Part shown: positions 1 to 64,000 of the stretch, piece after piece
How the letters are laid out: the number at the start of each line of letters is the position of its first letter
How positions within the stretch are numbered: the first letter of the stretch is position 1
Source of the DNA: Natrinema saccharevitans
Lineage (GTDB): Archaea; Halobacteriota; Halobacteria; Halobacteriales; Natrialbaceae
NCBI RefSeq assembly: GCF_001953745.1
Contig: NZ_LWLN01000001.1
Span: forward strand, 1,798,001 to 1,862,000
Length of the DNA: 64,000 nucleotides
Direction of reading: 5' to 3'
Notes under the pieces: generated by a model
Databases searched by the model: none
What the model was told of the DNA's origin: nothing
What the model saw: only the letters and a program-made list of their open reading frames with translations
Made by a program: the position numbers and the translations under genes

Positions 1-491
1 GCCTCGAGGTCGAGCCCGGCCGCTTCGTCGGCCTGACCCGGCGCGTCGGGCGGCGAGGGCGGGCCGATCCCTGGCAGTATCGACGGCGAGACGACTCCCG
101 TCGCGAACAGCGCGACGACGATCCCGATGACGGCGAAGACCGGCAGGTAGGGCTTGGCGACCTCGAGCCAGCTCGGCGTCTCGAGGTCCCGCTCGACGTC
201 CTCGTAGGTCCGCTCGACCCGCTCGAGGTCGGGGTTGCCACAGCGCGAACACGGCGGGGTGTTCCGGACGTGTTCCCGGCCGCAGTTCGTGCAGGCCCAG
301 ACGTAGTCCGGGCCGGTCTCGACGGTTCCGGATGGGATCGGCTCGCTGCCGCCGCGGTCGCCGCCGTTGCGGTCGTCGTCGGTGTCGTCGACCCGGACGA
401 TCGCCTTCTCGAAGGCGTTGTGGCCACAGTCGTCACAGGGCGGGTCGTTTTCAGCGTGCGGTTTGCCACACCGCGTACACCGCCATTTCAC
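1..491 (-). CDS. Double zinc-ribbon membrane protein, C-terminus beyond the window
   Basis: The reading frame runs from a GTG at 491 off the left edge, so about 163 codons are visible. The N-terminus begins MKWRCTRCGKPH and holds two CxxC zinc ribbons (CTRCG with CDDCG near residues 5-22, then CTNCG with CSRCG near 70-88). A charged stretch and one hydrophobic segment (YLPVFAVIGIVVALFATGVV) follow. This looks like a cytosolic zinc-ribbon head on a membrane anchor, a common haloarchaeal type of unknown function. A TATA-like CTTATTCC sits about 28 bases before the GTG, which fits a leaderless transcript and supports this start. The gene lies downstream of hisF on the same strand, about 105 bases away, with its own promoter. 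Confidence 0.7.
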   Translation of the reverse strand, partial: MKWRCTRCGKPHAENDPPCDDCGHNAFEKAIVRVDDTDDDRNGGDRGGSEPIPSGTVETGPDYVWACTNCGREHVRNTPPCSRCGNPDLERVERTYEDVERDLETPSWLEVAKPYLPVFAVIGIVVALFATGVVSPSILPGIGPPSPPDAPGQADEAAGLDLE

Positions 492-595
492 TATCGGAAC
501 GGAGGACCGGGACGGAATAAGCGTACTGGATGCCCGACCAGACCGCCGGAGTCGCCGGAGTCGTGACGGCGAGCGGTCGGAGCGCGAGAACGGTC

Positions 596-1411
596 TCAGC
601 GCCGGACGGGAACGCCGCGCTCGTCGAGGTAGGCCTTCGTCTCCTCGATGGAGTACTCGTCGAAGTGGAAGATCGAGGCCGCGAGCCCGGCGTCGGCACC
701 GGCCTCGGTGAAGACATCGTACATGTCCTCGGGACTGCCACAGCCCGACGAGGCGATCACGGGCGTATCGACCGCGTCACAGACCGCCTCCGTCAGCGGG
801 AGGTCGTAGCCGTCCTTGGTACCGTCCTTGTCGATGGAGTTGACGAAGAGTTCGCCCGCGCCGCGGGCCTCGGCCTCGGCGGCCCACTCGAGGACGTCGA
901 TCCCGGTCCCCTCGCGGCCGCCCTTCTTGGTGCACTCGAACCAGCAGGACTCGCCGTCGATCTCGACGTAGTGTTCCCCCTGCTCGTCGAAGCGCCGTCT
1001 GGCGTCGACGCTGATGACGATACACTGGTTGCCGAAGGCCCGCGCGCCCTCGTTGATGAGTTCGGGGCGCTCTAAGGCCCCGGTGGTGATCGAGACCTTG
1101 TCCGCGCCGGCCCGCAGGGTCTCCTTGATGTCGTCGGTGGTACGGATCCCTCCGCCCACGGTGAGGGGAATGAAGACCTCGTCGGCGACCCGTTCGACGA
1201 CGTTCAGCATCGTCTCCCGACCGTCCGCGGAGGCGGTGATGTCGAGGAAGACGAACTCGTCTGCCCCCGCACGGTTGTAGGCGCGGGCCATCTCGACCGG
1301 GTCGCCGGTGTATTGCAGGTCCTCGAAGTTGACGCCGGTGTAGACCGCCGGGTTCCCGTCCTCGTCGAGATCCACGTCGATACACGGGATGACGCGTTTT
1401 GTCAGTGTCAT
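596..1411 (-). CDS. hisF: Imidazole glycerol phosphate synthase cyclase subunit HisF
   Basis: HisF, with the glutaminase HisH, converts PRFAR and ammonia to imidazole glycerol phosphate and AICAR in histidine synthesis. The 271-residue protein is a TIM barrel of usual length. It starts TKRVIPCIDVD, with the first catalytic aspartate at residue 12, and has the second aspartate in CIVISVDARRR near residue 131. Phosphate-binding loops are visible in LTVGGGIRT and VIASSGCGSPEDM. No other his gene lies nearby, which is normal in haloarchaea, where his genes are scattered. The ATG at 1411 is the only sensible start; a TATA-like CTTTACTATCC lies about 35 bases upstream. Confidence 0.97.
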   Translation of the reverse strand: MTLTKRVIPCIDVDLDEDGNPAVYTGVNFEDLQYTGDPVEMARAYNRAGADEFVFLDITASADGRETMLNVVERVADEVFIPLTVGGGIRTTDDIKETLRAGADKVSITTGALERPELINEGARAFGNQCIVISVDARRRFDEQGEHYVEIDGESCWFECTKKGGREGTGIDVLEWAAEAEARGAGELFVNSIDKDGTKDGYDLPLTEAVCDAVDTPVIASSGCGSPEDMYDVFTEAGADAGLAASIFHFDEYSIEETKAYLDERGVPVRR

Positions 1412-1554
1412 GTGGTCGTTACCGGATCGTTCGCGCCCGGGATAGTAAAGGGGTCTGGATCGGGCGAATTCCGTTCGGCGGCGAACCGTCGGCGGCGCGG
1501 CCGCTCGAGACCCGTGTCGGTGACCTTAAGCGATCGAGCCGAGAATACGCGAGT

Positions 1555-1743
1555 ATGACGGACGACAGCGACACCACAGCCGAGGACGACGCGGAAGCCG
1601 ACGTCGATCGGGATCCCACGGCCGACCGGACGACCGCACCGATGAGCGACTTTTCGGCGGGCGAAGCGCTGACCGGTGCGCTCGTCGCACTGATCGGCGT
1701 CGCGATCGCGTTCGGAATCCCGCTGCTCGCGTTCGGTATCTAG
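1555..1743 (+). CDS. Small single-span membrane protein (DUF7550-like)
   Basis: This is a 62-residue protein with an acidic, threonine-rich N-terminal half (MTDDSDTTAEDDAEADVD) and one C-terminal membrane span (GALVALIGVAIAFGIPLLAF). The ATG at 1555 is preferred because sequence before it is untypical and a TATA-like CCTTAAGCG lies about 28 bases upstream. Proteins of this plan are common in haloarchaea and have no known function; DUF7550 is my best family guess. It converges on the next gene, with one base between the stop codons. Confidence 0.6.
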   Translation: MTDDSDTTAEDDAEADVDRDPTADRTTAPMSDFSAGEALTGALVALIGVAIAFGIPLLAFGI

Positions 1744-1744
1744 G

Positions 1745-1972
1745 TTAGAAGACGTACTCGTCGTCGTGGCCCATCATACCGTCGTCTTCGAAGCCGGTAC
1801 CGCCGGTCGCGCCCTCCTCTTCGTCCGACGGGCCGCTGGTCTTGTACGCCTTGATGCCCGTCGACAGGAGGTCCTCGATCGCCTCCTCGCGGTTGACGAA
1901 CTCGCCGCGCTCGACCATCTGGGCGATCTGCATCTCGAGGTGCTCCGGTATGGTGATCTCTACTTTCGGCAT
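1745..1972 (-). CDS. Ribbon-helix-helix (CopG-like) DNA-binding protein
   Basis: The 75-residue protein opens with a typical ribbon-helix-helix strand and helix (MPKVEITIPEHLEMQIAQM, then NREEAIEDLLSTGIKAY). An acidic and glycine-rich tail DDGMMGHDDEYVF follows. RHH proteins bind DNA as dimers through the N-terminal strand, so a regulatory role is likely. Members of this haloarchaeal group (DUF7120-like) are widely conserved. The gene is monocistronic and converges with the small membrane protein to its left. The target is not visible in the sequence. Confidence 0.75.
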   Translation of the reverse strand: MPKVEITIPEHLEMQIAQMVERGEFVNREEAIEDLLSTGIKAYKTSGPSDEEEGATGGTGFEDDGMMGHDDEYVF

Positions 1973-2132
1973 CTGATTCGGCTTTCGGCGAGGGGGTATT
2001 TAGGTTTGACGGGGACTCCACACCGGACGGAACCGACCGATCAGGAAGCCGAAACGAGTGCCGTCGTCAGTTCCGACTCGAAAACCGAAAACGCAGGATC
2101 GGCGATCGAACGGTAGTCCGATAGCACCGTCT

Positions 2133-2200
2133 CATACGGTTTGCTGTCCCGGTGGGATCGCAGCGCGGTCGCGGTCGCACCGGTACTGTCATCCAGGGGA
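2133..2200 (+). repeat. Degenerate intergenic repeat, copy 1
   Basis: This non-coding segment starts with CATACGGTTTG and ends with a GTCGCGGTC/CACCGG block followed by CAGGGGA. A segment at 55562-55637 has the same three blocks in the same order and orientation with different spacing. The 217-base gap between the RHH gene and the next membrane protein gene holds nothing else I recognise. Confidence 0.4.
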
Positions 2201-2239
2201 CCATATCAGGCTCGGCACTCGAGGGTCGAGACGATCCGC

Positions 2240-2539
2240 TCAGCGGTTGCCCATCATCGAATCGAACGCGTTCTTCAGGGTCGTGCCGGGCTGGGTCAGC
2301 GTCTCCAACTGCTGGCGCATTTTGCGCTGGTTGAAGTAACTCGCGAACGCGAGGATCGTCGGGGGCCAGAGACCGACGAACGTCCCGAGTTCGCGGTCGC
2401 CGCGGACGAAATAGTAATACAGCGCGAGCCCGACCGAGGCGGCCGACGCGACGAACGCCGGCCCCATCGCCTGCTCGCCCATCTCTTCCGGTTCTGTGTC
2501 GGTCATTTCTCGTTCCGTTAGCTGTTGTCCACTCGCCAT
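2240..2539 (-). CDS. Small haloarchaeal membrane protein, two predicted spans
   Basis: This 99-residue protein has an acidic N-terminus, two hydrophobic segments (AFVASAASVGLALYYYFV and TFVGLWPPTILAFASYF) and a polar C-terminal tail with a short amphipathic helix (QRKMRQQLETL). I do not recognise a function. A TATA-like CTTAGTAC about 30 bases before the ATG at 2539 supports that start; the in-frame ATG at 2506 is the alternative. It is transcribed away from the molybdenum protein gene to its right. Confidence 0.6.
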   Translation of the reverse strand: MASGQQLTEREMTDTEPEEMGEQAMGPAFVASAASVGLALYYYFVRGDRELGTFVGLWPPTILAFASYFNQRKMRQQLETLTQPGTTLKNAFDSMMGNR

Positions 2540-2767
2540 GCGATCGTACGCTCGGCGAGACCGTACTAAGGGATGGCGAGGGTTTCGACGGAAACCCCCG
2601 AGTTGGGACCGCGATGCGACCGTTTCGGTCAGTTTCTACCCCCGGTCCCGTCCCGGGAATATCGCCTTGATAGGGGGCGATCGGTGGGTACCGAACCGCC
2701 CTCGACTATTATCGAACGCGGCGATCGATGGCGTCACATCTACGTCCGTTCGACCGTACGGACGGAC

Positions 2768-3364
2768 ATGGACGCGACCGACGTCACGGATCTCTATCAG
2801 GAGTTCGGCGACGAGCGGCTGCCGCCGGGACAGCGCGAGACCACCGAGTTTCCGGTCCTCTCGAAGAGCGGGACGCCCGACTGGGACCCGGAGACGTGGG
2901 AGTTCACCGTCACCGGCGCGGTCGAGGAGGAACTGACGTTCTCGTGGGCGGAGTTCCGGGAGCTGCCGTCGGTCACCCAACAGCAGGACTTCCACTGCGT
3001 GACCGGCTGGAGCAAGTTCGACTGTCCGTTCACCGGCGTTTCCTTCCCCGAAATCGCCGAGCGGGCCGGCGTCGACGACGACGCCGTCCACGTCATGTTT
3101 TCCGGGCTGGACGGCTACACCACGGACCTGCCACTCGAGGATTGCATGCGCGAAGAGGTCCTGTTCGCGTGGGCGTTCGACGGCGAGGCCCTGCCCGCGG
3201 ACCACGGCGGTCCGCTTCGAGTGGTGACGCCACACAAGTACGCCTACAAGGGAGCCAAGTGGGTCGACGGCGTCGAGTTCCTCACCGAGTCCCAGCGGGG
3301 CTACTGGGAGCGACGCGGTTATTCTCAAACTGCGAATCCGTGGAAGGAGCAGCGATACAGCTGA
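2768..3364 (+). CDS. Molybdopterin-dependent oxidoreductase, sulfite oxidase fold
   Basis: The 198-residue protein matches the compact sulfite-oxidase/YedY/YuiH family. Key landmarks are the conserved cysteine that ligates molybdenum in QQDFHCVTGWS, the cofactor-binding segment GLDGYTTDLPLEDC, and HGGPLRVVTPHKYAYKGAKW near the C-terminus, where the family holds the cofactor phosphate. There is no signal peptide, so the enzyme is probably cytoplasmic; the electron partner and substrate are unknown. I chose the ATG at 2768 because the 65 upstream in-frame codons look non-coding. It stands alone, directly before the menaquinone genes. Confidence 0.85.
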   Translation: MDATDVTDLYQEFGDERLPPGQRETTEFPVLSKSGTPDWDPETWEFTVTGAVEEELTFSWAEFRELPSVTQQQDFHCVTGWSKFDCPFTGVSFPEIAERAGVDDDAVHVMFSGLDGYTTDLPLEDCMREEVLFAWAFDGEALPADHGGPLRVVTPHKYAYKGAKWVDGVEFLTESQRGYWERRGYSQTANPWKEQRYS

Positions 3365-3415
3365 TCGATTCGCCAATAGTCAGGCTGAAGTCCGGCCGGT
3401 CCTGACGTGCGATCG

Positions 3416-4759
3416 ATGGACCGATCGTCGGGCGACAGTCGACTGGCAGGCGAGACGAACGGGGCCGACGGCGCTGCCGATCTCGTCAGCCGGAGCCGCG
3501 AACTCGAGGGGGTCGCCGCGAACGCGATCCTCGACGGCAGCGCCGCCGCTCGCGTCCGATGGGCCACGCCCGACGGGCTGGAACTGGTCGGACGAGGGGT
3601 CGCCGCCGAGGTCACCGCCGACGGAACCGATCGCTTCGATCGCCTCCGCGAACGGGCGGACCGGGTGTTTTCCGGGCTCGTTCACGAGGGACCGGAGCCA
3701 GCCCGCCCGCGAGCCGTCGGCGGCGTCGCCTTCCACGACGGCCACGAGCCGACACCGCCCTGGACCGGCTTTCCGGCGGCGTCGTTCGTCGTCCCGGACG
3801 TGCAGCTCGTACGGACCGACGACGGGACCTGGCTCACGACCGTCGGCGACCGGGCCGGTGCGGCCGCGGACCGACTCGAGCGCTGGCACGACCGCTTGAC
3901 GGCCTCGCCGGGGACGGACTCGAGCGGTTCGACGCCCGGCGTCGCCGCGACCCGTCGGACGACCTCGCCCGCCGAGTGGACGACGCAGGTCGAAACCGCG
4001 CTCGAGCGGATCGCCGACGGCCGGCTGACGAAGGTCGTCCTCGCACAGGCCCTGTCGGTCGAACTCGAGGAGTCGATCGACGTCCCGGCGACGCTCGAGC
4101 GGTTGGGCCGACGGTACCCGAACTGCTATCGCTTTTCGATCGGGCACGGTACCGGCGGCACCTTCTTCGGCGCGCCGCCGGAGCGGCTGGTCGCGAAACG
4201 CGGCCGGCGCGTCGAGACCGAGGCGCTGGCCGGTTCGGTGCCCCGCGGCGAGACGCCGGCCGAGGACGAGGCCCACGTCGAACGCATGCGCGGGGACGAG
4301 AAGCTCCAGCACGAACACGGGCTCGTCGTCGACGCGATCCGCGAACAGCTCGCGCCGCTTGCACGCTATCTCACGGTCAGCGAGCAGACGATCCGCCGGC
4401 TGGCGACGATCCAGCACCTGCAAACGCCGATCGAGGCGACGCTCTCGGGTGATCGACACGTCCTCGAGATCGTCGAGGCGCTGCATCCGACCCCCGCGGT
4501 CGGCGGCGTTCCGCCGGACGCGGCGTGGGAGACGATTCGCGAGACGGAGACCTTCGACCGGGGATGGTACGCCGCGCCGGTGGGCTGGTTCGACGGCGAC
4601 GGCGACGGCGAGTTCGCGGTCGGACTCCGCTCGGGCGTCGCGACCGACGAGCAGGTCACCCTCTTTGCGGGCAGCGGAATCGTCGCCGACAGCGATCCCG
4701 ACGAAGAGTGGGACGAGGTACAGTTGAAGTTCCGACCCGTCCTCGACGAACTCAGATAG
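3416..4759 (+). CDS. menF: Isochorismate synthase MenF
   Basis: MenF converts chorismate to isochorismate, the committed step to menaquinone. The C-terminal half carries the chorismate-binding fold: the general-base lysine in RLTKVVLAQA, TEALAGSVPRGETP, the motif around HLQTPIEA, and the closing segment VGLRSGVATDEQVTLFAGSGIVADSDP. The N-terminal half is the usual variable domain. Length is about 447 residues, typical of the family. The start is either the ATG at 3416 (used here) or the GTG three codons upstream. It is followed after 4 bases by menD, so the two are co-transcribed. The next product in the path is made by MenD. Confidence 0.93.
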   Translation: MDRSSGDSRLAGETNGADGAADLVSRSRELEGVAANAILDGSAAARVRWATPDGLELVGRGVAAEVTADGTDRFDRLRERADRVFSGLVHEGPEPARPRAVGGVAFHDGHEPTPPWTGFPAASFVVPDVQLVRTDDGTWLTTVGDRAGAAADRLERWHDRLTASPGTDSSGSTPGVAATRRTTSPAEWTTQVETALERIADGRLTKVVLAQALSVELEESIDVPATLERLGRRYPNCYRFSIGHGTGGTFFGAPPERLVAKRGRRVETEALAGSVPRGETPAEDEAHVERMRGDEKLQHEHGLVVDAIREQLAPLARYLTVSEQTIRRLATIQHLQTPIEATLSGDRHVLEIVEALHPTPAVGGVPPDAAWETIRETETFDRGWYAAPVGWFDGDGDGEFAVGLRSGVATDEQVTLFAGSGIVADSDPDEEWDEVQLKFRPVLDELR

Positions 4760-4763
4760 ACCG

Positions 4764-6587
4764 ATGACGGCACCGAACCGCGCGACCCTGTGGGGCCGCG
4801 TGCTGGCCGACGAACTCGCGAAAAGCGGCCTCGAGGCCGTCTGTATCGCGCCCGGGAGCCGATCGACGCCGCTGACGGTCGCCTTCGCGGAACACGACGG
4901 GATCGACGCCTACTCGCATCTCGACGAGCGCTCGGCGGCGTTCTTCGCGCTCGGGCGTGCGCGACGCACCGGCGAGCCGACGGCGCTGGTCTGTACCTCG
5001 GGGACGGCGGCGGCGAACTTCCACCCCGCCGTTGTGGAGGCCGACCGGGCCCGCGTGCCCTTGCTCGTGCTGACGGCCGACAGGCCCTCGGAACTCCGTG
5101 ACAGCGGTGCGAACCAGACCGTCGACCAGGTCAAACTCTACGGCGACGCGGTCCGGTGGTACGCCGAACTCCCCGAACCGGAGGCCGACGAGCGGAAAGT
5201 GCGGAGTCTGCGGACCACCGCGGCCCGGGCGCTCGCCGAGACCGGCGGCGTATCGCCCGGTCCCGTCCACGTCAACTGTCCGTTCCGCAAGCCCCTCGAG
5301 CCGATCGCGGTGCCCGGCGACGTGCCCGACGCCTTCGCCGAGACGACCGCCGGCCGGGGGCGTGACGGGCCGTTCGTAGAAACCGCGAGCGGCCGGCGGG
5401 CCCCCGCCGAGGCGGACCGCGACCGGCTGGCTGCGGCGCTCGCCGACGCCGACCGCCCGCTGCTCGTCGCGGGCCCGGCCGATCCGACGACGCTTCCCGA
5501 CCTCGGGCCGGCCGCTGTTACCGAACTCGCGGACCGGCTGAGCGCGCCGATCCTGGCGGATCCCCTCTCTGGACTGCGCTTTGGCCCGCACGTCGACCGC
5601 GAGAGCGGAGCGACTCCGGCCGAACCGCGAACGATCTACGGCGGCTACGACGCCTACGTCGGGGAACTGCCGCCGCCCGATGTCGTCCTCCGGATCGGTG
5701 CCTCCCCCACCTCGAAGCCGCTCCGGCACTGGCTGCGCGACGCCGACGCCCGCCAGTTCCTCGTCGATCCCGCAGGTGAGTGGCGCGAGGCCACGTTCAC
5801 CGCGACCGACCTGCTGGCGGCCGATCCCGCGACCGTCGTCGACGGCCTACTCGAGGCGCTCCCCGACCGGGGCGGGCGTTCCGAGATCGACCGCGACTGG
5901 CGCGAGCGCGTCGAGTCGGCGGAACGACGCCACTGGGCGGTCCGCGACGCGGCGCTCGCCGCGGACGCACTCGCGGCCGACCCCTTCGAGGGGGCGATCC
6001 TCGCCGACGTGGTCGCGACCGCGCCGGATCCGGCCACGGTGTTCGTCTCGAACAGCATGCCGATCCGGGACGCCGATCGGTTCGCCCGGCCGCGAGCGGC
6101 CGAGTTGACGGTGCTTGCCAATCGCGGAGCCAGCGGGATCGACGGGATCACGAGTACGGCGCTCGGGGCCGGCAGCACGACCGACGAGCCGCTCGTACTG
6201 GTGACCGGCGATCTGGCGTTCTATCACGATTCGAACGGCCTGCTCGCGCTCGAGCGCTGCGGCGTCGACGCCACGATCGTCTTGCTGGACAACGACGGCG
6301 GCGGCATCTTCCACGAGCTGCCGATCGAGGAGTTCGAACCGCCGTTCACGGAGCAGTTCAAGACGCCCCACGGCCTCGACTTTTCGGCCCTCGAGGACGT
6401 ATACGACCTCGCGTTCGAACGCGTCGCTCCGGCGGACTTTTCGGCGGCCTATCGCCGCTCGCTCGAGACGCCGGGCACGCAGGTCCTCTCGGTCGGGTTC
6501 GATTCCGAGGCGAGCCATCGGCGCCGCGACGACCTCGCGGACCGCGTCCGTGGCGCGGTCGCGACCGATCTCGAGGACGACGCGTAA
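4764..6587 (+). CDS. menD: SEPHCHC synthase MenD
   Basis: MenD is the thiamine-diphosphate enzyme that adds succinic semialdehyde, from 2-oxoglutarate, to isochorismate. The 607-residue length is normal. The N-terminal Pyr domain shows the family signature IAPGSRSTPLTVAFAEH, with SHLDERSAAFFALG and CTSGTAAANFHPAV following. The C-terminal PP domain has the ThDP/Mg motif from GDLAFYHDSNGL to LLDNDGGGIFHELP near residues 482-515. It follows menF by 4 bases. The gene ends 29 bases before the convergent J-domain gene; no terminator hairpin is visible there. Confidence 0.96.
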   Translation: MTAPNRATLWGRVLADELAKSGLEAVCIAPGSRSTPLTVAFAEHDGIDAYSHLDERSAAFFALGRARRTGEPTALVCTSGTAAANFHPAVVEADRARVPLLVLTADRPSELRDSGANQTVDQVKLYGDAVRWYAELPEPEADERKVRSLRTTAARALAETGGVSPGPVHVNCPFRKPLEPIAVPGDVPDAFAETTAGRGRDGPFVETASGRRAPAEADRDRLAAALADADRPLLVAGPADPTTLPDLGPAAVTELADRLSAPILADPLSGLRFGPHVDRESGATPAEPRTIYGGYDAYVGELPPPDVVLRIGASPTSKPLRHWLRDADARQFLVDPAGEWREATFTATDLLAADPATVVDGLLEALPDRGGRSEIDRDWRERVESAERRHWAVRDAALAADALAADPFEGAILADVVATAPDPATVFVSNSMPIRDADRFARPRAAELTVLANRGASGIDGITSTALGAGSTTDEPLVLVTGDLAFYHDSNGLLALERCGVDATIVLLDNDGGGIFHELPIEEFEPPFTEQFKTPHGLDFSALEDVYDLAFERVAPADFSAAYRRSLETPGTQVLSVGFDSEASHRRRDDLADRVRGAVATDLEDDA

Positions 6588-6615
6588 CTCCCGTTTTCGC
6601 CCGCGTTTCGGGTCG

Positions 6616-7608
6616 CTACGGCCGCAGGACCCACCACAGTACGACGGCGTATCCCAGCGGGATCCAGACGAACCCGAGCGCGAACAGGCCGAGCAGCGAC
6701 CCGATCTCGACCGGCGACAGCACCGCGATTCCGAGCGGGAACAGAACGCTCCACCCACCGAAGACGCCGATCGCCAGCCGCGGCATCGTCACGAGGTATC
6801 CCACCAGCGCGAGCGTACAGGCGGCGAGGACGGCGTTGACCGCCAGCGGAAACAGCGGCGTGAGCGTCGCCCAGACGAGCAGCGGATACAGCACGGCGAC
6901 CGCGCCGACCGACGTCGCCGTCGTCCTATCGATCCGCGGTCTCTCCCACTCGAGGTCGATCTCGTCGTCCCAGCCGTGGACGGTGTAGCTGAAGTCGTCC
7001 TCCGACGTGGTATCGCCGGCCTCGGTCGATCCCGCCGACTCGGTCGCCGCCTCGTTATCGTCCGCGCCGAAGGGCCAGTCGCCGGCCGCCTGCCGCGTCG
7101 CCCGCTGCCGGCGGCGTCGCGACCGGTGGCGGGCGTGGTGACCCGCCGTTCGATCCGTCGTTTCGTTCCCGGCGGTCGTATAGTCGGTCCCGCGACTTGT
7201 TCGTCGGCCTGTCGTCGCGCCGCCGGCTCCCGTTCCCGTCGTCGCCCTTCCGTCTCCGTTGGCCGTCCCCGTCGTGTTCGTCCGGCCGCCCGTCGCGTGC
7301 GAGCGGCGTCGGTCGCTGCTCCGGCCCGAATCGTCGGTATCGGCAGTCTCGCCGGCCGCGTCGTCGGTTGCATTGCCGTCGGCGAGTCCGACGTAGGCCT
7401 CGTGGCCGAGCCGGTCGTAGCGGGCCCGTTCGTCACCGTCGGTCAACACCGACCTGGCAGTCTGGACCCGCTGGAACCGCTCGGCCGCGTCGGGGGCGTC
7501 GGAGTGGTCCGGATGGGCCTCGAGGACGCGATCGCGGTAGGCCGACTCGATCTCGTCGGGAGTGGCGTCCGGGTCGACCCCCAGAACCTCGTAGTAGGTC
7601 TCCCCCAT
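6616..7608 (-). CDS. Membrane-anchored J-domain (DnaJ-like) protein
   Basis: From the ATG at 7608 the 330-residue protein starts with a J domain (residues 1-65: ETYYEVLGVDPDATPDEI, with the HPD motif in EAHPDHSD). A threonine-, glycine- and arginine-rich linker follows (about residues 75-185). The C-terminal third has about four hydrophobic segments. The J domain would stimulate an HSP70 (DnaK) near the membrane. There is no G/F region, zinc finger or client-binding domain, so it is not DnaJ itself. Codons upstream of 7608 continue open but look non-coding. The gene converges on menD. What it recruits HSP70 to is unknown. Confidence 0.85.
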   Translation of the reverse strand: MGETYYEVLGVDPDATPDEIESAYRDRVLEAHPDHSDAPDAAERFQRVQTARSVLTDGDERARYDRLGHEAYVGLADGNATDDAAGETADTDDSGRSSDRRRSHATGGRTNTTGTANGDGRATTGTGAGGATTGRRTSRGTDYTTAGNETTDRTAGHHARHRSRRRRQRATRQAAGDWPFGADDNEAATESAGSTEAGDTTSEDDFSYTVHGWDDEIDLEWERPRIDRTTATSVGAVAVLYPLLVWATLTPLFPLAVNAVLAACTLALVGYLVTMPRLAIGVFGGWSVLFPLGIAVLSPVEIGSLLGLFALGFVWIPLGYAVVLWWVLRP

Positions 7609-7712
7609 CGCGTAGCCGATCGGCCGGCCGGGTGAAAAATAACTCGGCCTCGTTGATGTGTTCGAGGTCTCGTTGCCCGGCGAACGAGCGGCCGACCCGG
7701 TCGTCCTCGAAC

Positions 7713-7735
7713 AAATAAACCGTATAACGGTATAC
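7713..7735 (-). promoter_or_regulatory. AT-rich promoter with overlapping inverted repeats
   Basis: Within GC-rich surroundings this segment contains ACCGT-ATA-ACGGT (7719-7731) overlapping GTATA-ACGG-TATAC (7722-7735), next to TTTATTTG on the minus strand. It is the only TATA-like, low-GC stretch in the roughly 290-base gap between the J-domain gene and the TrmB gene, and it would give the J-domain gene a leader of roughly 80-100 bases. The overlapping repeats could bind a regulator. Nothing else is seen in this gap. Confidence 0.4.
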
Positions 7736-7894
7736 AAAATTCGCCGGGGCGATCCCGGATCGACCGCCGTCGATATCGGGCCACAGTGAACCGATCGGTC
7801 GAAGCGGACCGTCGGCTCCTCGCGTCCTTCGGCGCGGAGACGACGCGCCCATCTCGCGGTCTCGAGGAGTGGTCGGTCGACCGCTCCGTTCGAG

Positions 7895-8653
7895 TCAGGC
7901 GTTGTGGTTCGTTCCGGACTCGATGCCGGACTGCATGAACTGCGCCAGAATGCGGCCGATACTGCTGCCGGCCGTCCACATCGCCTCCTCGTCGACGGCA
8001 TCGTCGTCGGTCGCGACCGACAGCAACACCGTCCCCTCGTCGATCATCAGGGCCCGGCCGGCGAAGTCGGCGGGGTTGTCCTCGCCCATCACGATCACCC
8101 GGACCGGGCGCTCCGCGAAGCGCTCGCGGATCGCGTCCTCGGCCGTGACGACGGTGACGGCGACCCCCTGCGTCGCTTGCTCCCGCAGCGCCGTTTCGAT
8201 CGACTCGGTCAGCGACCGCTTCGACGGCGCGGTGAAGACGACGGTCGACTTCGCCGACCCGATCAGGTCCGCGATCCGATCGTCGATCGGCTGGCGGCCC
8301 CGCAGAGTCGATACCGAACCGTCGTCCGGGCGGTCCGGCGTCGCCGTCCGGAGTTCCGCGAGGTTCTCGAACGCGCGCTCGCGCTCGCGTTCGAGGCGGT
8401 TCGTCAACTGCTCGCGGGCGGCGGCGAGACTCACCGGCCGGTACCGTTTCGGCGACGACTCGGTCAGTTCGACGAGTCCGCGCTCGACGAGGTCGTCGGC
8501 CGCGCCGTAGACCTGCGACCGGGGGACCTCGGAGACGTCGCTGACATCCTGTGCGGTCCCCGTTCCCAGTTTCTGGAGGGCGACGAAGACGCGGGCCTGA
8601 TAGTTCGTCAGGCCGAGCCGTTTCAGCGCCGCGACTGCATCTCGTGTACTCAT
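7895..8653 (-). CDS. TrmB-family transcriptional regulator
   Basis: The 252-residue protein has an N-terminal winged helix-turn-helix (residues 1-75: LKRLGLTNYQARVFVALQKL, then VSEVPRSQVYGAADDLVERG), a short coiled coil (LTNRLERERERAFENL) and a C-terminal phospholipase-D-like sensor domain, as in the TrmB family. The sensor lacks an obvious sugar-binding extension, so the ligand is unknown. It is divergent from the RND transporter gene across 125 bases that contain a palindrome at 8730-8745. It most likely controls the exporter and itself. Confidence 0.88.
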   Translation of the reverse strand: MSTRDAVAALKRLGLTNYQARVFVALQKLGTGTAQDVSDVSEVPRSQVYGAADDLVERGLVELTESSPKRYRPVSLAAAREQLTNRLERERERAFENLAELRTATPDRPDDGSVSTLRGRQPIDDRIADLIGSAKSTVVFTAPSKRSLTESIETALREQATQGVAVTVVTAEDAIRERFAERPVRVIVMGEDNPADFAGRALMIDEGTVLLSVATDDDAVDEEAMWTAGSSIGRILAQFMQSGIESGTNHNA

Positions 8654-8729
8654 GACTACCTGCGGGTCGGTCGCTCGAGGGTTCGGGTGTCGGGCCTATC
8701 AGTAGCGGGGTTCTCCGATTCGATATATT

Positions 8730-8745
8730 TTGTAGTATCCTACAA
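8730..8745. promoter_or_regulatory. Palindromic operator between TrmB and RND genes
   Basis: TTGTAG-TATC-CTACAA is a perfect 6+6 inverted repeat in an AT-rich patch. It overlaps the TATA-like element of the RND gene (AATACTTATG, about 28 bases before its ATG), so a bound repressor would block TBP. The site is centred about 85 bases before the TrmB start. Binding by the adjacent TrmB protein is inferred from position. Confidence 0.6.
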
Positions 8746-8778
8746 TACTTATGCTCCCGGGGATGGAAACTGTGGGTA

Positions 8779-11361
8779 ATGGGTCCGGCCGATCGATACG
8801 CAGCGTTCGTAACTGCACACAGCAAGGCCATCATCGCGGTCGTGTTGATTGCGACGTTGCTCGTCGCCAGCGGGGCCGGAAGCGTCGACTCGGAGCTGAC
8901 GATCGCGAACTTCGAGAGCGACTCGACGGAGGCCGAAAAGTACGATCAACTTCGGTCCGACTTCGCGACCGAGGGCGAGAACACGACCGTCGTCCAGGTC
9001 GTCGTCCGCGACGAGAACGCCCTGTCGAAGGCGTCGCTGCTCGAGGGGCTGACCCTCCAGCGGGCCATCGCCAACGACGGCGACGTGAACGCGACGCTGC
9101 GGGATCGGCAGCCGATGGTCGGACTCTCGAACGTCGTCGCGACGGCGGCGGTTCGGGAGGCCGAGGCCGGAAACGCGACTCGAAACGGGTCCGCCGGCGC
9201 GGCCAACGACTCGGCACCGCCGTCGCTCGAGGCCCAGATCGCGCAACTGGAGTCGATGTCCGAGAGCGAGGTCGAGGCGACCGTCGAACGGGTGCTGGCC
9301 CCGGACTCGGCGGCCGCGGGCGCGGTCGATCCCTACTCGCTGTTGCCGACCGACTACGAGCCGGGGGCGACGACGACCGACGGCCGCGTCCTCTACGTCT
9401 TTCAGGACACGAGCGGCGCGAGCGGCGACGACCTCCCCGCCGACGTGGCCGACGCTCAACTCGAGATCCGGGAGCTGTCCGCGGCGACGTTGACGTCCGG
9501 CGAGAGCTTCGTCTTCGGGAGCGCTGTCGTCGACGCCGAGAGTACGCAGGCGACCGGTGAGAGCTTCGCGATCGTCTCGCCGGTCGCGCTGCTGGTCATC
9601 GTCCTCGCGCTGGGGATCGCCTACCGCGACGTCTTCGACATCGGGCTCGGACTCGCCGGGATCGCGCTCGTCCTCGCGTGGATGGCCGGCTTCATGGGGT
9701 GGGCCGGAATCGGCGTGACGCAGATCCTGATCGCCGTCCCGTTCCTGCTGATCGGGCTCTCGATCGACTACGCGTTACACGTCGTGATGCGCTACCGGGA
9801 GGCCAGCGCCGACGACCCCGACGCGACGCCGCGGACGGCGATGCGCCGGGGGTTGGCCGGCGTCGTCGTCGCCATCGGTGCCGCCACGTTCACGACCGCC
9901 GTCAGGTTCCTCTCGAACGTCGTCAGCCCGCTCGCTTCGATCAGGGAGTTCGGTATCGTCAGCGCCGTCGGCATCCTGTCGGCGTTTCTCGTCTTCGGCC
10001 TGCTGCTTCCCGCCCTGAAAGTCGAACTCGACGGGGGACTCGAGCGGTTCGGCCTGTCGCGTCGGCGACCCGCCTTCGGTCGCGGCGGCGTCGCCGGCCG
10101 GGTCCTCAGCGTCGGTGCAGAACTCGCCGACCGGGCGCCGGCAGTCGTCATCGCCGTCGCGCTCGTCCTGAGCGCGGCCGGGGGCGCGGCCGCGACGGAC
10201 ATCGACACGTCGATCGAGCAGACGGACTTCCTCCCGCGGGACTCGCCGGCCTGGATGGACTCGCTGCCCGACTCGCTGCAGCCCAGCGACTACCAGCTGC
10301 GCGAGCAGGCGCTGTACCTGAACGATCGGTTCGCCCAGTCGCGCGATCAGTCGAGAGCGGAGGTACTGATCGAGGGGCCGGTCACCGACCCCGACACGCT
10401 CGAGCGGGTCGCGGCCGGCAGGGACCGTGCGGCGAACACCTCGTCCGCACAGACGCTGGCCAACGGCCGCCTGCAGGCGACGGGACCGCTCGAGACGATC
10501 CGGTCGGTCGCCGAGGACAACGGGACGGTCGCCGCCGTAGTTGCGGACGCCGACACCGACGGCGACGGCGTGCCGGAGGAGAACCTCACGGCGGTCTACG
10601 ACGCGGTCTACGCCGCCGATCCGTCGGCGGCCGCGGAGACGATCCATCGCGCGGACGGCGAGTATCGGTCGCTCCGGCTCTCGGTGGGCCTCTCCGGCGG
10701 GGCGAACACCGCGACGATCACCGAGGAGATGCGGGCGGTCGCGACGACCATCGAGGACGATTCCGAACTGACGGTGACGGCGACCGGCCAGCCCATCGTC
10801 GAGGAACTCGTCCAGAAGGGACTGCTCGAGACGCTCGTGCAGGGCTTTGCGATCACGTTCGGCGTCATCCTCGCGTTCCTGACGGCGACGTTCTGGGCTC
10901 GCTACCGCACGCTCTCGCTGGGTGCGGTCGTCATCGCCCCGGTCCTGTTCGCACAGGCGTGGCTGTTCGGGACGATGTACCTCGCGGGGATTCCCTTCAC
11001 CTCCGAGACGGCCATTATCGCGGCGATCGGCATCGGGATCGGCGTCGACTACGCGATCCACGTCGGCGAACGCTTCCTCGAGGAGGAGCGAGCGCGGGCC
11101 GACCCCATCGCGTCGCTCCGGCGGACGGTCCGGGGGACCGGCGGCGCGTTGCTCGCCAGCGCCGTCACGACCGCTGCCGGCTTCGGCGTCCTCGTGTTCG
11201 CGCTCGTGCCGTCGCTGCGGCGCTTTGGCTTCGTCACGAGCGTCGCGATCGCCTACGCGTTCCTCGCGAGCATCGTGGTCCTGCCGAGCCTGCTCGCGGT
11301 CTGGGCCCGATACACCGACTCCGACGCAGACGACGCCGAGACCGACGACGTTCCCGCCTGA
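8779..11361 (+). CDS. RND/MMPL-type membrane exporter
   Basis: The 860-residue protein has the duplicated RND plan. It has an N-terminal span (KAIIAVVLIATLLVASGAG), a large extracellular loop rich in acidic residues, and a block of about five spans containing IGLSIDYALHVVMRYRE. A second loop follows, then another five-span block with the matching GIGIGVDYAIHVGERFLEEE. The GxxxDY motif in both halves marks the sterol-sensing/RND family, which uses ion gradients to move lipids, drugs or other hydrophobic molecules. Substrate is unknown. The close ATG with a TATA element about 28 bases upstream indicates a leaderless message, probably controlled by the divergent TrmB protein. Confidence 0.88.
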   Translation: MGPADRYAAFVTAHSKAIIAVVLIATLLVASGAGSVDSELTIANFESDSTEAEKYDQLRSDFATEGENTTVVQVVVRDENALSKASLLEGLTLQRAIANDGDVNATLRDRQPMVGLSNVVATAAVREAEAGNATRNGSAGAANDSAPPSLEAQIAQLESMSESEVEATVERVLAPDSAAAGAVDPYSLLPTDYEPGATTTDGRVLYVFQDTSGASGDDLPADVADAQLEIRELSAATLTSGESFVFGSAVVDAESTQATGESFAIVSPVALLVIVLALGIAYRDVFDIGLGLAGIALVLAWMAGFMGWAGIGVTQILIAVPFLLIGLSIDYALHVVMRYREASADDPDATPRTAMRRGLAGVVVAIGAATFTTAVRFLSNVVSPLASIREFGIVSAVGILSAFLVFGLLLPALKVELDGGLERFGLSRRRPAFGRGGVAGRVLSVGAELADRAPAVVIAVALVLSAAGGAAATDIDTSIEQTDFLPRDSPAWMDSLPDSLQPSDYQLREQALYLNDRFAQSRDQSRAEVLIEGPVTDPDTLERVAAGRDRAANTSSAQTLANGRLQATGPLETIRSVAEDNGTVAAVVADADTDGDGVPEENLTAVYDAVYAADPSAAAETIHRADGEYRSLRLSVGLSGGANTATITEEMRAVATTIEDDSELTVTATGQPIVEELVQKGLLETLVQGFAITFGVILAFLTATFWARYRTLSLGAVVIAPVLFAQAWLFGTMYLAGIPFTSETAIIAAIGIGIGVDYAIHVGERFLEEERARADPIASLRRTVRGTGGALLASAVTTAAGFGVLVFALVPSLRRFGFVTSVAIAYAFLASIVVLPSLLAVWARYTDSDADDAETDDVPA

Positions 11362-11444
11362 TCGGCACCGGGGTCGCGAGCGGGGAGTCGACGGCGTGGC
11401 CGAGACGCGAATCTATTTCAGCCGTCGCCCGCCACACTCGAGCA

Positions 11445-12446
11445 ATGGTTTCGGAACGCTTCGACCCCGAGCAGTGGGAGCCCGCGGCACTGAACGACGA
11501 GTTCAGGGACATCACCTACCACCGCGCGGTCGACTCCGGGACGGTCCGGATCGCGTTCGACCGGCCCGACGTCCGCAACGCCTTCCGACCGGGGACCGTC
11601 GACGAACTCTACGACGCCCTCGACCACGCCAAGCGCCAGACCGACGTCGGCTGTATCCTGCTGACCGGGAACGGGCCGTCCTCGAAGGACGGCGGCTGGG
11701 CCTTCTGTTCCGGCGGGGATCAGACGGTTCGCGGCGAGGACGGGTATCAGTACGAAGGGGATGAGGAGAGCGAGGCGCAACGCGTTCGAGAATCGCAAAG
11801 CGATTCTCGCAGCCCATCAGAAGTGCAAAGCACTTCTGAGGACGCCTCGGAAGACGCGAGCGGACAGAGTCCGCGAGCGCAAGCGTCCGAACAGGGACGG
11901 CTCCACATCCTCGAGGTCCAGCGGCTCATTCGGCACATCCCGAAAGTGGTCGTCGCCGTGGTACCGGGCTGGGCCGTCGGCGGGGGCCACTCGCTGCACG
12001 TCGTCTGTGACCTGACCCTCGCGAGCGAAGAGCACGCGAAGTTCCTCCAGACCGATCCCGACGTGGCCAGCTACGACGCCGGCTTCGGCTCGGCCTACCT
12101 CGCGAAACAGATCGGCCAGAAGAAGGCCCGCGAGGTGTTTTTCCTCGGGAAGACCTACGACGCCGAGGAGGCCGCGGAGATGGGCATGGTCAACGAGGCG
12201 GTCCCCCACGAGGAGTTGGAGGAGACCGCCCTCGAGTGGGGCCGGCGCATCAACTCGAAGAGCCCGACGGCGATGCGGATGCTCAAGTACGCGTTCAACA
12301 TGACCGACGACGGGATGGTCGGCCAGCAGGTCTTCGCCGGCGAGGCGACGCGGCTGGGCTACATGACCGACGAAGCGAAGGAGGGCCGGGACGCGTTCGT
12401 CGAGGGTCGCGACCCGGACTTCGACGAGTTCCCGTGGCACTACTAA
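11445..12446 (+). CDS. menB: 1,4-dihydroxy-2-naphthoyl-CoA synthase MenB with an in-frame insertion
   Basis: MenB closes the second ring of the naphthoquinone from o-succinylbenzoyl-CoA. This 333-residue crotonase-fold protein has the oxyanion-hole segments WAFCSGGDQTVRG and PGWAVGGGHSLHVVCDLTLA, and the C-terminal signature TAMRMLKYAFN. Between GYQYEGDE and GRLHILEVQRLIRH it carries about 40 serine-, glutamine- and glutamate-rich residues where relatives, as I recall them, have a short linker. The DNA there is a chain of hairpins (see 11787-11888). The frame is kept and the residues known to matter flank the insert, so the enzyme is probably active. The ATG at 11445 follows a TATA-like CTATTTCAG region. 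Confidence 0.93.
   Translation: MVSERFDPEQWEPAALNDEFRDITYHRAVDSGTVRIAFDRPDVRNAFRPGTVDELYDALDHAKRQTDVGCILLTGNGPSSKDGGWAFCSGGDQTVRGEDGYQYEGDEESEAQRVRESQSDSRSPSEVQSTSEDASEDASGQSPRAQASEQGRLHILEVQRLIRHIPKVVVAVVPGWAVGGGHSLHVVCDLTLASEEHAKFLQTDPDVASYDAGFGSAYLAKQIGQKKAREVFFLGKTYDAEEAAEMGMVNEAVPHEELEETALEWGRRINSKSPTAMRMLKYAFNMTDDGMVGQQVFAGEATRLGYMTDEAKEGRDAFVEGRDPDFDEFPWHY
11787..11888 (+). repeat. In-frame palindromic insertion inside menB
   Basis: Three hairpins follow one another. The first is CGAGAATCGC-AAA-GCGATTCTCG (10 bp stem, 11787-11809). The second is TCAGAAGTGC-AAA-GCACTTCTGA (10 bp stem, 11817-11839). The third is GCGGAC-AGA-GTCCGC (11860-11874), enclosed by the outer arms GGACGC (11840-11845) and GCGTCC (11883-11888). 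The first two share the core GC-AAA-GC and stem length but not stem sequence, so stem complementarity rather than sequence is kept. The span is 102 bases, exactly 34 codons, and reads through without a stop. True element borders cannot be fixed without relatives. Confidence 0.75.
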
Positions 12447-12469
12447 CGTCGGGCCCGTAAATCGAACCG

Positions 12470-13684
12470 ATGCACCGACGAACGGCCCTCCGGTGGACGT
12501 CCCTGCCGGCCGCGCTCGCGCTCGCGGGTTGTACCGCGCCCAGCGGCGAGTCTGACGGGAACGCCGGCGACCGAGGGAGCGACGACGCCGAGGGCGTCTC
12601 GGGCACCCCGCCGATCCCGATGCTCGAGGACCCGCCGGAGGCGGTCTATCTGCCCGGCCACCGGAAGTCGATGCGCGTGCTCGAGCCGGTCGACGCCGGC
12701 GACTACGTGCTGACGCCGATGCTGTCGTACCCCCATCCGTTCTGGATCGTCACCGCGAACGACCGCGAGTTCGTCGAGCCGGCGGCCGGCCGTGGGGTCC
12801 ACCTGATGATCGTCGTCTGGGACCGGGAGACGGGACGCGTCCTGCTCGGCGCCGAGCCGAGGACGACGATTTCGCGAAACGGGCGGGAGATCGACTCGCG
12901 GGCGCTGTGGCCGATGCTCTCACAGGAGATGGGCGTCCACGTCGGCGACAACGTCGCCCTCCCGGCCGACGGGACCTACGCCGTCGACGTCGAACTCCCG
13001 CCGCTCTCGATCCGCCGGACCGGCTCGCTGGCGGGCCGGTTCGCGGAGGGGGCGACCGCCACCTTCGAGTTCACCTACGATCGGGCGTTCCGCGAGGCCG
13101 TCGTCGAGGGGATCGACCTGCTGGACCGGGAGCGGTGGGGCCAGCGGGGCGCGCTCGAGCCGATGACGGAGCGGGGGACGAACAGTGACGAGGACGGCAG
13201 GGAGCGCGGCGACGACGCGGCCGGCGAGAGCGACGGGGGGCCGGATCCGCCGGTCCCCTACTCGAGGGTGCCGCCGGCGGACGCCTATCCGGGAACGCGG
13301 CTAATCGAGTCGGCCGGCGACGGCCTCCCCACGAGCGGCGACGCGGCGTTCGTCGTCGCGTTGCTCGAGCCCGAGTCGCGGCTTGCCGACGGCGACGACT
13401 CCTATCTGCTCGTCTCGCCGCGGACGCCGTACAACCGGGTGCCGCTACCGAACGCGTCGCTGCGGGTCGTCCTCGAGCGCGACGCCCGGCGGGTCCTCGA
13501 CGACCGCCTCGAGCCGACGATCGACGGCGAGTACGGCTTTCATTACGGGCGATCGGTCGCCGACGTCCGACCGGGCGATTCGGTCCGGATCGCGATCGAG
13601 TCCCCGCCGCAAACGGCCCGCCATCAGGGCTACGAGACGGCGTTTTTCGGGATGGAGCCGGTCGAGCTGGTGGTCCCGTCGTAG
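12470..13684 (+). CDS. Secreted lipoprotein, iron-transport-like (DUF7350-like)
   Basis: The 404-residue protein has a lipoprotein signal with a twin-arginine-like MHRRTALRWTSLPAALALAGC and lipobox LAGC, so the mature protein should begin at Cys21 and sit on the outer face of the membrane. The body holds two similar beta-rich halves, one with VLTPMLSYPHPFWIVTAND and HLMIVVWDRETGR, the other with AFVVALLEPESRLADGDD. They are joined by an acidic disordered linker. The first half resembles the P19/Tp34 periplasmic iron-binding fold in plan, and haloarchaeal relatives are often labelled iron transporters; I have not seen metal ligands I would call certain. It sits between menB and menA on the same strand. 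Confidence 0.6.
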   Translation: MHRRTALRWTSLPAALALAGCTAPSGESDGNAGDRGSDDAEGVSGTPPIPMLEDPPEAVYLPGHRKSMRVLEPVDAGDYVLTPMLSYPHPFWIVTANDREFVEPAAGRGVHLMIVVWDRETGRVLLGAEPRTTISRNGREIDSRALWPMLSQEMGVHVGDNVALPADGTYAVDVELPPLSIRRTGSLAGRFAEGATATFEFTYDRAFREAVVEGIDLLDRERWGQRGALEPMTERGTNSDEDGRERGDDAAGESDGGPDPPVPYSRVPPADAYPGTRLIESAGDGLPTSGDAAFVVALLEPESRLADGDDSYLLVSPRTPYNRVPLPNASLRVVLERDARRVLDDRLEPTIDGEYGFHYGRSVADVRPGDSVRIAIESPPQTARHQGYETAFFGMEPVELVVPS

Positions 13685-13784
13685 GCGTCGGCTCCGTTCT
13701 CGTCCCCGCTCGCACGCGGCCGCGACCGGCAGGGGCCGCTCGCAATGCCAACGTTGACACTCTCTCGAGTGGGACACTCGAACT

Positions 13785-14729
13785 ATGAGTTCGGCCGAGG
13801 TCGAAATCTCACGGACGAAGGCGTGGCTGATGGCGGCCCGTCCCCAGACCTTGCCCGCGGCCGCGGCCCCGGTGATCGTCGGGTCGGGGCTGGCGGCCGC
13901 CGAGGGCGTGTTCTCGCCGTTGCCGGCGATCGCGGCCGTCGTCGGCGCGGCGCTGATCCAGATCGGGACGAACTTCGCGAACGACTACTACGACGCCGTC
14001 AAGGGGGCCGACACCGAAGACCGCGAGGGCTTTACCCGGGTCACCCAGTCGGGGCTCATCTCGCCCGCGCAGGTCAAGCTCGCGATGATCGTCACCTTCG
14101 GACTGGCGATCCTCTCGGGGACTTATCTCGTCTACGTCGGGGGTATCCCGATCCTCGTCGTGGGGCTCGTCAGCGTCCTCTGCGGCTGGGCTTACACCGG
14201 CGGGCCCTACCCGCTTGGCTATCACGGGCTGGGCGATCTCTTCGTGTTCGTCTTCTTCGGCCTCGTCGCCGTGACCGGGACCTACTACGTGCAGGCCGCG
14301 GCCGTCCTCGCGGAGCCGCTCGCGACGGCGATCCCCGACGGCACCGTCACGCTCGAGGCCGTGATCGCGAGCCTGCCGATCGCCGGGCTCTCGACGGCGA
14401 TTCTCGTCGTGAACAACGTCCGGGACAGAGAGACCGACGCCGAGGCGGGCAAACGGACCCTCGCGGTCCGGCTGGGCTACCGGTGGAGCCGCGTGGAGTA
14501 CGTGGCCATGCTCGCCATCGCCTACGTCGTCCCCTTCTGGTTCTGGCTCGCGACGGACGTCGGCCCCGGAGCCCTGCTCCCGCTGGTGACGCTGCCCTAC
14601 GCCGCGACGATCGCCCGAACCGTGCTGACCCGGACCGACGGCGAGGCGCTCAACCCGGCGCTCGAGGCGACGGGCAAGCTGACCGCGATCTACGCCGTCT
14701 GTTTCGCCGGGGGGCTGGTGTTGTTATGA
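13785..14729 (+). CDS. menA: 1,4-dihydroxy-2-naphthoate polyprenyltransferase MenA
   Basis: MenA attaches the polyprenyl tail to dihydroxynaphthoate at the membrane. The 314-residue protein has about nine spans and both aspartate-rich UbiA motifs: NFANDYYDAVKGADTEDREG and NNVRDRETDAEAGKRTLAVR. Its last codons overlap menC by ATGA, so menA-menC-menE form one translationally coupled unit. The ATG at 13785 is the first in frame. Confidence 0.95.
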   Translation: MSSAEVEISRTKAWLMAARPQTLPAAAAPVIVGSGLAAAEGVFSPLPAIAAVVGAALIQIGTNFANDYYDAVKGADTEDREGFTRVTQSGLISPAQVKLAMIVTFGLAILSGTYLVYVGGIPILVVGLVSVLCGWAYTGGPYPLGYHGLGDLFVFVFFGLVAVTGTYYVQAAAVLAEPLATAIPDGTVTLEAVIASLPIAGLSTAILVVNNVRDRETDAEAGKRTLAVRLGYRWSRVEYVAMLAIAYVVPFWFWLATDVGPGALLPLVTLPYAATIARTVLTRTDGEALNPALEATGKLTAIYAVCFAGGLVLL

Positions 14730-15808
14730 GCGCCGCCGAGGCCCTCTCGCTGGAGTACCGCCCCTTCTCGCTCGACCTCGCGGAGCCGCTCGAGACGGCA
14801 GACGGGACGATCGCGTCCCGCGACGGTTTCCTCGTCCGGCTCGTCGACGAGGCCGACGACGGCGACGAACCGGCCGTCGGTTACGGCGAAGCGACGCCGC
14901 TGCCGGGCTGGACCGAGTCCCGCGAGGACTGCGAGCGCGCCCTCGAGCGCGCGCAGGAGGCGATCCGAACCGACGGGCCGAGCGAGGCCCTGGAGGCCGT
15001 CGACCGGCAGGTCGCGGCCCGCCACGCCCTGTCGTTGGCGCTGTCCGACCTGCAGGCGACCCGCGAGTCGACGCCGCTGTATCGCTACCTCGGACAGGGG
15101 CCGATGGTCGGCCGGGTGCCGGTCAACGCGACGATCGGCGACGGCTCGCCCGACGAGACGGTCGCCGCGGCCCGCGCGGCCGTCGATCGGGGCTTTACCA
15201 CCTGCAAGCTGAAGGTCGGCCTCCGGAGCGTCGAGGCCGACGTCGAGCGCGTCCGACGGGTCCGCGAGGCCGTCGGCGACCGGATCGAACTGCGGGCCGA
15301 CGCCAACGAGGCCTGGACCTTCGAGGAGGCCCAGTCGGCCCTCGAGGGCTTCGCCGACTGCGGCGTCTCGATCCTCGAGCAGCCCCTGCCGGCGGGCGCG
15401 CTCGAGGGTCACGCCGACCTCCGCGAGGAGAACCAGGGCGTCTCGATCGCGCTCGACGAGGGGCTGCTGGAACACGGCGTCGACGCGATCTGTGACGCCG
15501 GGGCGGCCGACATCGTCGTCCTGAAACCGATGGCGCTGGGCGGGATCGACGTTGCGCGCAAGATCGCCGCCTGGCTGACCGAACTCGAGGTCGCGCCGCT
15601 GGTGACGACCACCATCGACGGCGTCGTCGCGCGCACCGGCGCGGTGCATCTGGCGGCCGCGATCCCCGACGTGCCGGCCTGCGGGCTGGCAACCGGCGAC
15701 CTGCTCGCGACGGACCTGGGCCGGGACCCCGTCCTGATCGAGAAGGGGTCGGCGGTCGTCCCGCAGGCGAAGGGACTGGGCGTCTCGGACGTCTGGGGTG
15801 ACCGATGA
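14726..15808 (+). CDS. menC: o-Succinylbenzoate synthase MenC
   Basis: MenC dehydrates SHCHC to o-succinylbenzoate. The 360-residue protein has the enolase-superfamily plan: an N-terminal capping domain and a barrel with the KxK motif in TTCKLKVGL, metal ligands in LRADANEAW, in ILEQPL and in IALDEGL, and the second catalytic lysine in IVVLKPMALGG. The start ATG overlaps the menA stop (ATGA), and its own stop overlaps menE in the same way. Confidence 0.95.
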   Translation: MSAAEALSLEYRPFSLDLAEPLETADGTIASRDGFLVRLVDEADDGDEPAVGYGEATPLPGWTESREDCERALERAQEAIRTDGPSEALEAVDRQVAARHALSLALSDLQATRESTPLYRYLGQGPMVGRVPVNATIGDGSPDETVAAARAAVDRGFTTCKLKVGLRSVEADVERVRRVREAVGDRIELRADANEAWTFEEAQSALEGFADCGVSILEQPLPAGALEGHADLREENQGVSIALDEGLLEHGVDAICDAGAADIVVLKPMALGGIDVARKIAAWLTELEVAPLVTTTIDGVVARTGAVHLAAAIPDVPACGLATGDLLATDLGRDPVLIEKGSAVVPQAKGLGVSDVWGDR

Positions 15809-17337
15809 CCGGCGGCCTCGAGTGGCCGACGCGGGACCTCCTCTCGCATCGGACGTCGACGACGCCGGACGCGACGGCGCTCGTCGACGCCGAGACCGAC
15901 CGGTCGCGGACGTACGACGAGTTCGATCGGCGAGTCGACGCCGTCGCGGCGCGACTCGAGACGGTCGCCTCCGGCCCCGATGACCGCCTCGGCGTCCTCA
16001 TGGGGACGCGGGTCGCGTTCGCCGAGGTCTACTTCGCGGCGATGCGACTCGGCCTCACGGTCGTCCCGCTGAACGTCCGGGAGACGGCCGCCGAACTCGC
16101 CTCGAAGGCCGACCGCACCGCCGTCGACGCGATCGTCTGCGAGTCGGCGACCGAAGAACTCGCGCTCGAGATCACGGACGCCCCGATCCGCTCGGTCGAC
16201 GACCCCGAACGCGACGGCGTCGACCCGCTCGAGCCGATCGAGTGGGCGTCCGCGACGCCGGTCGCGCTCGAGCGCGACGACACGCACCTGCTCATGTTCA
16301 CGTCGGGCACGTCGGGCGAGCCGAAGGCCGTCCGGCTGACGGTCGGCAACCTCGTCGCCAGCGCGACCGCCTCGGCGTTCCGACTCGGCGTCCTGCCGGC
16401 CGACCGGTGGCTCTGTTGCCTGCCAATGTATCACATGGGCGGGCTGGCACCGATCGTCCGGTCGACGCTGTACGGGACGACCGCCGTGATCCAGCGGGAG
16501 TTCGATCCCCGGGACACCGCCCGCGTCGTCGACGAGTACGATATCACCGGCGTCTCGCTCGTCCCGACGATGTGCAAACGCCTGCTCGAGGCCGGCTGGG
16601 AACCGCCGGAGTCGCTTCGATTCGTCCTGCTGGGCGGCGCTCCGGCGTCCCGCGAACTGCTCGAGCGGTGTCGGGAGCGGGGCGTGCCGGCCCACCCGAC
16701 CTACGGCATGACCGAGACCGCCTCCCAGATCGCGACGGCGACGCCGGCCGAGACCGCGGCCCACGAGGGGACCGTCGGCCGCCCGCTCGCCGGGACCGAC
16801 GTGACCGTCGTCGACGAGGACGGCACGGTTCTCGGGCCGAGCGAACAGGGGGAACTCGTCGTCTCGGGGCCGACGGTGACGCCGGGTTATCTCGACGCCG
16901 ACGAGACCGCGGCGGCGTTCGGCGATCACGGGCTCCACACCGGCGACGTCGGCTACCGCGACGAGGACGGCCGGCTGTGGGTCCTCAATCGCCGCAGCGA
17001 CCGCATCGTTACCGGCGGCGAGAACGTCGATCCCGGCGAGGTCGTCGCGGCGCTGCGGACCCACCCGGCCGTCGACGACGCCGCGGTCGTCGGCCTCTCG
17101 GACCCGGAGTGGGGTGAACGCGTCGCCGCGCTGGTCGTTCCCGAGTCGGGGACGCCGGGGTCGCTCGAGCCCGCGTCCCTGCTCGCCCACTGCGACGAAC
17201 GCCTCGCCGGGTTCAAGCGGCCGAAGACGATCGGGGTCGCCGACGCGCTTCCCCGGACCGCGTCGGGAACCGTCGATCGCGAGGCGGTCCGCGAGCGCCT
17301 GCGCGCCGACGGAACGGACGTCAGCGACAGCGGGTAG
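15805..17337 (+). CDS. menE: o-Succinylbenzoate-CoA ligase MenE
   Basis: MenE activates o-succinylbenzoate with ATP and CoA, giving the substrate of MenB. The 510-residue ANL-family enzyme shows the P-loop-like LLMFTSGTSGEPKAVRLT, the adenine motif THPTYGMTET (read as PTYGMTETASQI), the aspartate hinge motif HTGDVGYRDEDGRLWVLNRR and the C-terminal catalytic lysine in LPRTASGTVDREAVR. It ends the menA-menC-menE unit and stops 9 bases before the stop of the convergent BCCT gene. Confidence 0.94.
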   Translation: MTGGLEWPTRDLLSHRTSTTPDATALVDAETDRSRTYDEFDRRVDAVAARLETVASGPDDRLGVLMGTRVAFAEVYFAAMRLGLTVVPLNVRETAAELASKADRTAVDAIVCESATEELALEITDAPIRSVDDPERDGVDPLEPIEWASATPVALERDDTHLLMFTSGTSGEPKAVRLTVGNLVASATASAFRLGVLPADRWLCCLPMYHMGGLAPIVRSTLYGTTAVIQREFDPRDTARVVDEYDITGVSLVPTMCKRLLEAGWEPPESLRFVLLGGAPASRELLERCRERGVPAHPTYGMTETASQIATATPAETAAHEGTVGRPLAGTDVTVVDEDGTVLGPSEQGELVVSGPTVTPGYLDADETAAAFGDHGLHTGDVGYRDEDGRLWVLNRRSDRIVTGGENVDPGEVVAALRTHPAVDDAAVVGLSDPEWGERVAALVVPESGTPGSLEPASLLAHCDERLAGFKRPKTIGVADALPRTASGTVDREAVRERLRADGTDVSDSG

Positions 17338-17346
17338 TGCGGCCGG

Positions 17347-18936
17347 TCAGTCGTCGTCGGAGACGCTTTTCGAGGCCGTTTGCTGGCGGCGCTCTCGCGG
17401 GTCGCGTATCGGCGTCTCGTTCTCGCGGACGTAGTCACGGGCGACGACGTAGCTGCCGTAGAGGACGAGCAACAGGAACAGCGAGAACGGCAGCGCCATC
17501 GTCACCGACAGCGACTCGATGGCGCTGAACTCCTCGAGTTCGAGCGACATCATGCCGAACAGCGCCAGCAGCGCGCCCCACCACGCGCGGTTGCGGGGAT
17601 TCGGGTTCTCGTCGCCAAGCGTGATCGCCGAGATCATGAACACCGCCGAGTCGAGCGAGGTGACGATGTAACCGGCGATGATGAAGACACAAATCACGGC
17701 GAGGACGGTCCCGTAGGGCGTGATCTCGAGGGCTTTCGCGACGGCCGCGGGATTGCCGGCCGCGGCCATGGCCTCGGCGATCGGGGCCTGATACCCCGGC
17801 CCGAGCGCCCAGCCGCCGATGAGGCCGTGCTGGATCCAGGTGAACAGCGTCGGGACCAGCACGAGGACGCCGAACAGCTCCCTGATCGTGCGGCCCTTCG
17901 AGACGCGGGCGACGAAGCTCCCGACGAAGATGCTCCAGGCGGCCCACCAGGCCCACCAGAAGCCGGTCCAGTTGGCCGCCCAGTTGCCCTCGGCCCCCGG
18001 CGCGGTGTACAGCGACAGGCGGAACAGGTTGCTGAGCCAGACGCCGGTCGCATCGAGGTGGAGCTCGAGCATGTACAGCGTCGGCCCGACCACCACGAGC
18101 AGGGCCATCGCGACGCCGATGAGGATCACCGTCGCCCGGGCCGCGTTGCGGATCCCCTTCCGGAGGCCGAGCCAGACGTCGCCGAGGAAGACCAGCCCGA
18201 TCAGCGCGAACACCGCGTAGGTGAGCGTCCGCGCCTCGAGGCCGAAGACGCCGCCGAGGATCGCGGACATCGTCTGTGCGCTGAACCCGAGCGTCGTCGC
18301 GATGCCGCCGATCGTGGCGATCAGCGCCGCCAGATCGACCAGCCAGTAGAGGCCCGGGATTCGGTCCTTGTCGACGACGCCGGCCAGCATCGAACTGATC
18401 TTGTACTCGCCGATGCCGTCCGTGTAGACCGCGATCCCGAAGGCGATCGCGACGGGGAGATACCACATCGCCAGCCCCGGGAACACCTCGTGGATGAACA
18501 TGAACGCGAGCGCCATCGACTCGGCGGACGCGTTCTGGACCGGCGCGGGAGCCGGCGGCGGATGCTGGACGATCGAGACCGGTTCCGCGACCCCCCAGAT
18601 GAGGACCGACGCGCCGAATCCGACGGTAAAGACCATCGACAGCCACGAGAAGCGATCGAACTCGGGCTCGGCGTCGGGGCCGCCGATTCGGATCCGGCCG
18701 TATCTCGAGGCCGTAAACGCCGTCGCGGCGACCAGCAGGACGAATCCCAGCAGGATGAACCACCAGCCGAAGTAGACGAGGATCCAGTTTTTCGCTCCGG
18801 TGAGCGCGCTACTCAACGCCGTCGGCCGCAAGAACCCGACCGTCCCGAGCGAGAGCATCACTCCCATCGTCACGAAGAACAGGGCCCGCTCTCCTCGCGA
18901 GGCGTCCTCGAGGCCGAGGAGCCGTCCGGCGTTCAT
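17347..18936 (-). CDS. BCCT-family transporter (betaine/choline/carnitine type)
   Basis: The 529-residue protein has 12 predicted spans and the family tryptophan signature WTGFWWAWWAAWSIFVGSF with ISKGR-like VARVSKGRTIREL after it. The segment GWGVAEP-like LIWGVAEPVS at residue 100-120 and the tyrosine/tryptophan-rich core match transporters that import compatible solutes such as glycine betaine, used by haloarchaea in osmotic adjustment. The substrate cannot be told from sequence alone. It is convergent with menE, without a visible terminator in the 9-base gap. Confidence 0.93.
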   Translation of the reverse strand: MNAGRLLGLEDASRGERALFFVTMGVMLSLGTVGFLRPTALSSALTGAKNWILVYFGWWFILLGFVLLVAATAFTASRYGRIRIGGPDAEPEFDRFSWLSMVFTVGFGASVLIWGVAEPVSIVQHPPPAPAPVQNASAESMALAFMFIHEVFPGLAMWYLPVAIAFGIAVYTDGIGEYKISSMLAGVVDKDRIPGLYWLVDLAALIATIGGIATTLGFSAQTMSAILGGVFGLEARTLTYAVFALIGLVFLGDVWLGLRKGIRNAARATVILIGVAMALLVVVGPTLYMLELHLDATGVWLSNLFRLSLYTAPGAEGNWAANWTGFWWAWWAAWSIFVGSFVARVSKGRTIRELFGVLVLVPTLFTWIQHGLIGGWALGPGYQAPIAEAMAAAGNPAAVAKALEITPYGTVLAVICVFIIAGYIVTSLDSAVFMISAITLGDENPNPRNRAWWGALLALFGMMSLELEEFSAIESLSVTMALPFSLFLLLVLYGSYVVARDYVRENETPIRDPRERRQQTASKSVSDDD

Positions 18937-19172
18937 CGTTTAGCCCCGCTGTGCCCGTTGCCGTTCCGATCGGCGATCGACTGCGTATCGTCGCTACTCA
19001 CGGTCGTGTGAGCCAGCATCAGATGTGTCTGGGATCCCACCGCCGATCGTTCAAGAACCCTTTGTATCGAACGCCGCTACAGTATTGGTACCGCACTGCA
19101 CGACTACCTGGCGGAGAGCGATGGATTGCCGCCTGACCCGGAGTTAAGCCGCTCGCGGCCCTACGCGGACCC

Positions 19173-19976
19173 GTGTGTACGCTCGCGCTCGCTTGGCAGG
19201 TCTTCGAGGAGGCACCGGTCGCCGTCGCCGCGAACCGCGACGAGGCGATCGGCCGGGCGTCGGAGCCGCCCGGCGTCTACCGCGAGGAGCCGCTGATCGT
19301 CGCACCGCGTGACGCCGAGGCCGGTGGGACGTGGATCGGCTACAACGAACACGGCGTCTTCGTCGGCATCACGAACAAGTGGGCTACCGCGGACCTCGCC
19401 GGCGAACGATCCCGGGGACTGCTCGTCGCGGACGTCCTCGAGGCGCGCTCGGCCGCCGAGGCCCGCTCGATCGTGGCGGACGCGACCGAGGCCGACGAGT
19501 ACAGCGGGTTCTATCTGGTCGTCGCCGACGCCGACGAGGCGGTTTGCTACCAGTGGGACGGCGATCTCGCCCTGACCGAGTTCGAACCCGGCGTCCACGT
19601 CGTCGTCAACGTCGCGGTCGACGACGACGTCGACGTTCCCGCGGACCGAGCGGCGGTCGGGCGAGCGCAGGCCGACAACGCTCGCGCGGTCCGGGAGGTG
19701 CTCGCGCCCGACCCGGACGAGACCGTCGGCGACTGGCTCGAGCGCGGGGGCGCGGTGCTGGGAGACCACGACTACGGCGTCTGCATTCACCGGGACGGGT
19801 TCGGGACCCGTTCGTCGTCGCTGCTCGCGCTCGGCCCCGAGACGATGCGATACGAGTTCGCGCCGGGCCCGCCCTGTCGGACGAGTTACGAGGCGGTGCC
19901 CCTTCCCGAACGCGCGTCGGGAGCCATCGACGCCGACGGAGCCGACCCGGCGATCGACGGCGAAGGGCACATTTAA
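19173..19976 (+). CDS. NRDE-family protein (TANGO2-like)
   Basis: The 267-residue protein begins MCTLALAWQVFEEAPVAVAANRDEA, with the diagnostic NRDE motif near residue 22 and a cysteine at position 2, the place of the nucleophile in Ntn-hydrolase-like enzymes. GGTWIGYNEHGVFVGITNKW is the second family block. Eukaryotic TANGO2 has been linked to haem or lipid handling; the archaeal role is unknown. The start is a GTG directly followed by the Cys codon, which fixes it well. Confidence 0.88.
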   Translation: MCTLALAWQVFEEAPVAVAANRDEAIGRASEPPGVYREEPLIVAPRDAEAGGTWIGYNEHGVFVGITNKWATADLAGERSRGLLVADVLEARSAAEARSIVADATEADEYSGFYLVVADADEAVCYQWDGDLALTEFEPGVHVVVNVAVDDDVDVPADRAAVGRAQADNARAVREVLAPDPDETVGDWLERGGAVLGDHDYGVCIHRDGFGTRSSSLLALGPETMRYEFAPGPPCRTSYEAVPLPERASGAIDADGADPAIDGEGHI

Positions 19977-19995
19977 GCGGCTCGCACTATCTGGT

Positions 19996-20052
19996 ATGGG
20001 TATGGACGCACTCCTGCCTGTAGCGACGCACACGGCGAGGTGGTGGCCGTGA
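19996..20052 (+). CDS. Possible 18-residue leader peptide before the HTH gene
   Basis: An ATG at 19996 opens an 18-codon frame (MGMDALLPVATHTARWWP) whose TGA overlaps the GTG start of the HTH regulator as GTGA. A TATA-like ATTTAAG at 19971-19977 would place the transcript start at about 19996-20002, so this frame would be the first thing translated on a leaderless message and could couple translation of the regulator. No protein evidence; the frame could also be chance. Confidence 0.3.
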   Translation: MGMDALLPVATHTARWWP

Positions 20053-20399
20053 GCGTGTCCGCGGCCGAAGCCGAGCTCACAGAGGACGAGCGCGCGGGCC
20101 TCGAACTCGTCCGCGAGTCCGGCGGCATCCACCAGAGCGACTTCTGGAAGGAACTGGACGTCTCCTCGCGCAAGGGCAGTCGAATCGTCGAGTCGCTCGT
20201 CGAGAAGGACCTGGTCGACCGGGAGGAGACCGTCTACGATGGACACAACACCTACTACATCTCGCCGACCGCCCGCGACCTGGATTTCACCCTGCTGATG
20301 GCCGGCGACATGCTCTCGCCCTTTATCGGCGAGGAGGAGGTCGACCCCAACAGCGACGCCTTCTCCCAGTGGATCATGAACCTCGCCTACGAGGAGTAG
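20049..20399 (+). CDS. Winged helix-turn-helix regulator (MarR-like fold)
   Basis: The 116-residue protein has one winged HTH (ERAGLELVRESGGIHQSDF, then RKGSRIVESLVEKDLVDREE) and a wing containing DGHNTYYISP. A conserved C-terminal segment ends PNSDAFSQWIMNLAYEE. Haloarchaea keep this small regulator widely; its targets are unknown. Start choice is between GTG at 20040 and GTG at 20049; the second is preferred because it overlaps the stop of the possible leader peptide. Confidence 0.8.
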   Translation: MSVSAAEAELTEDERAGLELVRESGGIHQSDFWKELDVSSRKGSRIVESLVEKDLVDREETVYDGHNTYYISPTARDLDFTLLMAGDMLSPFIGEEEVDPNSDAFSQWIMNLAYEE

Positions 20400-20470
20400 T
20401 CGGAACCGCCGCTTTTCCCCTGCAGCCACCGTTGTTCGACAGTCGCTCGAGCGCGGACGCTCGGTCGGGT

Positions 20471-20554
20471 TATAGTCGCTCTTGAAAGTCAATGCCCACC
20501 CGATCGCAGGACAGTATTGCGATCGGTGTGTGAATCGTTTCAAGAGCTACTATA
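20471..20554 (+). repeat. 84-base miniature inverted-repeat element, copy A
   Basis: The element runs from TATAGTCGCTCTTGAAA to TTTCAAGAGCTACTATA; the ends are a 17-base inverted repeat with one mismatch. Inside is a second perfect inverted repeat, CCGATCGCA (20500-20508) and TGCGATCGG (20518-20526). A second copy of the same length at 26217-26300 differs at eight positions. The element is clearly lower in GC than its surroundings. It carries no gene, so it would need a transposase from elsewhere. Its right end overlaps the last codons and stop of the FNT gene. I see no clear target duplication. Confidence 0.85.
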
Positions 20555-21355
20555 GTCGTCGCCGTCCGAGCGGTTTCTTCCGTCAGCGCCCCGCGCCTGC
20601 GCGACGTGAGCGAACGTGACCAGCCCGATCCCGCCGACGACGTTGCCGGCGGCCGAGACGACGATCGTCTCCCCGAGCGCGCCGGAACCGATCGCCGCGT
20701 CGAAGAGGAACCCGAAGAAGACGTGGATCGCGGTGACGACCACGTGGTCGAAGGGGCCAAGCGCCAACAGGAAGCCGACGAGATAGGCCAGCGCGAGCCG
20801 GCTTCCGATGCTGTCGGCCGCCGCCAGGAGAAACGACAGGAGACTCACGAGCGCCCCGCCGACGATCGCGCTCGCGAAGATCCCCCTCGCCGGTCGGCTG
20901 ACGATCCCCTCGGCGGTGCCGGACAGCGCGTGTGCCGACTCCGGCGGCAGCACCCCGTCGACGGCGAAGACGACCGCGAAGAGGAACCCACCGAGGAGGT
21001 TGAAGACGAGCGTGACCGCCCACAGGCGACCCAGCGGGAGCAACAGCCACGACCCGTCTCGAGCGGTCGCCGCCGCGACCGGATCGAAGAAGTTCTCGTT
21101 GAACAGTTCCGTGCGGCCGACGACCAGAAACACCATGCCGATACCGAAGGTGAGCGCGCCCGCTACGTGTGCGGCCTCGCCGAACTGCGGTTCGACGAGC
21201 CCGTCGACGACCCCGAGCGCGACGATGCCGAAGACGATCGTAAACCCCGCGATGAAGCTGGTCGCGGCGAGTTCGAGCAGCGACTGCTCGAGTCGCCGCT
21301 GTCCCTCGGTAACCGCCCGGTCGAATATCTCGGCGGGATCCGGTGCGACGGACAC
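20540..21355 (-). CDS. Formate/nitrite-transporter (FNT) family channel
   Basis: The 271-residue protein has six hydrophobic segments and a cytosolic N-terminus (MSVAPDPAEIFDRAVTEG). GRTELFNENFFDPVAA matches the first re-entrant loop, and SAAGNVVGGIGLVTF the last span, of the YfdC-like branch. FNT channels pass small anions such as formate, nitrite or hydrosulfide; the solute here is unknown. The last six codons (DYSSS and stop) are made by the right end of the 84-base repeat, so the original C-terminus was replaced or trimmed. A TATA-like TTATATAT lies about 27 bases before the ATG, suggesting a leaderless transcript. Confidence 0.88.
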   Translation of the reverse strand: MSVAPDPAEIFDRAVTEGQRRLEQSLLELAATSFIAGFTIVFGIVALGVVDGLVEPQFGEAAHVAGALTFGIGMVFLVVGRTELFNENFFDPVAAATARDGSWLLLPLGRLWAVTLVFNLLGGFLFAVVFAVDGVLPPESAHALSGTAEGIVSRPARGIFASAIVGGALVSLLSFLLAAADSIGSRLALAYLVGFLLALGPFDHVVVTAIHVFFGFLFDAAIGSGALGETIVVSAAGNVVGGIGLVTFAHVAQARGADGRNRSDGDDYSSS

Positions 21356-21446
21356 GGGCTAGTTACGGCTCGTTGATATATAAGGGCGCGACATGAACAC
21401 GCCGGACTGACGACACGGCGGGGAACGGTCGGCAGGGAACCCCCGA

Positions 21447-21860
21447 TCAGTCGTGGGGGTCGAACCGCTCGATGAGAACGAAGGGGTCGCGTTCGCGGTT
21501 GTAGTAGGGGACGTCGCCGTCCAACGCCTCGATGAGCCGCCGGTGAACCTCGCGGGCCGCTCGTCCCTCGTCGGGTTCTAAGTGGTGCTGGCCCCGCATG
21601 TCGGTCCAGAACCCGCCGTCGAGCCACAGCAGCGTTTCGTCGTTGGACTGGTAGACGACCTCGCCCTGTTCGGTCAACCCGTCGATGGCGAACTGCCGGC
21701 CGGACAGCTGTGCGCGCGCGAGGACGGCGATGAGCTGCCGGCGGGAAACCGGTGCGTGCAACGCGACGTTGTCGATCGTCTCCCCGAAATAACTCTCGAC
21801 GAGGTCACACGCCCGCGAGAACTCGTCGAATTCGACCTGCTGATCCTGTGCGATTTTCAT
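21447..21860 (-). CDS. Conserved haloarchaeal protein of unknown function
   Basis: The 137-residue soluble protein has an acidic composition. It starts MKIAQDQQVEFDEFSRACDL and has an alternating helix and strand pattern, with HAPVSRRQLIAVLARAQLSG in the middle and YYNRERDPFVLIERFDPHD at the end. I see no known motif, cofactor site or membrane span. It lies downstream of gatA on the same strand, but a stem-loop at 21954-21989 separates them. It probably has its own promoter in the A/T-rich stretch 21895-21945. Confidence 0.55.
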   Translation of the reverse strand: MKIAQDQQVEFDEFSRACDLVESYFGETIDNVALHAPVSRRQLIAVLARAQLSGRQFAIDGLTEQGEVVYQSNDETLLWLDGGFWTDMRGQHHLEPDEGRAAREVHRRLIEALDGDVPYYNRERDPFVLIERFDPHD

Positions 21861-21953
21861 GAGTCTCCTCGAGTGAACCGTTCGGTACGCCTAGGATTGA
21901 CACACGTACACAAAAATCTATCCGTCGTTCATACGGATTCCTGTCAGTCATTG

Positions 21954-21989
21954 CCGGCGCAACCGCGGCCCGGGCAGCGGTTGCGCCGG
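21954..21989 (-). terminator. Strong stem-loop after gatA, likely terminator
   Basis: CCGGCGCAACCGC pairs perfectly with GCGGTTGCGCCGG (13 bp stem, 10-base loop) starting 22 bases past the gatA stop. On the minus strand it is followed about 35-40 bases later by a run of T (GATTTTTGTG), with a weaker stem ATCCGT/ACGGAT between. It probably ends gatC-gatA transcripts or protects their 3' end. Confidence 0.5.
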
Positions 21990-22011
21990 GACGTCGGGAC
22001 AGCAGTCCGTA

Positions 22012-23337
22012 TCAGGCGAGCGCGCTCGCGGCCCGGATCAGCCGCCGTTCGCCGAAAGCGGGGCCGATCAGCTGGAGGCCGACGGGGAGCCCGTCGGTCT
22101 CGCCGGCCGGCACCGAGATCGCGGGCAGGTCCGCGAGGTTCACCGGCACGGTGTTCGCGTCGGCGAGATACAACTGCAGCGGATCGTCGAGGCTCTCGCC
22201 GAGTTCGAACGGCGGCACCGGCATCGTCGGGCTGGCGAGGACGTCCGCCTCCGCGAGGGCCTCGTCGAAGTCCTGTTTGACCCACGCGCGGGCGTCCTGA
22301 GCCTTCTTGTAGTACTTGTCGTGATACCCCGCGGAAAGCGCGTAGGTACCCAGCAGGATTCGCCGTTTGACCTCGTCGCCGAAGCCCTCCTCGCGCGCTT
22401 TCGCGAAGGTTTCGTTCCAGTTGCCGTCGTAACCGCCCGACTGACCGTAGCGGACGCCGTCGAACCGCGCGAGGTTCGAGGAGGCCTCCGACATCGCGAT
22501 CACGTAGTAGGCCTCGACCGCGTGTTCGACCGAAGGAAGCGAGACCTGGTGGTACTCCGCACCGCGGTCCTCCAAGTCGGCGATGGCGTCCCAGAACGTC
22601 TCGACGACGCCCTCGTCGGCTCCCTCGAGCAGTTCCGTCGGAACGCCGATCGAGAGCCCGTCGACGTCACCGGTCGCGGCGTCGGCGTAGTTTTCCTCGG
22701 CCTCGAGCGGCGTTTCGCGCGTCTCACGGGCGTCGCCCGTTCGACCGTCCGAGGCGCGTGGCGCCTGGCGTGTCGTCGCGTCCCGGTCGTCGCTGCCTGC
22801 GATCACGTCGAGCAGTTCGGCGGCGTCCGCGACGGTCTCGCCGAAGGGACCAATCTGCTCGAGACTGTTGCCGTAGGCGACCAGTCCGTACCGCGAGACC
22901 AGTCCGTAGGTGGGCTTGATCCCGACGACGCCGCAGAAGGCCGCGGGACAGCGGACCGAGCCGCCGGTGTCGGAGCCGAGCGCGAGGTCGGCCTCGCCGG
23001 CAGCGACGGCGGCCGCGGAACCCCCCGAGGAGCCGCCGGGGACGTGGCCGGGCGCGGCGGGGTTGTCCGTCGCGCCGAAGTGCGAGGTCTCGGTGGTCGT
23101 CCCCATACCGAACTCGTCCATGTTGGCCTTGCCGACGATGGTCGCGCCGGCCTCTTTCAGCCGCTCGACGACCGTCGCGTCGTAGGGCGGTACGTAGTCC
23201 TCGAGCATCTTCGAGCCGCAGGTCGTCCGGACGCCCGCCGTCGAGATGTTGTCCTTGACCGCGACCGTCCGACCGGCGAGCGGGCCGTCGTCGGCTCCCT
23301 CGATTCGCTCCGCGGTGATGAAAATGTCGTCGGACAT
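22012..23337 (-). CDS. gatA: Glu-tRNA(Gln)/Asp-tRNA(Asn) amidotransferase subunit GatA
   Basis: GatA is the amidase subunit that releases ammonia from glutamine so that GatB can amidate misacylated tRNA. The 441-residue protein has the Ser-cisSer-Lys triad: lysine in TVAVKDNISTAG, and the two serines in GGSSGGSAAAVAAGE and SDTGGSVRCPA. The ATG at 23337 fits 2 bases after gatC. A serine-, arginine- and threonine-rich stretch (QAPRASDGRTGDARETRE, about residue 190) looks longer than usual and its DNA contains two small hairpins (22726-22740, 22752-22766). GatB is not in the window. Confidence 0.95.
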   Translation of the reverse strand: MSDDIFITAERIEGADDGPLAGRTVAVKDNISTAGVRTTCGSKMLEDYVPPYDATVVERLKEAGATIVGKANMDEFGMGTTTETSHFGATDNPAAPGHVPGGSSGGSAAAVAAGEADLALGSDTGGSVRCPAAFCGVVGIKPTYGLVSRYGLVAYGNSLEQIGPFGETVADAAELLDVIAGSDDRDATTRQAPRASDGRTGDARETRETPLEAEENYADAATGDVDGLSIGVPTELLEGADEGVVETFWDAIADLEDRGAEYHQVSLPSVEHAVEAYYVIAMSEASSNLARFDGVRYGQSGGYDGNWNETFAKAREEGFGDEVKRRILLGTYALSAGYHDKYYKKAQDARAWVKQDFDEALAEADVLASPTMPVPPFELGESLDDPLQLYLADANTVPVNLADLPAISVPAGETDGLPVGLQLIGPAFGERRLIRAASALA

Positions 23338-23339
23338 GG

Positions 23340-23618
23340 TTACGAGACGTTCGGCCCCTTGAAGTAGCCGTCCTCGGTTTCCGGCGCGTTCCGGAGCGCG
23401 TCCTCGCTGTCGAGCGAAGTGCGTTCCTCGTCGGGCCGCATCACGTTCGCGAGTTCGGCGTCCCGATCGACTGCCGGCACCTCGTCTAGGGTCTCGAAGT
23501 ACTCGAGGATGTCCGCGAACTGCCCGGTGAACCGGTCGACCTCCTCGTCGTCGAGGTCGACGCGGGCCAGCTCCGCGACGTGGCGGACCTCCTCGGGACT
23601 GACGGCGTCGTCGCTCAT
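23340..23618 (-). CDS. gatC: Amidotransferase subunit GatC
   Basis: GatC is the small subunit that stabilises the GatA-GatB complex. The 92-residue protein shows the family start VSPEEVRHVAELARVDLDDE, the segment DILEYFETLDEVP and the closing RNAPETEDGYFKGPNVS, which is the usual GatC end that passes over GatA. It is the first gene of the gatC-gatA pair, spaced by 2 bases. The start ATG at 23618 is about 130 bases from the divergent tfb gene start region. Confidence 0.95.
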   Translation of the reverse strand: MSDDAVSPEEVRHVAELARVDLDDEEVDRFTGQFADILEYFETLDEVPAVDRDAELANVMRPDEERTSLDSEDALRNAPETEDGYFKGPNVS

Positions 23619-23791
23619 ACGTGGTCAGACCGGCCTCCGGAGAGTAAGGGTTTCGATACCGCGGGGCCGTCGAACCGTCCGCCGACCGCCGCCCGCCGCG
23701 GACTCGGCGGCGATCCAAGCATTTAAGTGACAGGATTCCGTTATATGGGGTGCGAGAACGTTTTCCAGCCACCGGTACCCGTCCGCTGACA

Positions 23792-24769
23792 ATGACAGAT
23801 ACGCCCATCCGTACCCGAAGCGACGAGCCCTGCCAGACCGAGCCCGAGGCATCGACCGAGATCGCCGACGAGCGTACCGAGTGTCCCGAGTGTGGCGGCC
23901 GTCTCGTCTCGGACGACGAACGCGCCGAGACGGTCTGTACGGACTGTGGCCTCGTCGTCGAGGAAGACGAGATCGACCGCGGCCCCGAGTGGCGGGCCTT
24001 CGACGCCGCCGAAAAGGACGAGAAGTCCCGCGTCGGCGCGCCGACGACCAACATGATGCACGACCAGGGGCTCTCGACCAACATCGGCTGGCAGGACAAA
24101 GACGCCTACGGCCGCTCGCTCTCGAACCGCCAGCGCGAGAAGATGCAGCGCCTACGAACCTGGAACGAGCGCTTTCGAACCCGCAACTCCAAGGAGCGCA
24201 ACCTCAAGCAGGCGCTGGGCGAGATCGATCGGATGGCCTCCGCGCTCGGTCTGCCCGACACCGTCCGCGAAACGTCGAGCGTGATCTACCGGCGCGCCCT
24301 CGAGGAGGATCTGCTGCCGGGCCGCTCGATCGAGGGCGTCGCGACCGCGTCGTTGTACGCCGCCGCCCGACAGGCCGGCACGCCCCGCAGTCTCGACGAA
24401 ATCGCCGCCGTCTCCCGCGTCGCCAAAGCCGAGATCGCCCGCACCTACCGGTACGTCGTCCGAGAACTCGGCCTCGAGGTCCAGCCGGCCGATCCCGAGA
24501 GCTACGTCCCCCGGTTCGCCAGCGACCTCGATCTCTCCGACGAGACCGAACACCGCGCCCGCGACCTCCTGTCGACGGCCAAGGAACGCGGCGTCCACAG
24601 CGGCAAGTCCCCGGTCGGCCTCGCCGCGGCCGCCGTCTACGCCGCCGCACTCCTGACCAACGAGAAGGTCACCCAGAACGACGTCAGCGACGTCGCCAGC
24701 ATCTCCGAGGTCACTATCCGGAACCGCTACAAGGAACTGCTCGAGGCCGACGGCGGTACGCCGGCCTGA
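23792..24769 (+). CDS. Transcription initiation factor IIB (TFB)
   Basis: TFB bridges TBP-bound promoters and RNA polymerase. The 325-residue protein has the N-terminal zinc ribbon (C31, C34, C49, C52 in CPECGG and CTDCG), the B-finger/B-reader region (PEWRAFDAAEKDEKSRVG), and two cyclin folds (about residues 120-215 and 225-315), the last with the HTH EVTIRNRYKELLE. Haloarchaea carry several TFB paralogues for different gene sets; which one this is cannot be said. The ATG at 23792 is chosen because TFB proteins start shortly before the zinc ribbon. A TATA-like ATTTAAG lies near 23722. Confidence 0.95.
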   Translation: MTDTPIRTRSDEPCQTEPEASTEIADERTECPECGGRLVSDDERAETVCTDCGLVVEEDEIDRGPEWRAFDAAEKDEKSRVGAPTTNMMHDQGLSTNIGWQDKDAYGRSLSNRQREKMQRLRTWNERFRTRNSKERNLKQALGEIDRMASALGLPDTVRETSSVIYRRALEEDLLPGRSIEGVATASLYAAARQAGTPRSLDEIAAVSRVAKAEIARTYRYVVRELGLEVQPADPESYVPRFASDLDLSDETEHRARDLLSTAKERGVHSGKSPVGLAAAAVYAAALLTNEKVTQNDVSDVASISEVTIRNRYKELLEADGGTPA

Positions 24770-24895
24770 GCGGCGTCGCAGCCGGCGGTCAATCCGTGAT
24801 TGTCGCGTTCCAACACTATCTTACTCGCCGAACAGTCACGAGAATGATATTTTAATGGGTTGATACTCAAAGGCGGTCGTCGCGACCGTGGCGGT

Positions 24896-25021
24896 ATGCA
24901 CTGTGACAACTGCGATTCCGACACGGTCGCGTACACGCTGACGACCTACGTCGAACCGGACGGACGGGAGTCGGTCGAACTCCACTTCTGCTCGACCGAC
25001 TGTCTCCACGTCTGGACCTGA
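24896..25021 (+). CDS. 41-residue zinc-finger protein (DUF7576-like)
   Basis: A short gene encodes MHCDNCDSDTVAYTLTTYV and a C-terminus HFCSTDCLHVWT. Two cysteine pairs (CxxC at 3/6 and CxxxC at 32/36) should bind one zinc. Tiny zinc proteins of this kind are frequent in haloarchaea; their roles are largely unknown, probably protein or nucleic-acid contacts. TTTTAATG about 46 bases upstream may be the TATA element. The gene is independent of tfb. Confidence 0.65.
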   Translation: MHCDNCDSDTVAYTLTTYVEPDGRESVELHFCSTDCLHVWT

Positions 25022-25154
25022 CGCGCTCTACTGCCGGGCGAACCGACGGTCGGCGTCACGCGCACAAAGCCGTCTGCGTCGATACCGGTCCGAACGGAGG
25101 ACTCGAGCGCGATCGACCCGAACCGATATATCCGCTCTCGGTGGAAGCGAAGAC

Positions 25155-26063
25155 ATGAAACCACACGGGAGCGCTTCGAACGCGGCGCTCGAGGCGGCCG
25201 TTCCGTCGGTCGAACTGCGCTCGAGTCGCCGACCGGTCAACGGGGTCGACCTGCACGTCGTCGCCGCCGGCGAGGAGTCGGCGCCGCTGGTGGTCTTGCT
25301 CCACGGGTTCCCCGAGTTCTGGTACGGCTGGCGGCGGGTGATCGGGCCGCTCGTCGAGGCCGGCTATCGGGTCGTCGTCCCGGATCAGCGCGGCTACAAC
25401 CGAAGCGAGAAACCCGCCGGCGTCGGCTCCTACCGGCTCGCCGAACTGACGCGGGACGTGGTCGAACTGATCGGGACCGAGGACCGCGAACGGGCGGCCG
25501 TCGTCGGCCACGACTGGGGCGGCATGGTCGCATGGTCGGTCGCGGCCCGCCACCCCGAGGTCGTCGACCGACTGACTATCGCGAACGCCCCGCATCCGAC
25601 CGCCTACCGCCGCCAGCTCCTGTCGAACCCGGCGCAGTTGCGCCGGAGCTGGTACGCCCTCTCGTTTCAGTTGCCGTGGCTTCCCGAACGCGTCGCCCGG
25701 TACGACGACTACCGCGCCCTCGAGCGAGCCCTTCGCGGGACGGCCACACCGGACGCGTTCCGCGACGACGAACTGGCTCGCTACCGCCGCGCCTGGGACC
25801 GAGAGGGAGCGCTGACGTCGATGCTGAACTGGTATCGAGCGGCCGCTCGGTATCCGCCCCGGATGCCGACCGACTCGATCGAGCCGCCGACGCTCGTCGT
25901 CTGGGGCGAGGACGACGTCGCGCTCGTCCCCTCGCTGGCGGTCGACAGCGCGATGCTGTGTGCCGACGGTCGGCTCGAATTGCTCCCGGAGACGAGCCAC
26001 TGGGTTCCCCACGAAGCGCCGGCGCGACTCACCGACGAAATCCTCGGACAGCTGGCTGATTGA
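25155..26063 (+). CDS. Alpha/beta hydrolase, epoxide-hydrolase-like
   Basis: The 302-residue protein matches soluble epoxide hydrolases and haloalkane-dehalogenase relatives. It has the oxyanion motif LLHGFPEFWYGWRRV, the nucleophile elbow GHDWGGMVAW with aspartate as nucleophile, a cap region rich in tyrosine and tryptophan (RRSWYALSFQLPWLPE), the acid residue in VVWGEDDVALVP and the histidine in ETSHWVPHEAP. The complete triad suggests an active enzyme; substrate unknown. It is monocistronic, followed by the second copy of the 84-base element. Confidence 0.9.
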   Translation: MKPHGSASNAALEAAVPSVELRSSRRPVNGVDLHVVAAGEESAPLVVLLHGFPEFWYGWRRVIGPLVEAGYRVVVPDQRGYNRSEKPAGVGSYRLAELTRDVVELIGTEDRERAAVVGHDWGGMVAWSVAARHPEVVDRLTIANAPHPTAYRRQLLSNPAQLRRSWYALSFQLPWLPERVARYDDYRALERALRGTATPDAFRDDELARYRRAWDREGALTSMLNWYRAAARYPPRMPTDSIEPPTLVVWGEDDVALVPSLAVDSAMLCADGRLELLPETSHWVPHEAPARLTDEILGQLAD

Positions 26064-26215
26064 CCGGCCCCGTCGGTACCGGGCGCCGACCGGACGGACG
26101 GAACACGTTCGGGAGAGGAACCGCATCCGACGGGCGCGTCGGTCCGACCGAGTCGCTCCGTGCCGGATCACCGGCGATCCCGGCCCGTCCCGTCGGTCCG
26201 CGCGGCGCTCGAGGA

Positions 26216-26301
26216 CTATAGTAGCTCTTGAAAGTCAATGCACATCCGATCGCAGGACAGCGTTGTGATCGGTGTGTAAATAGTTTCAAGAGCTACTATA
26301 G
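26216..26301 (+). repeat. 84-base miniature inverted-repeat element, copy B
   Basis: This copy has perfect terminal inverted repeats, CTATAGTAGCTCTTGAAA and TTTCAAGAGCTACTATAG (18 bases with the outer C/G). Relative to copy A at 20471-20554 it has eight substitutions and no length change. The inner arms are CCGATCGCA and TGTGATCGG, where a C to T change still allows a G-U pair, hinting that the folded form matters. It lies between genes, 150 bases after the hydrolase. Confidence 0.85.
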
Positions 26302-26589
26302 CATGATCGAATCCCGCAGTCGGTCGGCCGAATCGTCGCCGAACCGTTCGTCCTGTCGTTGGCCGTCGTCGACGCGCTCGTCGTCGCCGTTCCTCGGCGG
26401 CGCATCGCCTGAGTTCCTGCTGATCAACGCCGCCTTCGGACTCGGTTTTATTCTCCCGTGGCGGCTGGCGGTGACGGGCGGCTACCGTTGGCGGTCGGAC
26501 CGCGAGTCATCTACCCACGGCTAAAACCGTGGGCTTGAGCGTGGGATTCCCCTTCTGCCGACAGTGTGTCGTAGGCCCCGTCACTACCG
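26302..26589. other. Non-coding stretch with membrane-protein remnant and IS end
   Basis: From 26302 to about 26505 I see no complete gene. One frame (about 26410-26505, plus strand) reads EFLLINAAFGLGFILPWRLA, which looks like a leftover membrane-protein piece but has no start region and runs into the insertion-sequence-like hairpin at 26507-26552. The rest, up to the PhoU-like gene, has no recognisable signal. Confidence 0.4.
26507..26552 (+). mobile_element. Stranded end of an IS200/IS605 (IS1341-type) element
   Basis: The sequence contains CCCACGG-CTAAAA-CCGTGGG (26514-26533), preceded by TCATCTA and followed by CTTGAGCGTGGGATTCCCC. In haloarchaea, hairpins of the form CCCACGGCTAAA...CCGTGGGC mark the ends of IS200/IS605 and TnpB-only elements. 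No tnpA or tnpB frame lies beside it, so it is a solo end or a palindrome-associated miniature element. Confidence 0.55.
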
Positions 26590-27282
26590 CTACTGTTCCG
26601 TCGCTATCCATTCCTCGCTACTCGAGACGAGTACCAACTGGTCGGTGACGTCCTCGATCGTGTCTACCAACTCGTCGAACAGGTGGGCGAACCGGTGGAG
26701 CATCCACGGGTCCGAACGGCTCTCGTCCGAAAACGCGTCGGCGATGAGATCGTTTCGGAGTTCATCGCAGGCGCTCTCGGCGGTACGGACCGTCTCTATC
26801 TCCGCCACGATGGACCCGGATTCGGTGGGTGAACAGAGCAGGCGGGCAAACGTCGCCATGGCCTGACTGAGGGCCTCCATCGCCGACGCCGCACACTCGA
26901 CCATCTCCTCGTACCGCCGGAAATGGGTCTCGGGCGGCGACGGGGCGATCGTCAGCAACTCCTCCGCGATCTTTTCGGCGGCGTTTGCGATGTCGTCGAC
27001 CCGCTGGTACAGCCTGATGATCTGCGTGGAGTTCAAGTGGATACGCGTGTTCCGGAGCCCGATGTCCCTGGCAGTCGCGTTCGTGATGAGCGCGCTAATC
27101 CGTCGATTGGTCCGATCGCACTCGCTTTCGCGGGTGCGGATCTCGTCGACGGTCTCCCGATAGTCCCGTTCGGCCAGATAGTCGTCGAGCAGTGTCCCGA
27201 CGAGAGTGACGCATTCTGTAACTCCGTCAATATATAGGTTCGTCTCAGTAATAAGTTCGCTGTCCAGCGTCTTTCCAGCCAT
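26590..27282 (-). CDS. PhoU/DUF47-family protein
   Basis: The 230-residue protein is all helical with a repeated heptad look. Stretches such as LHSTQIIRLYQRVDDIAN-like LNSTQIIRLYQRVDDIANAA, EKIAEELLTIAP and FAHLFDELVDTIEDVTDQL fit the DUF47 (PhoU-like) four-helix plan, in which acidic residues bind metal clusters. Such proteins often accompany PiT phosphate transporters, but none is nearby, so its partner is unclear. A/T-rich sequence upstream (27283-27345) holds the promoter. Confidence 0.75.
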   Translation of the reverse strand: MAGKTLDSELITETNLYIDGVTECVTLVGTLLDDYLAERDYRETVDEIRTRESECDRTNRRISALITNATARDIGLRNTRIHLNSTQIIRLYQRVDDIANAAEKIAEELLTIAPSPPETHFRRYEEMVECAASAMEALSQAMATFARLLCSPTESGSIVAEIETVRTAESACDELRNDLIADAFSDESRSDPWMLHRFAHLFDELVDTIEDVTDQLVLVSSSEEWIATEQ

Positions 27283-27392
27283 CGCTTCGAGGTATCGTGG
27301 TGATTAAAAGTAGGTTGATATTTTCTCTATATACGACTCCATAGGGACGGCGCACTCGTCGCGGCGTTCGACTGCACCGTCCGATCGACGAC

Positions 27393-27665
27393 CTACGCCT
27401 CGGACACCGACGCCACGGACCGCCGGTACCGTCGCAGCGTTTCGCCGTCCCCGTCGCGGAGCGCGCGGAGGATTCCCACCGCGCCGGCGGCGGCGAACCC
27501 GCGGGCGAGCGTCCCCGACAGCGGCGGCGCGGTCTCGTCGCCGGTCGCGACGACGTAGTAGCCGACGTACCCGGGCAAGAGCGCGTGCGCACACGGTGAA
27601 AAAAGTATAGCGATGCCGGCACCGAGGGCGAACGCCACGGTACCGTGGCGTTCGCCGCTCGTCAC
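27393..27665 (-). pseudogene. Truncated cytochrome c biogenesis gene ccdA-like
   Basis: From a GTG at 27665 the frame reads MTSGERHGTVAFALGAGIAI and continues LFSPCAHALLPGYVGYYVV, the first span of CcdA with its redox-type SPC segment. CcdA proteins pass electrons across the membrane for thiol reduction and need about six spans. Here only the first is left, followed by 30 residues that do not resemble CcdA (ILRALRDGDGETLRRYRRS). The gene is therefore a remnant of about 90 codons. It is in frame with the gene piece upstream, so the two read as one artificial 229-residue frame. A perfect 30-base palindrome lies at its 5' end. Confidence 0.6.
27627..27656. repeat. Perfect 30-base palindrome
   Basis: GGCGAACGCCACGGT followed directly by its reverse complement ACCGTGGCGTTCGCC. 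It lies inside the first codons of the ccdA-like remnant (residues GERHGTVAFA). A 30-base perfect palindrome is very unlikely by chance even at high GC. It may be a scar of rearrangement or a cruciform-forming site. Confidence 0.85.
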
Positions 27666-28082
27666 GTCACCCACCCCCGACGGCGTCGATCGCCGATTGG
27701 ATCTCGTCGGCCGAGTTACGCCCGCGACCGACGGGCCGCCGACGGCGATGGTCGCGCCGAGGAGGACCTGGACGGGGAAGAGAACGAGCGCACAGCCGAG
27801 ACCGGTCACGCGACGGCCGACCGCAACCCGGCGAGCGGCGAGCCCGGACGCGAGAACGAGGCAGCCGGCCACGAGCGCCGCCACGCGATGGCCCCAGTAG
27901 AGGTAGGTGGTGCCGGTGGCCGAGCCGACGATCGGATCGGTCGAACAGGTCGGCCACGCGCTGCAGGCGACCGCGCTATCGGTCGTCGAGACGGCGGTCC
28001 CGAGCGCGACGAGGACGTACGCCGCGATCACCGTTGCTGTCAGCAGGTCCGCGAACCGTCGTCGACTGTGTTCAGCTGTCAT
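27666..28082 (-). pseudogene. Truncated haem A synthase-like (CtaA/COX15) gene
   Basis: The start (FADLLTATVIAAYVLVALG, then ACSAWPTCSTDP, GHRVAALVAGCLVLASG and LVLFPVQVLLGATIAVGG) is the N-terminal half of a CtaA-like membrane protein, with about three spans and a WGHRVAA haem-ligand-type histidine. After VGGPSVAG the match ends. A different frame then reads NSADEIQSAIDAVGGG and stops at 27667, one base before the ccdA-like start. That tail looks like the C-terminus of a thioredoxin/TlpA-like protein. I read this as a deletion that fused the head of ctaA to the tail of a tlpA-like gene. Confidence 0.5.
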
Positions 28083-28169
28083 CCGTAGGTAAACTCCCGG
28101 CCGTTCCCGTCCCCGTTTCCGTGGCCTCTCGATCGGTCAGTTACTCGATCCGCCCGTCGCCCGACGGCG

Positions 28170-28605
28170 TTAGACACGCCAGATGACGGTCACGACGTCG
28201 TCGTCGCGTTCGACCGCCTCGTAGCTGTAGCCGCGGCCGTCCAGCTTCGGGAAGAGGAACTGGGGAACGCGGTCGTTTCGCTGGACGAGAACCGTCTCGT
28301 CGGGCAGGTCGACGAGCGTCTCGAGCGTCCGCTGGAGCGGCTCCGGCGGCCCGGCCGACCGGGCGGCCCGATCGGGCCGCCACTTTCGGGAACGTCGCGA
28401 CGAACTCGTCGGGTGCGACCCGTTCGACCTCATAGCCGTCGGCGTCGAAGCTCTCGACTTCGGCGTCGAACTCGTAGAACAACGGCTTGGGTTCGTGACC
28501 GTTGACGATCGTCAGCGTTTCGCCCGGCTCGAGGGCCGCGAACTCGTCGTGGATGGTCGGATGGCGGTTCGCCGGCGGGACGTCCCTGACGTCGAGTCGC
28601 GTCAT
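28170..28605 (-). pseudogene. Double DUF2249 gene broken by a frameshift
   Basis: Frame one starts at the ATG at 28605 with a complete DUF2249 unit (TRLDVRDVPPANRHPTIHDE, then ALEPGETLTIVNGHEPKPLF and FVATFPK). Past 28395 it continues as unlikely sequence to a stop at 28141. A second DUF2249 unit (PEPLQRTLETLVDLPDETVL, RNDRVPQFLFPKLDGRGYSY, DDDVVTVIWRV) is read in another frame and ends at 28170. The change of frame coincides with a perfect 20-base palindrome at 28362-28381. Either one two-domain gene lost its frame, or two genes lost the sequence between them. DUF2249 genes often sit beside haloarchaeal denitrification and other anaerobic respiration genes. Confidence 0.6.
28362..28381. repeat. 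Perfect 20-base palindrome at the DUF2249 frame break
   Basis: GGCGGCCCGA is followed by its exact reverse complement TCGGGCCGCC. The palindrome lies where the first DUF2249 domain ends and the second begins in another frame. Replication slippage at such a hairpin is a simple way to lose the frame. Confidence 0.75.
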
Positions 28606-28686
28606 GCGATCCGTACTCGGGTCGAGTCCCGTATCGACGTGTGCACGAATGCGTTCGCCCAGCTTTCGAGGACGGAGCCACGAGAT

Positions 28687-28923
28687 CTACGCGTGTTCGA
28701 TGTTGACGTGCCAGACGCTGCGCTCCCGTTTTTCGCTCTCGTGGGTGAACCCGCGATCGTCGAGGACCTCGTAGAGCGGCTCCGACTCGAGCGGGGCGAT
28801 CAGCCGGAGCCGTTGTTCAGCCTCCAGTTCCTCGAGGGCGGCCATGATGTCGTCGAACGGCTGTCCATCGATTTCGCGGACGTCGAGCGTTTGTTCGGCT
28901 GATTCGGTCGCGATCGAGCTCAC
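28687..28923 (-). CDS. DUF2249 domain protein
   Basis: From a GTG at 28923 the 78-residue protein has one DUF2249 unit: TLDVREIDGQPFDDIMAALE, then LRLIAPLESEPLYEVLDDRG and the final strand SVWHVNIEHA. The domain has a sirA/TusA-like fold. No catalytic cysteine is seen. The longer open frame upstream of 28923 crosses the promoter and looks non-coding, so GTG is preferred. It lies divergently from the bat-type regulator, with NarO-like boxes between them, which suggests regulation with anaerobic respiration. Confidence 0.75.
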   Translation of the reverse strand: MSSIATESAEQTLDVREIDGQPFDDIMAALEELEAEQRLRLIAPLESEPLYEVLDDRGFTHESEKRERSVWHVNIEHA

Positions 28924-28952
28924 GTTCCGCCCGTGGATCGGTGGTCGTTCGT

Positions 28953-29047
28953 CCGAACGTGTTCGGCCCGACGACCTTCCCACGCGGTAGGAAGTGGGCG
29001 AACATATTCGTAGCCACCGCGATATAGATTCGAACGGAACACGTTCG
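28953..29047. promoter_or_regulatory. Divergent promoter with CGAAC...GTTCG boxes
   Basis: Three palindrome-like boxes lie here. CGAACGTGTTCG is at 28954-28965, extended to CCGAAC-GT-GTTCGG. CGAACATATTCG is at 28999-29010. CGAACG-GAACA-CGTTCG is at 29031-29047, directly before the ATG at 29049. The first two differ by one base from CGAACATGTTCG, which I recall as the motif proposed for the denitrification regulator NarO in Haloferax volcanii. GATATAG (29021-29027) is a likely TATA element giving a leaderless regulator message. On the other strand CTATATCG could serve the DUF2249 genes. Confidence 0.6.
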
Positions 29048-29048
29048 T

Positions 29049-29723
29049 ATGGCCCAAGCAACACTCAGTCTCACGATGCCCGAGGAGGTCTGGATCCACC
29101 AGATATCGACAGACTACCCCGAGTCGACCTTCCGGGTGCTGGCCGCCGTCCCCGGCTCCGAGTCCGGGTTCGCTCTCGTCCGGATCGCCGGCTCGTCGGT
29201 GCCGGAGGTGATCGAGGACATGAACGATCACCCCCAGCTTACCGAACTCACGCTGGCCCAGTGGAGCGACGACGAGGCGACGGTCCACTTCGAGACGACG
29301 GCGCCGCTGTTGCTGTTCTCCTCTCGAGAGTCGGGGATGCCCATCGAGTTGCCGGTCGAGATTCAGGACGGCGAGGCGAAGATCGAGGTGACCGGCTCCC
29401 GAGAGCGACTCGCAGGACTCGCCGAACAACTCGAACACTTCGGGCTCCAGTACCGGATCGAACACGTCCGCGAACGGCTCCACGAGAGCCAACTGCTCTC
29501 CGAGCGCCAACTCGAGGTCGTCATCGCCGCGGTCGACGAGGGCTACTACGACACCCCGCGGTGCTGTTCGCTGACCGATCTGGCCGGTCACCTGGACATC
29601 GCCAAGTCGACCTGCAGCGAGACGCTCCACCGGGCCGAGGGGGCGATCGTCAAGCGGTTCGTCGAGGATTTCTCGGGACTCGACGACGAGGAGGAACTCG
29701 AGGAGCAACTCGCGACCAGCTAA
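29049..29723 (+). CDS. Bat-type helix-turn-helix regulator (DmsR/NarO-like group)
   Basis: The 224-residue protein has a beta-rich N-terminal domain (residues 1-140) and the C-terminal HTH of the bacterioopsin-activator type: LLSERQLEVVIAAVDEGYYD, then CCSLTDLAGHLDIAKSTCSE and TLHRAEGAIVKRFVEDF. Such proteins control bop, dms and denitrification genes in haloarchaea. Its only cysteines are three in the HTH region; the N-terminal cysteine cluster described for NarO is absent, so it is probably not an iron-sulfur oxygen sensor itself. It is divergent from the DUF2249 genes and 250 bases ahead of the Fe-S/NrfD operon. The leaderless ATG at 29049 is chosen from the TATA position. Confidence 0.85.
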   Translation: MAQATLSLTMPEEVWIHQISTDYPESTFRVLAAVPGSESGFALVRIAGSSVPEVIEDMNDHPQLTELTLAQWSDDEATVHFETTAPLLLFSSRESGMPIELPVEIQDGEAKIEVTGSRERLAGLAEQLEHFGLQYRIEHVRERLHESQLLSERQLEVVIAAVDEGYYDTPRCCSLTDLAGHLDIAKSTCSETLHRAEGAIVKRFVEDFSGLDDEEELEEQLATS

Positions 29724-29804
29724 GTCATCGGTCTCTGTCCGCGCGCGGTCCGGGCCTCCGCGGCTCGATGGAGTTGCTAATATAGCACACCCTATATATA
29801 CCTA

Positions 29805-29816
29805 CGAACATGGTCG
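29805..29816 (+). promoter_or_regulatory. NarO-like box before the Fe-S/NrfD operon
   Basis: CGAACATGGTCG differs at one position from the palindrome CGAACATGTTCG and matches the boxes at 28954 and 28999. It lies right after an A/T-rich CTATATATAC, which could be a TATA element, and about 155 bases before the first operon ATG, implying a long 5' leader. Confidence 0.5.
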
Positions 29817-29894
29817 TATTGATTCTCAGGCGTTGGAAATTGGCTTGATGCTTCATCCGAGTAGGGTTGTGAGTGCCGGAGTGAGGATCCACAA

Positions 29895-29966
29895 ATGAAC
29901 GATTTGAAGTGCATGCCGTCGAGTAGCCCCGGCATGACACCAGTGTCATATCCAGAGGTGTTCTGA
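29895..29966 (+). CDS. Possible 23-residue leader peptide of the operon
   Basis: An ATG at 29895, with GGAGTGAGGA upstream as a ribosome site, opens MNDLKCMPSSSPGMTPVSYP and two or three more codons to TGA at 29964-29966, four bases before the ATG of the Fe-S gene. Its second half overlaps the inverted repeat ATGACAC-CA-GTGTCAT (29934-29949). The tight spacing to the main start suggests translational coupling, but there is no proof that it is made. Confidence 0.25.
   Translation: MNDLKCMPSSSPGMTPVSYPEVF
29934..29949. promoter_or_regulatory. Inverted repeat in the leader of the Fe-S/NrfD operon
   Basis: ATGACAC and GTGTCAT are perfect 7-base arms separated by CA. It lies 21 bases before the operon ATG, downstream of the likely promoter, so it could be a repressor site or an RNA hairpin near the ribosome site GAGGTG (29955-29960). 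Confidence 0.4.
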
Positions 29967-29970
29967 TCTA

Positions 29971-31632
29971 ATGAGTACGGACGACGAATCATTCCACCCG
30001 CTCGGCGAGGAGTGGGAAGACGAACTCGAGACGATGCTCGACGATACCGAGTACGACAGCGAACTCGGTATGGAGATGGCCCAGGACGCGATGCGGGTCA
30101 CGAAGGGCGAACTCTCCGAGGCCGAATTCCACGACCGCTATCACGAGGAGGTCATGGAGGAGTTCGGCGAGGACGAACGCCCGACCAAGGAAGCCTACGA
30201 GGCGGCCCAAGAGGAGGCGAAAGGCACCGTCTCCAACATGCTCAGTCGGTTCGATGGCGACGGCGAGGAGACCCGTCGCGAGACGATGAAGAAGATGGGT
30301 GTCGGCGCTGCGGCCGTCGGGATGGGCGCGTTCGGGACCGCTGCGGACGGTCCCGGACAGAGCCTCGCGGCGGAAGAGGGACCCCGACAGGAGACCACCG
30401 AGGAGAGCGACACCCAGTGGGGGATGACGATCGACCTCGATCGTTGTGACGGCTGTCTCTCCTGTATGACCGCCTGTTCTCAGGAGAACGACGTCGATAA
30501 GGGGGTCAACTGGATGTACGTCATGGCCTGGGAGGACGAGAACCACTCCGGTGCCAGCGACGGCGAGAACACCGATACCAGTAGCCAGTTCAACCGACTC
30601 AGCGACTACAACATGCTCGTGCGGCCGTGCCAGCACTGCACGGACGCCCCCTGCGAGAAGGTCTGTCCGACCACGGCTCGCCACACCCGCGACAAGGACG
30701 GGCTCGTCCTGACCGACTACGACGTCTGTATCGGTTGTCGGTACTGTCAGGTCGCCTGTCCCTACGGCGTCAACTACTTCCAGTGGGACGACCCCGACGT
30801 CGCATACGAGGATATCGACGGCCTCGAGGATCCCGAGGACCCCGACGAGATCACCCACGCCGAGTACGAACACGGCGAGCGCTGGGTCGACAGCCGCGCG
30901 CCCCGTGGTGTGATGAGCAAGTGTACGATGTGTCCGTCCATGCAGGACGGCAAACAGGGCGATGACAAGATCGGAACGACCGCGTGCGAAACGGCCTGTC
31001 CGCCGGACGCGATCCAGTTCGGGAACGTCAAGGACGAGCGCAGCGACCCCTCCCAGCACCGCGAGTACCCGACCAAGAGCCGCGCGGTGATCGACATCAA
31101 CGCCGACGTTCCGTCGGCGGACGTCGTCGACGAAAACGTCAGCGACGGCGACAGCCTCGAGGACGCCATCGAGGCGATCGACAGCACCGAAAACGCGGAG
31201 CTCGACGAGACCATGGTTTCGGTCGCGAAGGCGATCGAGATTCAAAGCCGGGATGCCGAAACCGAGCCCGGCGACGAGGAGAACAACAGCATCCTCGAGC
31301 AGCAACAGGCGGTCCTCGAGTTCGTCACCGCGCTCGAGGAGTACGTCGACCTCGAGAGCGAGAGCGCCCGCGAGACGCTGGATCTGGACCAGGTAGACGA
31401 TCTCGAGAGCGCCGCCCAGATCCGACTCGAGCAGTACGCCGGCGACCCGAGTTCGTTCCAGTTGCTCGAAGATATCGGGACGAACCCGAACATCACGTAT
31501 CTCGGAACTCAGCCCGGACCGGAGGCCCATCAGGTCGAAGGGCCGACCAAGTACGAGGACGTCGACTTGCTCGACAAGCGCCAGGAATACCTCGACAACG
31601 AGACGGTCGGTGACGCAGGGGTGAGACTATGA
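29971..31632 (+). CDS. Four-cluster ferredoxin-type Fe-S subunit (DmsB/PsrB-like)
   Basis: The 553-residue protein has an acidic helical N-terminal domain (residues 1-95), a twin-arginine-like TRRETMKKMGVGAAAVGMG (about 100-120) and then the four cysteine groups of DmsB/NrfC-type electron-transfer subunits: CDGCLSCMTAC (from 159), CQHCTDAPCEKVCP (from 220), CIGCRYCQVACP (from 253) and CTMC...CETACP (from 318). These should hold four [4Fe-4S] clusters. A long acidic tail (360-553) is extra compared with DmsB. The Tat-like motif is internal, so export may depend on a partner or a later start. Its stop overlaps the next ATG as ATGA. No catalytic molybdopterin subunit is present in the operon. 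Confidence 0.85.
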   Translation: MSTDDESFHPLGEEWEDELETMLDDTEYDSELGMEMAQDAMRVTKGELSEAEFHDRYHEEVMEEFGEDERPTKEAYEAAQEEAKGTVSNMLSRFDGDGEETRRETMKKMGVGAAAVGMGAFGTAADGPGQSLAAEEGPRQETTEESDTQWGMTIDLDRCDGCLSCMTACSQENDVDKGVNWMYVMAWEDENHSGASDGENTDTSSQFNRLSDYNMLVRPCQHCTDAPCEKVCPTTARHTRDKDGLVLTDYDVCIGCRYCQVACPYGVNYFQWDDPDVAYEDIDGLEDPEDPDEITHAEYEHGERWVDSRAPRGVMSKCTMCPSMQDGKQGDDKIGTTACETACPPDAIQFGNVKDERSDPSQHREYPTKSRAVIDINADVPSADVVDENVSDGDSLEDAIEAIDSTENAELDETMVSVAKAIEIQSRDAETEPGDEENNSILEQQQAVLEFVTALEEYVDLESESARETLDLDQVDDLESAAQIRLEQYAGDPSSFQLLEDIGTNPNITYLGTQPGPEAHQVEGPTKYEDVDLLDKRQEYLDNETVGDAGVRL

Positions 31633-32981
31633 GTACGAAAGAGCCGTCAGAGGAGGACATCCTGCGACCGATCAATACGTTCACGAACAAGTACATCGCT
31701 CTGTACGGCATCTCCGCGCTCGCTCTGGTCGCCTTCCTCGTCGCGTGGGCCTACCAGCTCCAACAGGGCCTGATCGTCACCGGCCTCGGCGACTGGGGGA
31801 CCGGCGGCGGTTCGACCTGGGGCCTGTACATCGGCGCGTTCATCTGGTGGGTCGGGATCGCTCACGGCGGTATCATTCTCTCGGCGGCCGTCCGCCTGCT
31901 GGGGATGGACCGGTACATGCCGGTCGCCCGCCTCGCCGAGATGCTGACCATCGCCGGACTCTCCGCGGCCGGCTTCTACATTCTGGTCCACATGGGTCGC
32001 CCGGACCGGATGGTCACCAGCGTTATCGGCCACTACCACATCACGGTCAACAACTCGCCGCTGGTGTGGGACGTGACCGTCATCACGGCCTACTTCGTGA
32101 TGACCGCGACCTACCTCGGTCTGACGCTTCGCTACGACGTGAGTCGACTGCGCGACGACCTCCCGTCTCATTTCGAACCGGTCTACAAGCTCCTGACTCT
32201 GGGCTACTCCAAGAAAGAAGACGAGATCATCGAGCGGATGGTCTGGTGGCTCGCGGCCGCGGTCATCATCATGGCACCGCTCCTGCTTCACGGCGGCGTC
32301 ATTCCGTGGCTGTTCGCCCTGCTGCCGGCGATGCCGGCCTGGAGCGGTGCGATCCAGGGGCCGCAGTTCCTCTCGATCGCCCTCACCTCGGCGATCAGTG
32401 GCGTGATCCTCATCGCGTACGCGTTCCGTCGCGCCTACGACTGGGATCACATCTTCACCGACGACATCTTCCGCGGCCTCCTGCTATGGCTCGGGTTCTT
32501 CTGCCTGCTGTTCCTGTGGTTCCAGCTGCAGCAGGTCATCAACGGCGTCTTCCTCGGCCCGACTTCCAGTGCGATTTCGACCGAGGCAAAGATCGCCCAC
32601 CCGCTGTATCAGCTCTCGATGGGGCTCGTCTTCGCGACGCTCGTCTACATCTTCGTCCAGGGCATCCGACCCGCTCTGTTCTCGAAGGGACGAGCCGTCG
32701 CCGCCGGCCTCGTCGTGCTGACCGCGACCTTCATCGAGAAACTGCTGTTCGTCGTCGAGGGCTTCCTGCACCCCGTCTTCGACATCTACGCCGCGACGCC
32801 CGGGGAATACTTCCCGAGCGCGATCGAGTGGCTCTCGCTGGCCGGGACGATCGGCATGGTGGTACTTATATTCCTCAACCTCTCGAAGCTAGTCCCGGTG
32901 GTCGAACTGCACGCGATCGAACACCTGCGTGGCGATCACGCACACGATGACGACGCGACCGAACCGGAGGTGGAAGCATGA
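31629..32981 (+). CDS. NrfD/PsrC-type membrane quinol subunit
   Basis: The 450-residue protein has about ten hydrophobic spans, with IGAFIWWVGIAHGGIILSAA near residue 75 as the NrfD signature and HPLYQLSMGLVFATLVYIFV later. NrfD proteins exchange electrons with the quinone pool and pass them to the Fe-S subunit. Menaquinone made by the men genes of this window is the likely pool. It overlaps both neighbours by ATGA, so the three genes form a coupled operon. The C-terminus is histidine- and acid-rich. Confidence 0.9.
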   Translation: MSTKEPSEEDILRPINTFTNKYIALYGISALALVAFLVAWAYQLQQGLIVTGLGDWGTGGGSTWGLYIGAFIWWVGIAHGGIILSAAVRLLGMDRYMPVARLAEMLTIAGLSAAGFYILVHMGRPDRMVTSVIGHYHITVNNSPLVWDVTVITAYFVMTATYLGLTLRYDVSRLRDDLPSHFEPVYKLLTLGYSKKEDEIIERMVWWLAAAVIIMAPLLLHGGVIPWLFALLPAMPAWSGAIQGPQFLSIALTSAISGVILIAYAFRRAYDWDHIFTDDIFRGLLLWLGFFCLLFLWFQLQQVINGVFLGPTSSAISTEAKIAHPLYQLSMGLVFATLVYIFVQGIRPALFSKGRAVAAGLVVLTATFIEKLLFVVEGFLHPVFDIYAATPGEYFPSAIEWLSLAGTIGMVVLIFLNLSKLVPVVELHAIEHLRGDHAHDDDATEPEVEA

Positions 32982-33280
32982 GCTCGGCGCTCCCGCTCGA
33001 CCTCCTGTACCACGGCTACGACGGCACGGCCGGCTTCACCGGCTTCGCCAACGAAGGGACCTGGATCATCTTCGCCGTGATCCTGGTGCCGATCTACGTC
33101 ATGATCGCGGCCTGGTTCCTCGGCGAGCCCCGCGATACGAAGTCCGGACTGATGGGCGTCGGCTATCTCGTCGGTCTGACGACGTCGATGTGGGTCGGGA
33201 TGTTCATCCTGACCCTGCTGATCGGGTTCGTCTTCTACGGCGGCTTGCCCGAGCCGTTCAGCAGTGTCGGCCCGCCGTAA
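32978..33280 (+). CDS. Small membrane protein of the Fe-S/NrfD operon
   Basis: The 100-residue protein has two hydrophobic spans (GTWIIFAVILVPIYVMIAAW and TTSMWVGMFILTLLIGFVFY) and a short polar start. It overlaps nrfD by ATGA, so it is made with the complex and is probably a small membrane subunit or assembly partner. I do not recognise the family. The operon ends here, with 130 bases to mrp. Confidence 0.75.
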   Translation: MSSALPLDLLYHGYDGTAGFTGFANEGTWIIFAVILVPIYVMIAAWFLGEPRDTKSGLMGVGYLVGLTTSMWVGMFILTLLIGFVFYGGLPEPFSSVGPP

Positions 33281-33411
33281 CGAGTCGAACCGCGTTCGAA
33301 CACCCGGTTTCGTTTTTTGTGCGCGAATCTTCGCCCTCGAGCGACGGCTCCGATGGCCGAACCATCACACGTATCCCGTTCGATCCCCTTTATTCGCAGC
33401 ACACAGCCACA

Positions 33412-34503
33412 ATGAGCATCACTGAACACGAACTCGAAATCAAACTCGAGGGAGTCGAAGATCCCGACATCGGCGAGGACATCGTCTCGCTGGGGCTGGT
33501 CAACGACGTCCGGATCGAAGACGAGACCGCTCGGATCTCGCTGGCCTTTAACGCGCCGTACGCGCCGTCCGAACTGGAGCTTGGCAACCGGGTCCGTGAG
33601 GTCATCGAAGACGCCGGCCTCGAGCCCGACCTGCGGGCACACGTCGACGAGGAACACGGCTTCGATCAGGAGGTTCTCCCGCGGGTTCGCAACGTCATCG
33701 CCGTCTCCTCGGGGAAAGGCGGCGTCGGCAAGACGACGGTCGCGGCCAACCTCGCGGCCGGCCTCCAGAAACGCGGCGCGATGGTCGGACTGCTCGACGC
33801 CGACATCCACGGGCCGAACGTCCCCCAGATTCTGCCGGTCGAGAGCGACCCCGGCGTCACGCCCAACGAGGAGATCGTCCCGCCGCGATCGGACGGCGTT
33901 CGCGTCATCAGCATGGGGATGATGATGGAAGACGAGGACGACCCGGCGATCCTCCGGGGGCCGATGGTCAACAAGTTCATGATGAAGTTCCTCGAGGGCG
34001 TCGAGTGGGGTCGGCTGGACTACCTCATCGTCGACCTGCCGCCGGGGACCGGTGACGCGACGCTGAACCTGCTGCAGTCGATGCCGGTGACCGGATCGGT
34101 CGTCGTCACGACGCCCCAGGAGATGGCCCTGGACGACACCCGCAAGGGGATCCAGATGTTCAACAAACACGACACGCCGGTGCTGGGCGTCGTCGAGAAC
34201 ATGAGTTCGTTCGTCTGTCCGTCCTGTGGCGACCAGCACGGACTGTTCGGGACCGGCGGGGCCGACACCATCGTCGACAGGTACGACGTGCCGCTGCTGG
34301 GTCGGATCCCGATCCACCCCGACTTCGGGGCCGACGGCAGCGAAGGGGCCCTCGTCAAGGACGACGACAGCGAGGTCCAGGACTCCCTCGAGGACGTCGT
34401 CGGCGAGATCGCCGACCGGATCGGCGAGCAGAACCGCCGCAAAGTCTCGGAGAACGTCACCCACGAACCGACGAACAAACTGCCGACCGAGACGGAAGAC
34501 TGA
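33412..34503 (+). CDS. Mrp/ApbC-family iron-sulfur carrier P-loop ATPase
   Basis: The 363-residue protein has an N-terminal DUF59/MIP18 domain (residues 1-90: GVEDPDIGEDIVSLGLV) and a ParA-like ATPase with deviant Walker A SSGKGGVGKTTVAANLAAG. GLLDADIHGPNVPQIL, DYLIVDLPPGTGDATLNLLQ and the cluster-binding pair CPSC in SSFVCPSCGDQHG follow. Mrp proteins carry [4Fe-4S] clusters to target apoproteins, which fits the Fe-S-rich operon upstream. The ATG at 33412 begins the family-typical sequence and follows a TATA-like CTTTATTCG. Confidence 0.93.
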   Translation: MSITEHELEIKLEGVEDPDIGEDIVSLGLVNDVRIEDETARISLAFNAPYAPSELELGNRVREVIEDAGLEPDLRAHVDEEHGFDQEVLPRVRNVIAVSSGKGGVGKTTVAANLAAGLQKRGAMVGLLDADIHGPNVPQILPVESDPGVTPNEEIVPPRSDGVRVISMGMMMEDEDDPAILRGPMVNKFMMKFLEGVEWGRLDYLIVDLPPGTGDATLNLLQSMPVTGSVVVTTPQEMALDDTRKGIQMFNKHDTPVLGVVENMSSFVCPSCGDQHGLFGTGGADTIVDRYDVPLLGRIPIHPDFGADGSEGALVKDDDSEVQDSLEDVVGEIADRIGEQNRRKVSENVTHEPTNKLPTETED

Positions 34504-34594
34504 ACCCTCACCGGTCGCGGTCGTCGCCCGGCGCGTCGACTTCTATCGGGGCCGTTCCCCGAGCGTTATAGTGTGGTCGAGCGAAGGAGTTCAC

Positions 34595-34921
34595 ATGCTC
34601 GATAGCTACGCCGAATCGATCGCCGACCTCGAGCCGGGAGCCGGCGAGATCGAGACCGCCGAACTGGTCGTCAGCGACGACGTCCTAGTGAAGGCCTTCG
34701 CCCTCGGTCCGGGTGCGGAACTCGAGGCCCACGACCACGCCGACAGCACGAACGTCTTTCACGTCCTCGAGGGGACGGTGACCGTCGTACAGGGCGAGGA
34801 ACGCGAAGCGATCGACGCGCCCGGCGTCGTCCACCACGAGCGCGGCGTCGACCACGGGGCGAGAAACGAGACCGGCGAGACGGTGATCTTCACCGCGAGC
34901 CTCTGTCCGCTGCCGTCCTAA
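34595..34921 (+). CDS. Small cupin-fold protein
   Basis: The 108-residue protein is a single cupin. Motif 1 reads ELEAHDHADSTNVFHVLEG, with two histidines and a glutamate as possible metal ligands, and the second motif is GVVHHERGVDHGARNET. The ATG follows AAGGAG by 6 bases. Function and metal are unknown; single-cupin proteins include sensors, isomerases and storage proteins. Its stop overlaps the stop of the convergent next gene by three bases. Confidence 0.8.
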   Translation: MLDSYAESIADLEPGAGEIETAELVVSDDVLVKAFALGPGAELEAHDHADSTNVFHVLEGTVTVVQGEEREAIDAPGVVHHERGVDHGARNETGETVIFTASLCPLPS

Positions 34922-36048
34922 TTCTCGTCGCGGGCGGTCGGGCCGTCCGAACACAGCGCGGCGACGTACTTGTCGACGTGATCGTCGATCCGGCGCTTGT
35001 AGCCGGCCTGCCGGGCGAGTCGGTCGAGTTCGCGGGCGACGAGGCTGCCGTACTGGACGGCTTTCTTGTCCCGCTCAGCGACCTCGGCCGGGAGGTACTC
35101 GGCCGCGACCCGACGGAAGCCGCGTTTCCGTTCGTCCGCGTCGGCCAGTAGCTCGTCGGGCAGCCGAAGCGCCGCCTCGACCACGGCGTCGTGGAGGAAC
35201 GGGGCGACGGGCTCGAGCCCGGTCGCTTCGATCGTCAACACGTCTCGCGGGAGCTGATCGGGGAGGCTCCGGATCCCCTCCCGGACGGCCCCCCGGACCG
35301 TCTCGGCCTCGACCCGGTGGTCGAGTCGGACGACCTTCTCGTAGCCGCCGAACAGTTCGTCCGCGCCCTGTCCGACCGCGAGCGCGTCGAACCCGTCGGC
35401 GGCGACCCGCTCGCCGACCAGATACAGCGGCAGGGCGATCTGGATGTCCATCGCGTTCGTCCGCCCGGTCGCCCGCACGACCTCCGGCACCGCCCGCTCG
35501 AGGTCTGCGGGCTCGAGTTCGACGACCGTCAGGTCCCGGCCCATCGCGTCGGCGGCCGTCCGCGCGGCTTCGACGTCGTGGCTGTCGGGGAAGCCGACGA
35601 CGTACAGCGGCGCGTCGAGCAGTTCGGCGACCAGCGCCGAGTCGACCCCGCCGGAGAAGGCGACTGCGATATCGCGGTCGTCGCCAAGCGCGGCGTCGGC
35701 CGCCGTCTCGACCGCCCGCTCGAGGGCCGCGAGGGCCCGCTCGGGGGCGCGCGGCTCGGGATCGGGCAGGGACCAGTACGATTCCGGCTCGGGAAGCGGA
35801 TCGGCGGCGGATGCGGCCGCGCCGGCCGGGAAGCGGACGGGCTCGGCGAGCGAGGCGGGCTCGAACGCCCACGTCCGCTCCTCGCCCGCGGACTCGTCGG
35901 CGTCGACGAACAGCGGCTCGCGACCGAGGACGTCGCGGACGAGGCGGCCGTCGACGCGCCCGGCGAACCCGGATCCACCGGGCAGCGGGTCGGTCCGCTC
36001 GATGGCGTCGCGGACGATCGTTCGGTCGCCGCGCAGGTCATCGGTCAT
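34918..36048 (-). CDS. Asparagine-synthase-like PP-loop ATPase lacking the glutaminase
   Basis: The 376-residue protein has the adenylation domain of asparagine synthetase: VAFSGGVDSALVAELLDA (PP-loop, near residue 155), TNAMDIQIALPLYLV, AVGQGADELFGGYEKV, and the lysine-rich GYKRRIDDHVDK end. The N-terminal 130 residues do not start with Met-Cys and are too short for an Ntn glutaminase, so ammonia would have to be free, or the substrate is different. It overlaps the PHP gene by ATGA and is translated after it. A true asparagine synthase role is therefore uncertain. Confidence 0.8.
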   Translation of the reverse strand: MTDDLRGDRTIVRDAIERTDPLPGGSGFAGRVDGRLVRDVLGREPLFVDADESAGEERTWAFEPASLAEPVRFPAGAAASAADPLPEPESYWSLPDPEPRAPERALAALERAVETAADAALGDDRDIAVAFSGGVDSALVAELLDAPLYVVGFPDSHDVEAARTAADAMGRDLTVVELEPADLERAVPEVVRATGRTNAMDIQIALPLYLVGERVAADGFDALAVGQGADELFGGYEKVVRLDHRVEAETVRGAVREGIRSLPDQLPRDVLTIEATGLEPVAPFLHDAVVEAALRLPDELLADADERKRGFRRVAAEYLPAEVAERDKKAVQYGSLVARELDRLARQAGYKRRIDDHVDKYVAALCSDGPTARDEN

Positions 36049-36728
36049 CGGAGGATACTCAGAACGCGGTTCAGTCGTCGCGTGACGCCGCCGGCGAACT
36101 GTTGGACGCTGATCCGCCACGGCGTTCGCTTCCCCTCGACGGTCGTCCGGCCGTCGGCGATGGCCGCGAGGATCGCGTCGGCCGAGCGTTCGTCGGCGTC
36201 GACCCGGGTGACCGCCTGTCCGACCATCTCGCTGATGTGGGCGTCGCTGCCGGCGGTCATCGGTAGCTCCCGCGACCGAGCGTAGCGCTCTGCCTGTCGG
36301 TTCGCACGGCCGGTAAACAGCCGCGAGTTGTAGACCTCGATCGCGTCGCCACGCGCGAGCTGTTCCCGAGAAATACGAGCCATGACGCCGTGTCGAGCCT
36401 CCTGAAACGGATGCGGGATCACCGCGAGCCCGCCCTGAGCGTGGATCGCCTCGAGCGTCGACTCGAAGGACAGTCCCGGCGGGACCGCCTCTTTCAGGCC
36501 CAGACCCAGCACGTGGCCGGCCTTGCTCGAGATTTCCATGCCCGGAATGCCGACCAGTCCGTACTCGGGGGCCAGTTCGGCGGCTTCGAGGCTCGCGTCG
36601 ATCTCGTCGTGGTCCGTCACGGCGATCGCGTCCAGCCCGACTGCCTCGGCCTGCTCTAAGATGAGCTCGACCGGGTCGCGACCGTCGTAGGACAGCGACG
36701 AGTGCGTGTGGAGTTCGACCGACAGCAC
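36045..36728 (-). CDS. PHP-domain metal-dependent phosphoesterase
   Basis: The 227-residue protein starts with the PHP signature MLSVELHTHSSLSYDGRDP and has metal ligands in AVTDHDEI, MEISSKAGHVLG, VIPHPFQEA and MTAGSDAHI. PHP proteins of this size hydrolyse phosphate esters such as nucleoside 3',5'-bisphosphate or act in tRNA repair. The GTG at 36728 directly precedes the first motif and is preferred over an ATG 20 codons upstream that would add an untypical basic stretch. The stop overlaps the next gene as ATGA, so the two products probably act together. Confidence 0.85.
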   Translation of the reverse strand: MLSVELHTHSSLSYDGRDPVELILEQAEAVGLDAIAVTDHDEIDASLEAAELAPEYGLVGIPGMEISSKAGHVLGLGLKEAVPPGLSFESTLEAIHAQGGLAVIPHPFQEARHGVMARISREQLARGDAIEVYNSRLFTGRANRQAERYARSRELPMTAGSDAHISEMVGQAVTRVDADERSADAILAAIADGRTTVEGKRTPWRISVQQFAGGVTRRLNRVLSILR

Positions 36729-36907
36729 GACCGTACGTTTAGGCGGCCTGATCAAAAACGACTCGATTAGCCGTGCGACTCGAGCCACGGCTACGGATGT
36801 CCGTCGAGACGGAACCCGAGTGGATTCGAAGCCGAGCGAAAGCGAAAATAGCGCGTTCGATCAGTCGAGGCCGGAGAGTGTCTGTGCGGAGCGAACGCGA
36901 CGCCGCG

Positions 36908-37444
36908 TTACTCCCCTGCGTGGTGAATGTCGACCGTCACTTCGTTCTCGAGGTTATCGAGGATGGGCGAACTCGCGTGTGCCGCCTCTCGTACCGCTTC
37001 GAGTTCCGCTGTCGACGCGGGCGACTCGATGTGTGCAGTACACTCGATGTGATCGAAACCCGGCCGGACGTCGTCGGCGAGCCCGAGGAGGCCGCGCATG
37101 TCGGCACGGCCTTCGAACTCGAGGCGGATCTCGGAAATCTCGATATCCCGCTTTGCGCCGTGGGCGGCGTAGGTAATCGTCAGACAGGTCCCAAGCGAGG
37201 ACAGCAACTGCTCGAGTGCGTTCGGTGCGTCACGATGGCCGAACAACGCACCTTCCATGGTGAACTCGGGCGAGTCGACGAGCGTGCCTCCTTTCTCGAT
37301 CTCACTGACGGTTGTTTCACACGTCGTCTCGCCCGTCCACTCCGTTTCTGCGAAAAACCGGAACGCCGCGTTTTCCGGGTCGTCTTCGGCAGCGGCGGTG
37401 AGCTGTTCGAACTTCTCCATCTCGATTCCGTTTTTCAGAGTCAT
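36908..37444 (-). CDS. OsmC-family protein, paralogue 1
   Basis: The 178-residue protein has the OsmC fold: FFAETEWTGETTCETTVSEI, the helix with the conserved cysteine in LEQLLSSLGTCLTITYAAHG, and the C-terminal strand SPILDNLENEVTVDIHHAGE. OsmC/Ohr proteins detoxify organic peroxides through thiols, but only one of the two catalytic cysteines is at its usual place here. The ATG at 37444 sits 4 bases from a 15-base operator-like sequence shared with the divergent paralogue at 37776. The two proteins are about half identical by eye. Confidence 0.85.
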   Translation of the reverse strand: MTLKNGIEMEKFEQLTAAAEDDPENAAFRFFAETEWTGETTCETTVSEIEKGGTLVDSPEFTMEGALFGHRDAPNALEQLLSSLGTCLTITYAAHGAKRDIEISEIRLEFEGRADMRGLLGLADDVRPGFDHIECTAHIESPASTAELEAVREAAHASSPILDNLENEVTVDIHHAGE

Positions 37445-37448
37445 GCAA

Positions 37449-37463
37449 ATACTGTCCAATACT
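37449..37463 (-). promoter_or_regulatory. Operator-like site of OsmC paralogue 1
   Basis: On the minus strand the site reads AGTATTGGACAGTAT followed by TTGCATG, where ATG is the start codon. It matches the site of paralogue 2 (37757-37771) at 13 of 15 positions, at exactly the same distance to the start. It also contains the direct repeat AGTATT-GGAC-AGTATT. Confidence 0.65.
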
Positions 37464-37756
37464 ATGTGGTGCTGTCCTGATTATAAACCCGGCGGAAATC
37501 AACATAATTTCCGAATGAGATGAGACAGCTATACTCGACGTACAGTTAGTTCTGCAGTGTACTGTTGAGAACACTGCTCTCGGACCAGGCGCTCTGTGGC
37601 TATTACTGTTCGCTTGGACAGTTTGTGCCGATCGGAACTCTATCCAGGAACCCAAAATGTGGGTATTGCTTCGGTATGAATATTGTTCGTTCTACCTCGT
37701 CTGCGACCAGTTGTCGTGGCCGCTTCGAAAGGGCTATCTGAAGTCATAGACAATAG
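37464..37756. other. Intergenic region between divergent OsmC genes
   Basis: About 290 bases, clearly lower in GC than average. It should contain both upstream promoters. A weak inverted repeat CAGTGT/ACACTG (about 37553-37575) is visible. I find no gene or further repeat. Confidence 0.5.
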
Positions 37757-37771
37757 AGTATTGTACAATAT
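37757..37771 (+). promoter_or_regulatory. Operator-like site of OsmC paralogue 2
   Basis: AGTATTGTACAATAT precedes ATCCATGG; the inner part TATTGTACAATA (37759-37770) is a perfect 12-base palindrome. It corresponds base for base to the site of the divergent OsmC gene. Being only 4 bases from the ATG, bound protein would cover the transcription start of a leaderless message. Confidence 0.65.
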
Positions 37772-37775
37772 ATCC

Positions 37776-38324
37776 ATGGAAGACATGAACGGACTCGATG
37801 TCGACGAACTCGAGTCGCTCATCGACGGAGTCGCTGCCGAGCCAGAGCAAGCGTCGTTTACGTTCCGTGCCGAGACGGAATGGACGGGTGGCTTCGCAAG
37901 CGAGACGCGTATTAGCGACTTCGAACAGGACGGGACACCGATCGAGTCGCCGGAGTTTACCGTAACCGGCGACGAGCCAGCGGCGTTGCTCGGCGAACGG
38001 GACGGTCCGAACGCGGTCGAACACCTCTTGGCTGCCATCGGCTCGTGTCTCAGCGTGACCTACGCGGGACACGCCGCTGCGAAGGGCATCGAGATCGACG
38101 AGATGCACTTCGAATTCGAGGGTGACATCGATCTGCGGGGCTTTCTCGGATTGAGCGACGACGTCCGGGCAGGATACGAAGAGATCCGTGCCACGACACA
38201 CATCGACGCCGACGCGTCGGACGAGGAACTCGAGGCGTTACACGAGGAAGTCCTCGAGACGTCGCCGCTGTACGACAGCGTGACGAACCAGGTGTCTCTC
38301 GAGTTCGATCTCGATTTCGAATAG
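37776..38324 (+). CDS. OsmC-family protein, paralogue 2
   Basis: The 182-residue protein has the same plan as its divergent neighbour: FRAETEWTGGFASETRISDF, the cysteine helix VEHLLAAIGSCLSVTYAGHA, FEFEGDIDLRGFLGLSDDVR and the end SPLYDSVTNQVSLEFDLDFE. The shared blocks [20 protein letters not shown] and the shared operator indicate an old duplication with inversion. Start ATG at 37776 is fixed by the position of the operator. Role probably in peroxide or thiol stress; not shown. Confidence 0.85.
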   Translation: MEDMNGLDVDELESLIDGVAAEPEQASFTFRAETEWTGGFASETRISDFEQDGTPIESPEFTVTGDEPAALLGERDGPNAVEHLLAAIGSCLSVTYAGHAAAKGIEIDEMHFEFEGDIDLRGFLGLSDDVRAGYEEIRATTHIDADASDEELEALHEEVLETSPLYDSVTNQVSLEFDLDFE

Positions 38325-38470
38325 GGACGTCACGACGTGCGTAGCCGTCGGCGACCGTCACTCCTGTTTCAACCTGCCGTCGATCGTTCGACCGCGAGTC
38401 GGTCGCTCGAGCGACCGAAACCGATATCCATGACCGTGCATATAGAAACCCATTTACCGGCCGACTTTCA

Positions 38471-38482
38471 TCACCTAGGTGA
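38471..38482 (+). promoter_or_regulatory. Palindrome over the purL ribosome site
   Basis: TCACCTAGGTGA is a perfect 12-base palindrome directly in front of the purL ATG. Its right half AGGTGA is a Shine-Dalgarno-like sequence placed too close for normal use. A TATA-like CCATTTACC lies about 30 bases upstream, so the transcript may start inside the palindrome. It could be a repressor site. Confidence 0.4.
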
Positions 38483-40627
38483 ATGAGTCTTGCCGATTCG
38501 GACCGCGAACTCGTCGTCTCCGAGTTAGACCGAGAGCCCACCCGGGCGGAGGCGGCGCTGTTCGAGAACCTCTGGAGCGAACACTGCGCGTACCGCTCCT
38601 CGCGACCGCTGCTGTCGGCCTTCGACAGCGAGGGAGAGCAGGTCGTCGTCGGGCCGGGCGACGACGCGGCGGTCGTCGCGTTGCCCGGCGAGGAGGGCGA
38701 GGACGCGACGTACATCACGATGGGCATCGAGAGCCACAACCACCCCTCCTACGTCGATCCGTTCGACGGCGCGGCGACCGGCGTCGGCGGTATCGTCCGC
38801 GACACGCTCTCGATGGGGGCCTACCCCATCGCGCTGGCGGACTCGCTGTACTTCGGCGAGTTCGACGACGACCACTCGAAGTACCTCTTCGAGGGCGTCG
38901 TCGAAGGGATCAGCCACTACGGGAACTGCATCGGCGTCCCCACCGTCGCCGGCAGCGTCGACTTCCACCCCGACTACGAGGGGAACCCGCTGGTCAACGT
39001 CGCCTGCGTCGGCCTGACGAACGAAGATCGGCTCGTCACCGCCGAAGCGCAGGAACCGGGTAACAAACTCGTCCTCGTCGGCAACGCCACCGGCCGCGAC
39101 GGGCTCGGCGGCGCGAGCTTCGCCAGCGAGGACTTGGCGGAGGACGCCGAAACCGAAGACCGGCCCGCGGTTCAGGTCGGCGATCCCTACGCGGAGAAAC
39201 TGCTGATCGAGGCCAACGAGGCGCTCGTCGACGAGGGCCTGATCGAGTCCGCTCGCGACCTCGGTGCCGCCGGCCTCGGCGGGGCCTCGAGCGAGATGGT
39301 CGCCAAAGCGGACCTCGGCGCCCGCATCGAACTCGAGCGAGTTCACCAGCGCGAGCCGAACATGAACGCCCTGGAGATCCTGCTCGCCGAGTCTCAGGAA
39401 CGGATGTGCTACGAGGTCGAACCCGAGAACGTCGAGCGCGTCCGCGAGATCGCCGAGCGGTTCGATCTCGGTTGCTCCGTCATCGGCGAGGTCACCGACG
39501 GCAACTACACCTGCACCTTCGAGGGCGAGACGGTCGTCGACGTCGACGCCTACTTCCTCGGCGAGGGCGCGCCGATGAACGACCTCGGGAGCGAGGATCC
39601 CGAGCCGCCCGCGACCGACCTGCCCGATGTCGACCTCGCGGAGGCGTTCGACGCCGTCGTCGCGAGCCCGAACACCGCCTCGAAGCGGTGGGTCTACCGG
39701 CAGTACGACCACGAGGTCGGCGCGCGAACGAGCGTGGGACCGGGCGACGACGCCGCGATCATCGCGGTCAGGGAAGCCGAGCAGGGCCTCGCGCTCTCGT
39801 CGGGCGCCGCGCCAAACTGGACCGCCGTCGCACCCTACAAGGGGGCCCGCGCGATCGCGCTCGAGAACGCGACCAACGTCGCGGCCAAGGGCGCGACGCC
39901 GCTGGCCGCGGTCGACTGTCTCAACGGCGGTAACCCCGAGAAGCCGGACGTCTACGGCGGATTCGAGGGGATCGTCGACGGCCTCGCGGAGATGTGCGAG
40001 ACGCTGTCGGCGCCGGTCGTCGGGGGCAACGTCTCGCTGTACAACGACTCCGTCGCCGGCCCGATCCCGCCGACGCCGACGCTGGCGCTGGTCGGGGCGA
40101 AGGAGGGCTACGACGCGCCGCCGCTGTCGGCCGCGCCCGAGGGCGAACTGGTGTTAGTCGGCGACCTCGGTCTCGCCGACGACGTCCGGCTGGGCGGCTC
40201 CGAGTACCTCGCGCAATTCGGGGGCAGCGATCGGTTCCCCGAACTGCCCGACGACCCCGCGGCCCTGATCGAGACCCTCGCCGCGGTGGCCGACGACGAC
40301 GCGACGCTCGCGGTTCACGACGTCAGCCACGGCGGGCTCGCCGTTTCCCTCGCCGAGATGGTCACCGACGACGCCGGCCTCGAGGTGTCGCTGCCGGGCG
40401 ACGACCCCGCCGGCGAACTGTTCCACGAGCAGCCGGGTCGCGCGCTGATCCAGACCGAGTCCGTCGAGGCGGTCCGCGAGGCGTTCGACGGGGTCGCCCC
40501 CGTCGTCGAACTCGGTGCGGCGACCGACGACGGGACGCTGTCCGTCGACCTCGGCGACCGGACGATCGAGACCGACGCCGCCGAGATCCGGGAGCGGCGC
40601 GCGACGATCGAACGCGGCCTCGAGTGA
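38483..40627 (+). CDS. purL: Phosphoribosylformylglycinamidine synthase subunit PurL
   Basis: PurL is the ATP-dependent synthase subunit that turns FGAR into FGAM in purine synthesis, with ammonia from PurQ and help of PurS. The 714-residue length is that of the small PurL of three-subunit systems. Landmarks are [16 protein letters not shown], the Mg/ATP segment [32 protein letters not shown], the repeated second half with [16 protein letters not shown], and [11 protein letters not shown]. PurQ and PurS are not in the window. Confidence 0.96.
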
Positions 40628-40751
40628 CGATCGAGTCGTGCCGATCGGCCGGCCGCACCGATCGACGGCCGTCTCACTACCGTTACTGTCCGGTATATTG
40701 ATGTTCGTTCGGCACAAATTCCCCGCGAACGGCCCAACCGAAGGAACGTCG

Positions 40752-41336
40752 ATGTCAGATACCCCATCCGTCCTGATCGTCGAAGACGAGCCCGACCTCG
40801 CCGACCTCTATGCCGCCTGGCTCGCGGAGGAGTGTCGCGTCCGGACGGCCTACGATGGTACCGAGGCGCTCGATTCGATCGACGAGACGATCGACGTCGT
40901 GTTGCTCGATCGGCGGATGCCGGGACTCTCGGGCGATACCGTCCTCGACACTATCCGAGAGCGGAGCCTCGATTGCCGGGTCGCGATGGTGACGGCCGTG
41001 GAGCCGGACTTCGACATCGTCGAGATGGGGTTCGACGACTACCTCGTCAAGCCGGTCTCGGGCGAGGAACTCGTCGACGTGATCGATCAGTTGCTGCTTC
41101 GCTCGACCTACGACGAGCAGCTTCAGGAGTTCTTCGCGCTGGCCTCGAAGAAGGCGCTGTTGGACGAACAAAAGACCGCGGCCGAACGCCAGTCGAGTCA
41201 GGAGTACGCCGAACTCGAGGACCGACTGGCCGTCCTCCGGGTCCGGGTCAACGACACGATGCAGGAACTCTTAGAGCAGGGCGGCTACCGACAGCTCTGC
41301 CGGGACATCGCGGGCGAGTCGTTCGAAACGGAATAG
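40752..41336 (+). CDS. Response regulator with HalX domain
   Basis: The 194-residue protein has a receiver domain (residues 1-120) with the acidic pair in LIVEDEPDLADLYAAWL, phosphoacceptor aspartate in DVVLLDRRMPGLSG, and lysine in FDDYLVKPVSGEEL. The C-terminal HalX domain (FFALASKKALLDEQK...RVRVNDTMQELL) is a helical output domain known from haloarchaea. HalX has no clear DNA-binding motif, so it probably signals through proteins. It converges with the sensor kinase gene, with 2 bases between stops. Confidence 0.9.
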   Translation: MSDTPSVLIVEDEPDLADLYAAWLAEECRVRTAYDGTEALDSIDETIDVVLLDRRMPGLSGDTVLDTIRERSLDCRVAMVTAVEPDFDIVEMGFDDYLVKPVSGEELVDVIDQLLLRSTYDEQLQEFFALASKKALLDEQKTAAERQSSQEYAELEDRLAVLRVRVNDTMQELLEQGGYRQLCRDIAGESFETE

Positions 41337-41338
41337 GG

Positions 41339-43216
41339 TCACTCGAGGTTTCGCTCGAGTGTCGTTACCTCCCGGATTTCGATCCGGGTACCGCCGTTGT
41401 CGCCGTTGGTGACCGTACACGTCCAGTCGTGGGCCTCGGCGATCGCCCGGACGAGTGCGAGACCGAGGCCGTCGATCGCGGTGTCGTCGTCGGCGGTCGG
41501 ATCGAGGACCCGATCGTGTGCGTTCGGTGGGATCTCCGCGGCGTCGTCGAGGAGGAAGAACCCGCGGCTGCCGCCGTCTTCGAACCCGACCAGTCCGATC
41601 TGGACCGTCACGTCGCCGTCCGCCCGGGCGACCGCGCTGTCGAAGGCCGTCTGGAGGAGGTGGACGAACCGGTCGGGGTCGGCACGGAGCGCCGCCGGCG
41701 CGTCCACGACGACGTTATCCGGGTCCAGCCGGGAGTCGGCGAGCGCGTCGTCGATAGTCGACTCGAGGCGGAGTCGACTTCGCGGGCCGACCGCGGAGGC
41801 GTTGCGGGCGAACTCCCGGACGTCGTCGACGAGCCGTTCGGCCCGGTCGAGTGTCGTCTCGACGGTATCTTCCGCCAGGGGAAACTCCCACTCGTCGGCT
41901 CCGTCGTCCGCGAGGGCGTCGGCGACGGCCTCGAGTTGGTTCTGGAGGTCGTTCGAGAGGATCTCGGCGACGGCCTCGAGGCGTTCGGTCTGGCGCTCGA
42001 GTTCGGCCGTCCGATCCCGCAGGACCCGTTCCCGGTCCGCTCGATCGAGGGCGGCGCGAGTGTTCTCGACGAGCGTCGAGATGAGATCGACGTCGGTTTC
42101 GTCGAACCAGTGGGGGTCGTACGAGCCGGTCATGAGGACCCCGTGGGTCCCGATCGGGGCGATGATCTCCGAGCGAAGCGGCGTCTCGGGGTTGTAGAGC
42201 CCGTCGGTCCCGTCGAGGTCGTCGAACAGTTCGACCTCGCCGCCTTCGAAGACCTCCCAGACCAACCCCTCGCCGGGGTTGAACCGCGGGAGGCCGCCGA
42301 ACTCGTCGTGGGCCCCCGCGGTGCCGGCGACCGGCTCGAGGTAGCCCTGCTCCTCCTCGAGCAGCCAGACGCCGCTGATAGGGAGATCGAGCAGGTCGCT
42401 GCCGGCGTGGACGGCGATCGCACAGATCTCCTCGGGATCGTCGGACTCGAGCAGCCACCGGGTGACCTCGTGCAGCGACGTGACGACGCGGTCGTACTCG
42501 TGTTGGTCGGTGATGTCCCGGACGATCGCGGCGACCGTCGCGGCGTTGTCCTCGACGGGAACGAACCGGAACTCGCCCATCCGGTCGTCGCCGCCGGGCC
42601 CGACGTAGGGCAACTCGAGCTGGCGACGGGTGGCGTTACCGACATCGACGTCGGTGATCGCCCGCCCGATCTCGACGGCGTCGTCGTCGTCGATCCCCGC
42701 CGCTTCGGTCAGGGTCTCGACGTGTTCGCCGACGAGCGTCGAGCGGCCCGCGCCCAGCACCGACTCGGTCGCGCCGTTGACGGTGATGATCTCGCGATTG
42801 CGATCGAGCGTGACGACGGCGTCGCGGATCGCCTCGACGACCGCGGCGTGTTGCGCGAGCGTCGTCTCCTGGGCCTTCCGCTCGCTGACGTCGCGCATGA
42901 ACACTGAGAGGCCCGTCTCGGAGGGATACGCCCGCGCCTCGAACCACGTCTCGAGGGGGGCGTGATAGATTTCGAAAGAGACCGGTACCTGTTCGTCCAT
43001 CGCGCGGTGAAAGCCCTCGGGGAACTGCGTCTCGACGGTCTGGGGGAACTCGTCCCACATGACGCGTCCGATCAGGTCCTCTCGAGAGCGTTTCAGCAAC
43101 GTCTCCGCCCGCTCGTTGAGATAGGTGAACCGAAAGCTCGTATCGAGGGCGAAGAAGGCGTCGGTGACGCGATCGACGATCGGAACGGGGCGCATCGTCA
43201 CAGCTGGCCACCCCAC
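41339..43216 (-). CDS. PAS-PAS-GAF sensor kinase with degenerate catalytic boxes
   Basis: The 625-residue soluble protein has two PAS domains (about residues 10-120 and 125-235), a GAF domain (245-395) and a kinase-like module. In the H box, where relatives have SHDLRNPL, this protein reads LSNDLQNQLEAV, so the phosphate-accepting histidine is an asparagine. The N box is altered (LLQTAFDSAVARA), the G1 box DxGxGI is missing (FFLLDDAAEIPPNAHD), and only the G2 box DGLGLALVRAIAEAHDW is normal. It is probably a pseudokinase that senses redox or ligand and acts by binding. It converges on the HalX response regulator. An ATG at 43195 is an alternative start. Confidence 0.85.
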   Translation of the reverse strand: MGWPAVTMRPVPIVDRVTDAFFALDTSFRFTYLNERAETLLKRSREDLIGRVMWDEFPQTVETQFPEGFHRAMDEQVPVSFEIYHAPLETWFEARAYPSETGLSVFMRDVSERKAQETTLAQHAAVVEAIRDAVVTLDRNREIITVNGATESVLGAGRSTLVGEHVETLTEAAGIDDDDAVEIGRAITDVDVGNATRRQLELPYVGPGGDDRMGEFRFVPVEDNAATVAAIVRDITDQHEYDRVVTSLHEVTRWLLESDDPEEICAIAVHAGSDLLDLPISGVWLLEEEQGYLEPVAGTAGAHDEFGGLPRFNPGEGLVWEVFEGGEVELFDDLDGTDGLYNPETPLRSEIIAPIGTHGVLMTGSYDPHWFDETDVDLISTLVENTRAALDRADRERVLRDRTAELERQTERLEAVAEILSNDLQNQLEAVADALADDGADEWEFPLAEDTVETTLDRAERLVDDVREFARNASAVGPRSRLRLESTIDDALADSRLDPDNVVVDAPAALRADPDRFVHLLQTAFDSAVARADGDVTVQIGLVGFEDGGSRGFFLLDDAAEIPPNAHDRVLDPTADDDTAIDGLGLALVRAIAEAHDWTCTVTNGDNGGTRIEIREVTTLERNLE

Positions 43217-43545
43217 GCCCGTTCCGGCGGTGTAGCCCCGCCCTCGAGCCCGAATCGATCGTCGCTCGCAACCGTTGGAATCATCGACGGATAGTTACTG
43301 GATCGTTAGTAAACCCCCTATTTCAGTGTCGTGGCCGAGCGCCGGTGTGTGGGTTGTTCGCATAGTCATGGCGCGGGAATCGGACGGGGGTCGGGTATCC
43401 GATCCGGCTCGGCAAGGGGGTTACGCTGTTCGATCGGAGAGGACCGACGCCATGGTCGATCTCCGCGATCGACGCCGGCTTTTCCTCGGCGGCGTGACCG
43501 TCCTCGCGGTCCGTCTCGTTGCTCGCGGGCGGTCACCTCGACGTC
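43217..43545. other. Intergenic region with no convincing gene
   Basis: A promoter for the sensor gene is likely in the A/T-richer part near 43286-43325. A short frame at 43452 (MVDLRDRRRLFLGGVTVLAV) looks like the start of a membrane protein but turns arginine-rich and runs into the aminotransferase gene on the other strand; I take it as chance or a remnant. Confidence 0.4.
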
Positions 43546-44703
43546 TCAGGCGTTGTCGGCGACGAAGGCCTCGATCCGGTTCAGCGCCTCCCGGAGGTCC
43601 TCGAGGCCGGTCGCGTAGGAGATCCGCAGGTGACCCTCGCCGCCGGTCCCGAAGACGTCGCCGGGGACGACGGCCACGCCCTGTTCGCGCAGGACCTCTT
43701 CGGCGAACTCCTCGGCGGTGAAGCTCTCGGGGACCTCGGGGAAGCAGTAGAACGCGCCCTTGGCCTCGAAGACGTCCATCCCGATCTCCCTGAATCGCGA
43801 GAGGACGAACTGCCGTCGGCGGTCGTACTGATCGACCATCTCCTGCACGTCGTCCTCGCAGGAGTCCAGCGCCTCGAGGGCGGCGTACTGGGCGGTCGTC
43901 GGGGCCGACAACATCGTGTACTGGTGAATCTTGTTCATCGCGCCGATGGCGTCGGCCGGGCCGAGCGCATAGCCCAGTCGGAGGCCGGTCATCGCGTGGG
44001 CCTTCGAGAAGCCGTTGAAGACGATGGTGCGCTCGCGCATCCCCTCGAACGTCGCGATCGAGGTGTGCTCACCGTCGTAGGTCAACTCGGCGTAGATCTC
44101 GTCCGAGAGGACCAGCAGATCGTGTTCGCGGGCGAACTCGGCGATCGGCTCGAGGTCCTCGGCGGGCATGATCGCGCCGGTCGGATTGTTCGGGTAACAG
44201 AGGACGAGGACGTCGGCCTCGTCGGCACCCGCTTCCTCGAGGCCCTCGACTGTGAGTCGGAAGTCGTCTTCCTCTCTCGTCGGTACCGGCAGCACTTCGC
44301 CGCCGGCGAAGATCACGCCGGGCTCGTAGGAGATGTAGGAGGGCTGGGCGATCGCGACCGTGTCGCCGGGATCGACGAACGCCCGGAAAGCGAGATCGAC
44401 CGCCTCGCTGGCCCCGGCGGTGACGATGATCTCCTCGTCGGGGTCGTAGCCCAGGTCGAACCGGTCGGCGACGTAGTCGGCGATCGCCTCGCGGAGGTCG
44501 GTCTTCCCGCGGTTGGCGGTGTAGGAGGTCTTGCCCTGCTCGAGCGAGGCGATGGCGGCGTCGCGGGCCGCCCACGGGGTCGCGAAGTCGGGTTCGCCCA
44601 CGCCCAGCGAGATGACCTCGTCGCGCTCGTCGGCGATCTCGAAGAACCGGCGGATGCCCGACGGCGGAACCGCCTGCACCCGGTCTGACAGTTCGAAGCT
44701 CAT
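43546..44703 (-). CDS. Class I/II PLP-dependent aminotransferase
   Basis: The 385-residue protein is a fold-type I aminotransferase: ISLGVGEPDFATPWAARDAA, VTAGASEAVDLAFRAFVDPG, LCYPNNPTGAIMP, the aspartate of LVLSDEIYAELTYDG and the PLP lysine in VFNGFSKAHAMTGLRLGYA, with the carboxylate-binding arginine in HLRISYATGLEDL. It belongs to the archaeal aspartate/aromatic-type group; exact substrate unknown. It lies 2 bases after an Lrp-type regulator and is co-transcribed with it, suggesting control by an amino acid. Confidence 0.92.
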   Translation of the reverse strand: MSFELSDRVQAVPPSGIRRFFEIADERDEVISLGVGEPDFATPWAARDAAIASLEQGKTSYTANRGKTDLREAIADYVADRFDLGYDPDEEIIVTAGASEAVDLAFRAFVDPGDTVAIAQPSYISYEPGVIFAGGEVLPVPTREEDDFRLTVEGLEEAGADEADVLVLCYPNNPTGAIMPAEDLEPIAEFAREHDLLVLSDEIYAELTYDGEHTSIATFEGMRERTIVFNGFSKAHAMTGLRLGYALGPADAIGAMNKIHQYTMLSAPTTAQYAALEALDSCEDDVQEMVDQYDRRRQFVLSRFREIGMDVFEAKGAFYCFPEVPESFTAEEFAEEVLREQGVAVVPGDVFGTGGEGHLRISYATGLEDLREALNRIEAFVADNA

Positions 44704-44705
44704 GG

Positions 44706-45191
44706 TCAGGGCGAGAAGGAAAGCCGGTCGTCGTCCTCGCCGTCACCGAGTTCGATCCCGTTCTCCTTGTAGGAGGTCATCACGTAGTGGGTGACTGTCT
44801 GGGTGATCTCGGGGACCGGCGCGACCTTTTCGCTGATGAACTGCGAGACCTCGCGGATGGAGTCGCCCTCGACCTCCATGTCGAAGTCGTAGTCGCCGCT
44901 GATCAGCCGGAGGGCTTTGACCTCCGGAAACCGTGCGAGGCGCTCTGCGATGTCGTCGTAGCCGGTCTCGCGGTCGAGCGTGACGTTCAACTCGACCTCG
45001 GCCCGGACGCGCTCGTCGGCGAGCTTGTCCCAGTCGACGACCGCCTGGTACCCGCGGACGACGCCTGCCGCCTCGAGTTCCTCGATGGTGGCCTCGACCT
45101 CGGCTTCCTCGAGGTCGGTCATTCGCGCGATATCGGCCGCGGAGTACCGCGCGTTCTCACGAAGGGACTCGAGCACCTCGCGTTCGCTCAT
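44706..45191 (-). CDS. Lrp/AsnC-family transcriptional regulator
   Basis: The 161-residue protein has an N-terminal HTH (LESLRENARYSAADIARMTD, EVEATIEELEAAGVVRGYQ) and a RAM ligand-binding domain (KALRLISGDYDFDMEVEGDS). It is the first gene of a two-gene operon with the aminotransferase. Lrp proteins respond to amino acids, so it likely senses the substrate or product of the aminotransferase and controls its own operon. Confidence 0.92.
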   Translation of the reverse strand: MSEREVLESLRENARYSAADIARMTDLEEAEVEATIEELEAAGVVRGYQAVVDWDKLADERVRAEVELNVTLDRETGYDDIAERLARFPEVKALRLISGDYDFDMEVEGDSIREVSQFISEKVAPVPEITQTVTHYVMTSYKENGIELGDGEDDDRLSFSP

Positions 45192-45261
45192 ACTGGCTGC
45201 AAGCGCGAGCGCGAGTAAAGGTCTAACGTTGTTCGTTCGTGAACGATCGTTCGGGACTCGG

Positions 45262-45867
45262 CTACCGGTAGTTCTTGAACAGCAGCGCCCGCACGTCGTC
45301 TTTGGTCTGGACCTGCTCGGTCGAGCCGTCCGGCAGGTCGACGCTGTAGCGGTAATCCGCCGAATCCGCCTCCTCCCACTTGTCGTCGTGGGTCTCGAGC
45401 AGGCTCATCATCTCGTCTAACATATCGTCGTCGTCAGCGGAGCCGTCGCCGTCGGTCCCATCGCCTTCGCCGGCGTGACTCCCGTCGTCCGCGTCGCTCG
45501 CATCGTCGTCGGCCAGTTCCGCAGGATCGTCCGACTCGGACTCGAGGTCCTCGTCCCCGTCCGCGTCGTCCACGACCTCGTCGGTCCCCGTGGCCTCGCC
45601 CTCGACGTAGGAGACTTCCTCGAGGTCGTGGGGATCCGCCTCGCCCTCGATTGCGGCCCCGACCGAGGCCGCGACGTCGTCGGTCGCCGAGGAGTCGAAC
45701 TCGCCGTCGGCTTCGAGTTCGATCTCCTCGTCCAAGTTGTCGATCAGGAACTGGACCGCGTCCTGCTCGCGGACGAAGCCGTACTTGCCGACGACCGATT
45801 CGGCGATCTCCTCGCGGAGGTGCTGGATGAACGCGTACTGTTCGTCGGTGACCTCGAGCGTCTTCAT
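45262..45867 (-). CDS. Acidic haloarchaeal protein of unknown function
   Basis: The 201-residue protein has a helical N-terminal domain (MKTLEVTDEQYAFIQHLREE...DAVQFLIDNLDEE) that resembles a DNA- or protein-binding ribbon-helix motif. A very acidic disordered middle follows (residues 60-150, mostly D, E, S, G), then a conserved C-terminal part (LLETHDDKWEEADSADYRYS, KDDVRALLFKNYR). The ATG at 45867 fits the N-terminal strand; an ATG 9 codons upstream is less likely. Function unknown. Confidence 0.65.
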   Translation of the reverse strand: MKTLEVTDEQYAFIQHLREEIAESVVGKYGFVREQDAVQFLIDNLDEEIELEADGEFDSSATDDVAASVGAAIEGEADPHDLEEVSYVEGEATGTDEVVDDADGDEDLESESDDPAELADDDASDADDGSHAGEGDGTDGDGSADDDDMLDEMMSLLETHDDKWEEADSADYRYSVDLPDGSTEQVQTKDDVRALLFKNYR

Positions 45868-45984
45868 ACCCAGTCGATGCGGCCCGGGGTACAAATATGT
45901 AAGTCGTTGCGTGGAACTCGAGGGATCGGATCGATCGGAAGTGCACCGGAATTAAGTGGCTCCGGGAGCCAGCCCCGAACGGCT

Positions 45985-46209
45985 ATGGACGAGGTACTCG
46001 AACTCGCCGACGTCGTCGCCGATTCGGAACTCGAGGGTGCTGTCGTCTGGCTGCTCCGACTGGTCGGCCTGCTGGCGATCCTGGGCGGCCTCGGGCTCTG
46101 GCTGCTGACCGATATCACCCTGATCGTCCCGCTCGCCCTGATCGCCGGCGGAATCGCCCTGCTGGTCGTCCCCGGCTTGCTCCTCGAGTTCGCGGAGCTG
46201 TTCGGCTAG
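45985..46209 (+). CDS. Small membrane protein, two spans
   Basis: The 74-residue protein has a short acidic head (MDEVLELADVVADSELEG) and two hydrophobic spans (LVGLLAILGGLGLWLLTDI and LIVPLALIAGGIALLVVPGL). It is preceded by TTAAGTGG about 28 bases before the ATG, so it is probably leaderless. Function unknown; the type is common in haloarchaea. Confidence 0.65.
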   Translation: MDEVLELADVVADSELEGAVVWLLRLVGLLAILGGLGLWLLTDITLIVPLALIAGGIALLVVPGLLLEFAELFG

Positions 46210-46279
46210 GGCGCGTGTCGGTCACGACCCGACCACTCCGAACGTGACGATTAAGGCCGAACGGGCCGAACCGACGAGT

Positions 46280-46843
46280 ATGGTTCTCAAAGAGTCCGAG
46301 TCGGATCTCGAGGCCGGCGACCCCGCCCCCGAGTTCGAACTCGAGGGCGTCGACGGCGAGACCTACTCGCTCGAGCGCTTCGCCGACGACGAGGCGCTGC
46401 TGGTCGTGTTCACGTGCAACCACTGCCCGTACGCGCAGGCGAAGTTCGACCTCCTGAACGAGCTGGCCGCCGAGTACGACGACGTCTCGGTCGTCGGGAT
46501 CAACCCCAACGACGCCGAGGAGTACCCCGACGACTCCTTCGAGAAAATGCGGGCGTTCGTCGACGAGGGGAAAATCGAGTACGACGCGTACCTCCGTGAC
46601 GAGAGCCAGGACGTCGCGCGGGCCTACGGCGCGGTCTGTACGCCCGATCCGTTCCTGTTCGAACGCGACGACGGCGCGTTCAGGCTCGCCTATGACGGCC
46701 GCCTCGACGACGCGCCCAACCCCGACGACGAGCCGAGCCGCTTCCAGATCCGCGAGGCGATCGACGCCGTGCTGGCCGGCGAGGACGTCGACCTCGAGTG
46801 GCAGCCCTCCCGGGGCTGTTCGATCAAGTGGAAAGACGACTGA
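46280..46843 (+). CDS. Thioredoxin-fold redox protein (AhpC/TlpA type)
   Basis: The 187-residue protein has the peroxiredoxin/TlpA fold: GDPAPEFELEGVDGETYSLE, the redox pair in LVVFTCNHCPYAQAKFDLLN (CxxC), and the family end QPSRGCSIKWKDD, whose SRGCSIKWK is typical of this branch of thioredoxin-like proteins. There is no signal peptide, so it is cytoplasmic. It probably reduces disulfides or peroxides; partners unknown. The ATG at 46280 is preferred over an upstream in-frame ATG that would add untypical residues. Confidence 0.9.
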   Translation: MVLKESESDLEAGDPAPEFELEGVDGETYSLERFADDEALLVVFTCNHCPYAQAKFDLLNELAAEYDDVSVVGINPNDAEEYPDDSFEKMRAFVDEGKIEYDAYLRDESQDVARAYGAVCTPDPFLFERDDGAFRLAYDGRLDDAPNPDDEPSRFQIREAIDAVLAGEDVDLEWQPSRGCSIKWKDD

Positions 46844-46921
46844 ACGGCACTAACCGGCGACCGACCCACTGCCGCCCGTTCGTCCCCAGCCTTTAGTCGA
46901 CGGCCGGTGTGGCTCGAGGGT

Positions 46922-47710
46922 GTGAGTCAGCACCCGCGACCCAACGCGCTTCGGGAGACGCTCGAGTCCGGCGACGTGGCGCTGGGCGTCCTCGAGAACA
47001 CGTACAGCCCGTCGGTCGTCGAACTCTACGCCGTGCTCGGCGTCGACTTCGTCTGGATCGACCTCGAACACGGCGGCCCCAGTCCCTTCGACGGCGGTCG
47101 GCTGGAAGAACTGCTTCGGGCGGCCGACGGCACGGACACCGAACTCCTCGTCCGCGTTCCGGGCACCGATCCCGCGCTCGTGCGGAAGGCCCTCGACGCC
47201 GGCGTGCGGAACGTCTTCCTCCCCAGAGTCGGAAGCAGCGAGGAACTCGAGACGGCGGTCCGGGCCGGCCGGTTCGAGTACGAGGGCGACCCCGGCGGCC
47301 GCGGGCTCGCCAGTCCGCGGGCACGCCGCTGGGGGCTGGCCGACAACTACGTGGCGAGCGAGGACGAGTCGGTCGTCGTCGGCGTCACGGTCGAGACGCA
47401 GTCGGCGCTCGAGGACCTCGAGGACATCCTCGCGGTGCCGAAACTCGGCTTCGTCTTCATCGGGCCGCTGGACCTCTCGGTCTCGCTGGGGTATCCGGGC
47501 GAACTCGATCACCCCGAGGTCGAGGAGGCCATCGAGCGGATCCGGTCGGCCGCCGTCGAGGCGGACGTCCCGATCGGCGGGCTCGGTTTCGGGATGGACG
47601 ATGTCAACGAGAAGGCGGAGAACGGGTATCAGCTACTGAACGTCGGGACGACGACCGGCGCGTTGCAGTCGGCGGTTACGGGGTGGCTCGACGGCTACGA
47701 CGGTTCGTGA
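46922..47710 (+). CDS. HpcH/HpaI-family aldolase
   Basis: The 262-residue barrel enzyme shows DFVWIDLEHGGPSPFDGG with the metal-region glutamate, VRVPGTDPALVRKALDAGV, FLPRVGSSEELETAV, VTVETQSALEDLEDIL and FVFIGPLDLSVSLGYPGE. The family cleaves or makes 2-keto-3-deoxy or 4-hydroxy-2-oxo acids with pyruvate, using a divalent metal. Substrate unknown. The GTG at 46922 is favoured over the GTG at 46907 because a TATA-like CCTTTAGTC about 30 bases upstream fits a leaderless start. Confidence 0.85.
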   Translation: MSQHPRPNALRETLESGDVALGVLENTYSPSVVELYAVLGVDFVWIDLEHGGPSPFDGGRLEELLRAADGTDTELLVRVPGTDPALVRKALDAGVRNVFLPRVGSSEELETAVRAGRFEYEGDPGGRGLASPRARRWGLADNYVASEDESVVVGVTVETQSALEDLEDILAVPKLGFVFIGPLDLSVSLGYPGELDHPEVEEAIERIRSAAVEADVPIGGLGFGMDDVNEKAENGYQLLNVGTTTGALQSAVTGWLDGYDGS

Positions 47711-47740
47711 TCGACGGACCGTTCACCGATCGCGACTGCG

Positions 47741-48859
47741 TCACCGCTGGACGGCCCGCCGGTACTGGACCGGCCACTCCTCGGCGACCGCGTCGGGATC
47801 GCGCTCGAGGTCGCCGGTCGCGCGGAGCCCGAAGTACGGGTCCCGCAGGAATTCCCGGCCGACGAGGACGAGGTCGGCCCGGTCGTTGCGGATCAGGGCG
47901 TCGGCCTGTTCTGGCTCGGTGACGCCGCCGACCGCGCCGACGGCGACGTCTGCCCCCTCCCGGACCTGCTCGGCCAACGGCACCTGAAAGTTCGGACCGC
48001 CCGAAATCGACTGGGCGGGGTGGAGCCCGCCGGAGCTGACGTCGACCAGATCGACGCCGAGATCGGCGAGGTCGTCGGCCAGCCGAACCGACTGCTCGAG
48101 ATCCCACGACTCCCGATCGTCGAGCCAGTCGGTCCCCGAAATCCGGACGAAGACCGGCTTGTCGTCGGGCCAGACCTCGCGGACGGCGTCGACGACTTCG
48201 CGGACCAGCCGGGTCCGGTTCTCGAAGCTCCCGCCGTAGTCGTCCTCGCGGCGGTTCGTGACCGGCGAGAGGAACTCGTGGAGCAGGTAGCCGTGGGCCG
48301 CGTGGACCTCGGCGATCTCGAACCCGGCCGCGAGCGACCGTTCGGCCGCCGCGCGGTAGGCGTCGATCACGCCCTCGATGTCCTCGGCGTCGGCCTTCCG
48401 CATCGCCGGCCGGTCGCCGTCGAAGGGGGGATAGGCGTCGGGCGACGGCGTGAGTACCTCCCAGCCCGCCGCTCCGGAGGGTCCCGTTTCGTCGGGCTGG
48501 AGCGGGACGTGACCCTCCCACGGACGCTCCTTGCTCGCTTTGTGGCCCGCGTGGGCGAGCTGGATCGCCGGCACGCCGCCCTGATCCCGGATGAACTCCG
48601 TGATCGGCTCGAGGGCCTCGGCGTGGTCGTCGCTCCAGATGCCCAGATCGTGGGGCGTGATCCGCCCCTCGGGGGAGACCGCGGTCGCCTCGGTCATGAC
48701 GATGCCGGCCCCGCCGACGGCCCGGCTCCCGAGGTGGACGCGGTGCCACTCCGTCGGTAGTCCGTCGGGGTCACAGGAGTACTGACACATCGGCGAGACG
48801 GCGATTCGGTTCCGCGTCTCGAGATCGCGCAACGACAGTCCGGCGAGCAAATCGGTCAT
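47741..48859 (-). CDS. Old Yellow Enzyme-type NADH:flavin oxidoreductase
   Basis: The 372-residue FMN barrel resembles YqjM: ETRNRIAVSPMCQYSC with the regulatory cysteine, IVMTEATAVSPEGRIT, VPAIQLAHAGHKA, the substrate-binding pair in EVHAAHGYLLHEFLSP, and NRREDDYGGSFENRTRL. It reduces activated C=C bonds of enones, quinones or nitro compounds using NAD(P)H. The ATG at 48859 begins the family-typical MTDLLAGLSLRDLETRNR. It is convergent with the aldolase gene. Confidence 0.92.
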   Translation of the reverse strand: MTDLLAGLSLRDLETRNRIAVSPMCQYSCDPDGLPTEWHRVHLGSRAVGGAGIVMTEATAVSPEGRITPHDLGIWSDDHAEALEPITEFIRDQGGVPAIQLAHAGHKASKERPWEGHVPLQPDETGPSGAAGWEVLTPSPDAYPPFDGDRPAMRKADAEDIEGVIDAYRAAAERSLAAGFEIAEVHAAHGYLLHEFLSPVTNRREDDYGGSFENRTRLVREVVDAVREVWPDDKPVFVRISGTDWLDDRESWDLEQSVRLADDLADLGVDLVDVSSGGLHPAQSISGGPNFQVPLAEQVREGADVAVGAVGGVTEPEQADALIRNDRADLVLVGREFLRDPYFGLRATGDLERDPDAVAEEWPVQYRRAVQR

Positions 48860-48975
48860 CGACCGGTCGTATCCGCGGCAGAAGGAAAACGGCCGCGGAG
48901 GGAGCGGGGCTTGCCGGCTCGCGTCGGCCCGGCCGAACGCGGTACCGGTATGGGCGTTGCGGTCCCAGCACCGAC

Positions 48976-49830
48976 ATGGAGACTGCAGCCGCCATCGCGG
49001 ACCGGTTCGACGCGTCTCGCCCGGTAATCGGCGTGGTCCACCTCCCGCCGCTGCCCGGCGCACCGGGATTCGGCGACGGGGACGAGGACCACCGCGATGC
49101 CATCCGTACCCGCGCGCTCGAGGACGCCCGCCGGCTCGAGGCCGGCGGTGCTGACGGGCTCATCGTCGAGAACTTCGGGGACGCCCCGTTCCATCCCGAC
49201 GACGTGCCGAAACACGTCGTCGCGGAGCTGACCGCGATCGCGACGGCCGTCACCGACGCCGTCGACGTCCCGGTCGGGATCAACGTCCTCCGAAACGACG
49301 CCGTGGCGGCGCTGTCGGTCGCCGCGGCCGCCGACGCCGCGTTCGTCCGCGTCAACGTTCATATCGGTAGCGCAGCGACCGACCAGGGCGTCCTCGAGGG
49401 GCGGGCCCACGAGACGCTCCGCCTTCGGGAGCGAATCGAGGCCGACGTCTCGCTCCTCGCGGACGTCCACGTCAAACACGCGAGTCCGGTCGGCGAGCGC
49501 GACATCGAACGCGCTGCGCTCGAGACCGTCGAACGCGGGCAGGCCGACGGCGTGATCGTCTCCGGGCCCGGGACCGGGGTCGAAACGCCGCTCGCGGACA
49601 TCGAGCGCGTCGGCGACGCGCTCGCCGATGCCGCGGCCGGGCCCGTCCCGGTGTTCGTCGGCAGCGGCGTCACGAGCGAGACGGTCGGCGACTGCCTCGC
49701 GGCGGGGGCCGACGGCGTCATCGTCGGTACCGCGCTCAAACGGGGTGGCGAGACGACGAACCCGGTCTCCAGAGATCGGGTCGACGAACTCGTTGGCGCG
49801 GTCCGGGACGCGGCCTCGAGCGACGACTGA
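48976..49830 (+). CDS. BtpA/SgcQ-family protein
   Basis: The 284-residue TIM-barrel protein has VIGVVHLPPLPGAPGFGD, GGADGLIVENFGDAPFHPDD, VPVGINVLRNDAVAALSVAA and GVIVSGPGTG in the phosphate-binding region, and closes with GADGVIVGTALKRGGETTNP. BtpA is needed for stable photosystem I in cyanobacteria, but archaeal members must do something else; an enzyme acting on a phosphorylated sugar or nucleoside is likely from the fold. Monocistronic, divergent from the Old Yellow Enzyme gene. Confidence 0.85.
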   Translation: METAAAIADRFDASRPVIGVVHLPPLPGAPGFGDGDEDHRDAIRTRALEDARRLEAGGADGLIVENFGDAPFHPDDVPKHVVAELTAIATAVTDAVDVPVGINVLRNDAVAALSVAAAADAAFVRVNVHIGSAATDQGVLEGRAHETLRLRERIEADVSLLADVHVKHASPVGERDIERAALETVERGQADGVIVSGPGTGVETPLADIERVGDALADAAAGPVPVFVGSGVTSETVGDCLAAGADGVIVGTALKRGGETTNPVSRDRVDELVGAVRDAASSDD

Positions 49831-49854
49831 GGGACACGCGGGTCGCGAGTCGGG

Positions 49855-51117
49855 TCAGAGCCCCAGCATCAGCGGGCCGATCAGGACGCCCATCAGGTGG
49901 ACGCGTCGACACCGCACGCGAACCGGGACCATCCCGATCGCCGTCGCGACGGCGAAGATCGCGATCCCGAGGATGCCGGTAAACAGGTACGAGAGCGCGA
50001 GCAACGCGGCGAGGACGGCGACCGAAATCTTCCAGTACGACAGCTGCCCGACGGCGTCGAGGTAGGCGTCCCCCAGCACGATCACGGCGACGAACCCGCC
50101 CAGTCCCGCGAGGACGACGGCCGCGAGCAGGATCGGGAGCTCGAGCGGCGCGGCGGTCCCCTCGAAAGCGACAAGCACGCCGGTCCGGGGCTGGCCGATG
50201 GCGACCAGTGCAAAGAGCGCGAAGATGGTGTTCGAGGTGTCGACGCCGCTGGTCGCGACGACGTAGCCGCGGTCGCTGGCCCCGTTCGGCACGACAGCTA
50301 ACACGGCCACGGCGGCGATGGCGGCCGAGATCCCCGGCAGGTAGCCGACCACGGCACCCGCGAGCGCGCCGGCGACCGCCGTCGCCCCGACGAACCGCCG
50401 CGAAGTCGTGACCGTCGTTCCTTCCTGTCGCGGCACGCCGCCCCCGCGGACGGCGTCGATCAACACCGGCGCGCCGAACAGCCCGGCGAAAAGCGGTGCG
50501 AGGGTCCCGCCGGCCTCGAGCGGAGCGTCCGGCGAGAGGTTCAGCGCGACCGCGCCGAGGGCGGTCGCCAGCGCGAAGGAGACGAGACCGCCGATCCGAC
50601 CGCGCCGGGTGGGTTCCGAGGCGATCAGCGCCACCGCCACCATCGCGAGGACCAGCGAGAGGTGGGTCCGGACCGTCGGATACGCCGCCGTTACGACCGC
50701 GGTCACGGGAAGCGCGAGCGGGACCGCCGCGAGGACGGCGAGGAGGCTGCCCAGCGCGGAGAGTCGGATCGCCTCGTAGCCCCGGCCCTCGAGGACCAGC
50801 CGATGGCCGGGGAGCGCGGTGACCGCCATCTCCGCGTCGGGAACGCCGAGGGCCATCGCGGGGACGGCGTTCAGGAAGGTGTGGACGACGCCGGCCGCGA
50901 GCATCGCACAGCCGACGAACAGCGGCGGCCCGGGGACCGACGGCACGACGCCGGCCAGCAGGAACGCGAAGTTGTTGGCGTGGAGACCGGGGACCAGCCC
51001 GCTACAACATCCCAGTAGGGAGCCTGCCAGTACCCAGCCCAGCAACTGGAGGGTTACTGCCGGCTCGCTCACGACTTCGATCGGGGCGGGCATCTCCGGC
51101 TCTGGCCGCGGCTTCAC
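49855..51117 (-). CDS. TctA-like (DUF112) membrane permease
   Basis: The 420-residue protein has about ten spans. GLVPGLHANNFAFLLAGV near residue 45 and the matching VVGYLPGISAAIAAVAVLAV in the second half are the repeated glycine-proline motifs of the TctA family, showing an internal duplication. TctA proteins of bacteria work with a binding protein (TctC) and TctB for carboxylates; neither is nearby, and the archaeal branch may act alone. The start may be the ATG at 51117 or the one eight codons later. Confidence 0.85.
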   Translation of the reverse strand: MKPRPEPEMPAPIEVVSEPAVTLQLLGWVLAGSLLGCCSGLVPGLHANNFAFLLAGVVPSVPGPPLFVGCAMLAAGVVHTFLNAVPAMALGVPDAEMAVTALPGHRLVLEGRGYEAIRLSALGSLLAVLAAVPLALPVTAVVTAAYPTVRTHLSLVLAMVAVALIASEPTRRGRIGGLVSFALATALGAVALNLSPDAPLEAGGTLAPLFAGLFGAPVLIDAVRGGGVPRQEGTTVTTSRRFVGATAVAGALAGAVVGYLPGISAAIAAVAVLAVVPNGASDRGYVVATSGVDTSNTIFALFALVAIGQPRTGVLVAFEGTAAPLELPILLAAVVLAGLGGFVAVIVLGDAYLDAVGQLSYWKISVAVLAALLALSYLFTGILGIAIFAVATAIGMVPVRVRCRRVHLMGVLIGPLMLGL

Positions 51118-51248
51118 GTAAATGGTCTCGGGTCAGACCTGCCGCTCGAGTCCTCGTCAGCACGGTCACCGCGACGGCGTCGCCACTCGATCTCGAGTCG
51201 AAAGAAAATTCGGGATTGCAACTCGTCGGAACCGAACCGACGGGAACG

Positions 51249-51593
51249 TTATCCGAAGAGTTCGCCGAGACCCTCGCCGTCGGCCTCGTCGTCATCGTCG
51301 TCGTCCGTCGTGTCCGGCACGTCGCTGGTCTCTTCGGCCTCTTCCTCGTCGTCGCCCTCGTCGTCGGCTTCCTCGGCACCTGCAGCGCCGCCCGCGGCGG
51401 CCCCGCCGGCGGGGACGGCTGCGGCTTCGGAGACTGCCTCGTCGATGTCGACGTCCTCGAGCGCGGCGACGAGGGCCTTGACGCGGGACTCCTCGACGTC
51501 GACGCCCGCGGCGTCGAGTACGTTCGTCAGGTTGTCTTCGTTGATCTCTTCGCCCGATTCGTTCAGGATGAGTGCAGCGTATACGTATTCCAT
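51249..51593 (-). CDS. rpl12: Ribosomal protein P1 (L12)
   Basis: The 114-residue stalk protein has the N-terminal dimerisation helix bundle ([20 protein letters not shown]), an alanine-rich hinge, a very acidic run, and ends in [10 protein letters not shown], the factor-binding tail also found at the end of P0. It is the last gene of the L1-P0-P1 operon, 18 bases after P0, with ribosome site GGAGGA before the ATG. Confidence 0.96.
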
Positions 51594-51611
51594 TGTTGGG
51601 TCCTCCGTTAG

Positions 51612-52655
51612 TTATCCGAACATCTCGCCGAGACCGGCCGCGCCGTCGCCGTCGTCTTCGTCGTCACCGTCGTCGGCGTCGTCGGCCTCGGTCTCGTCCG
51701 TCTGATCGTCTGTCGATTCGTCGTCAGCGTCGCCCTCGTCGGCGGCCGCCGGCTGGGCGGCCGCGTCGACGTCCTGCAGTTCCTCCGGCAGGGCATCCTC
51801 GTCGTCGATCTGGGCCGCGAGCGCACGCAGCTGTGCGTCGGCCTTGCTGACGAGGTCGGGCATCAGCTCTTCGTCCTCGATGGCGGCCTGCAGGCCGAGG
51901 CTCTTGGCCTCGCCCGTGGCCTTGGCGATGAGCGTCGGGGCCGTGCTCGCGGTCGGGAAGCTCGCGTTGACCGCGAGGTTCCGTGCGCGGGCGGCGGCCG
52001 TCGACACGTCGCTCTCGTAGGCCTCGACGTCGATGTCGAGGTCCTCGGGGTCGAAGCGAACGCCGTCGGCGACGACGGCGCGCAGGTCGAGCCCGACTTC
52101 CTTGGGCTCGATCCCGAGTTCGTTGAGGACGTTGGCCAGATCCGCGGAGACTTCCTCGCCGGCCTCTAAGACCGTCGAGTCCTCCATAACCTGAATCGAG
52201 CCGTCCTCGATGCGCGCGTTCGCGCCGATGCTCTGGAGGTCGCCGACGAACGGCCCCGGATCGACACCGGTGTCCCCTTCGGGGATCACGATGTCGTTCG
52301 GCGCGACCTCGCCCTCGTTGATCGGTGCCGGCGTCTTCGACGCCTCGAGTTCCTTGTACAGCGAGAACGGGTTCTCGTTCGTGCCGACGATACCGACCTG
52401 GCCCTCGACGTGTTCGACGAGGTCGCCGAGGCCGGCGTCTTCCAGCGCGCGGGCCTGCAGCGTGTTACGGCTGACCCGCAACTGGGCCGTGCCGTACAGG
52501 TCGCGACGCATGTCCTGAAGCTGTTTCGAGGGGATGCCGGCGATACCGACGATGCCGACGCTGTCGTAGCGCTCGATGATCTCCTCGAGCTCCGCGACTT
52601 CCTCTTTCTTCCACTGGGGAAGGTTCTCGGTCTTGCGTTCGGCCTGTGCGCTCAT
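51612..52655 (-). CDS. rplP0: Ribosomal protein P0 (L10)
   Basis: The 347-residue protein anchors the stalk to the 50S subunit. It has the L10 head ([34 protein letters not shown]), the archaeal extension, the helices that bind P1 dimers and the same acidic tail, ending GLGEMFG. Its ATG directly follows the L1 stop codon, and its ribosome site GGAGGTGG lies inside the end of the L1 gene. Confidence 0.97.
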
Positions 52656-53288
52656 TTAGGCCACCTCCACGGACGGCCCCATCGTCGTCTTGACGTAGAC
52701 GGCGTCGATGTTCTGGGGGCCCTTCTCGAGGTCGGCGTGCAGGCGTCGCAGGATGACGTCGATGTTGTCGGCGATCGACTCGGCGTCCATGTCTTCGGCG
52801 CCGACGAGGGTGTGGAAGGTTCGTCGGTCGCCGGAGCGAAGCTGCACGGTGTTTTTGAGCCGGTTGACGGTTTCGACGACGTCGTCGTCGGGCGAGAGCG
52901 GGTCCGGCATCTTCCCCCGGGGACCGAGAATGGTACCCAGGTGCCGGGCGATGTCTTGCATCATCGCCTCTTCGGCGATGAAGAAGTCCGTCTCGTCGGC
53001 CATATCCTTGGCCTCGTCGTCGTCCAGATCCGCGACATCATCGGCCGAGAGAACGTCGTCCGCCGCCTCTTCGGCGCGGACTGCTGTCTCTCCCTCGGCG
53101 ATGACGACGATGCGGGTCTCCTGGCCGGTTCCGGCCGGCAGGACGATCGACTCGTCAACGCGGTTCGACGGTTCGTTCAGGTCTAAGTCGCGCAGATTGA
53201 TCGCGAGGTCCACCGTCTCGGTAAAGTTCCGGTCCGGCGAGTCCTCGAGTGCGCGGGCTACTGCTGTTTCAATATCCGAATCTGCCAT
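52656..53288 (-). CDS. rpl1: Ribosomal protein L1
   Basis: The 210-residue protein forms the L1 stalk of the 50S subunit and, in archaea and bacteria, also represses its own operon by binding its mRNA. It shows the family segments [36 protein letters not shown] and [12 protein letters not shown]. It is the first gene of the L1-P0-P1 operon; a perfect GGAGGTGA ribosome site lies 3 bases before the ATG. Confidence 0.97.
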
Positions 53289-53348
53289 CGTTCACCTCCG
53301 TAGTACGCAGGACTGCTCCTACGGGTCAGTGAAACAGGCGATGCCTGT
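53286..53348 (-). promoter_or_regulatory. Leader of the L1 operon, possible L1-binding site
   Basis: The segment before L1 holds the ribosome site GGAGGTGA (53292-53299) and, 35 bases further up, the stem ACAGGC-ATC-GCCTGT (53334-53348). A second, weaker fold (GTAGGAGCAGTCCTGCGTA) lies between. In Halobacterium and Haloferax the leader of this operon contains a copy of the L1 site of 23S rRNA used for feedback control; this leader sits in the same position, but I could not align it to rRNA. Confidence 0.45.
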
Positions 53349-53567
53349 CTCTCTTGAACCAAGTGCGATGCCAAACTTAAACCCGTCGAACTACCAGCGC
53401 GCTCGCGTCAGGGCCGAACGCGCCGGTTTCCGCCCCGTGATCGGATCGGGAGCCGCCGAACGGGTCACGGAACCCCCTTCCGTTAGCGCAGCTATCAGTT
53501 CAGTAGGCGATCATTACAGTCGATTTCACCGAAAGTTCTATTATGCGTTGTCGTATACCATTCGTCC

Positions 53568-54173
53568 ATGTGGCCATTAGACTTATATATTAGTATGGGG
53601 CCGGCAATACTCGGCTCGATCGCCATGCCGGCGGTCGGCGGTGAACTCGAGGCGTATCGATCGCTCGACCCGCTCTTGCGCGCGGGGATCCAGTTCGTGG
53701 GGACAGTCCTCGTCGCGATGGTCGTGCTGGGACTGCTCCAGAACTTCGGGACGCAGGCGGTCGCGAAGGCCCGACGCAGTCCGGTCATCTCGATCTGCCT
53801 CGGACTGCCGAGCCTGCTCGTCGTGGCCGGGCTCGCGGGGACGGGGTATCTCATCGTCGACACGAGCGTTGGGACCTTCTTTGGCATCCCGCTCGTTATT
53901 CTCGGGGTGACGGTCCTGCCGGCCGCGATCGCGATCGGGTTCACCACGCTCGGGCGCAACGCGGCCGCGATGGTCGGCCGTGACCGCCTCTGGACAGGCA
54001 TTCTGGTCGGCGGGCTCGTCCACGGGATCGCCGGCCTGGTGTTTCCGGCGACCGTCACCGTCGCCGCCCTCGCCGGTGCGCTCGGCATGGGTGCGAGCGT
54101 CCGCGTACTGGTGGGTGGCGTCGGTGCAGCCCGCCCCGACGACCGGACCGTCCCGCCCGCGAACAAGATCTGA
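53568..54173 (+). CDS. Membrane protein between L1 and L11 genes
   Basis: The 201-residue protein has about four hydrophobic segments (FVGTVLVAMVVLGLLQNF; LGLPSLLVVAGLAGTGYLIV; IPLVILGVTVLPAAIAIGF; VFPATVTVAALAGALGMGA) and a polar end. I do not recognise the family. It lies on the opposite strand between two ribosomal operons. CTATTATG about 28 bases before the ATG at 53568 fits a leaderless start; an ATG at 53595 is the alternative. Confidence 0.6.
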   Translation: MWPLDLYISMGPAILGSIAMPAVGGELEAYRSLDPLLRAGIQFVGTVLVAMVVLGLLQNFGTQAVAKARRSPVISICLGLPSLLVVAGLAGTGYLIVDTSVGTFFGIPLVILGVTVLPAAIAIGFTTLGRNAAAMVGRDRLWTGILVGGLVHGIAGLVFPATVTVAALAGALGMGASVRVLVGGVGAARPDDRTVPPANKI

Positions 54174-54342
54174 ATCGGCCCGCTGTCCCCGCCGACGCTT
54201 CGCGTTCTCCACATCGTTCCGACGGCCCGCTGTCCTCGCGTGAACACGTGCCAGCGGGAGAACACGGTGCTGCGAGTCCGCACCGGTTCGTGCGCGGCTA
54301 CGCACGCGGTATCGTAAAACGAGAAACTCGGTCCGTCCGTGA

Positions 54343-54840
54343 TTACGCCGCCGCTTCGTCGACGAGTACGTCGTCGTACTCGCCGTCGTCGACGCGTTCC
54401 TTGAACTCTCGAGCGTCGTTGCCCTCGATGGTGACGCCCATCGAGGCGCAGGTACCGACGACTTCCTTGGCCGCGTTGCGGAGGTCGTAGGCCAGCAGAT
54501 CGGGGTGTTTCTGCTCGGCGATCTGTTTGACCTGATCGACCGAGAGGTCGGCGACGAAGTCCTTCTGTGGCTCGCCGCTGCCGGTCTCGAAGCCGGCTTC
54601 GTCCTTGACGAGTTCGGCCGTCGGCGGAACGCCGACGTCGATCTCGAAGGAGCCGTCGTCGTCGTAGTCGACGGTGACGGGGACTTCGGTCCCGTCGAAC
54701 GCTTCGGTCTGGTCGTTGATCTCCTGTACGACGGCCTGCACGTCGACGGGGGTCGGTCCGAGCTCGGGACCGAGCGGCGGGCCAGGATTGGCCTGGCCAC
54801 CCGGAACGAGCACTTCGATGGTTCCAGCCATATCCGTCAC
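54343..54840 (-). CDS. rpl11: Ribosomal protein L11
   Basis: The 165-residue protein binds the GTPase centre of 23S rRNA. It starts AGTIEVLVPGGQANPGPPLG, with the proline-rich loop that is target of methylation and of antibiotics, has the RNA-binding C-terminal domain (LLAYDLRNAAKEVVGTCASM) and an acidic tail. It is transcribed separately from the L1 operon; CTTAAAAC about 28 bases before the ATG is the likely TATA element. Confidence 0.97.
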   Translation of the reverse strand: MTDMAGTIEVLVPGGQANPGPPLGPELGPTPVDVQAVVQEINDQTEAFDGTEVPVTVDYDDDGSFEIDVGVPPTAELVKDEAGFETGSGEPQKDFVADLSVDQVKQIAEQKHPDLLAYDLRNAAKEVVGTCASMGVTIEGNDAREFKERVDDGEYDDVLVDEAAA

Positions 54841-54920
54841 AACCCGTGCGCGAGTTTTAAGGGTTGCTAATTCGTGCAGTCATGGTCTGTGACCGACTCA
54901 CGTGCGAGACCGGTCGTTCG

Positions 54921-55226
54921 TCACTGCTCGACGCTGTCGGCCCGCCACGTCGCGAACGACTCGAGGACGTCGCCCTCGTCGAAGCGTTCGATACAGGGGA
55001 CGTCGTAGGGGTGGAGTTCGAGGACGCGGTCGACGAGGGCGTCGTAGGCGTCGTCGGTGGTCTTCGCGAGCAGGACGACCTCCTCGTCGCGATGAACTGT
55101 CCCCTTCCAGCGGTACGTCGAGGTCGACTCGAGTCGGTTGACGCAGGCTGCGAGGCGTTCCGCGACGAGCGCCTCGGCGATCTCATCGGCCGCTTCGAGC
55201 GGCGCTGTGACGTAGACGGTCGGCAT
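54921..55226 (-). CDS. cutA: Divalent-ion tolerance protein CutA
   Basis: The 101-residue protein has the trimeric CutA1 fold: MPTVYVTAPLEAADEIAEAL, LAACVNRLESTSTYRWKGTV with conserved cysteine, tyrosine and tryptophan, EEVVLLAKTTDDAYDAL, and HPYDVPCIERFDEGD. CutA proteins bind metals and are often linked to copper tolerance, although their exact role is open. The ATG at 55226 begins the family sequence. Confidence 0.92.
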   Translation of the reverse strand: MPTVYVTAPLEAADEIAEALVAERLAACVNRLESTSTYRWKGTVHRDEEVVLLAKTTDDAYDALVDRVLELHPYDVPCIERFDEGDVLESFATWRADSVEQ

Positions 55227-55290
55227 GTCCGAGGCTACGCTCGAGGCGGCAAAAAGCGTCCCGTCACGGGAGACGCCGCCGTCGGTCGGG

Positions 55291-55482
55291 CTACTCCTCG
55301 TCGCCGTCGACCGGATTGAACGTGCCGTTGATGTCCCACTCGTGGATGCAGTGTGGGTTGCCGACCTGTTTCTCGCCATCCTCGAGGGCGAGTTGCCAGG
55401 CCTCGAGGGTCTCGTCCCATCGTTCGACTCGCCCGCATTCTTCACAGACTCTCGCGGTCGGTTTCCGTACCTGTGCGCTCAT
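55291..55482 (-). CDS. HEWD-family small zinc-finger protein
   Basis: The 63-residue protein starts MSAQVRKPTARVCEECGRVE with a CxxC pair and ends PHCIHEWDINGTFNPVDGDE, carrying the HEWD motif that names this haloarchaeal family. The cysteines and histidine could bind zinc. Function unknown. It is upstream of cutA on the same strand, 65 bases away. Confidence 0.8.
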   Translation of the reverse strand: MSAQVRKPTARVCEECGRVERWDETLEAWQLALEDGEKQVGNPHCIHEWDINGTFNPVDGDEE

Positions 55483-55561
55483 TATCGGTCCGTGGGAACT
55501 CGACACATATAACGGTATCCGTGCGCGGCAAGTGCTGTCTCACCGCTCGAAAATCGAGCGT

Positions 55562-55637
55562 CATACGGTTTGTCGTACCGATTTACCGGAGAGAGCGCAG
55601 GACAGTCGCGGTCCCACCGGCAATGACGGACAGGGGA
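55562..55637 (+). repeat. Degenerate intergenic repeat, copy 2
   Basis: The segment shares with 2133-2200 the blocks CATACGGTTTG, then GTCGCGGTC followed by CACCGG, then CAGGGGAT, in the same order. Between the first blocks the spacing differs by about 8 bases. It lies in the 216-base gap between the HEWD gene and pckA, which otherwise shows nothing. Confidence 0.4.
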
Positions 55638-55698
55638 TCGTCTCAGTCAGAAGTCCGGGAGAAGTCGGTTGTGACCGGTTCGATACCGGAACCGGCGA

Positions 55699-57210
55699 TC
55701 AGTAGACGGCGTCTTTGATCTCCTCGCGGAGTTCGTCGAACTGCTCGAGGTACTCGCGGCGCTCGGCGCGTAGGTCGGCGAGTGCGTCCTCGTAGTCGTC
55801 GACGTGATCGGGGACGTAGTAGTCCTCGACGTCGAGTTCCGGTATCGACTCGGGGACGGTCAGGCCCATCCGCTCGTCGTGGGTCCACTCGATGGTGCCG
55901 CGGGCCGCCTCGGTGAGGATCGTCACCGACTCGGTGACGCCGATGTCCTTGGACTTGTCGCCGAGATAGCCCGTGTTGATGACGTAGCAGTCGACGTCGA
56001 GGATGTCGATCAGTTCGTGGAAGATGTTGCCCTCCTCGCCCTCCGGGCCGACGATGAAGGGGTTGGTCCCGACGACGCGGATCGACTCGCCGGCGCGGGA
56101 GGGGTCGCCCGCGCTGGTCTCGATCGACTCGCCGAGCATGAAGGCGACGGCCGCCTGCTCCTCGTCGAGCTTGGCGACCGGCGGCATCAGGGGGTTTCGG
56201 GTGATGAAGAAGGCCTGATCCATGCTGCCGAGGTCGATCTCCTCGTCGGCGCTCTCGAGTTGGTCGCGCTGGATGATCGCACGGGAGTTCGAGGTGTAGC
56301 GGTCCTCGTCGAAGTCGACGGTGCCGTCCTCGTCGACGGCGACGTTCTCGAGGATCGCCGACTCGTCGGTCGCGGCCTCGTAGAGTTCGGGCTGTTCGTC
56401 CTCGCCGAGACCGATCGTCTTGATGAACAGGCCCTGGCCTTCGCTGCCGGCGACGGAGCCGTCAGAGAGGAGGCCGCAGACGTCGTCCTGCAGCATCGAG
56501 GCGTCCTCGGGGTCCTCGAGCCAGCAGCCGTGGGAGGTAAGCGTCGACTTGCCGGTCGCGGACAGCCCCATGAAGACCTGCCCGACGGTCCGGAGGTCGC
56601 CGTCGGCGTCGCGGACGCGGACCCGTTTGCTCCCCGCGTGGAGTCCGAGGCCGCCCTGCTGTTTGATCCGGTACATGAACAGCCGGAGGAACGACTTCTT
56701 GGCTTCGCCGGTGTAGTCGCTGCCTAACACGGCGGTGAAACCGGTGTCGGGAAGCACGCGGATGGCGGTCTCGTCGTAGTCGGGGAGCTGGACCGTATAG
56801 AGGTCCGGGTCCCGGCCGTCGGCGGGCTCGAACAGATTCGCCCACGCGTAGGCGATGCGGGCGTGTTCGACGGGGACGAAGAGCCGACAGCAAAACGACG
56901 CCTCGGGATGGCGGCCCATCAGTCGATCGACGCAGACGAACTCGATCTCGTCGGTGCGGTCGACGGCGTCGTCGATCAGTTGGTGATCGCGCTCGTCGAA
57001 CTCGTCGTCGACGGCGTTTTTCGTCCGATCGGCGCTCCGCGAGCGGTACTCGCTGACGTAGGACGGCGACCCGAACTCGGTGGTCGTCTCCTCGTGGTCG
57101 GCGAGTTCGCGTAGTTCCTCGAGCGACGGGTTGTACCGGACGTTCGACGCTGTGGTTGGATCCGGAAGCTGTCGGACCAGCGGACGGGACTCCGTCCCGG
57201 TTTCAGACAT
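55699..57210 (-). CDS. pckA: Phosphoenolpyruvate carboxykinase (ATP)
   Basis: PckA converts oxaloacetate and ATP to PEP and CO2 in gluconeogenesis. The 503-residue protein has kinase-type P-loop VFMGLSATGKSTLTSHG near residue 220, the second metal/ATP segment EDPEDASMLQDDVCG, and ITRNPLMPPVAKL, with IVGPEGEEGNIFHELI towards the end. It belongs to the ATP-type branch used by haloarchaea. GTTTATGC about 28 bases before the ATG is the likely TATA element. Confidence 0.94.
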   Translation of the reverse strand: MSETGTESRPLVRQLPDPTTASNVRYNPSLEELRELADHEETTTEFGSPSYVSEYRSRSADRTKNAVDDEFDERDHQLIDDAVDRTDEIEFVCVDRLMGRHPEASFCCRLFVPVEHARIAYAWANLFEPADGRDPDLYTVQLPDYDETAIRVLPDTGFTAVLGSDYTGEAKKSFLRLFMYRIKQQGGLGLHAGSKRVRVRDADGDLRTVGQVFMGLSATGKSTLTSHGCWLEDPEDASMLQDDVCGLLSDGSVAGSEGQGLFIKTIGLGEDEQPELYEAATDESAILENVAVDEDGTVDFDEDRYTSNSRAIIQRDQLESADEEIDLGSMDQAFFITRNPLMPPVAKLDEEQAAVAFMLGESIETSAGDPSRAGESIRVVGTNPFIVGPEGEEGNIFHELIDILDVDCYVINTGYLGDKSKDIGVTESVTILTEAARGTIEWTHDERMGLTVPESIPELDVEDYYVPDHVDDYEDALADLRAERREYLEQFDELREEIKDAVY

Positions 57211-57545
57211 ATACCTAAGTCACCATCTTCCTGATGCATAAACGTGAAGGATTTTCGTCTTCGTGTGTCAGGACTTACCCAGTTACCGAATGACGTATGG
57301 CGGTTTCTAGCCCGGAGACGGCCGTGTGTAACGGTCTCATTACTTGTTTCGAAACAGTCTCTTTTCTGGTATGTTCCAATGAGTACTCGAGTCAGAAATA
57401 AATCTAATCGGGCCGATGTTCCGTCGGTAGTGGCAGTAGTCGCCGTTGCCGTCGTGGCGGCGACCGACGGGAGCCGACAACGCCGATTTTCACATCTGGT
57501 ACTGGGGGGCAAACTTCCAATAGGGTGGTCGAAGTTGCCGGGGGC
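57211..57545. other. Divergent intergenic region
   Basis: About 335 bases between pckA and the actin-fold gene. The left part holds the pckA promoter. A/T-richer stretches near 57335-57400 and CAAACTTCCAATAGGG about 25 bases before the ATG at 57546 could drive the second gene. No repeat or small gene is convincing here. Confidence 0.4.
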
Positions 57546-60500
57546 ATGGCATACGGTCTCGACATCGGCCCGGGGACGGTACGGGCCGCTACCGACGCGG
57601 ACGGAGGGGAGGGGATCGACGCGGTCCCGCCGATCGTCGTTCCGGTCGACGACGCCGCCCTCGAGACGATGGGGGTCCCCGAGGAACGCACGATACGTGC
57701 GGACGGAACGACGTACGTGGTCGGCGACGTCGCCCGGACGATCGCCGACGAGACCGACGAGGAGCCACGGTCGGTGTTCGACGGCGGCGTCCTCGCGGCG
57801 GAGACGACGGCGTACGCGACGCCCGCACTGGACGCCGTCGTCGGCGACCTACTCGAGGGGGCGTCCGACGGACGCCTCTGTTATACGACGCCGGGGCCGC
57901 TGATCGAGGCCGCGGTCTCGACCGATGCGCATCGCGAGGCAGTCGAGACCGTGCTGGCCGATCGCGGCCTCGAGGCGACGCCGATCAGCACGGGGTTCGC
58001 GGTGATCTACGACCAACTGGCCGGCGACAACTACACCGGGCTTGGGATCCACATCGGGTCCCGGACCACGAACGCGACGCTCGCGTACTACGGCGTCCCG
58101 GCGATGACCTGCTCGCTCGCGAAGGGCCGGGAGTGGCTCGTCGAACGGGCGGCCGCCGAAACGGGCCACGCGGCGTCACAGGTCGCCGGCGTCCTCGAGG
58201 AGTTCACGCTCGATCCGGACGCGGCCGCCGGCGGGATCGAGAGCGCGCTCGCCGAGGCGTTCGACGGCCTGATCGCGGCGCTGATCGAGGCGATCCGCGC
58301 GGAAGCCGACGAGAGCGACGTTCAGGAGGGGCTATCCGTCCCGATCGCCATCGCGGGGACGGGTGCGGCCGAGGGCGTCGAGTACCTGTTCGGCGGCCGG
58401 TTCGACGCGGCCGCGCTCCCGTTTTCGGTCCGCGGCGTCCGGCTCGCCGACGCGCCCGCGGAAAGCGCCGCCAGTGGTGCCCTCGCGGCAGCGAACGACG
58501 ACGTCGATGCCTACGAGGCGATCACGTGGGACGACCCGGCGGCCGGCGGCGACGATGGGGATGCCGTCACTACCCCGAGCGCCGCTACCGACGACCCGGA
58601 GGATGGCGCGGAGTCGACGACCGCCGGCGGGCCGACCGAACTCGCGTTCGACGAGCCGTCACGCACCGATCCCAGCGACGACGCCATCGACCAGTTGTTC
58701 GATCGGCTCGCCGACCGCGACGCGGAGATCGAGTCGGTCCGGGCGGACGTCGAGGGACTGATCGAGGACCTCGAGTACGTCGAGGAGCGGACCGCGCCGG
58801 CCGACGCGGTCGACGAACTCGACGAGCGCCTCGAGTCGTTCGCCGACGAGCTGGCCGACCTCGCAGACGAGAGCGAGACCCACGCGGACGAGTCGGCCGT
58901 CGCGGACGTCTCGGACGACGTCGAACGACTCGACGGCGATCTCGAGGCGCTGTCGGACGCCCTCGCGGCCCTCGAAGCGGACGTCGACGGCGTCGACGAC
59001 GAACTGGCGGAACTGGACGCGACCGCGGCCGACGAGCGGGCCGCCATCGAGAAGCGACTGGACGACCTCGGGAGCGACCTCGACGCGGTATCCGAGCGGG
59101 CGGAAACGGCCGAGGACGGCCTCGACGACCTTCGAGACGACCTCGAGGTCCTCGAGGGGACGGCGGCGACCGAGGCCGATCTCGAGGCCCTCGAGGAGAC
59201 GACCGCGGAGCTGACGGCGGCCCTCGACGACCTCGAAACGGCGACCGACCGCGCCGAGACCCGACTCGAGGGGGTCTCGGGACGGCTCGAGGAACTGCGT
59301 ACCCGGATCGACGGCGTCTCGGGCCGACTCGAGGAGCGGTCCGAGCGGACCGACGCGCGGGTCGACGAGATCGAGACCGCGATCGACGAGGGGATCGCGG
59401 CCGTCGAGGCCGACATCGAGACCGTTCGCGAGCGGCTGGACGACCGGACAGAGGGGCTCGAGCGTGACCTCGACGACGCCCGGGATGCCCTCGCGAACCT
59501 CGAGGAAACGGTGGCGACCGACGAGCGAGTCGAAGGGCTCGCCGACGACCTCGCGGCGCTGTCGGACGCCCTCGAGTCGCTCGAAGACGACCTCGAGACG
59601 CGGATCGGCCGGGCGGAGTCGGACCTCGAGGGCCGGATCGACACCGCGACCGACGAGATCGCCGCGGACCTCTCGGAACTCGAGGCGACCGTCGGCCGAC
59701 TCGACGAGGAGGCTGTCACGGCGGAGACGCTCGCGTCGGTGCGGGAGTCGGTGAGCGAAACCGCCGACGGGACCGAGGCGGTGGCCGACGACGTCGACGC
59801 GATCGACGCCGACCTCGAGGTGATCGATGAACGACTGGACGACCTCGAGTCCGAAACCGAATCGCTGACCGAGACGGTGTCGGCGCTCGAGGACGAGGTC
59901 GACGATGCCGACCGACGGCTGGCCGACCACGACGACCGCCTCGCGGACGTTTCGGCGACGCTCGAGACGGTCGAATCCGCCCTCGAGGAAACCGGCGGCG
60001 ACCTCGAAACCCTCACGGAGCGGATCGACGACGCCGCCAGCGAGGAAGACCTGTCGGCCCTCGAGGACGAGGTGTCCGCGACCGCCGAGCGTCTCGAGTC
60101 GGTGCGCGCGGCATACGACGACCTCGCCGAGTCCGTCGATTCGATGCCGCCGGCGTCGGCGGTCGACTCGCTCGAGGACGAGGTGGCGACGCTCGGAAAC
60201 GATGTCCGTGCGGTCGAAGACGAGACGGGGGCGCTCGAGGATGACCTGGGGTCGGTCGAGAACGACCTCGACTCGTTGGACGAGCGATTCGGGACGGTTT
60301 CGGCGGGACTGTCCGATCTCGAGGAGCGAGTCGACTCCATCGACGCGCGACTCGACGATGTCGACGAACGGGCGGACCGAATCGACGATCTCGAGTCGCT
60401 CCGGACGGACCTCGCGGCCGTCCGCGAGGAGACGACCGCCGGTGTGGCCCTTTCGACCGCGGTCGCTGCGGGCGGTGGCGGCGCGGGCGTCGTCGCGGGC

Positions 60501-60596
60501 GGCGTCGCCGCCCTCACCGGTGAGACCGCCGTCGGGGCCGGTGCCGTCGTCCTCGGCCTCCTGTTGGTCGGCGTCGCGGTGACGCTCGCTCGCTGA
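57546..60596 (+). CDS. Actin/HSP70-fold ATPase fused to long coiled coil and membrane anchor
   Basis: The 1016-residue protein has three parts. Residues 1-330 have the actin-superfamily plan: phosphate-1 loop MAYGLDIGPGTVRAATDADG, an FtsA/MreB-like middle (CYTTPGPLIEAAVSTDAHRE), phosphate-2-like GLGIHIGSRTTNATLAYYG near residue 165, and adenosine motif PIAIAGTGAAEGVEYLFGG near 275. After an acidic linker, residues 378-961 are an almost unbroken coiled coil of D/E/L/A/R heptads with internal similarity (LEGVSGRLEELRTRIDGVSG). The end (about 966-1016) is glycine- and alanine-rich and hydrophobic and should insert in the membrane. The aspartate usual in the phosphate-2 loop is a histidine here. 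This suggests a membrane-tethered cytoskeletal or scaffold protein. Function is not known. Confidence 0.8.
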   Translation: MAYGLDIGPGTVRAATDADGGEGIDAVPPIVVPVDDAALETMGVPEERTIRADGTTYVVGDVARTIADETDEEPRSVFDGGVLAAETTAYATPALDAVVGDLLEGASDGRLCYTTPGPLIEAAVSTDAHREAVETVLADRGLEATPISTGFAVIYDQLAGDNYTGLGIHIGSRTTNATLAYYGVPAMTCSLAKGREWLVERAAAETGHAASQVAGVLEEFTLDPDAAAGGIESALAEAFDGLIAALIEAIRAEADESDVQEGLSVPIAIAGTGAAEGVEYLFGGRFDAAALPFSVRGVRLADAPAESAASGALAAANDDVDAYEAITWDDPAAGGDDGDAVTTPSAATDDPEDGAESTTAGGPTELAFDEPSRTDPSDDAIDQLFDRLADRDAEIESVRADVEGLIEDLEYVEERTAPADAVDELDERLESFADELADLADESETHADESAVADVSDDVERLDGDLEALSDALAALEADVDGVDDELAELDATAADERAAIEKRLDDLGSDLDAVSERAETAEDGLDDLRDDLEVLEGTAATEADLEALEETTAELTAALDDLETATDRAETRLEGVSGRLEELRTRIDGVSGRLEERSERTDARVDEIETAIDEGIAAVEADIETVRERLDDRTEGLERDLDDARDALANLEETVATDERVEGLADDLAALSDALESLEDDLETRIGRAESDLEGRIDTATDEIAADLSELEATVGRLDEEAVTAETLASVRESVSETADGTEAVADDVDAIDADLEVIDERLDDLESETESLTETVSALEDEVDDADRRLADHDDRLADVSATLETVESALEETGGDLETLTERIDDAASEEDLSALEDEVSATAERLESVRAAYDDLAESVDSMPPASAVDSLEDEVATLGNDVRAVEDETGALEDDLGSVENDLDSLDERFGTVSAGLSDLEERVDSIDARLDDVDERADRIDDLESLRTDLAAVREETTAGVALSTAVAAGGGGAGVVAGGVAALTGETAVGAGAVVLGLLLVGVAVTLAR

Positions 60597-60651
60597 CGGC
60601 CCGTCCGCTATCGGGCGCTCGAGATCGGCGGAACCGTCGGGAAGTTAGCAC

Positions 60652-60780
60652 CTACCGAATCAACTCGACGTTACGCATCTCGCCCCCGCAGTGCGGACAG
60701 GTGCTGACGAGCGCGTCGCCGACCGTTTCTCGCCGCCCGCAGTCGACGCACTCGTACTCGCGTTGCTCCTTGACTGCCAT
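60652..60780 (-). CDS. Rubrerythrin-like zinc-ribbon protein, 42 residues
   Basis: The tiny protein MAVKEQREYECVDCGRRETV continues to STCPHCGGEMRNVELIR. Two CxxC pairs (11/14 and 28/31) form a rubredoxin-type zinc ribbon as at the end of rubrerythrin. Haloarchaea have many such stand-alone ribbons; role unknown. It is convergent with the coiled-coil gene, 55 bases apart. Confidence 0.75.
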   Translation of the reverse strand: MAVKEQREYECVDCGRRETVGDALVSTCPHCGGEMRNVELIR

Positions 60781-60983
60781 GTGATATCATACTTCATGAG
60801 TCGAGTTAACTCTTGGTGTTGTAAACGCGTCGGGTGCGTCCGATGGGACGACGGACCGCGGCCCGGAGCCGGCGCGGCTTCGTACTGCCGCTCCGTCTAC
60901 TAATGGCATAATATGACATACAAATTGTAATAGATCCTAACGGACGGGACTTATATGATAGTTCCTGATAGACTCCGGTACCA

Positions 60984-61166
60984 ATGGCTGTGAACACGAC
61001 GACGGACTGGTCCGACCCTGTCACGTGCCCGTTCTGCGGAGACGAACTCGCGTCGCCCGGCGCCGGCTTCGTCGATCACATCGACGAGAAAAACGATTGC
61101 GAGGAGGGGTTCGAACAGTGGCGACAGAACATCGCCGGCGACCTCGCCGGCGAATGGTCCGGGTAG
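60984..61166 (+). CDS. Small zinc-finger protein, 60 residues (DUF7501-like)
   Basis: The protein has CPFCGDELASPGAGFVDHID followed by NDCEEGFEQWRQNIAGD, giving a C-x2-C-x(n)-H-x(n)-C zinc site. Sequence of this type is conserved in haloarchaea without known function. The region before it (60905-60980) is very A/T-rich with TTATATGATAG about 27 bases before the ATG, fitting a strong leaderless promoter. Confidence 0.7.
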   Translation: MAVNTTTDWSDPVTCPFCGDELASPGAGFVDHIDEKNDCEEGFEQWRQNIAGDLAGEWSG

Positions 61167-61208
61167 GAACCACCGACCGACTCGAGCGTCGGTCGTCGCC
61201 GGCCGGAC

Positions 61209-61676
61209 TCAGTCGAAGTCCGGCAGGTCCTCGGGCGGTTCGTACTCGGCCTCCCAGTCGACGTACTCCTCTTTGAGCGTGACCGAGACGATCTGGCCGA
61301 ACTCGGTGAGTTCGGCGTTGATCGAGGAGACGGTCCCCCAGGTGTCGAGTTCGGGGTGGTACTCACGGGCTTGCCAGTCCTCGGGAATGCCGGGTGCGTG
61401 ATACCCCACGCGGTCGGCGAAGTCGTCCCAGAAGAAATCGAAGCCGGCAAAGAGATCGAGGTCCCGCGCGATCTCGTACTCCCGGTCCTCGAGATCGGTG
61501 TCGGCCCGCCACTCGTCGAACGCTTCCGTCCAGGCCCCCTCCTCGAGGAACGCCTGCAGCTCCTCGCGGCGGTAGTCGATCTCCTCGCCGTCGGCGCTGA
61601 TGGTCGCGTCGTCGTACTCGTTGGGGTCGACGAACTCCAGTTCCGGCGGCTCGGGGGGCTCGACCTCGAGTGTCAT
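61209..61676 (-). CDS. Haloarchaeal protein, tandem paralogue 1
   Basis: The 155-residue acidic protein has no known motif. It shares with the next gene the blocks RREELQAFLEEGAWTEAFDE, LEDREYEIARDLDLFAGFDF, DRVGYHAPGIPED and FGQIVSVTLKEEYVDW. The start is the ATG at 61676; upstream CTTATCCGGGAACCCGAC is almost the same as before paralogue 2, which shows that the promoter was copied too. Function unknown. Confidence 0.65.
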   Translation of the reverse strand: MTLEVEPPEPPELEFVDPNEYDDATISADGEEIDYRREELQAFLEEGAWTEAFDEWRADTDLEDREYEIARDLDLFAGFDFFWDDFADRVGYHAPGIPEDWQAREYHPELDTWGTVSSINAELTEFGQIVSVTLKEEYVDWEAEYEPPEDLPDFD

Positions 61677-61769
61677 ACCCGGCCGTAGGTCGGGTTCCCG
61701 GATAAGAATTCCCACCGCGGTCGGTTTCGAACCGGGAAGCGACCGAGCCCGCGGCCACGCGGTCGGTCG

Positions 61770-62219
61770 CTACTGCCAGGTATAGCCGAACTCCTCGCCG
61801 TCGCGGTGGATGTAGTCGGTCTCCAGTACCTCGCTGACGATCCACCCCAGCGACTCCAACTCCTCCTCGATAGTCTCGACGGCCACGTCGTCGAAATCGG
61901 CGTGATCGGCGACCGCGTCCGGCGGCACCGACGGCGTGCGGTAGCCGACGTCTTCGGCCGACTGGTTCCAGTCGAAGTCGAACGCGTCGAGCAGGTCGTA
62001 CTCCCGACCGAGTCGAAACTCCCGGTCGGTCAGGGACGGCTCCCGCGCCCACTCGTCGAAGGCGTCCACCCAGACGCCCGCCTCGAGGAAGTCGGCGAGC
62101 GCCTCGCGCCGGACGTTGTCCCCGGTTCGCTCGTCGGGTTCCTCGACGGCGTCGTAGTCGCCGAGGTGCTGGGAGCCGTGAAGCGACGGCGGATCGGGGA
62201 CCTCGACATCGAGTGACAT
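61770..62219 (-). CDS. Haloarchaeal protein, tandem paralogue 2
   Basis: The 149-residue protein is a diverged copy of its neighbour: RREALADFLEAGVWVDAFDE, LTDREFRLGREYDLLDAFDF, EDVGYRTPSVPPD and LGWIVSEVLETDYIHRDG. It begins MSLDVEVPDPPSL where paralogue 1 has MTLEVEPPEPPEL. CTTATCCGGATACTCGAC lies about 28 bases before the ATG and is the likely TATA region of a leaderless message. Confidence 0.65.
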   Translation of the reverse strand: MSLDVEVPDPPSLHGSQHLGDYDAVEEPDERTGDNVRREALADFLEAGVWVDAFDEWAREPSLTDREFRLGREYDLLDAFDFDWNQSAEDVGYRTPSVPPDAVADHADFDDVAVETIEEELESLGWIVSEVLETDYIHRDGEEFGYTWQ

Positions 62220-62264
62220 CCCGGACCTACGTCGAGTATCCGGATAAGGATTCCCCGGCGTCGA

Positions 62265-62693
62265 CTACCCCCAGACCGTTCCGAGCAGTCGACCGGTTCC
62301 CCAGCCGAGTAACCCGACCGCGAGGCCGACGGCGACGGTCGCGACGAGCCACGTCCGGGGGTCCGAGTCGAACCGGGAGACGCCGACGGCCGCCGACGCC
62401 AGCAGGGCCAGCACCGCACCGACGGGGGCGGCGAGACCGAACAGCATCCCCCGCGGCAGGCCCTGGCCCACATACCCCGTTCCGGCTGCAACGAGGAATC
62501 CGAGGGCGGGAATCGCGTACAGAGCGAGTTCCGACAGCGCGTGGTATCCGCTCGCGTCGACGGTTCCGGTCGCGTAGGCCAGACGCAGTCCGCCGGCGAT
62601 CGTGCCGCCGGCGAGTGCGAGCAGCGTCCAGCGGAGCGCGACGAACTGGAAACGGTCGCTGCCGAGTAGTATCGAGAGGACGGCCGATGTCAC
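62265..62693 (-). CDS. Membrane protein, four predicted spans
   Basis: The 142-residue protein has four hydrophobic segments (VALRWTLLALAGGTIAGGL; LYAIPALGFLVAAGTGYV; MLFGLAAPVGAVLALLASAA; WLVATVAVGLAVGLLGWGTG). No family recognised. It is upstream of the tandem paralogues on the same strand, 45 bases away. Confidence 0.6.
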   Translation of the reverse strand: MTSAVLSILLGSDRFQFVALRWTLLALAGGTIAGGLRLAYATGTVDASGYHALSELALYAIPALGFLVAAGTGYVGQGLPRGMLFGLAAPVGAVLALLASAAVGVSRFDSDPRTWLVATVAVGLAVGLLGWGTGRLLGTVWG

Positions 62694-62823
62694 GGGGCGG
62701 ACGACGGCCGCCAGGCGAATAGTACTACCTCAATACTCCTCTGTGAGAGACGCTGACAGGCCGTCCGGTACGGACCGATATTATAAAATTACGTTATAGT
62801 ATCCTTGAAAGATAATTCGGATC

Positions 62824-63762
62824 ATGGACGACACAGACCCGACACGATTCGGGCGACGCGGGTTCCTCGCATCGATCGCGAGCAGCGGTTTGCTCGCCGG
62901 ACTCGCCGGCGTGGGAAGCGCCGCGAGCGACGACGGCGCGGGACCGGTGACCGTCTCCGGTCGCCGCATCCACAAGTACCGACCGGACGGCGACTACTTC
63001 GAACACGAACAGCGATTCGTCAGCTCCGAGCTTCGGGACCGCTACGGCAAGGCGACGCTGGTCTACGACGAGGGAACGATCCACCGACGTGCCGTCCCCG
63101 ACGAGTACACCGATCCCGATCGCGCGTTCACCCTGAACTATCGCGACACGGCAGTGATCGGCCGCTTCCGGGAGTTCGGTCGGCTCGAGACAAAACAGCG
63201 GGACGCGGGAAGCGCGGACGCGGCGGTCGGGACGGCGTCGATCCCGGACTACACCGGACCGCTGTACGTCTACAACTCCGACGTGGACAACCCACAGGAG
63301 GAGGACCTGGGCGAGGCGACCGGCCCGATCAACGTCGGCTGGAACCGCGACCTCGATCGCGACGCCGCGTCGATCAACTCGCAGATGGAGTCGTGGGGGT
63401 GGACGTCGCTGTACGCCGGCAGCCCCGGTGACAGATACGTCATCATGGACGAGGACGCGTCCCTGCCCTACGTCACGAAACAGGACGAACACATCGTCAA
63501 GGGGCTGTCGACGCCGACGACTCAGTACCACGTCCGCGCGTACGACCTCCCCCAGTACGAGGAGGAGAACATCGCGGTCGCCGGCCAGGCGCACAAGGAC
63601 CCCGTCCTCCACGACGGCCCGCCCTGGAACTTCGCCGAGGCCCGCGAGGCCGCCTCGAGCGCCTGGGACGACAACGGGTACTCGACCGTCCTCCACTACG
63701 TCGAGAACGGCGACGGATACGACACCAGCGACGGGTCCTTCGATCAGGTCCGGGCGGGCTGA
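62824..63762 (+). CDS. Tat-exported protein of unknown function
   Basis: The 312-residue protein has a clear twin-arginine signal (RFGRRGFLASIASSGLLAGL) ending near AGVGSAAS, so it is exported folded. The mature part is acidic and tyrosine-rich (TGPLYVYNSDVDNPQEEDLG, GPINVGWNRDLDRDA, WGWTSLYAGSPGDRYVIMDE) with no cysteine and no membrane span, so it is secreted. I do not recognise the fold. A/T-rich ATTATAAAATTACG about 40 bases upstream is the likely promoter. Confidence 0.75.
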   Translation: MDDTDPTRFGRRGFLASIASSGLLAGLAGVGSAASDDGAGPVTVSGRRIHKYRPDGDYFEHEQRFVSSELRDRYGKATLVYDEGTIHRRAVPDEYTDPDRAFTLNYRDTAVIGRFREFGRLETKQRDAGSADAAVGTASIPDYTGPLYVYNSDVDNPQEEDLGEATGPINVGWNRDLDRDAASINSQMESWGWTSLYAGSPGDRYVIMDEDASLPYVTKQDEHIVKGLSTPTTQYHVRAYDLPQYEEENIAVAGQAHKDPVLHDGPPWNFAEAREAASSAWDDNGYSTVLHYVENGDGYDTSDGSFDQVRAG

Positions 63763-63855
63763 TCGAGGGCTGTCTGCCGGTCGGTTCCGCCGGTCGCGGT
63801 CGGCCGGCGATCGCGGTCCCCTACAGTTATTTCAGCCGCCACACAACTAGCGCGT

Positions 63856-64000
63856 ATGGCCAGCGGGACCGCCGGCGGTCGGGAGTACTCCCTCGTCGAA
63901 CTGTTCGCCATGAAGTTCGTCCTGGCCGACGTGTTGATCATCGCCCTGTTGCTGTTGGCGGGGCCGATCTACGCCATTCTGGCCACCGCCGTGATCGTCC
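63856..64000 (+). CDS. Membrane protein, cut by the window end
   Basis: From an ATG at 63856 the visible 48 codons read MASGTAGGREYSLVELFAMK and then two close hydrophobic stretches (FVLADVLIIALLLLAGPIYA, ILATAVIV). The frame is open to the end. Only the N-terminus is visible, so no function can be given. Confidence 0.5.
   Translation, partial: MASGTAGGREYSLVELFAMKFVLADVLIIALLLLAGPIYAILATAVIV

Follow-up and report, generated by a model that had tools for sequence, protein, structure and literature searches.

A volactin paralogue joined to a coiled-coil rod and a membrane segment in Natrialbaceae

The gene at 57546–60596 of the window (the whole stretch of 64,000 nucleotides of Natrinema saccharevitans DNA analysed here) encodes a paralogue of the haloarchaeal actin volactin, and it is not volA itself. 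In this protein, hereafter the fusion, an actin-fold domain, a long coiled coil and a membrane segment are joined in one polypeptide (Table 1). The design suggests a built-in tether from the cell membrane to the actin cytoskeleton. The actin domain is already covered by the Pfam family Volactin, whereas the architecture and the catalytic loss were new to our literature search, in which no coiled-coil volactin fusion was found described in the open-access papers. The preliminary description had proposed a candidate for an undescribed system. As far as our search goes, this holds for the fusion design, but the domain belongs to a paralogue of a known family and not to an unrelated new actin.

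The gene, its rod and its membrane end

According to the ORF listing and translation, the frame is intact from the ATG at 57546 to the stop at 60596. An alternative in-frame GTG is located 21 bases upstream. As the orthologues start at the methionine of MxxGLDIG, the ATG was taken as the start. The G+C content of the region is about 70%, and long antisense frames are present, one of which (668 aa) overlaps the gene. Thus, the length of the frame is weak evidence for a gene, and the long chance frames yielded by high G+C would suit an artefact, whether a misassembly, a frameshift that joins unrelated genes or a pseudogene in decay. Conservation refutes this explanation, to which we give practically no weight. 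Long stop-free frames are found in 74 genomes, 27 orthologues are complete with all three parts and conserved ends, and dN/dS is below 1 (0.26–0.50 for the actin part). These results prove that the gene is real and conserved and no artefact. The actin part is constrained by purifying selection, more loosely than volactin, and therefore is not decaying. The homologues are not split, and the single unshifted protein of three parts that had been read from the letters recurs in its relatives.

Table 1. Coordinates of the fusion gene, its parts and its flanking genes in the window
Feature	Position	Strand	Basis
Whole gene: volactin-like domain, coiled coil and membrane C-terminus, 1016 aa	57546..60596	+	Orthologues in 74/391 haloarchaeal genomes
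Actin-fold, volactin-like domain, residues 1–325	57546..58520	+	Pfam PF25216, AF2 model, fold matches
Phosphate-1 loop, residue 9, Pro	57570..57572	+	Thr in 54/54 volactins
Connect-1, residue 149, Thr	57990..57992	+	Glu in 54/54 volactins
Phosphate-2 loop, residue 169, His	58050..58052	+	Alignment of volactin and fusion rows
Acidic linker rich in Asp/Thr/Ser, residues 326–377, fast evolving	58521..58676	+	Translation, dN/dS
Coiled-coil rod, residues 378–961	58677..60428	+	Heptad analysis with shuffles
Conserved Gly-rich hydrophobic segment, residues 973–990, AAGGGGAGVVAGGVAALT	60462..60515	+	Near-invariant in complete orthologues
C-terminal transmembrane helix, residues 994–1015	60525..60590	+	Hydropathy and model
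Divergent neighbour, presumably ATP-type PEP carboxykinase; marks the conserved location, outside the system	55699..57210	-	Natrialbaceae synteny
Uncharacterised 168-aa protein, other flank marker, outside the system	61209..61715	-	Synteny

The linker between the actin domain and the rod shows dN/dS of 0.54–0.99, and the model has pLDDT below 50 for residues 326–332. In the rod, the excess of hydrophobic residues at the a/d positions is 0.66, compared with 0.25 ± 0.11 in shuffled sequences, and 80% of the 28-residue windows exceed the 95% shuffle level. The coiled coil that had been suggested for residues 378–961 is thus confirmed by heptad analysis. The rod of about 580 residues would be about 87 nm long if it formed one continuous helix; breaks are likely near Pro418, Gly817-818 and Pro868-869, and residues 869–974 are modelled as a single helix. 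The rods of the orthologues vary from about 140 to 880 residues, which would give a length of about 20 to 130 nm for a full helix (0.148 nm per residue). Matches to SMC, Rad50, EzrA, tropomyosin and further coiled-coil profiles along the rod were rejected as driven by composition; the NCBIfam scores of the first three are far below the curated cut-offs. Among the best 25 of 100 Pfam matches of the protein, those over the cut-off on the rod, among them DUF1664 and FlaC_arch, represent short coils.

At the C-terminus, the hydropathy (19-residue mean) reaches 2.4 near residues 995–1013, and the protein ends in a hydrophobic helix of 22 residues, modelled at 994–1015. The Gly-rich segment AAGGGGAGVVAGG precedes this helix and is nearly invariant in the orthologues. 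Of the hydrophobic glycine-rich membrane end described previously, one clear transmembrane helix and the conserved segment ahead of it stand, whereas the fold of the segment is left undecided by the C-terminal model. Its pLDDT there is 44–56, with which a hairpin and a single tail anchor are both compatible. A profile of the C-terminal module matches the source genome only once, in the 57546–60596 gene.

The actin domain compared with volactin

Pfam Volactin (PF25216) matches residues 1–316 over profile positions 1–321, scoring 405 bits where the cut-off is 35. The AF2 model of residues 1–332, built with 29 orthologues, shows a pLDDT of 89.4 and a pTM of 0.89. According to Foldseek and VIA-align, the model is closest to MamK (Z 26.8, over 289 residues), followed by MreB (Z 24.9), BeeR (24.9) and actin (about 24), with 285–299 residues matched. 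FtsA and PilM are also among the fold matches, and Hsp70 domains are among the weaker ones. The predicted structure thus agrees with the actin fold proposed earlier for residues 1–330, in the size class of MreB. MreB and MamK share this fold (Z 25–27 over 285–289 residues), but they have no fused rod and are only about 17% identical. MreB binds the membrane and, via RodZ (structure 2wus), a transmembrane partner. A sequence search of solved structures with the fusion profile gave chance matches only and no MreB chain, and a mixed profile of volactin and fusion gave a weak match to FtsA (E 4e-4).

The nearest known protein is volactin (VolA, HVO_2015, PF25216). The two domains are homologous over the whole length and 36–38% identical. 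Volactin stands alone with about 345 aa, has a short acidic tail and is nearly invariant, whereas the fusion has 1016 aa with its rod and membrane segment, evolves fast and forms its own clade. The earlier statement that archaeal actins are stand-alone agrees with the canonical volactin, which is a single domain. Salactin of Halobacterium salinarum, a haloarchaeal actin homologue described as nearest to MamK, forms dynamic filaments and is described as an aid to DNA partitioning, without mention of a coiled-coil fusion (PMC10746226).

The source genome also encodes a canonical volactin, a 371-codon frame at contig position 1792384, about 4.6 kb before the window, and it is 38% identical to the actin domain of the fusion. 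The two genes are about 62 kb apart in this genome, and no gene-neighbour link beyond this distance was found. Compared with two close Natrinema genomes, the volactin shows zero amino-acid changes over 321 codons at dS 0.12–0.16. The median identity is 86% for volactin (54 rows, several families) and 56% for the fusion domain (65 rows, among them the source genome's own volactin, L126, placed on the wrong side); both row counts contain some near-duplicates. All 74 fusion-bearing genomes carry a canonical volactin, as judged from a volactin-grade best match and a second match in each. The separate clade (support 95/95) and the second, canonical volactin in the genome indicate that the fusion is not orthologous to volA.

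Some irregular volactin copies were observed. In one Natrialbaceae genome (G364, contig C54), the canonical volactin lies in two pieces, 57721–58026 and 66867–67544, about 9 kb apart, with an insertion-like interruption. Some genomes of one genus (G106, contigs C3, C4 and C5; G211; G269) have two intact volactins with nearly equal scores, and G106 has an additional broken third copy. Volactin is reported to be probably essential in Haloferax (PMC10869688).

In the phosphate-2 loop, residue 169 is His in the source protein, Ser in all volactin rows (TGLGISFGAGMTN) and Cys, Asn, Ser, His or others in the fusions. The preliminary description had taken His in place of Asp as a sign that hydrolysis may be lost. 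The His is real, but this reading of it was discarded, since no member of the volactin family, be it volactin or fusion, has Asp at this position. As volactin has Ser and the fusions vary, His169 does not set the fusion apart from volactin with its dynamic filaments.

The differences from volactin lie elsewhere. The connect-1 Glu is present in 54/54 volactins and 12/12 phage relatives (INEG/INEA) and in 0/67 fusion rows, where residue 149 is Lys, Arg, Thr, Gln, Ser or Pro. This residue starts the helix after the connect-1 strand, at a position which we take to be that of the catalytic Glu of MreB and Gln137 of actin. MAFFT placed a gap in the connect-1 motif against MreB, and the register was set by hand at the strand-helix border of the model. 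According to the ungapped motifs (IEEPMA and INEGMS) and the strand-helix place in the model, residue 149 corresponds to the MreB catalytic Glu. In E. coli MreB, phosphate-2 reads VVDIGGGTT and connect-1 reads IEEPMA; both this Asp and the catalytic Glu are missing from the fusion. Residue 9 of phosphate-1, Thr in every volactin, is replaced by Pro in 40 of the 64 fusion rows from Natrialbaceae, and the adenosine loop is shortened by one residue and altered (GGTSSPSG to GTGAAEG). As judged from the alignment, the source fusion is separated from volactin by Glu-to-Thr at 149 and Thr-to-Pro at 9. The missing connect-1 Glu and the changes of the phosphate-1 and adenosine loops therefore make it likely that the fusion does not hydrolyse nucleotide; weakened nucleotide binding is possible.

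Distribution and origin

Volactin matches over the cut-off are found in 233 of 391 haloarchaeal genomes. The survey for the same fusion, proposed at the outset, detected it in 74 of the 391 at E ≤ 1e-62, all Natrialbaceae, as stop-free frames of 649–1564 codons. The named orthologues belong to Natrinema, Natronorubrum, Haloterrigena, Natrialba, Halovivax and other genera of this family. The actin domain and membrane end are kept in all 27 complete orthologues, with rods of varying length. An independent search with the C-terminal module profile gave 59 genomes, and 57 of the 59 matches lie within the fusion gene, as judged by place and frame length. The exceptions are a 145-codon frame (G377) and a match on a separate short contig, perhaps a fragment (G282).

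The locus is conserved. PEP carboxykinase, CutA and the ribosomal L11-L1-L10-L12 genes are located on one side, and the gene of the uncharacterised 168-aa protein on the other; this order holds in most loci with enough flank. We take the family of the carboxykinase from its sequence and from the known features of the enzyme. Several Natrinema genomes are without the fusion, and in nine relatives lacking it the same interval is short and gave zero remnants at E 0.01.

Several other genes in the window gave no Pfam match. A hydrophobic 201-aa protein (53568–54173, +) between ribosomal L1 and L11 is conserved at this place in Natrialbaceae. The 168-aa flank protein and a 149-aa protein (61770–62219, -) are adjacent and related, and the former is 74–95% identical in relatives without the fusion. 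A 312-aa protein (62824–63762, +) has a Tat-type signal (RRGFLAS).

Diverged Volactin-domain frames of 780–909 codons are present in five further genomes of two other families (f7 and f10). Three of these frames (L156, L157 and L158) show a coil bias of 0.53–0.65, compared with 0.23–0.25 in shuffled sequences, and a C-terminal hydrophobic helix. L156 and L158, the two with surroundings listed, are at different genomic places. In the tree rooted with phage volactins, all fusions group in a single clade (95/95) next to the haloarchaeal volactins. When the outgroup is left out, a branch with 92/94 support sets the volactins apart, and support for the order among the fusion groups is weak. The trees favour a single origin of the fusions without proving it, and the branches are long.

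Stand-alone actins of the volactin family also occur in huge phages. One of 339 aa, encoded in a 595-kb uncultured phage (LR756511.1; L160:2764-3780), scores 228 bits with Pfam Volactin and keeps the connect-1 Glu. Relatives are found in at least 108 viral contig stretches (including L161–L240), and some of the contigs exceed 340 kb.

Possible function at the membrane

We infer the topology, membrane insertion, dimer state, partner and mechanism of the fusion as follows. Volactin would have been duplicated in a haloarchaeal ancestor, and one copy would have gained a coiled-coil rod that ends in a membrane segment. The actin fold would have been retained in this copy, with loss of the connect-1 Glu and changes in the phosphate and adenosine loops; hydrolysis of nucleotide has thus probably ceased, and nucleotide binding may be weak. 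A signal peptide is absent, which would place the actin domain together with the rod in the cytoplasm and the C-terminus in the membrane. The rod is probably a parallel dimer, which would keep the actin domains in pairs at a distance of tens of nanometres from the membrane. The fusion may then dock on the end or side of a volactin filament as a non-catalytic subunit mimic, and tether or nucleate filaments at the membrane.

The reading that we prefer, with slightly less than an even chance of being right, is accordingly worded: a non-hydrolysing volactin paralogue on a membrane-held rod would dock onto volactin filaments. The volactin filament is the likeliest partner because the fusion domain is a copy of the volactin subunit, and the evidence for it consists of homology and the universal co-presence with volactin. 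The filaments of Haloferax volactin span the cytoplasm and reach the membrane by their tips, and unidentified binding factors have been proposed (PMC10869688). Anchoring or nucleating such filaments would be a suitable task for a subunit copy fixed to the membrane. Against this, nearly all Natrialbaceae carry volactin, and the co-occurrence therefore says little within the family. Several Natrinema genomes do without the fusion. Haloferax volcanii gave a single Volactin-family match over the cut-off in a control search and has tip-anchored filaments; thus, it appears to do without the fusion, and anchoring does not in general require it.

The fold is closest to the filament-forming MamK and MreB, and the actin domain is under purifying selection. 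These features would also suit a self-assembling cortical filament, in which the actin domains polymerise together and not with volactin, and the rods form a scaffold with a fixed stand-off. Hydrolysis can be slight or absent when actin-family proteins polymerise. However, the catalytic Glu is lost in all fusion rows and the phosphate loops are altered. The domain diverges far faster than volactin (56% against 86% median identity), unlike a self-polymer with many contacts, and a 580-residue rod on each subunit would be expected to crowd the filament. Such a filament is therefore rather unlikely. FtsA and PilM are membrane-linked adaptors with an actin fold, and the patchy presence of the fusion suggests an accessory role; tethered to the membrane, it could act as an adaptor of a different machine, be it for division, the chromosome, the surface or motility, with the actin fold as its binding domain. 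We regard this as likewise rather unlikely, since volactin, and not FtsA or PilM, is by far the nearest relative in sequence, and no conserved neighbour gene indicates such a machine. FtsA and PilM also lack the long coiled coil, and FtsA binds the membrane by a short amphipathic helix. The resemblance of the coil composition to the rods of SMC and Rad50, and the weaker Hsp70 fold matches, would fit a spacer that sits between the envelope and the chromosome, or else a stalked chaperone switch of the Hsp70 kind. The SMC and Rad50 scores, however, are far under their curated cut-offs, as would be the case for any long acidic coil, no DNA-binding segment was seen, and the domain is of volactin size without an Hsp70 substrate domain, which leaves this explanation highly improbable.

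In a more specific and more doubtful form of the docking on volactin filaments, a dead actin mimic on a membrane rod of species-specific length would cap or nucleate the filaments, and so set the place of their ends and their distance from the membrane. If this is true, tether and filament end are combined in one polypeptide, a work otherwise split among several proteins. For the attachment of archaeal actin filaments to the membrane, the fusion is a concrete, genetically testable candidate, present in about one fifth of the sampled haloarchaeal genomes. In eukaryotes, actin duplication also gave non-catalytic, actin-related accessory subunits; the fusion, if the proposal is true, would be the product of an archaeal actin duplication that yielded such a subunit.
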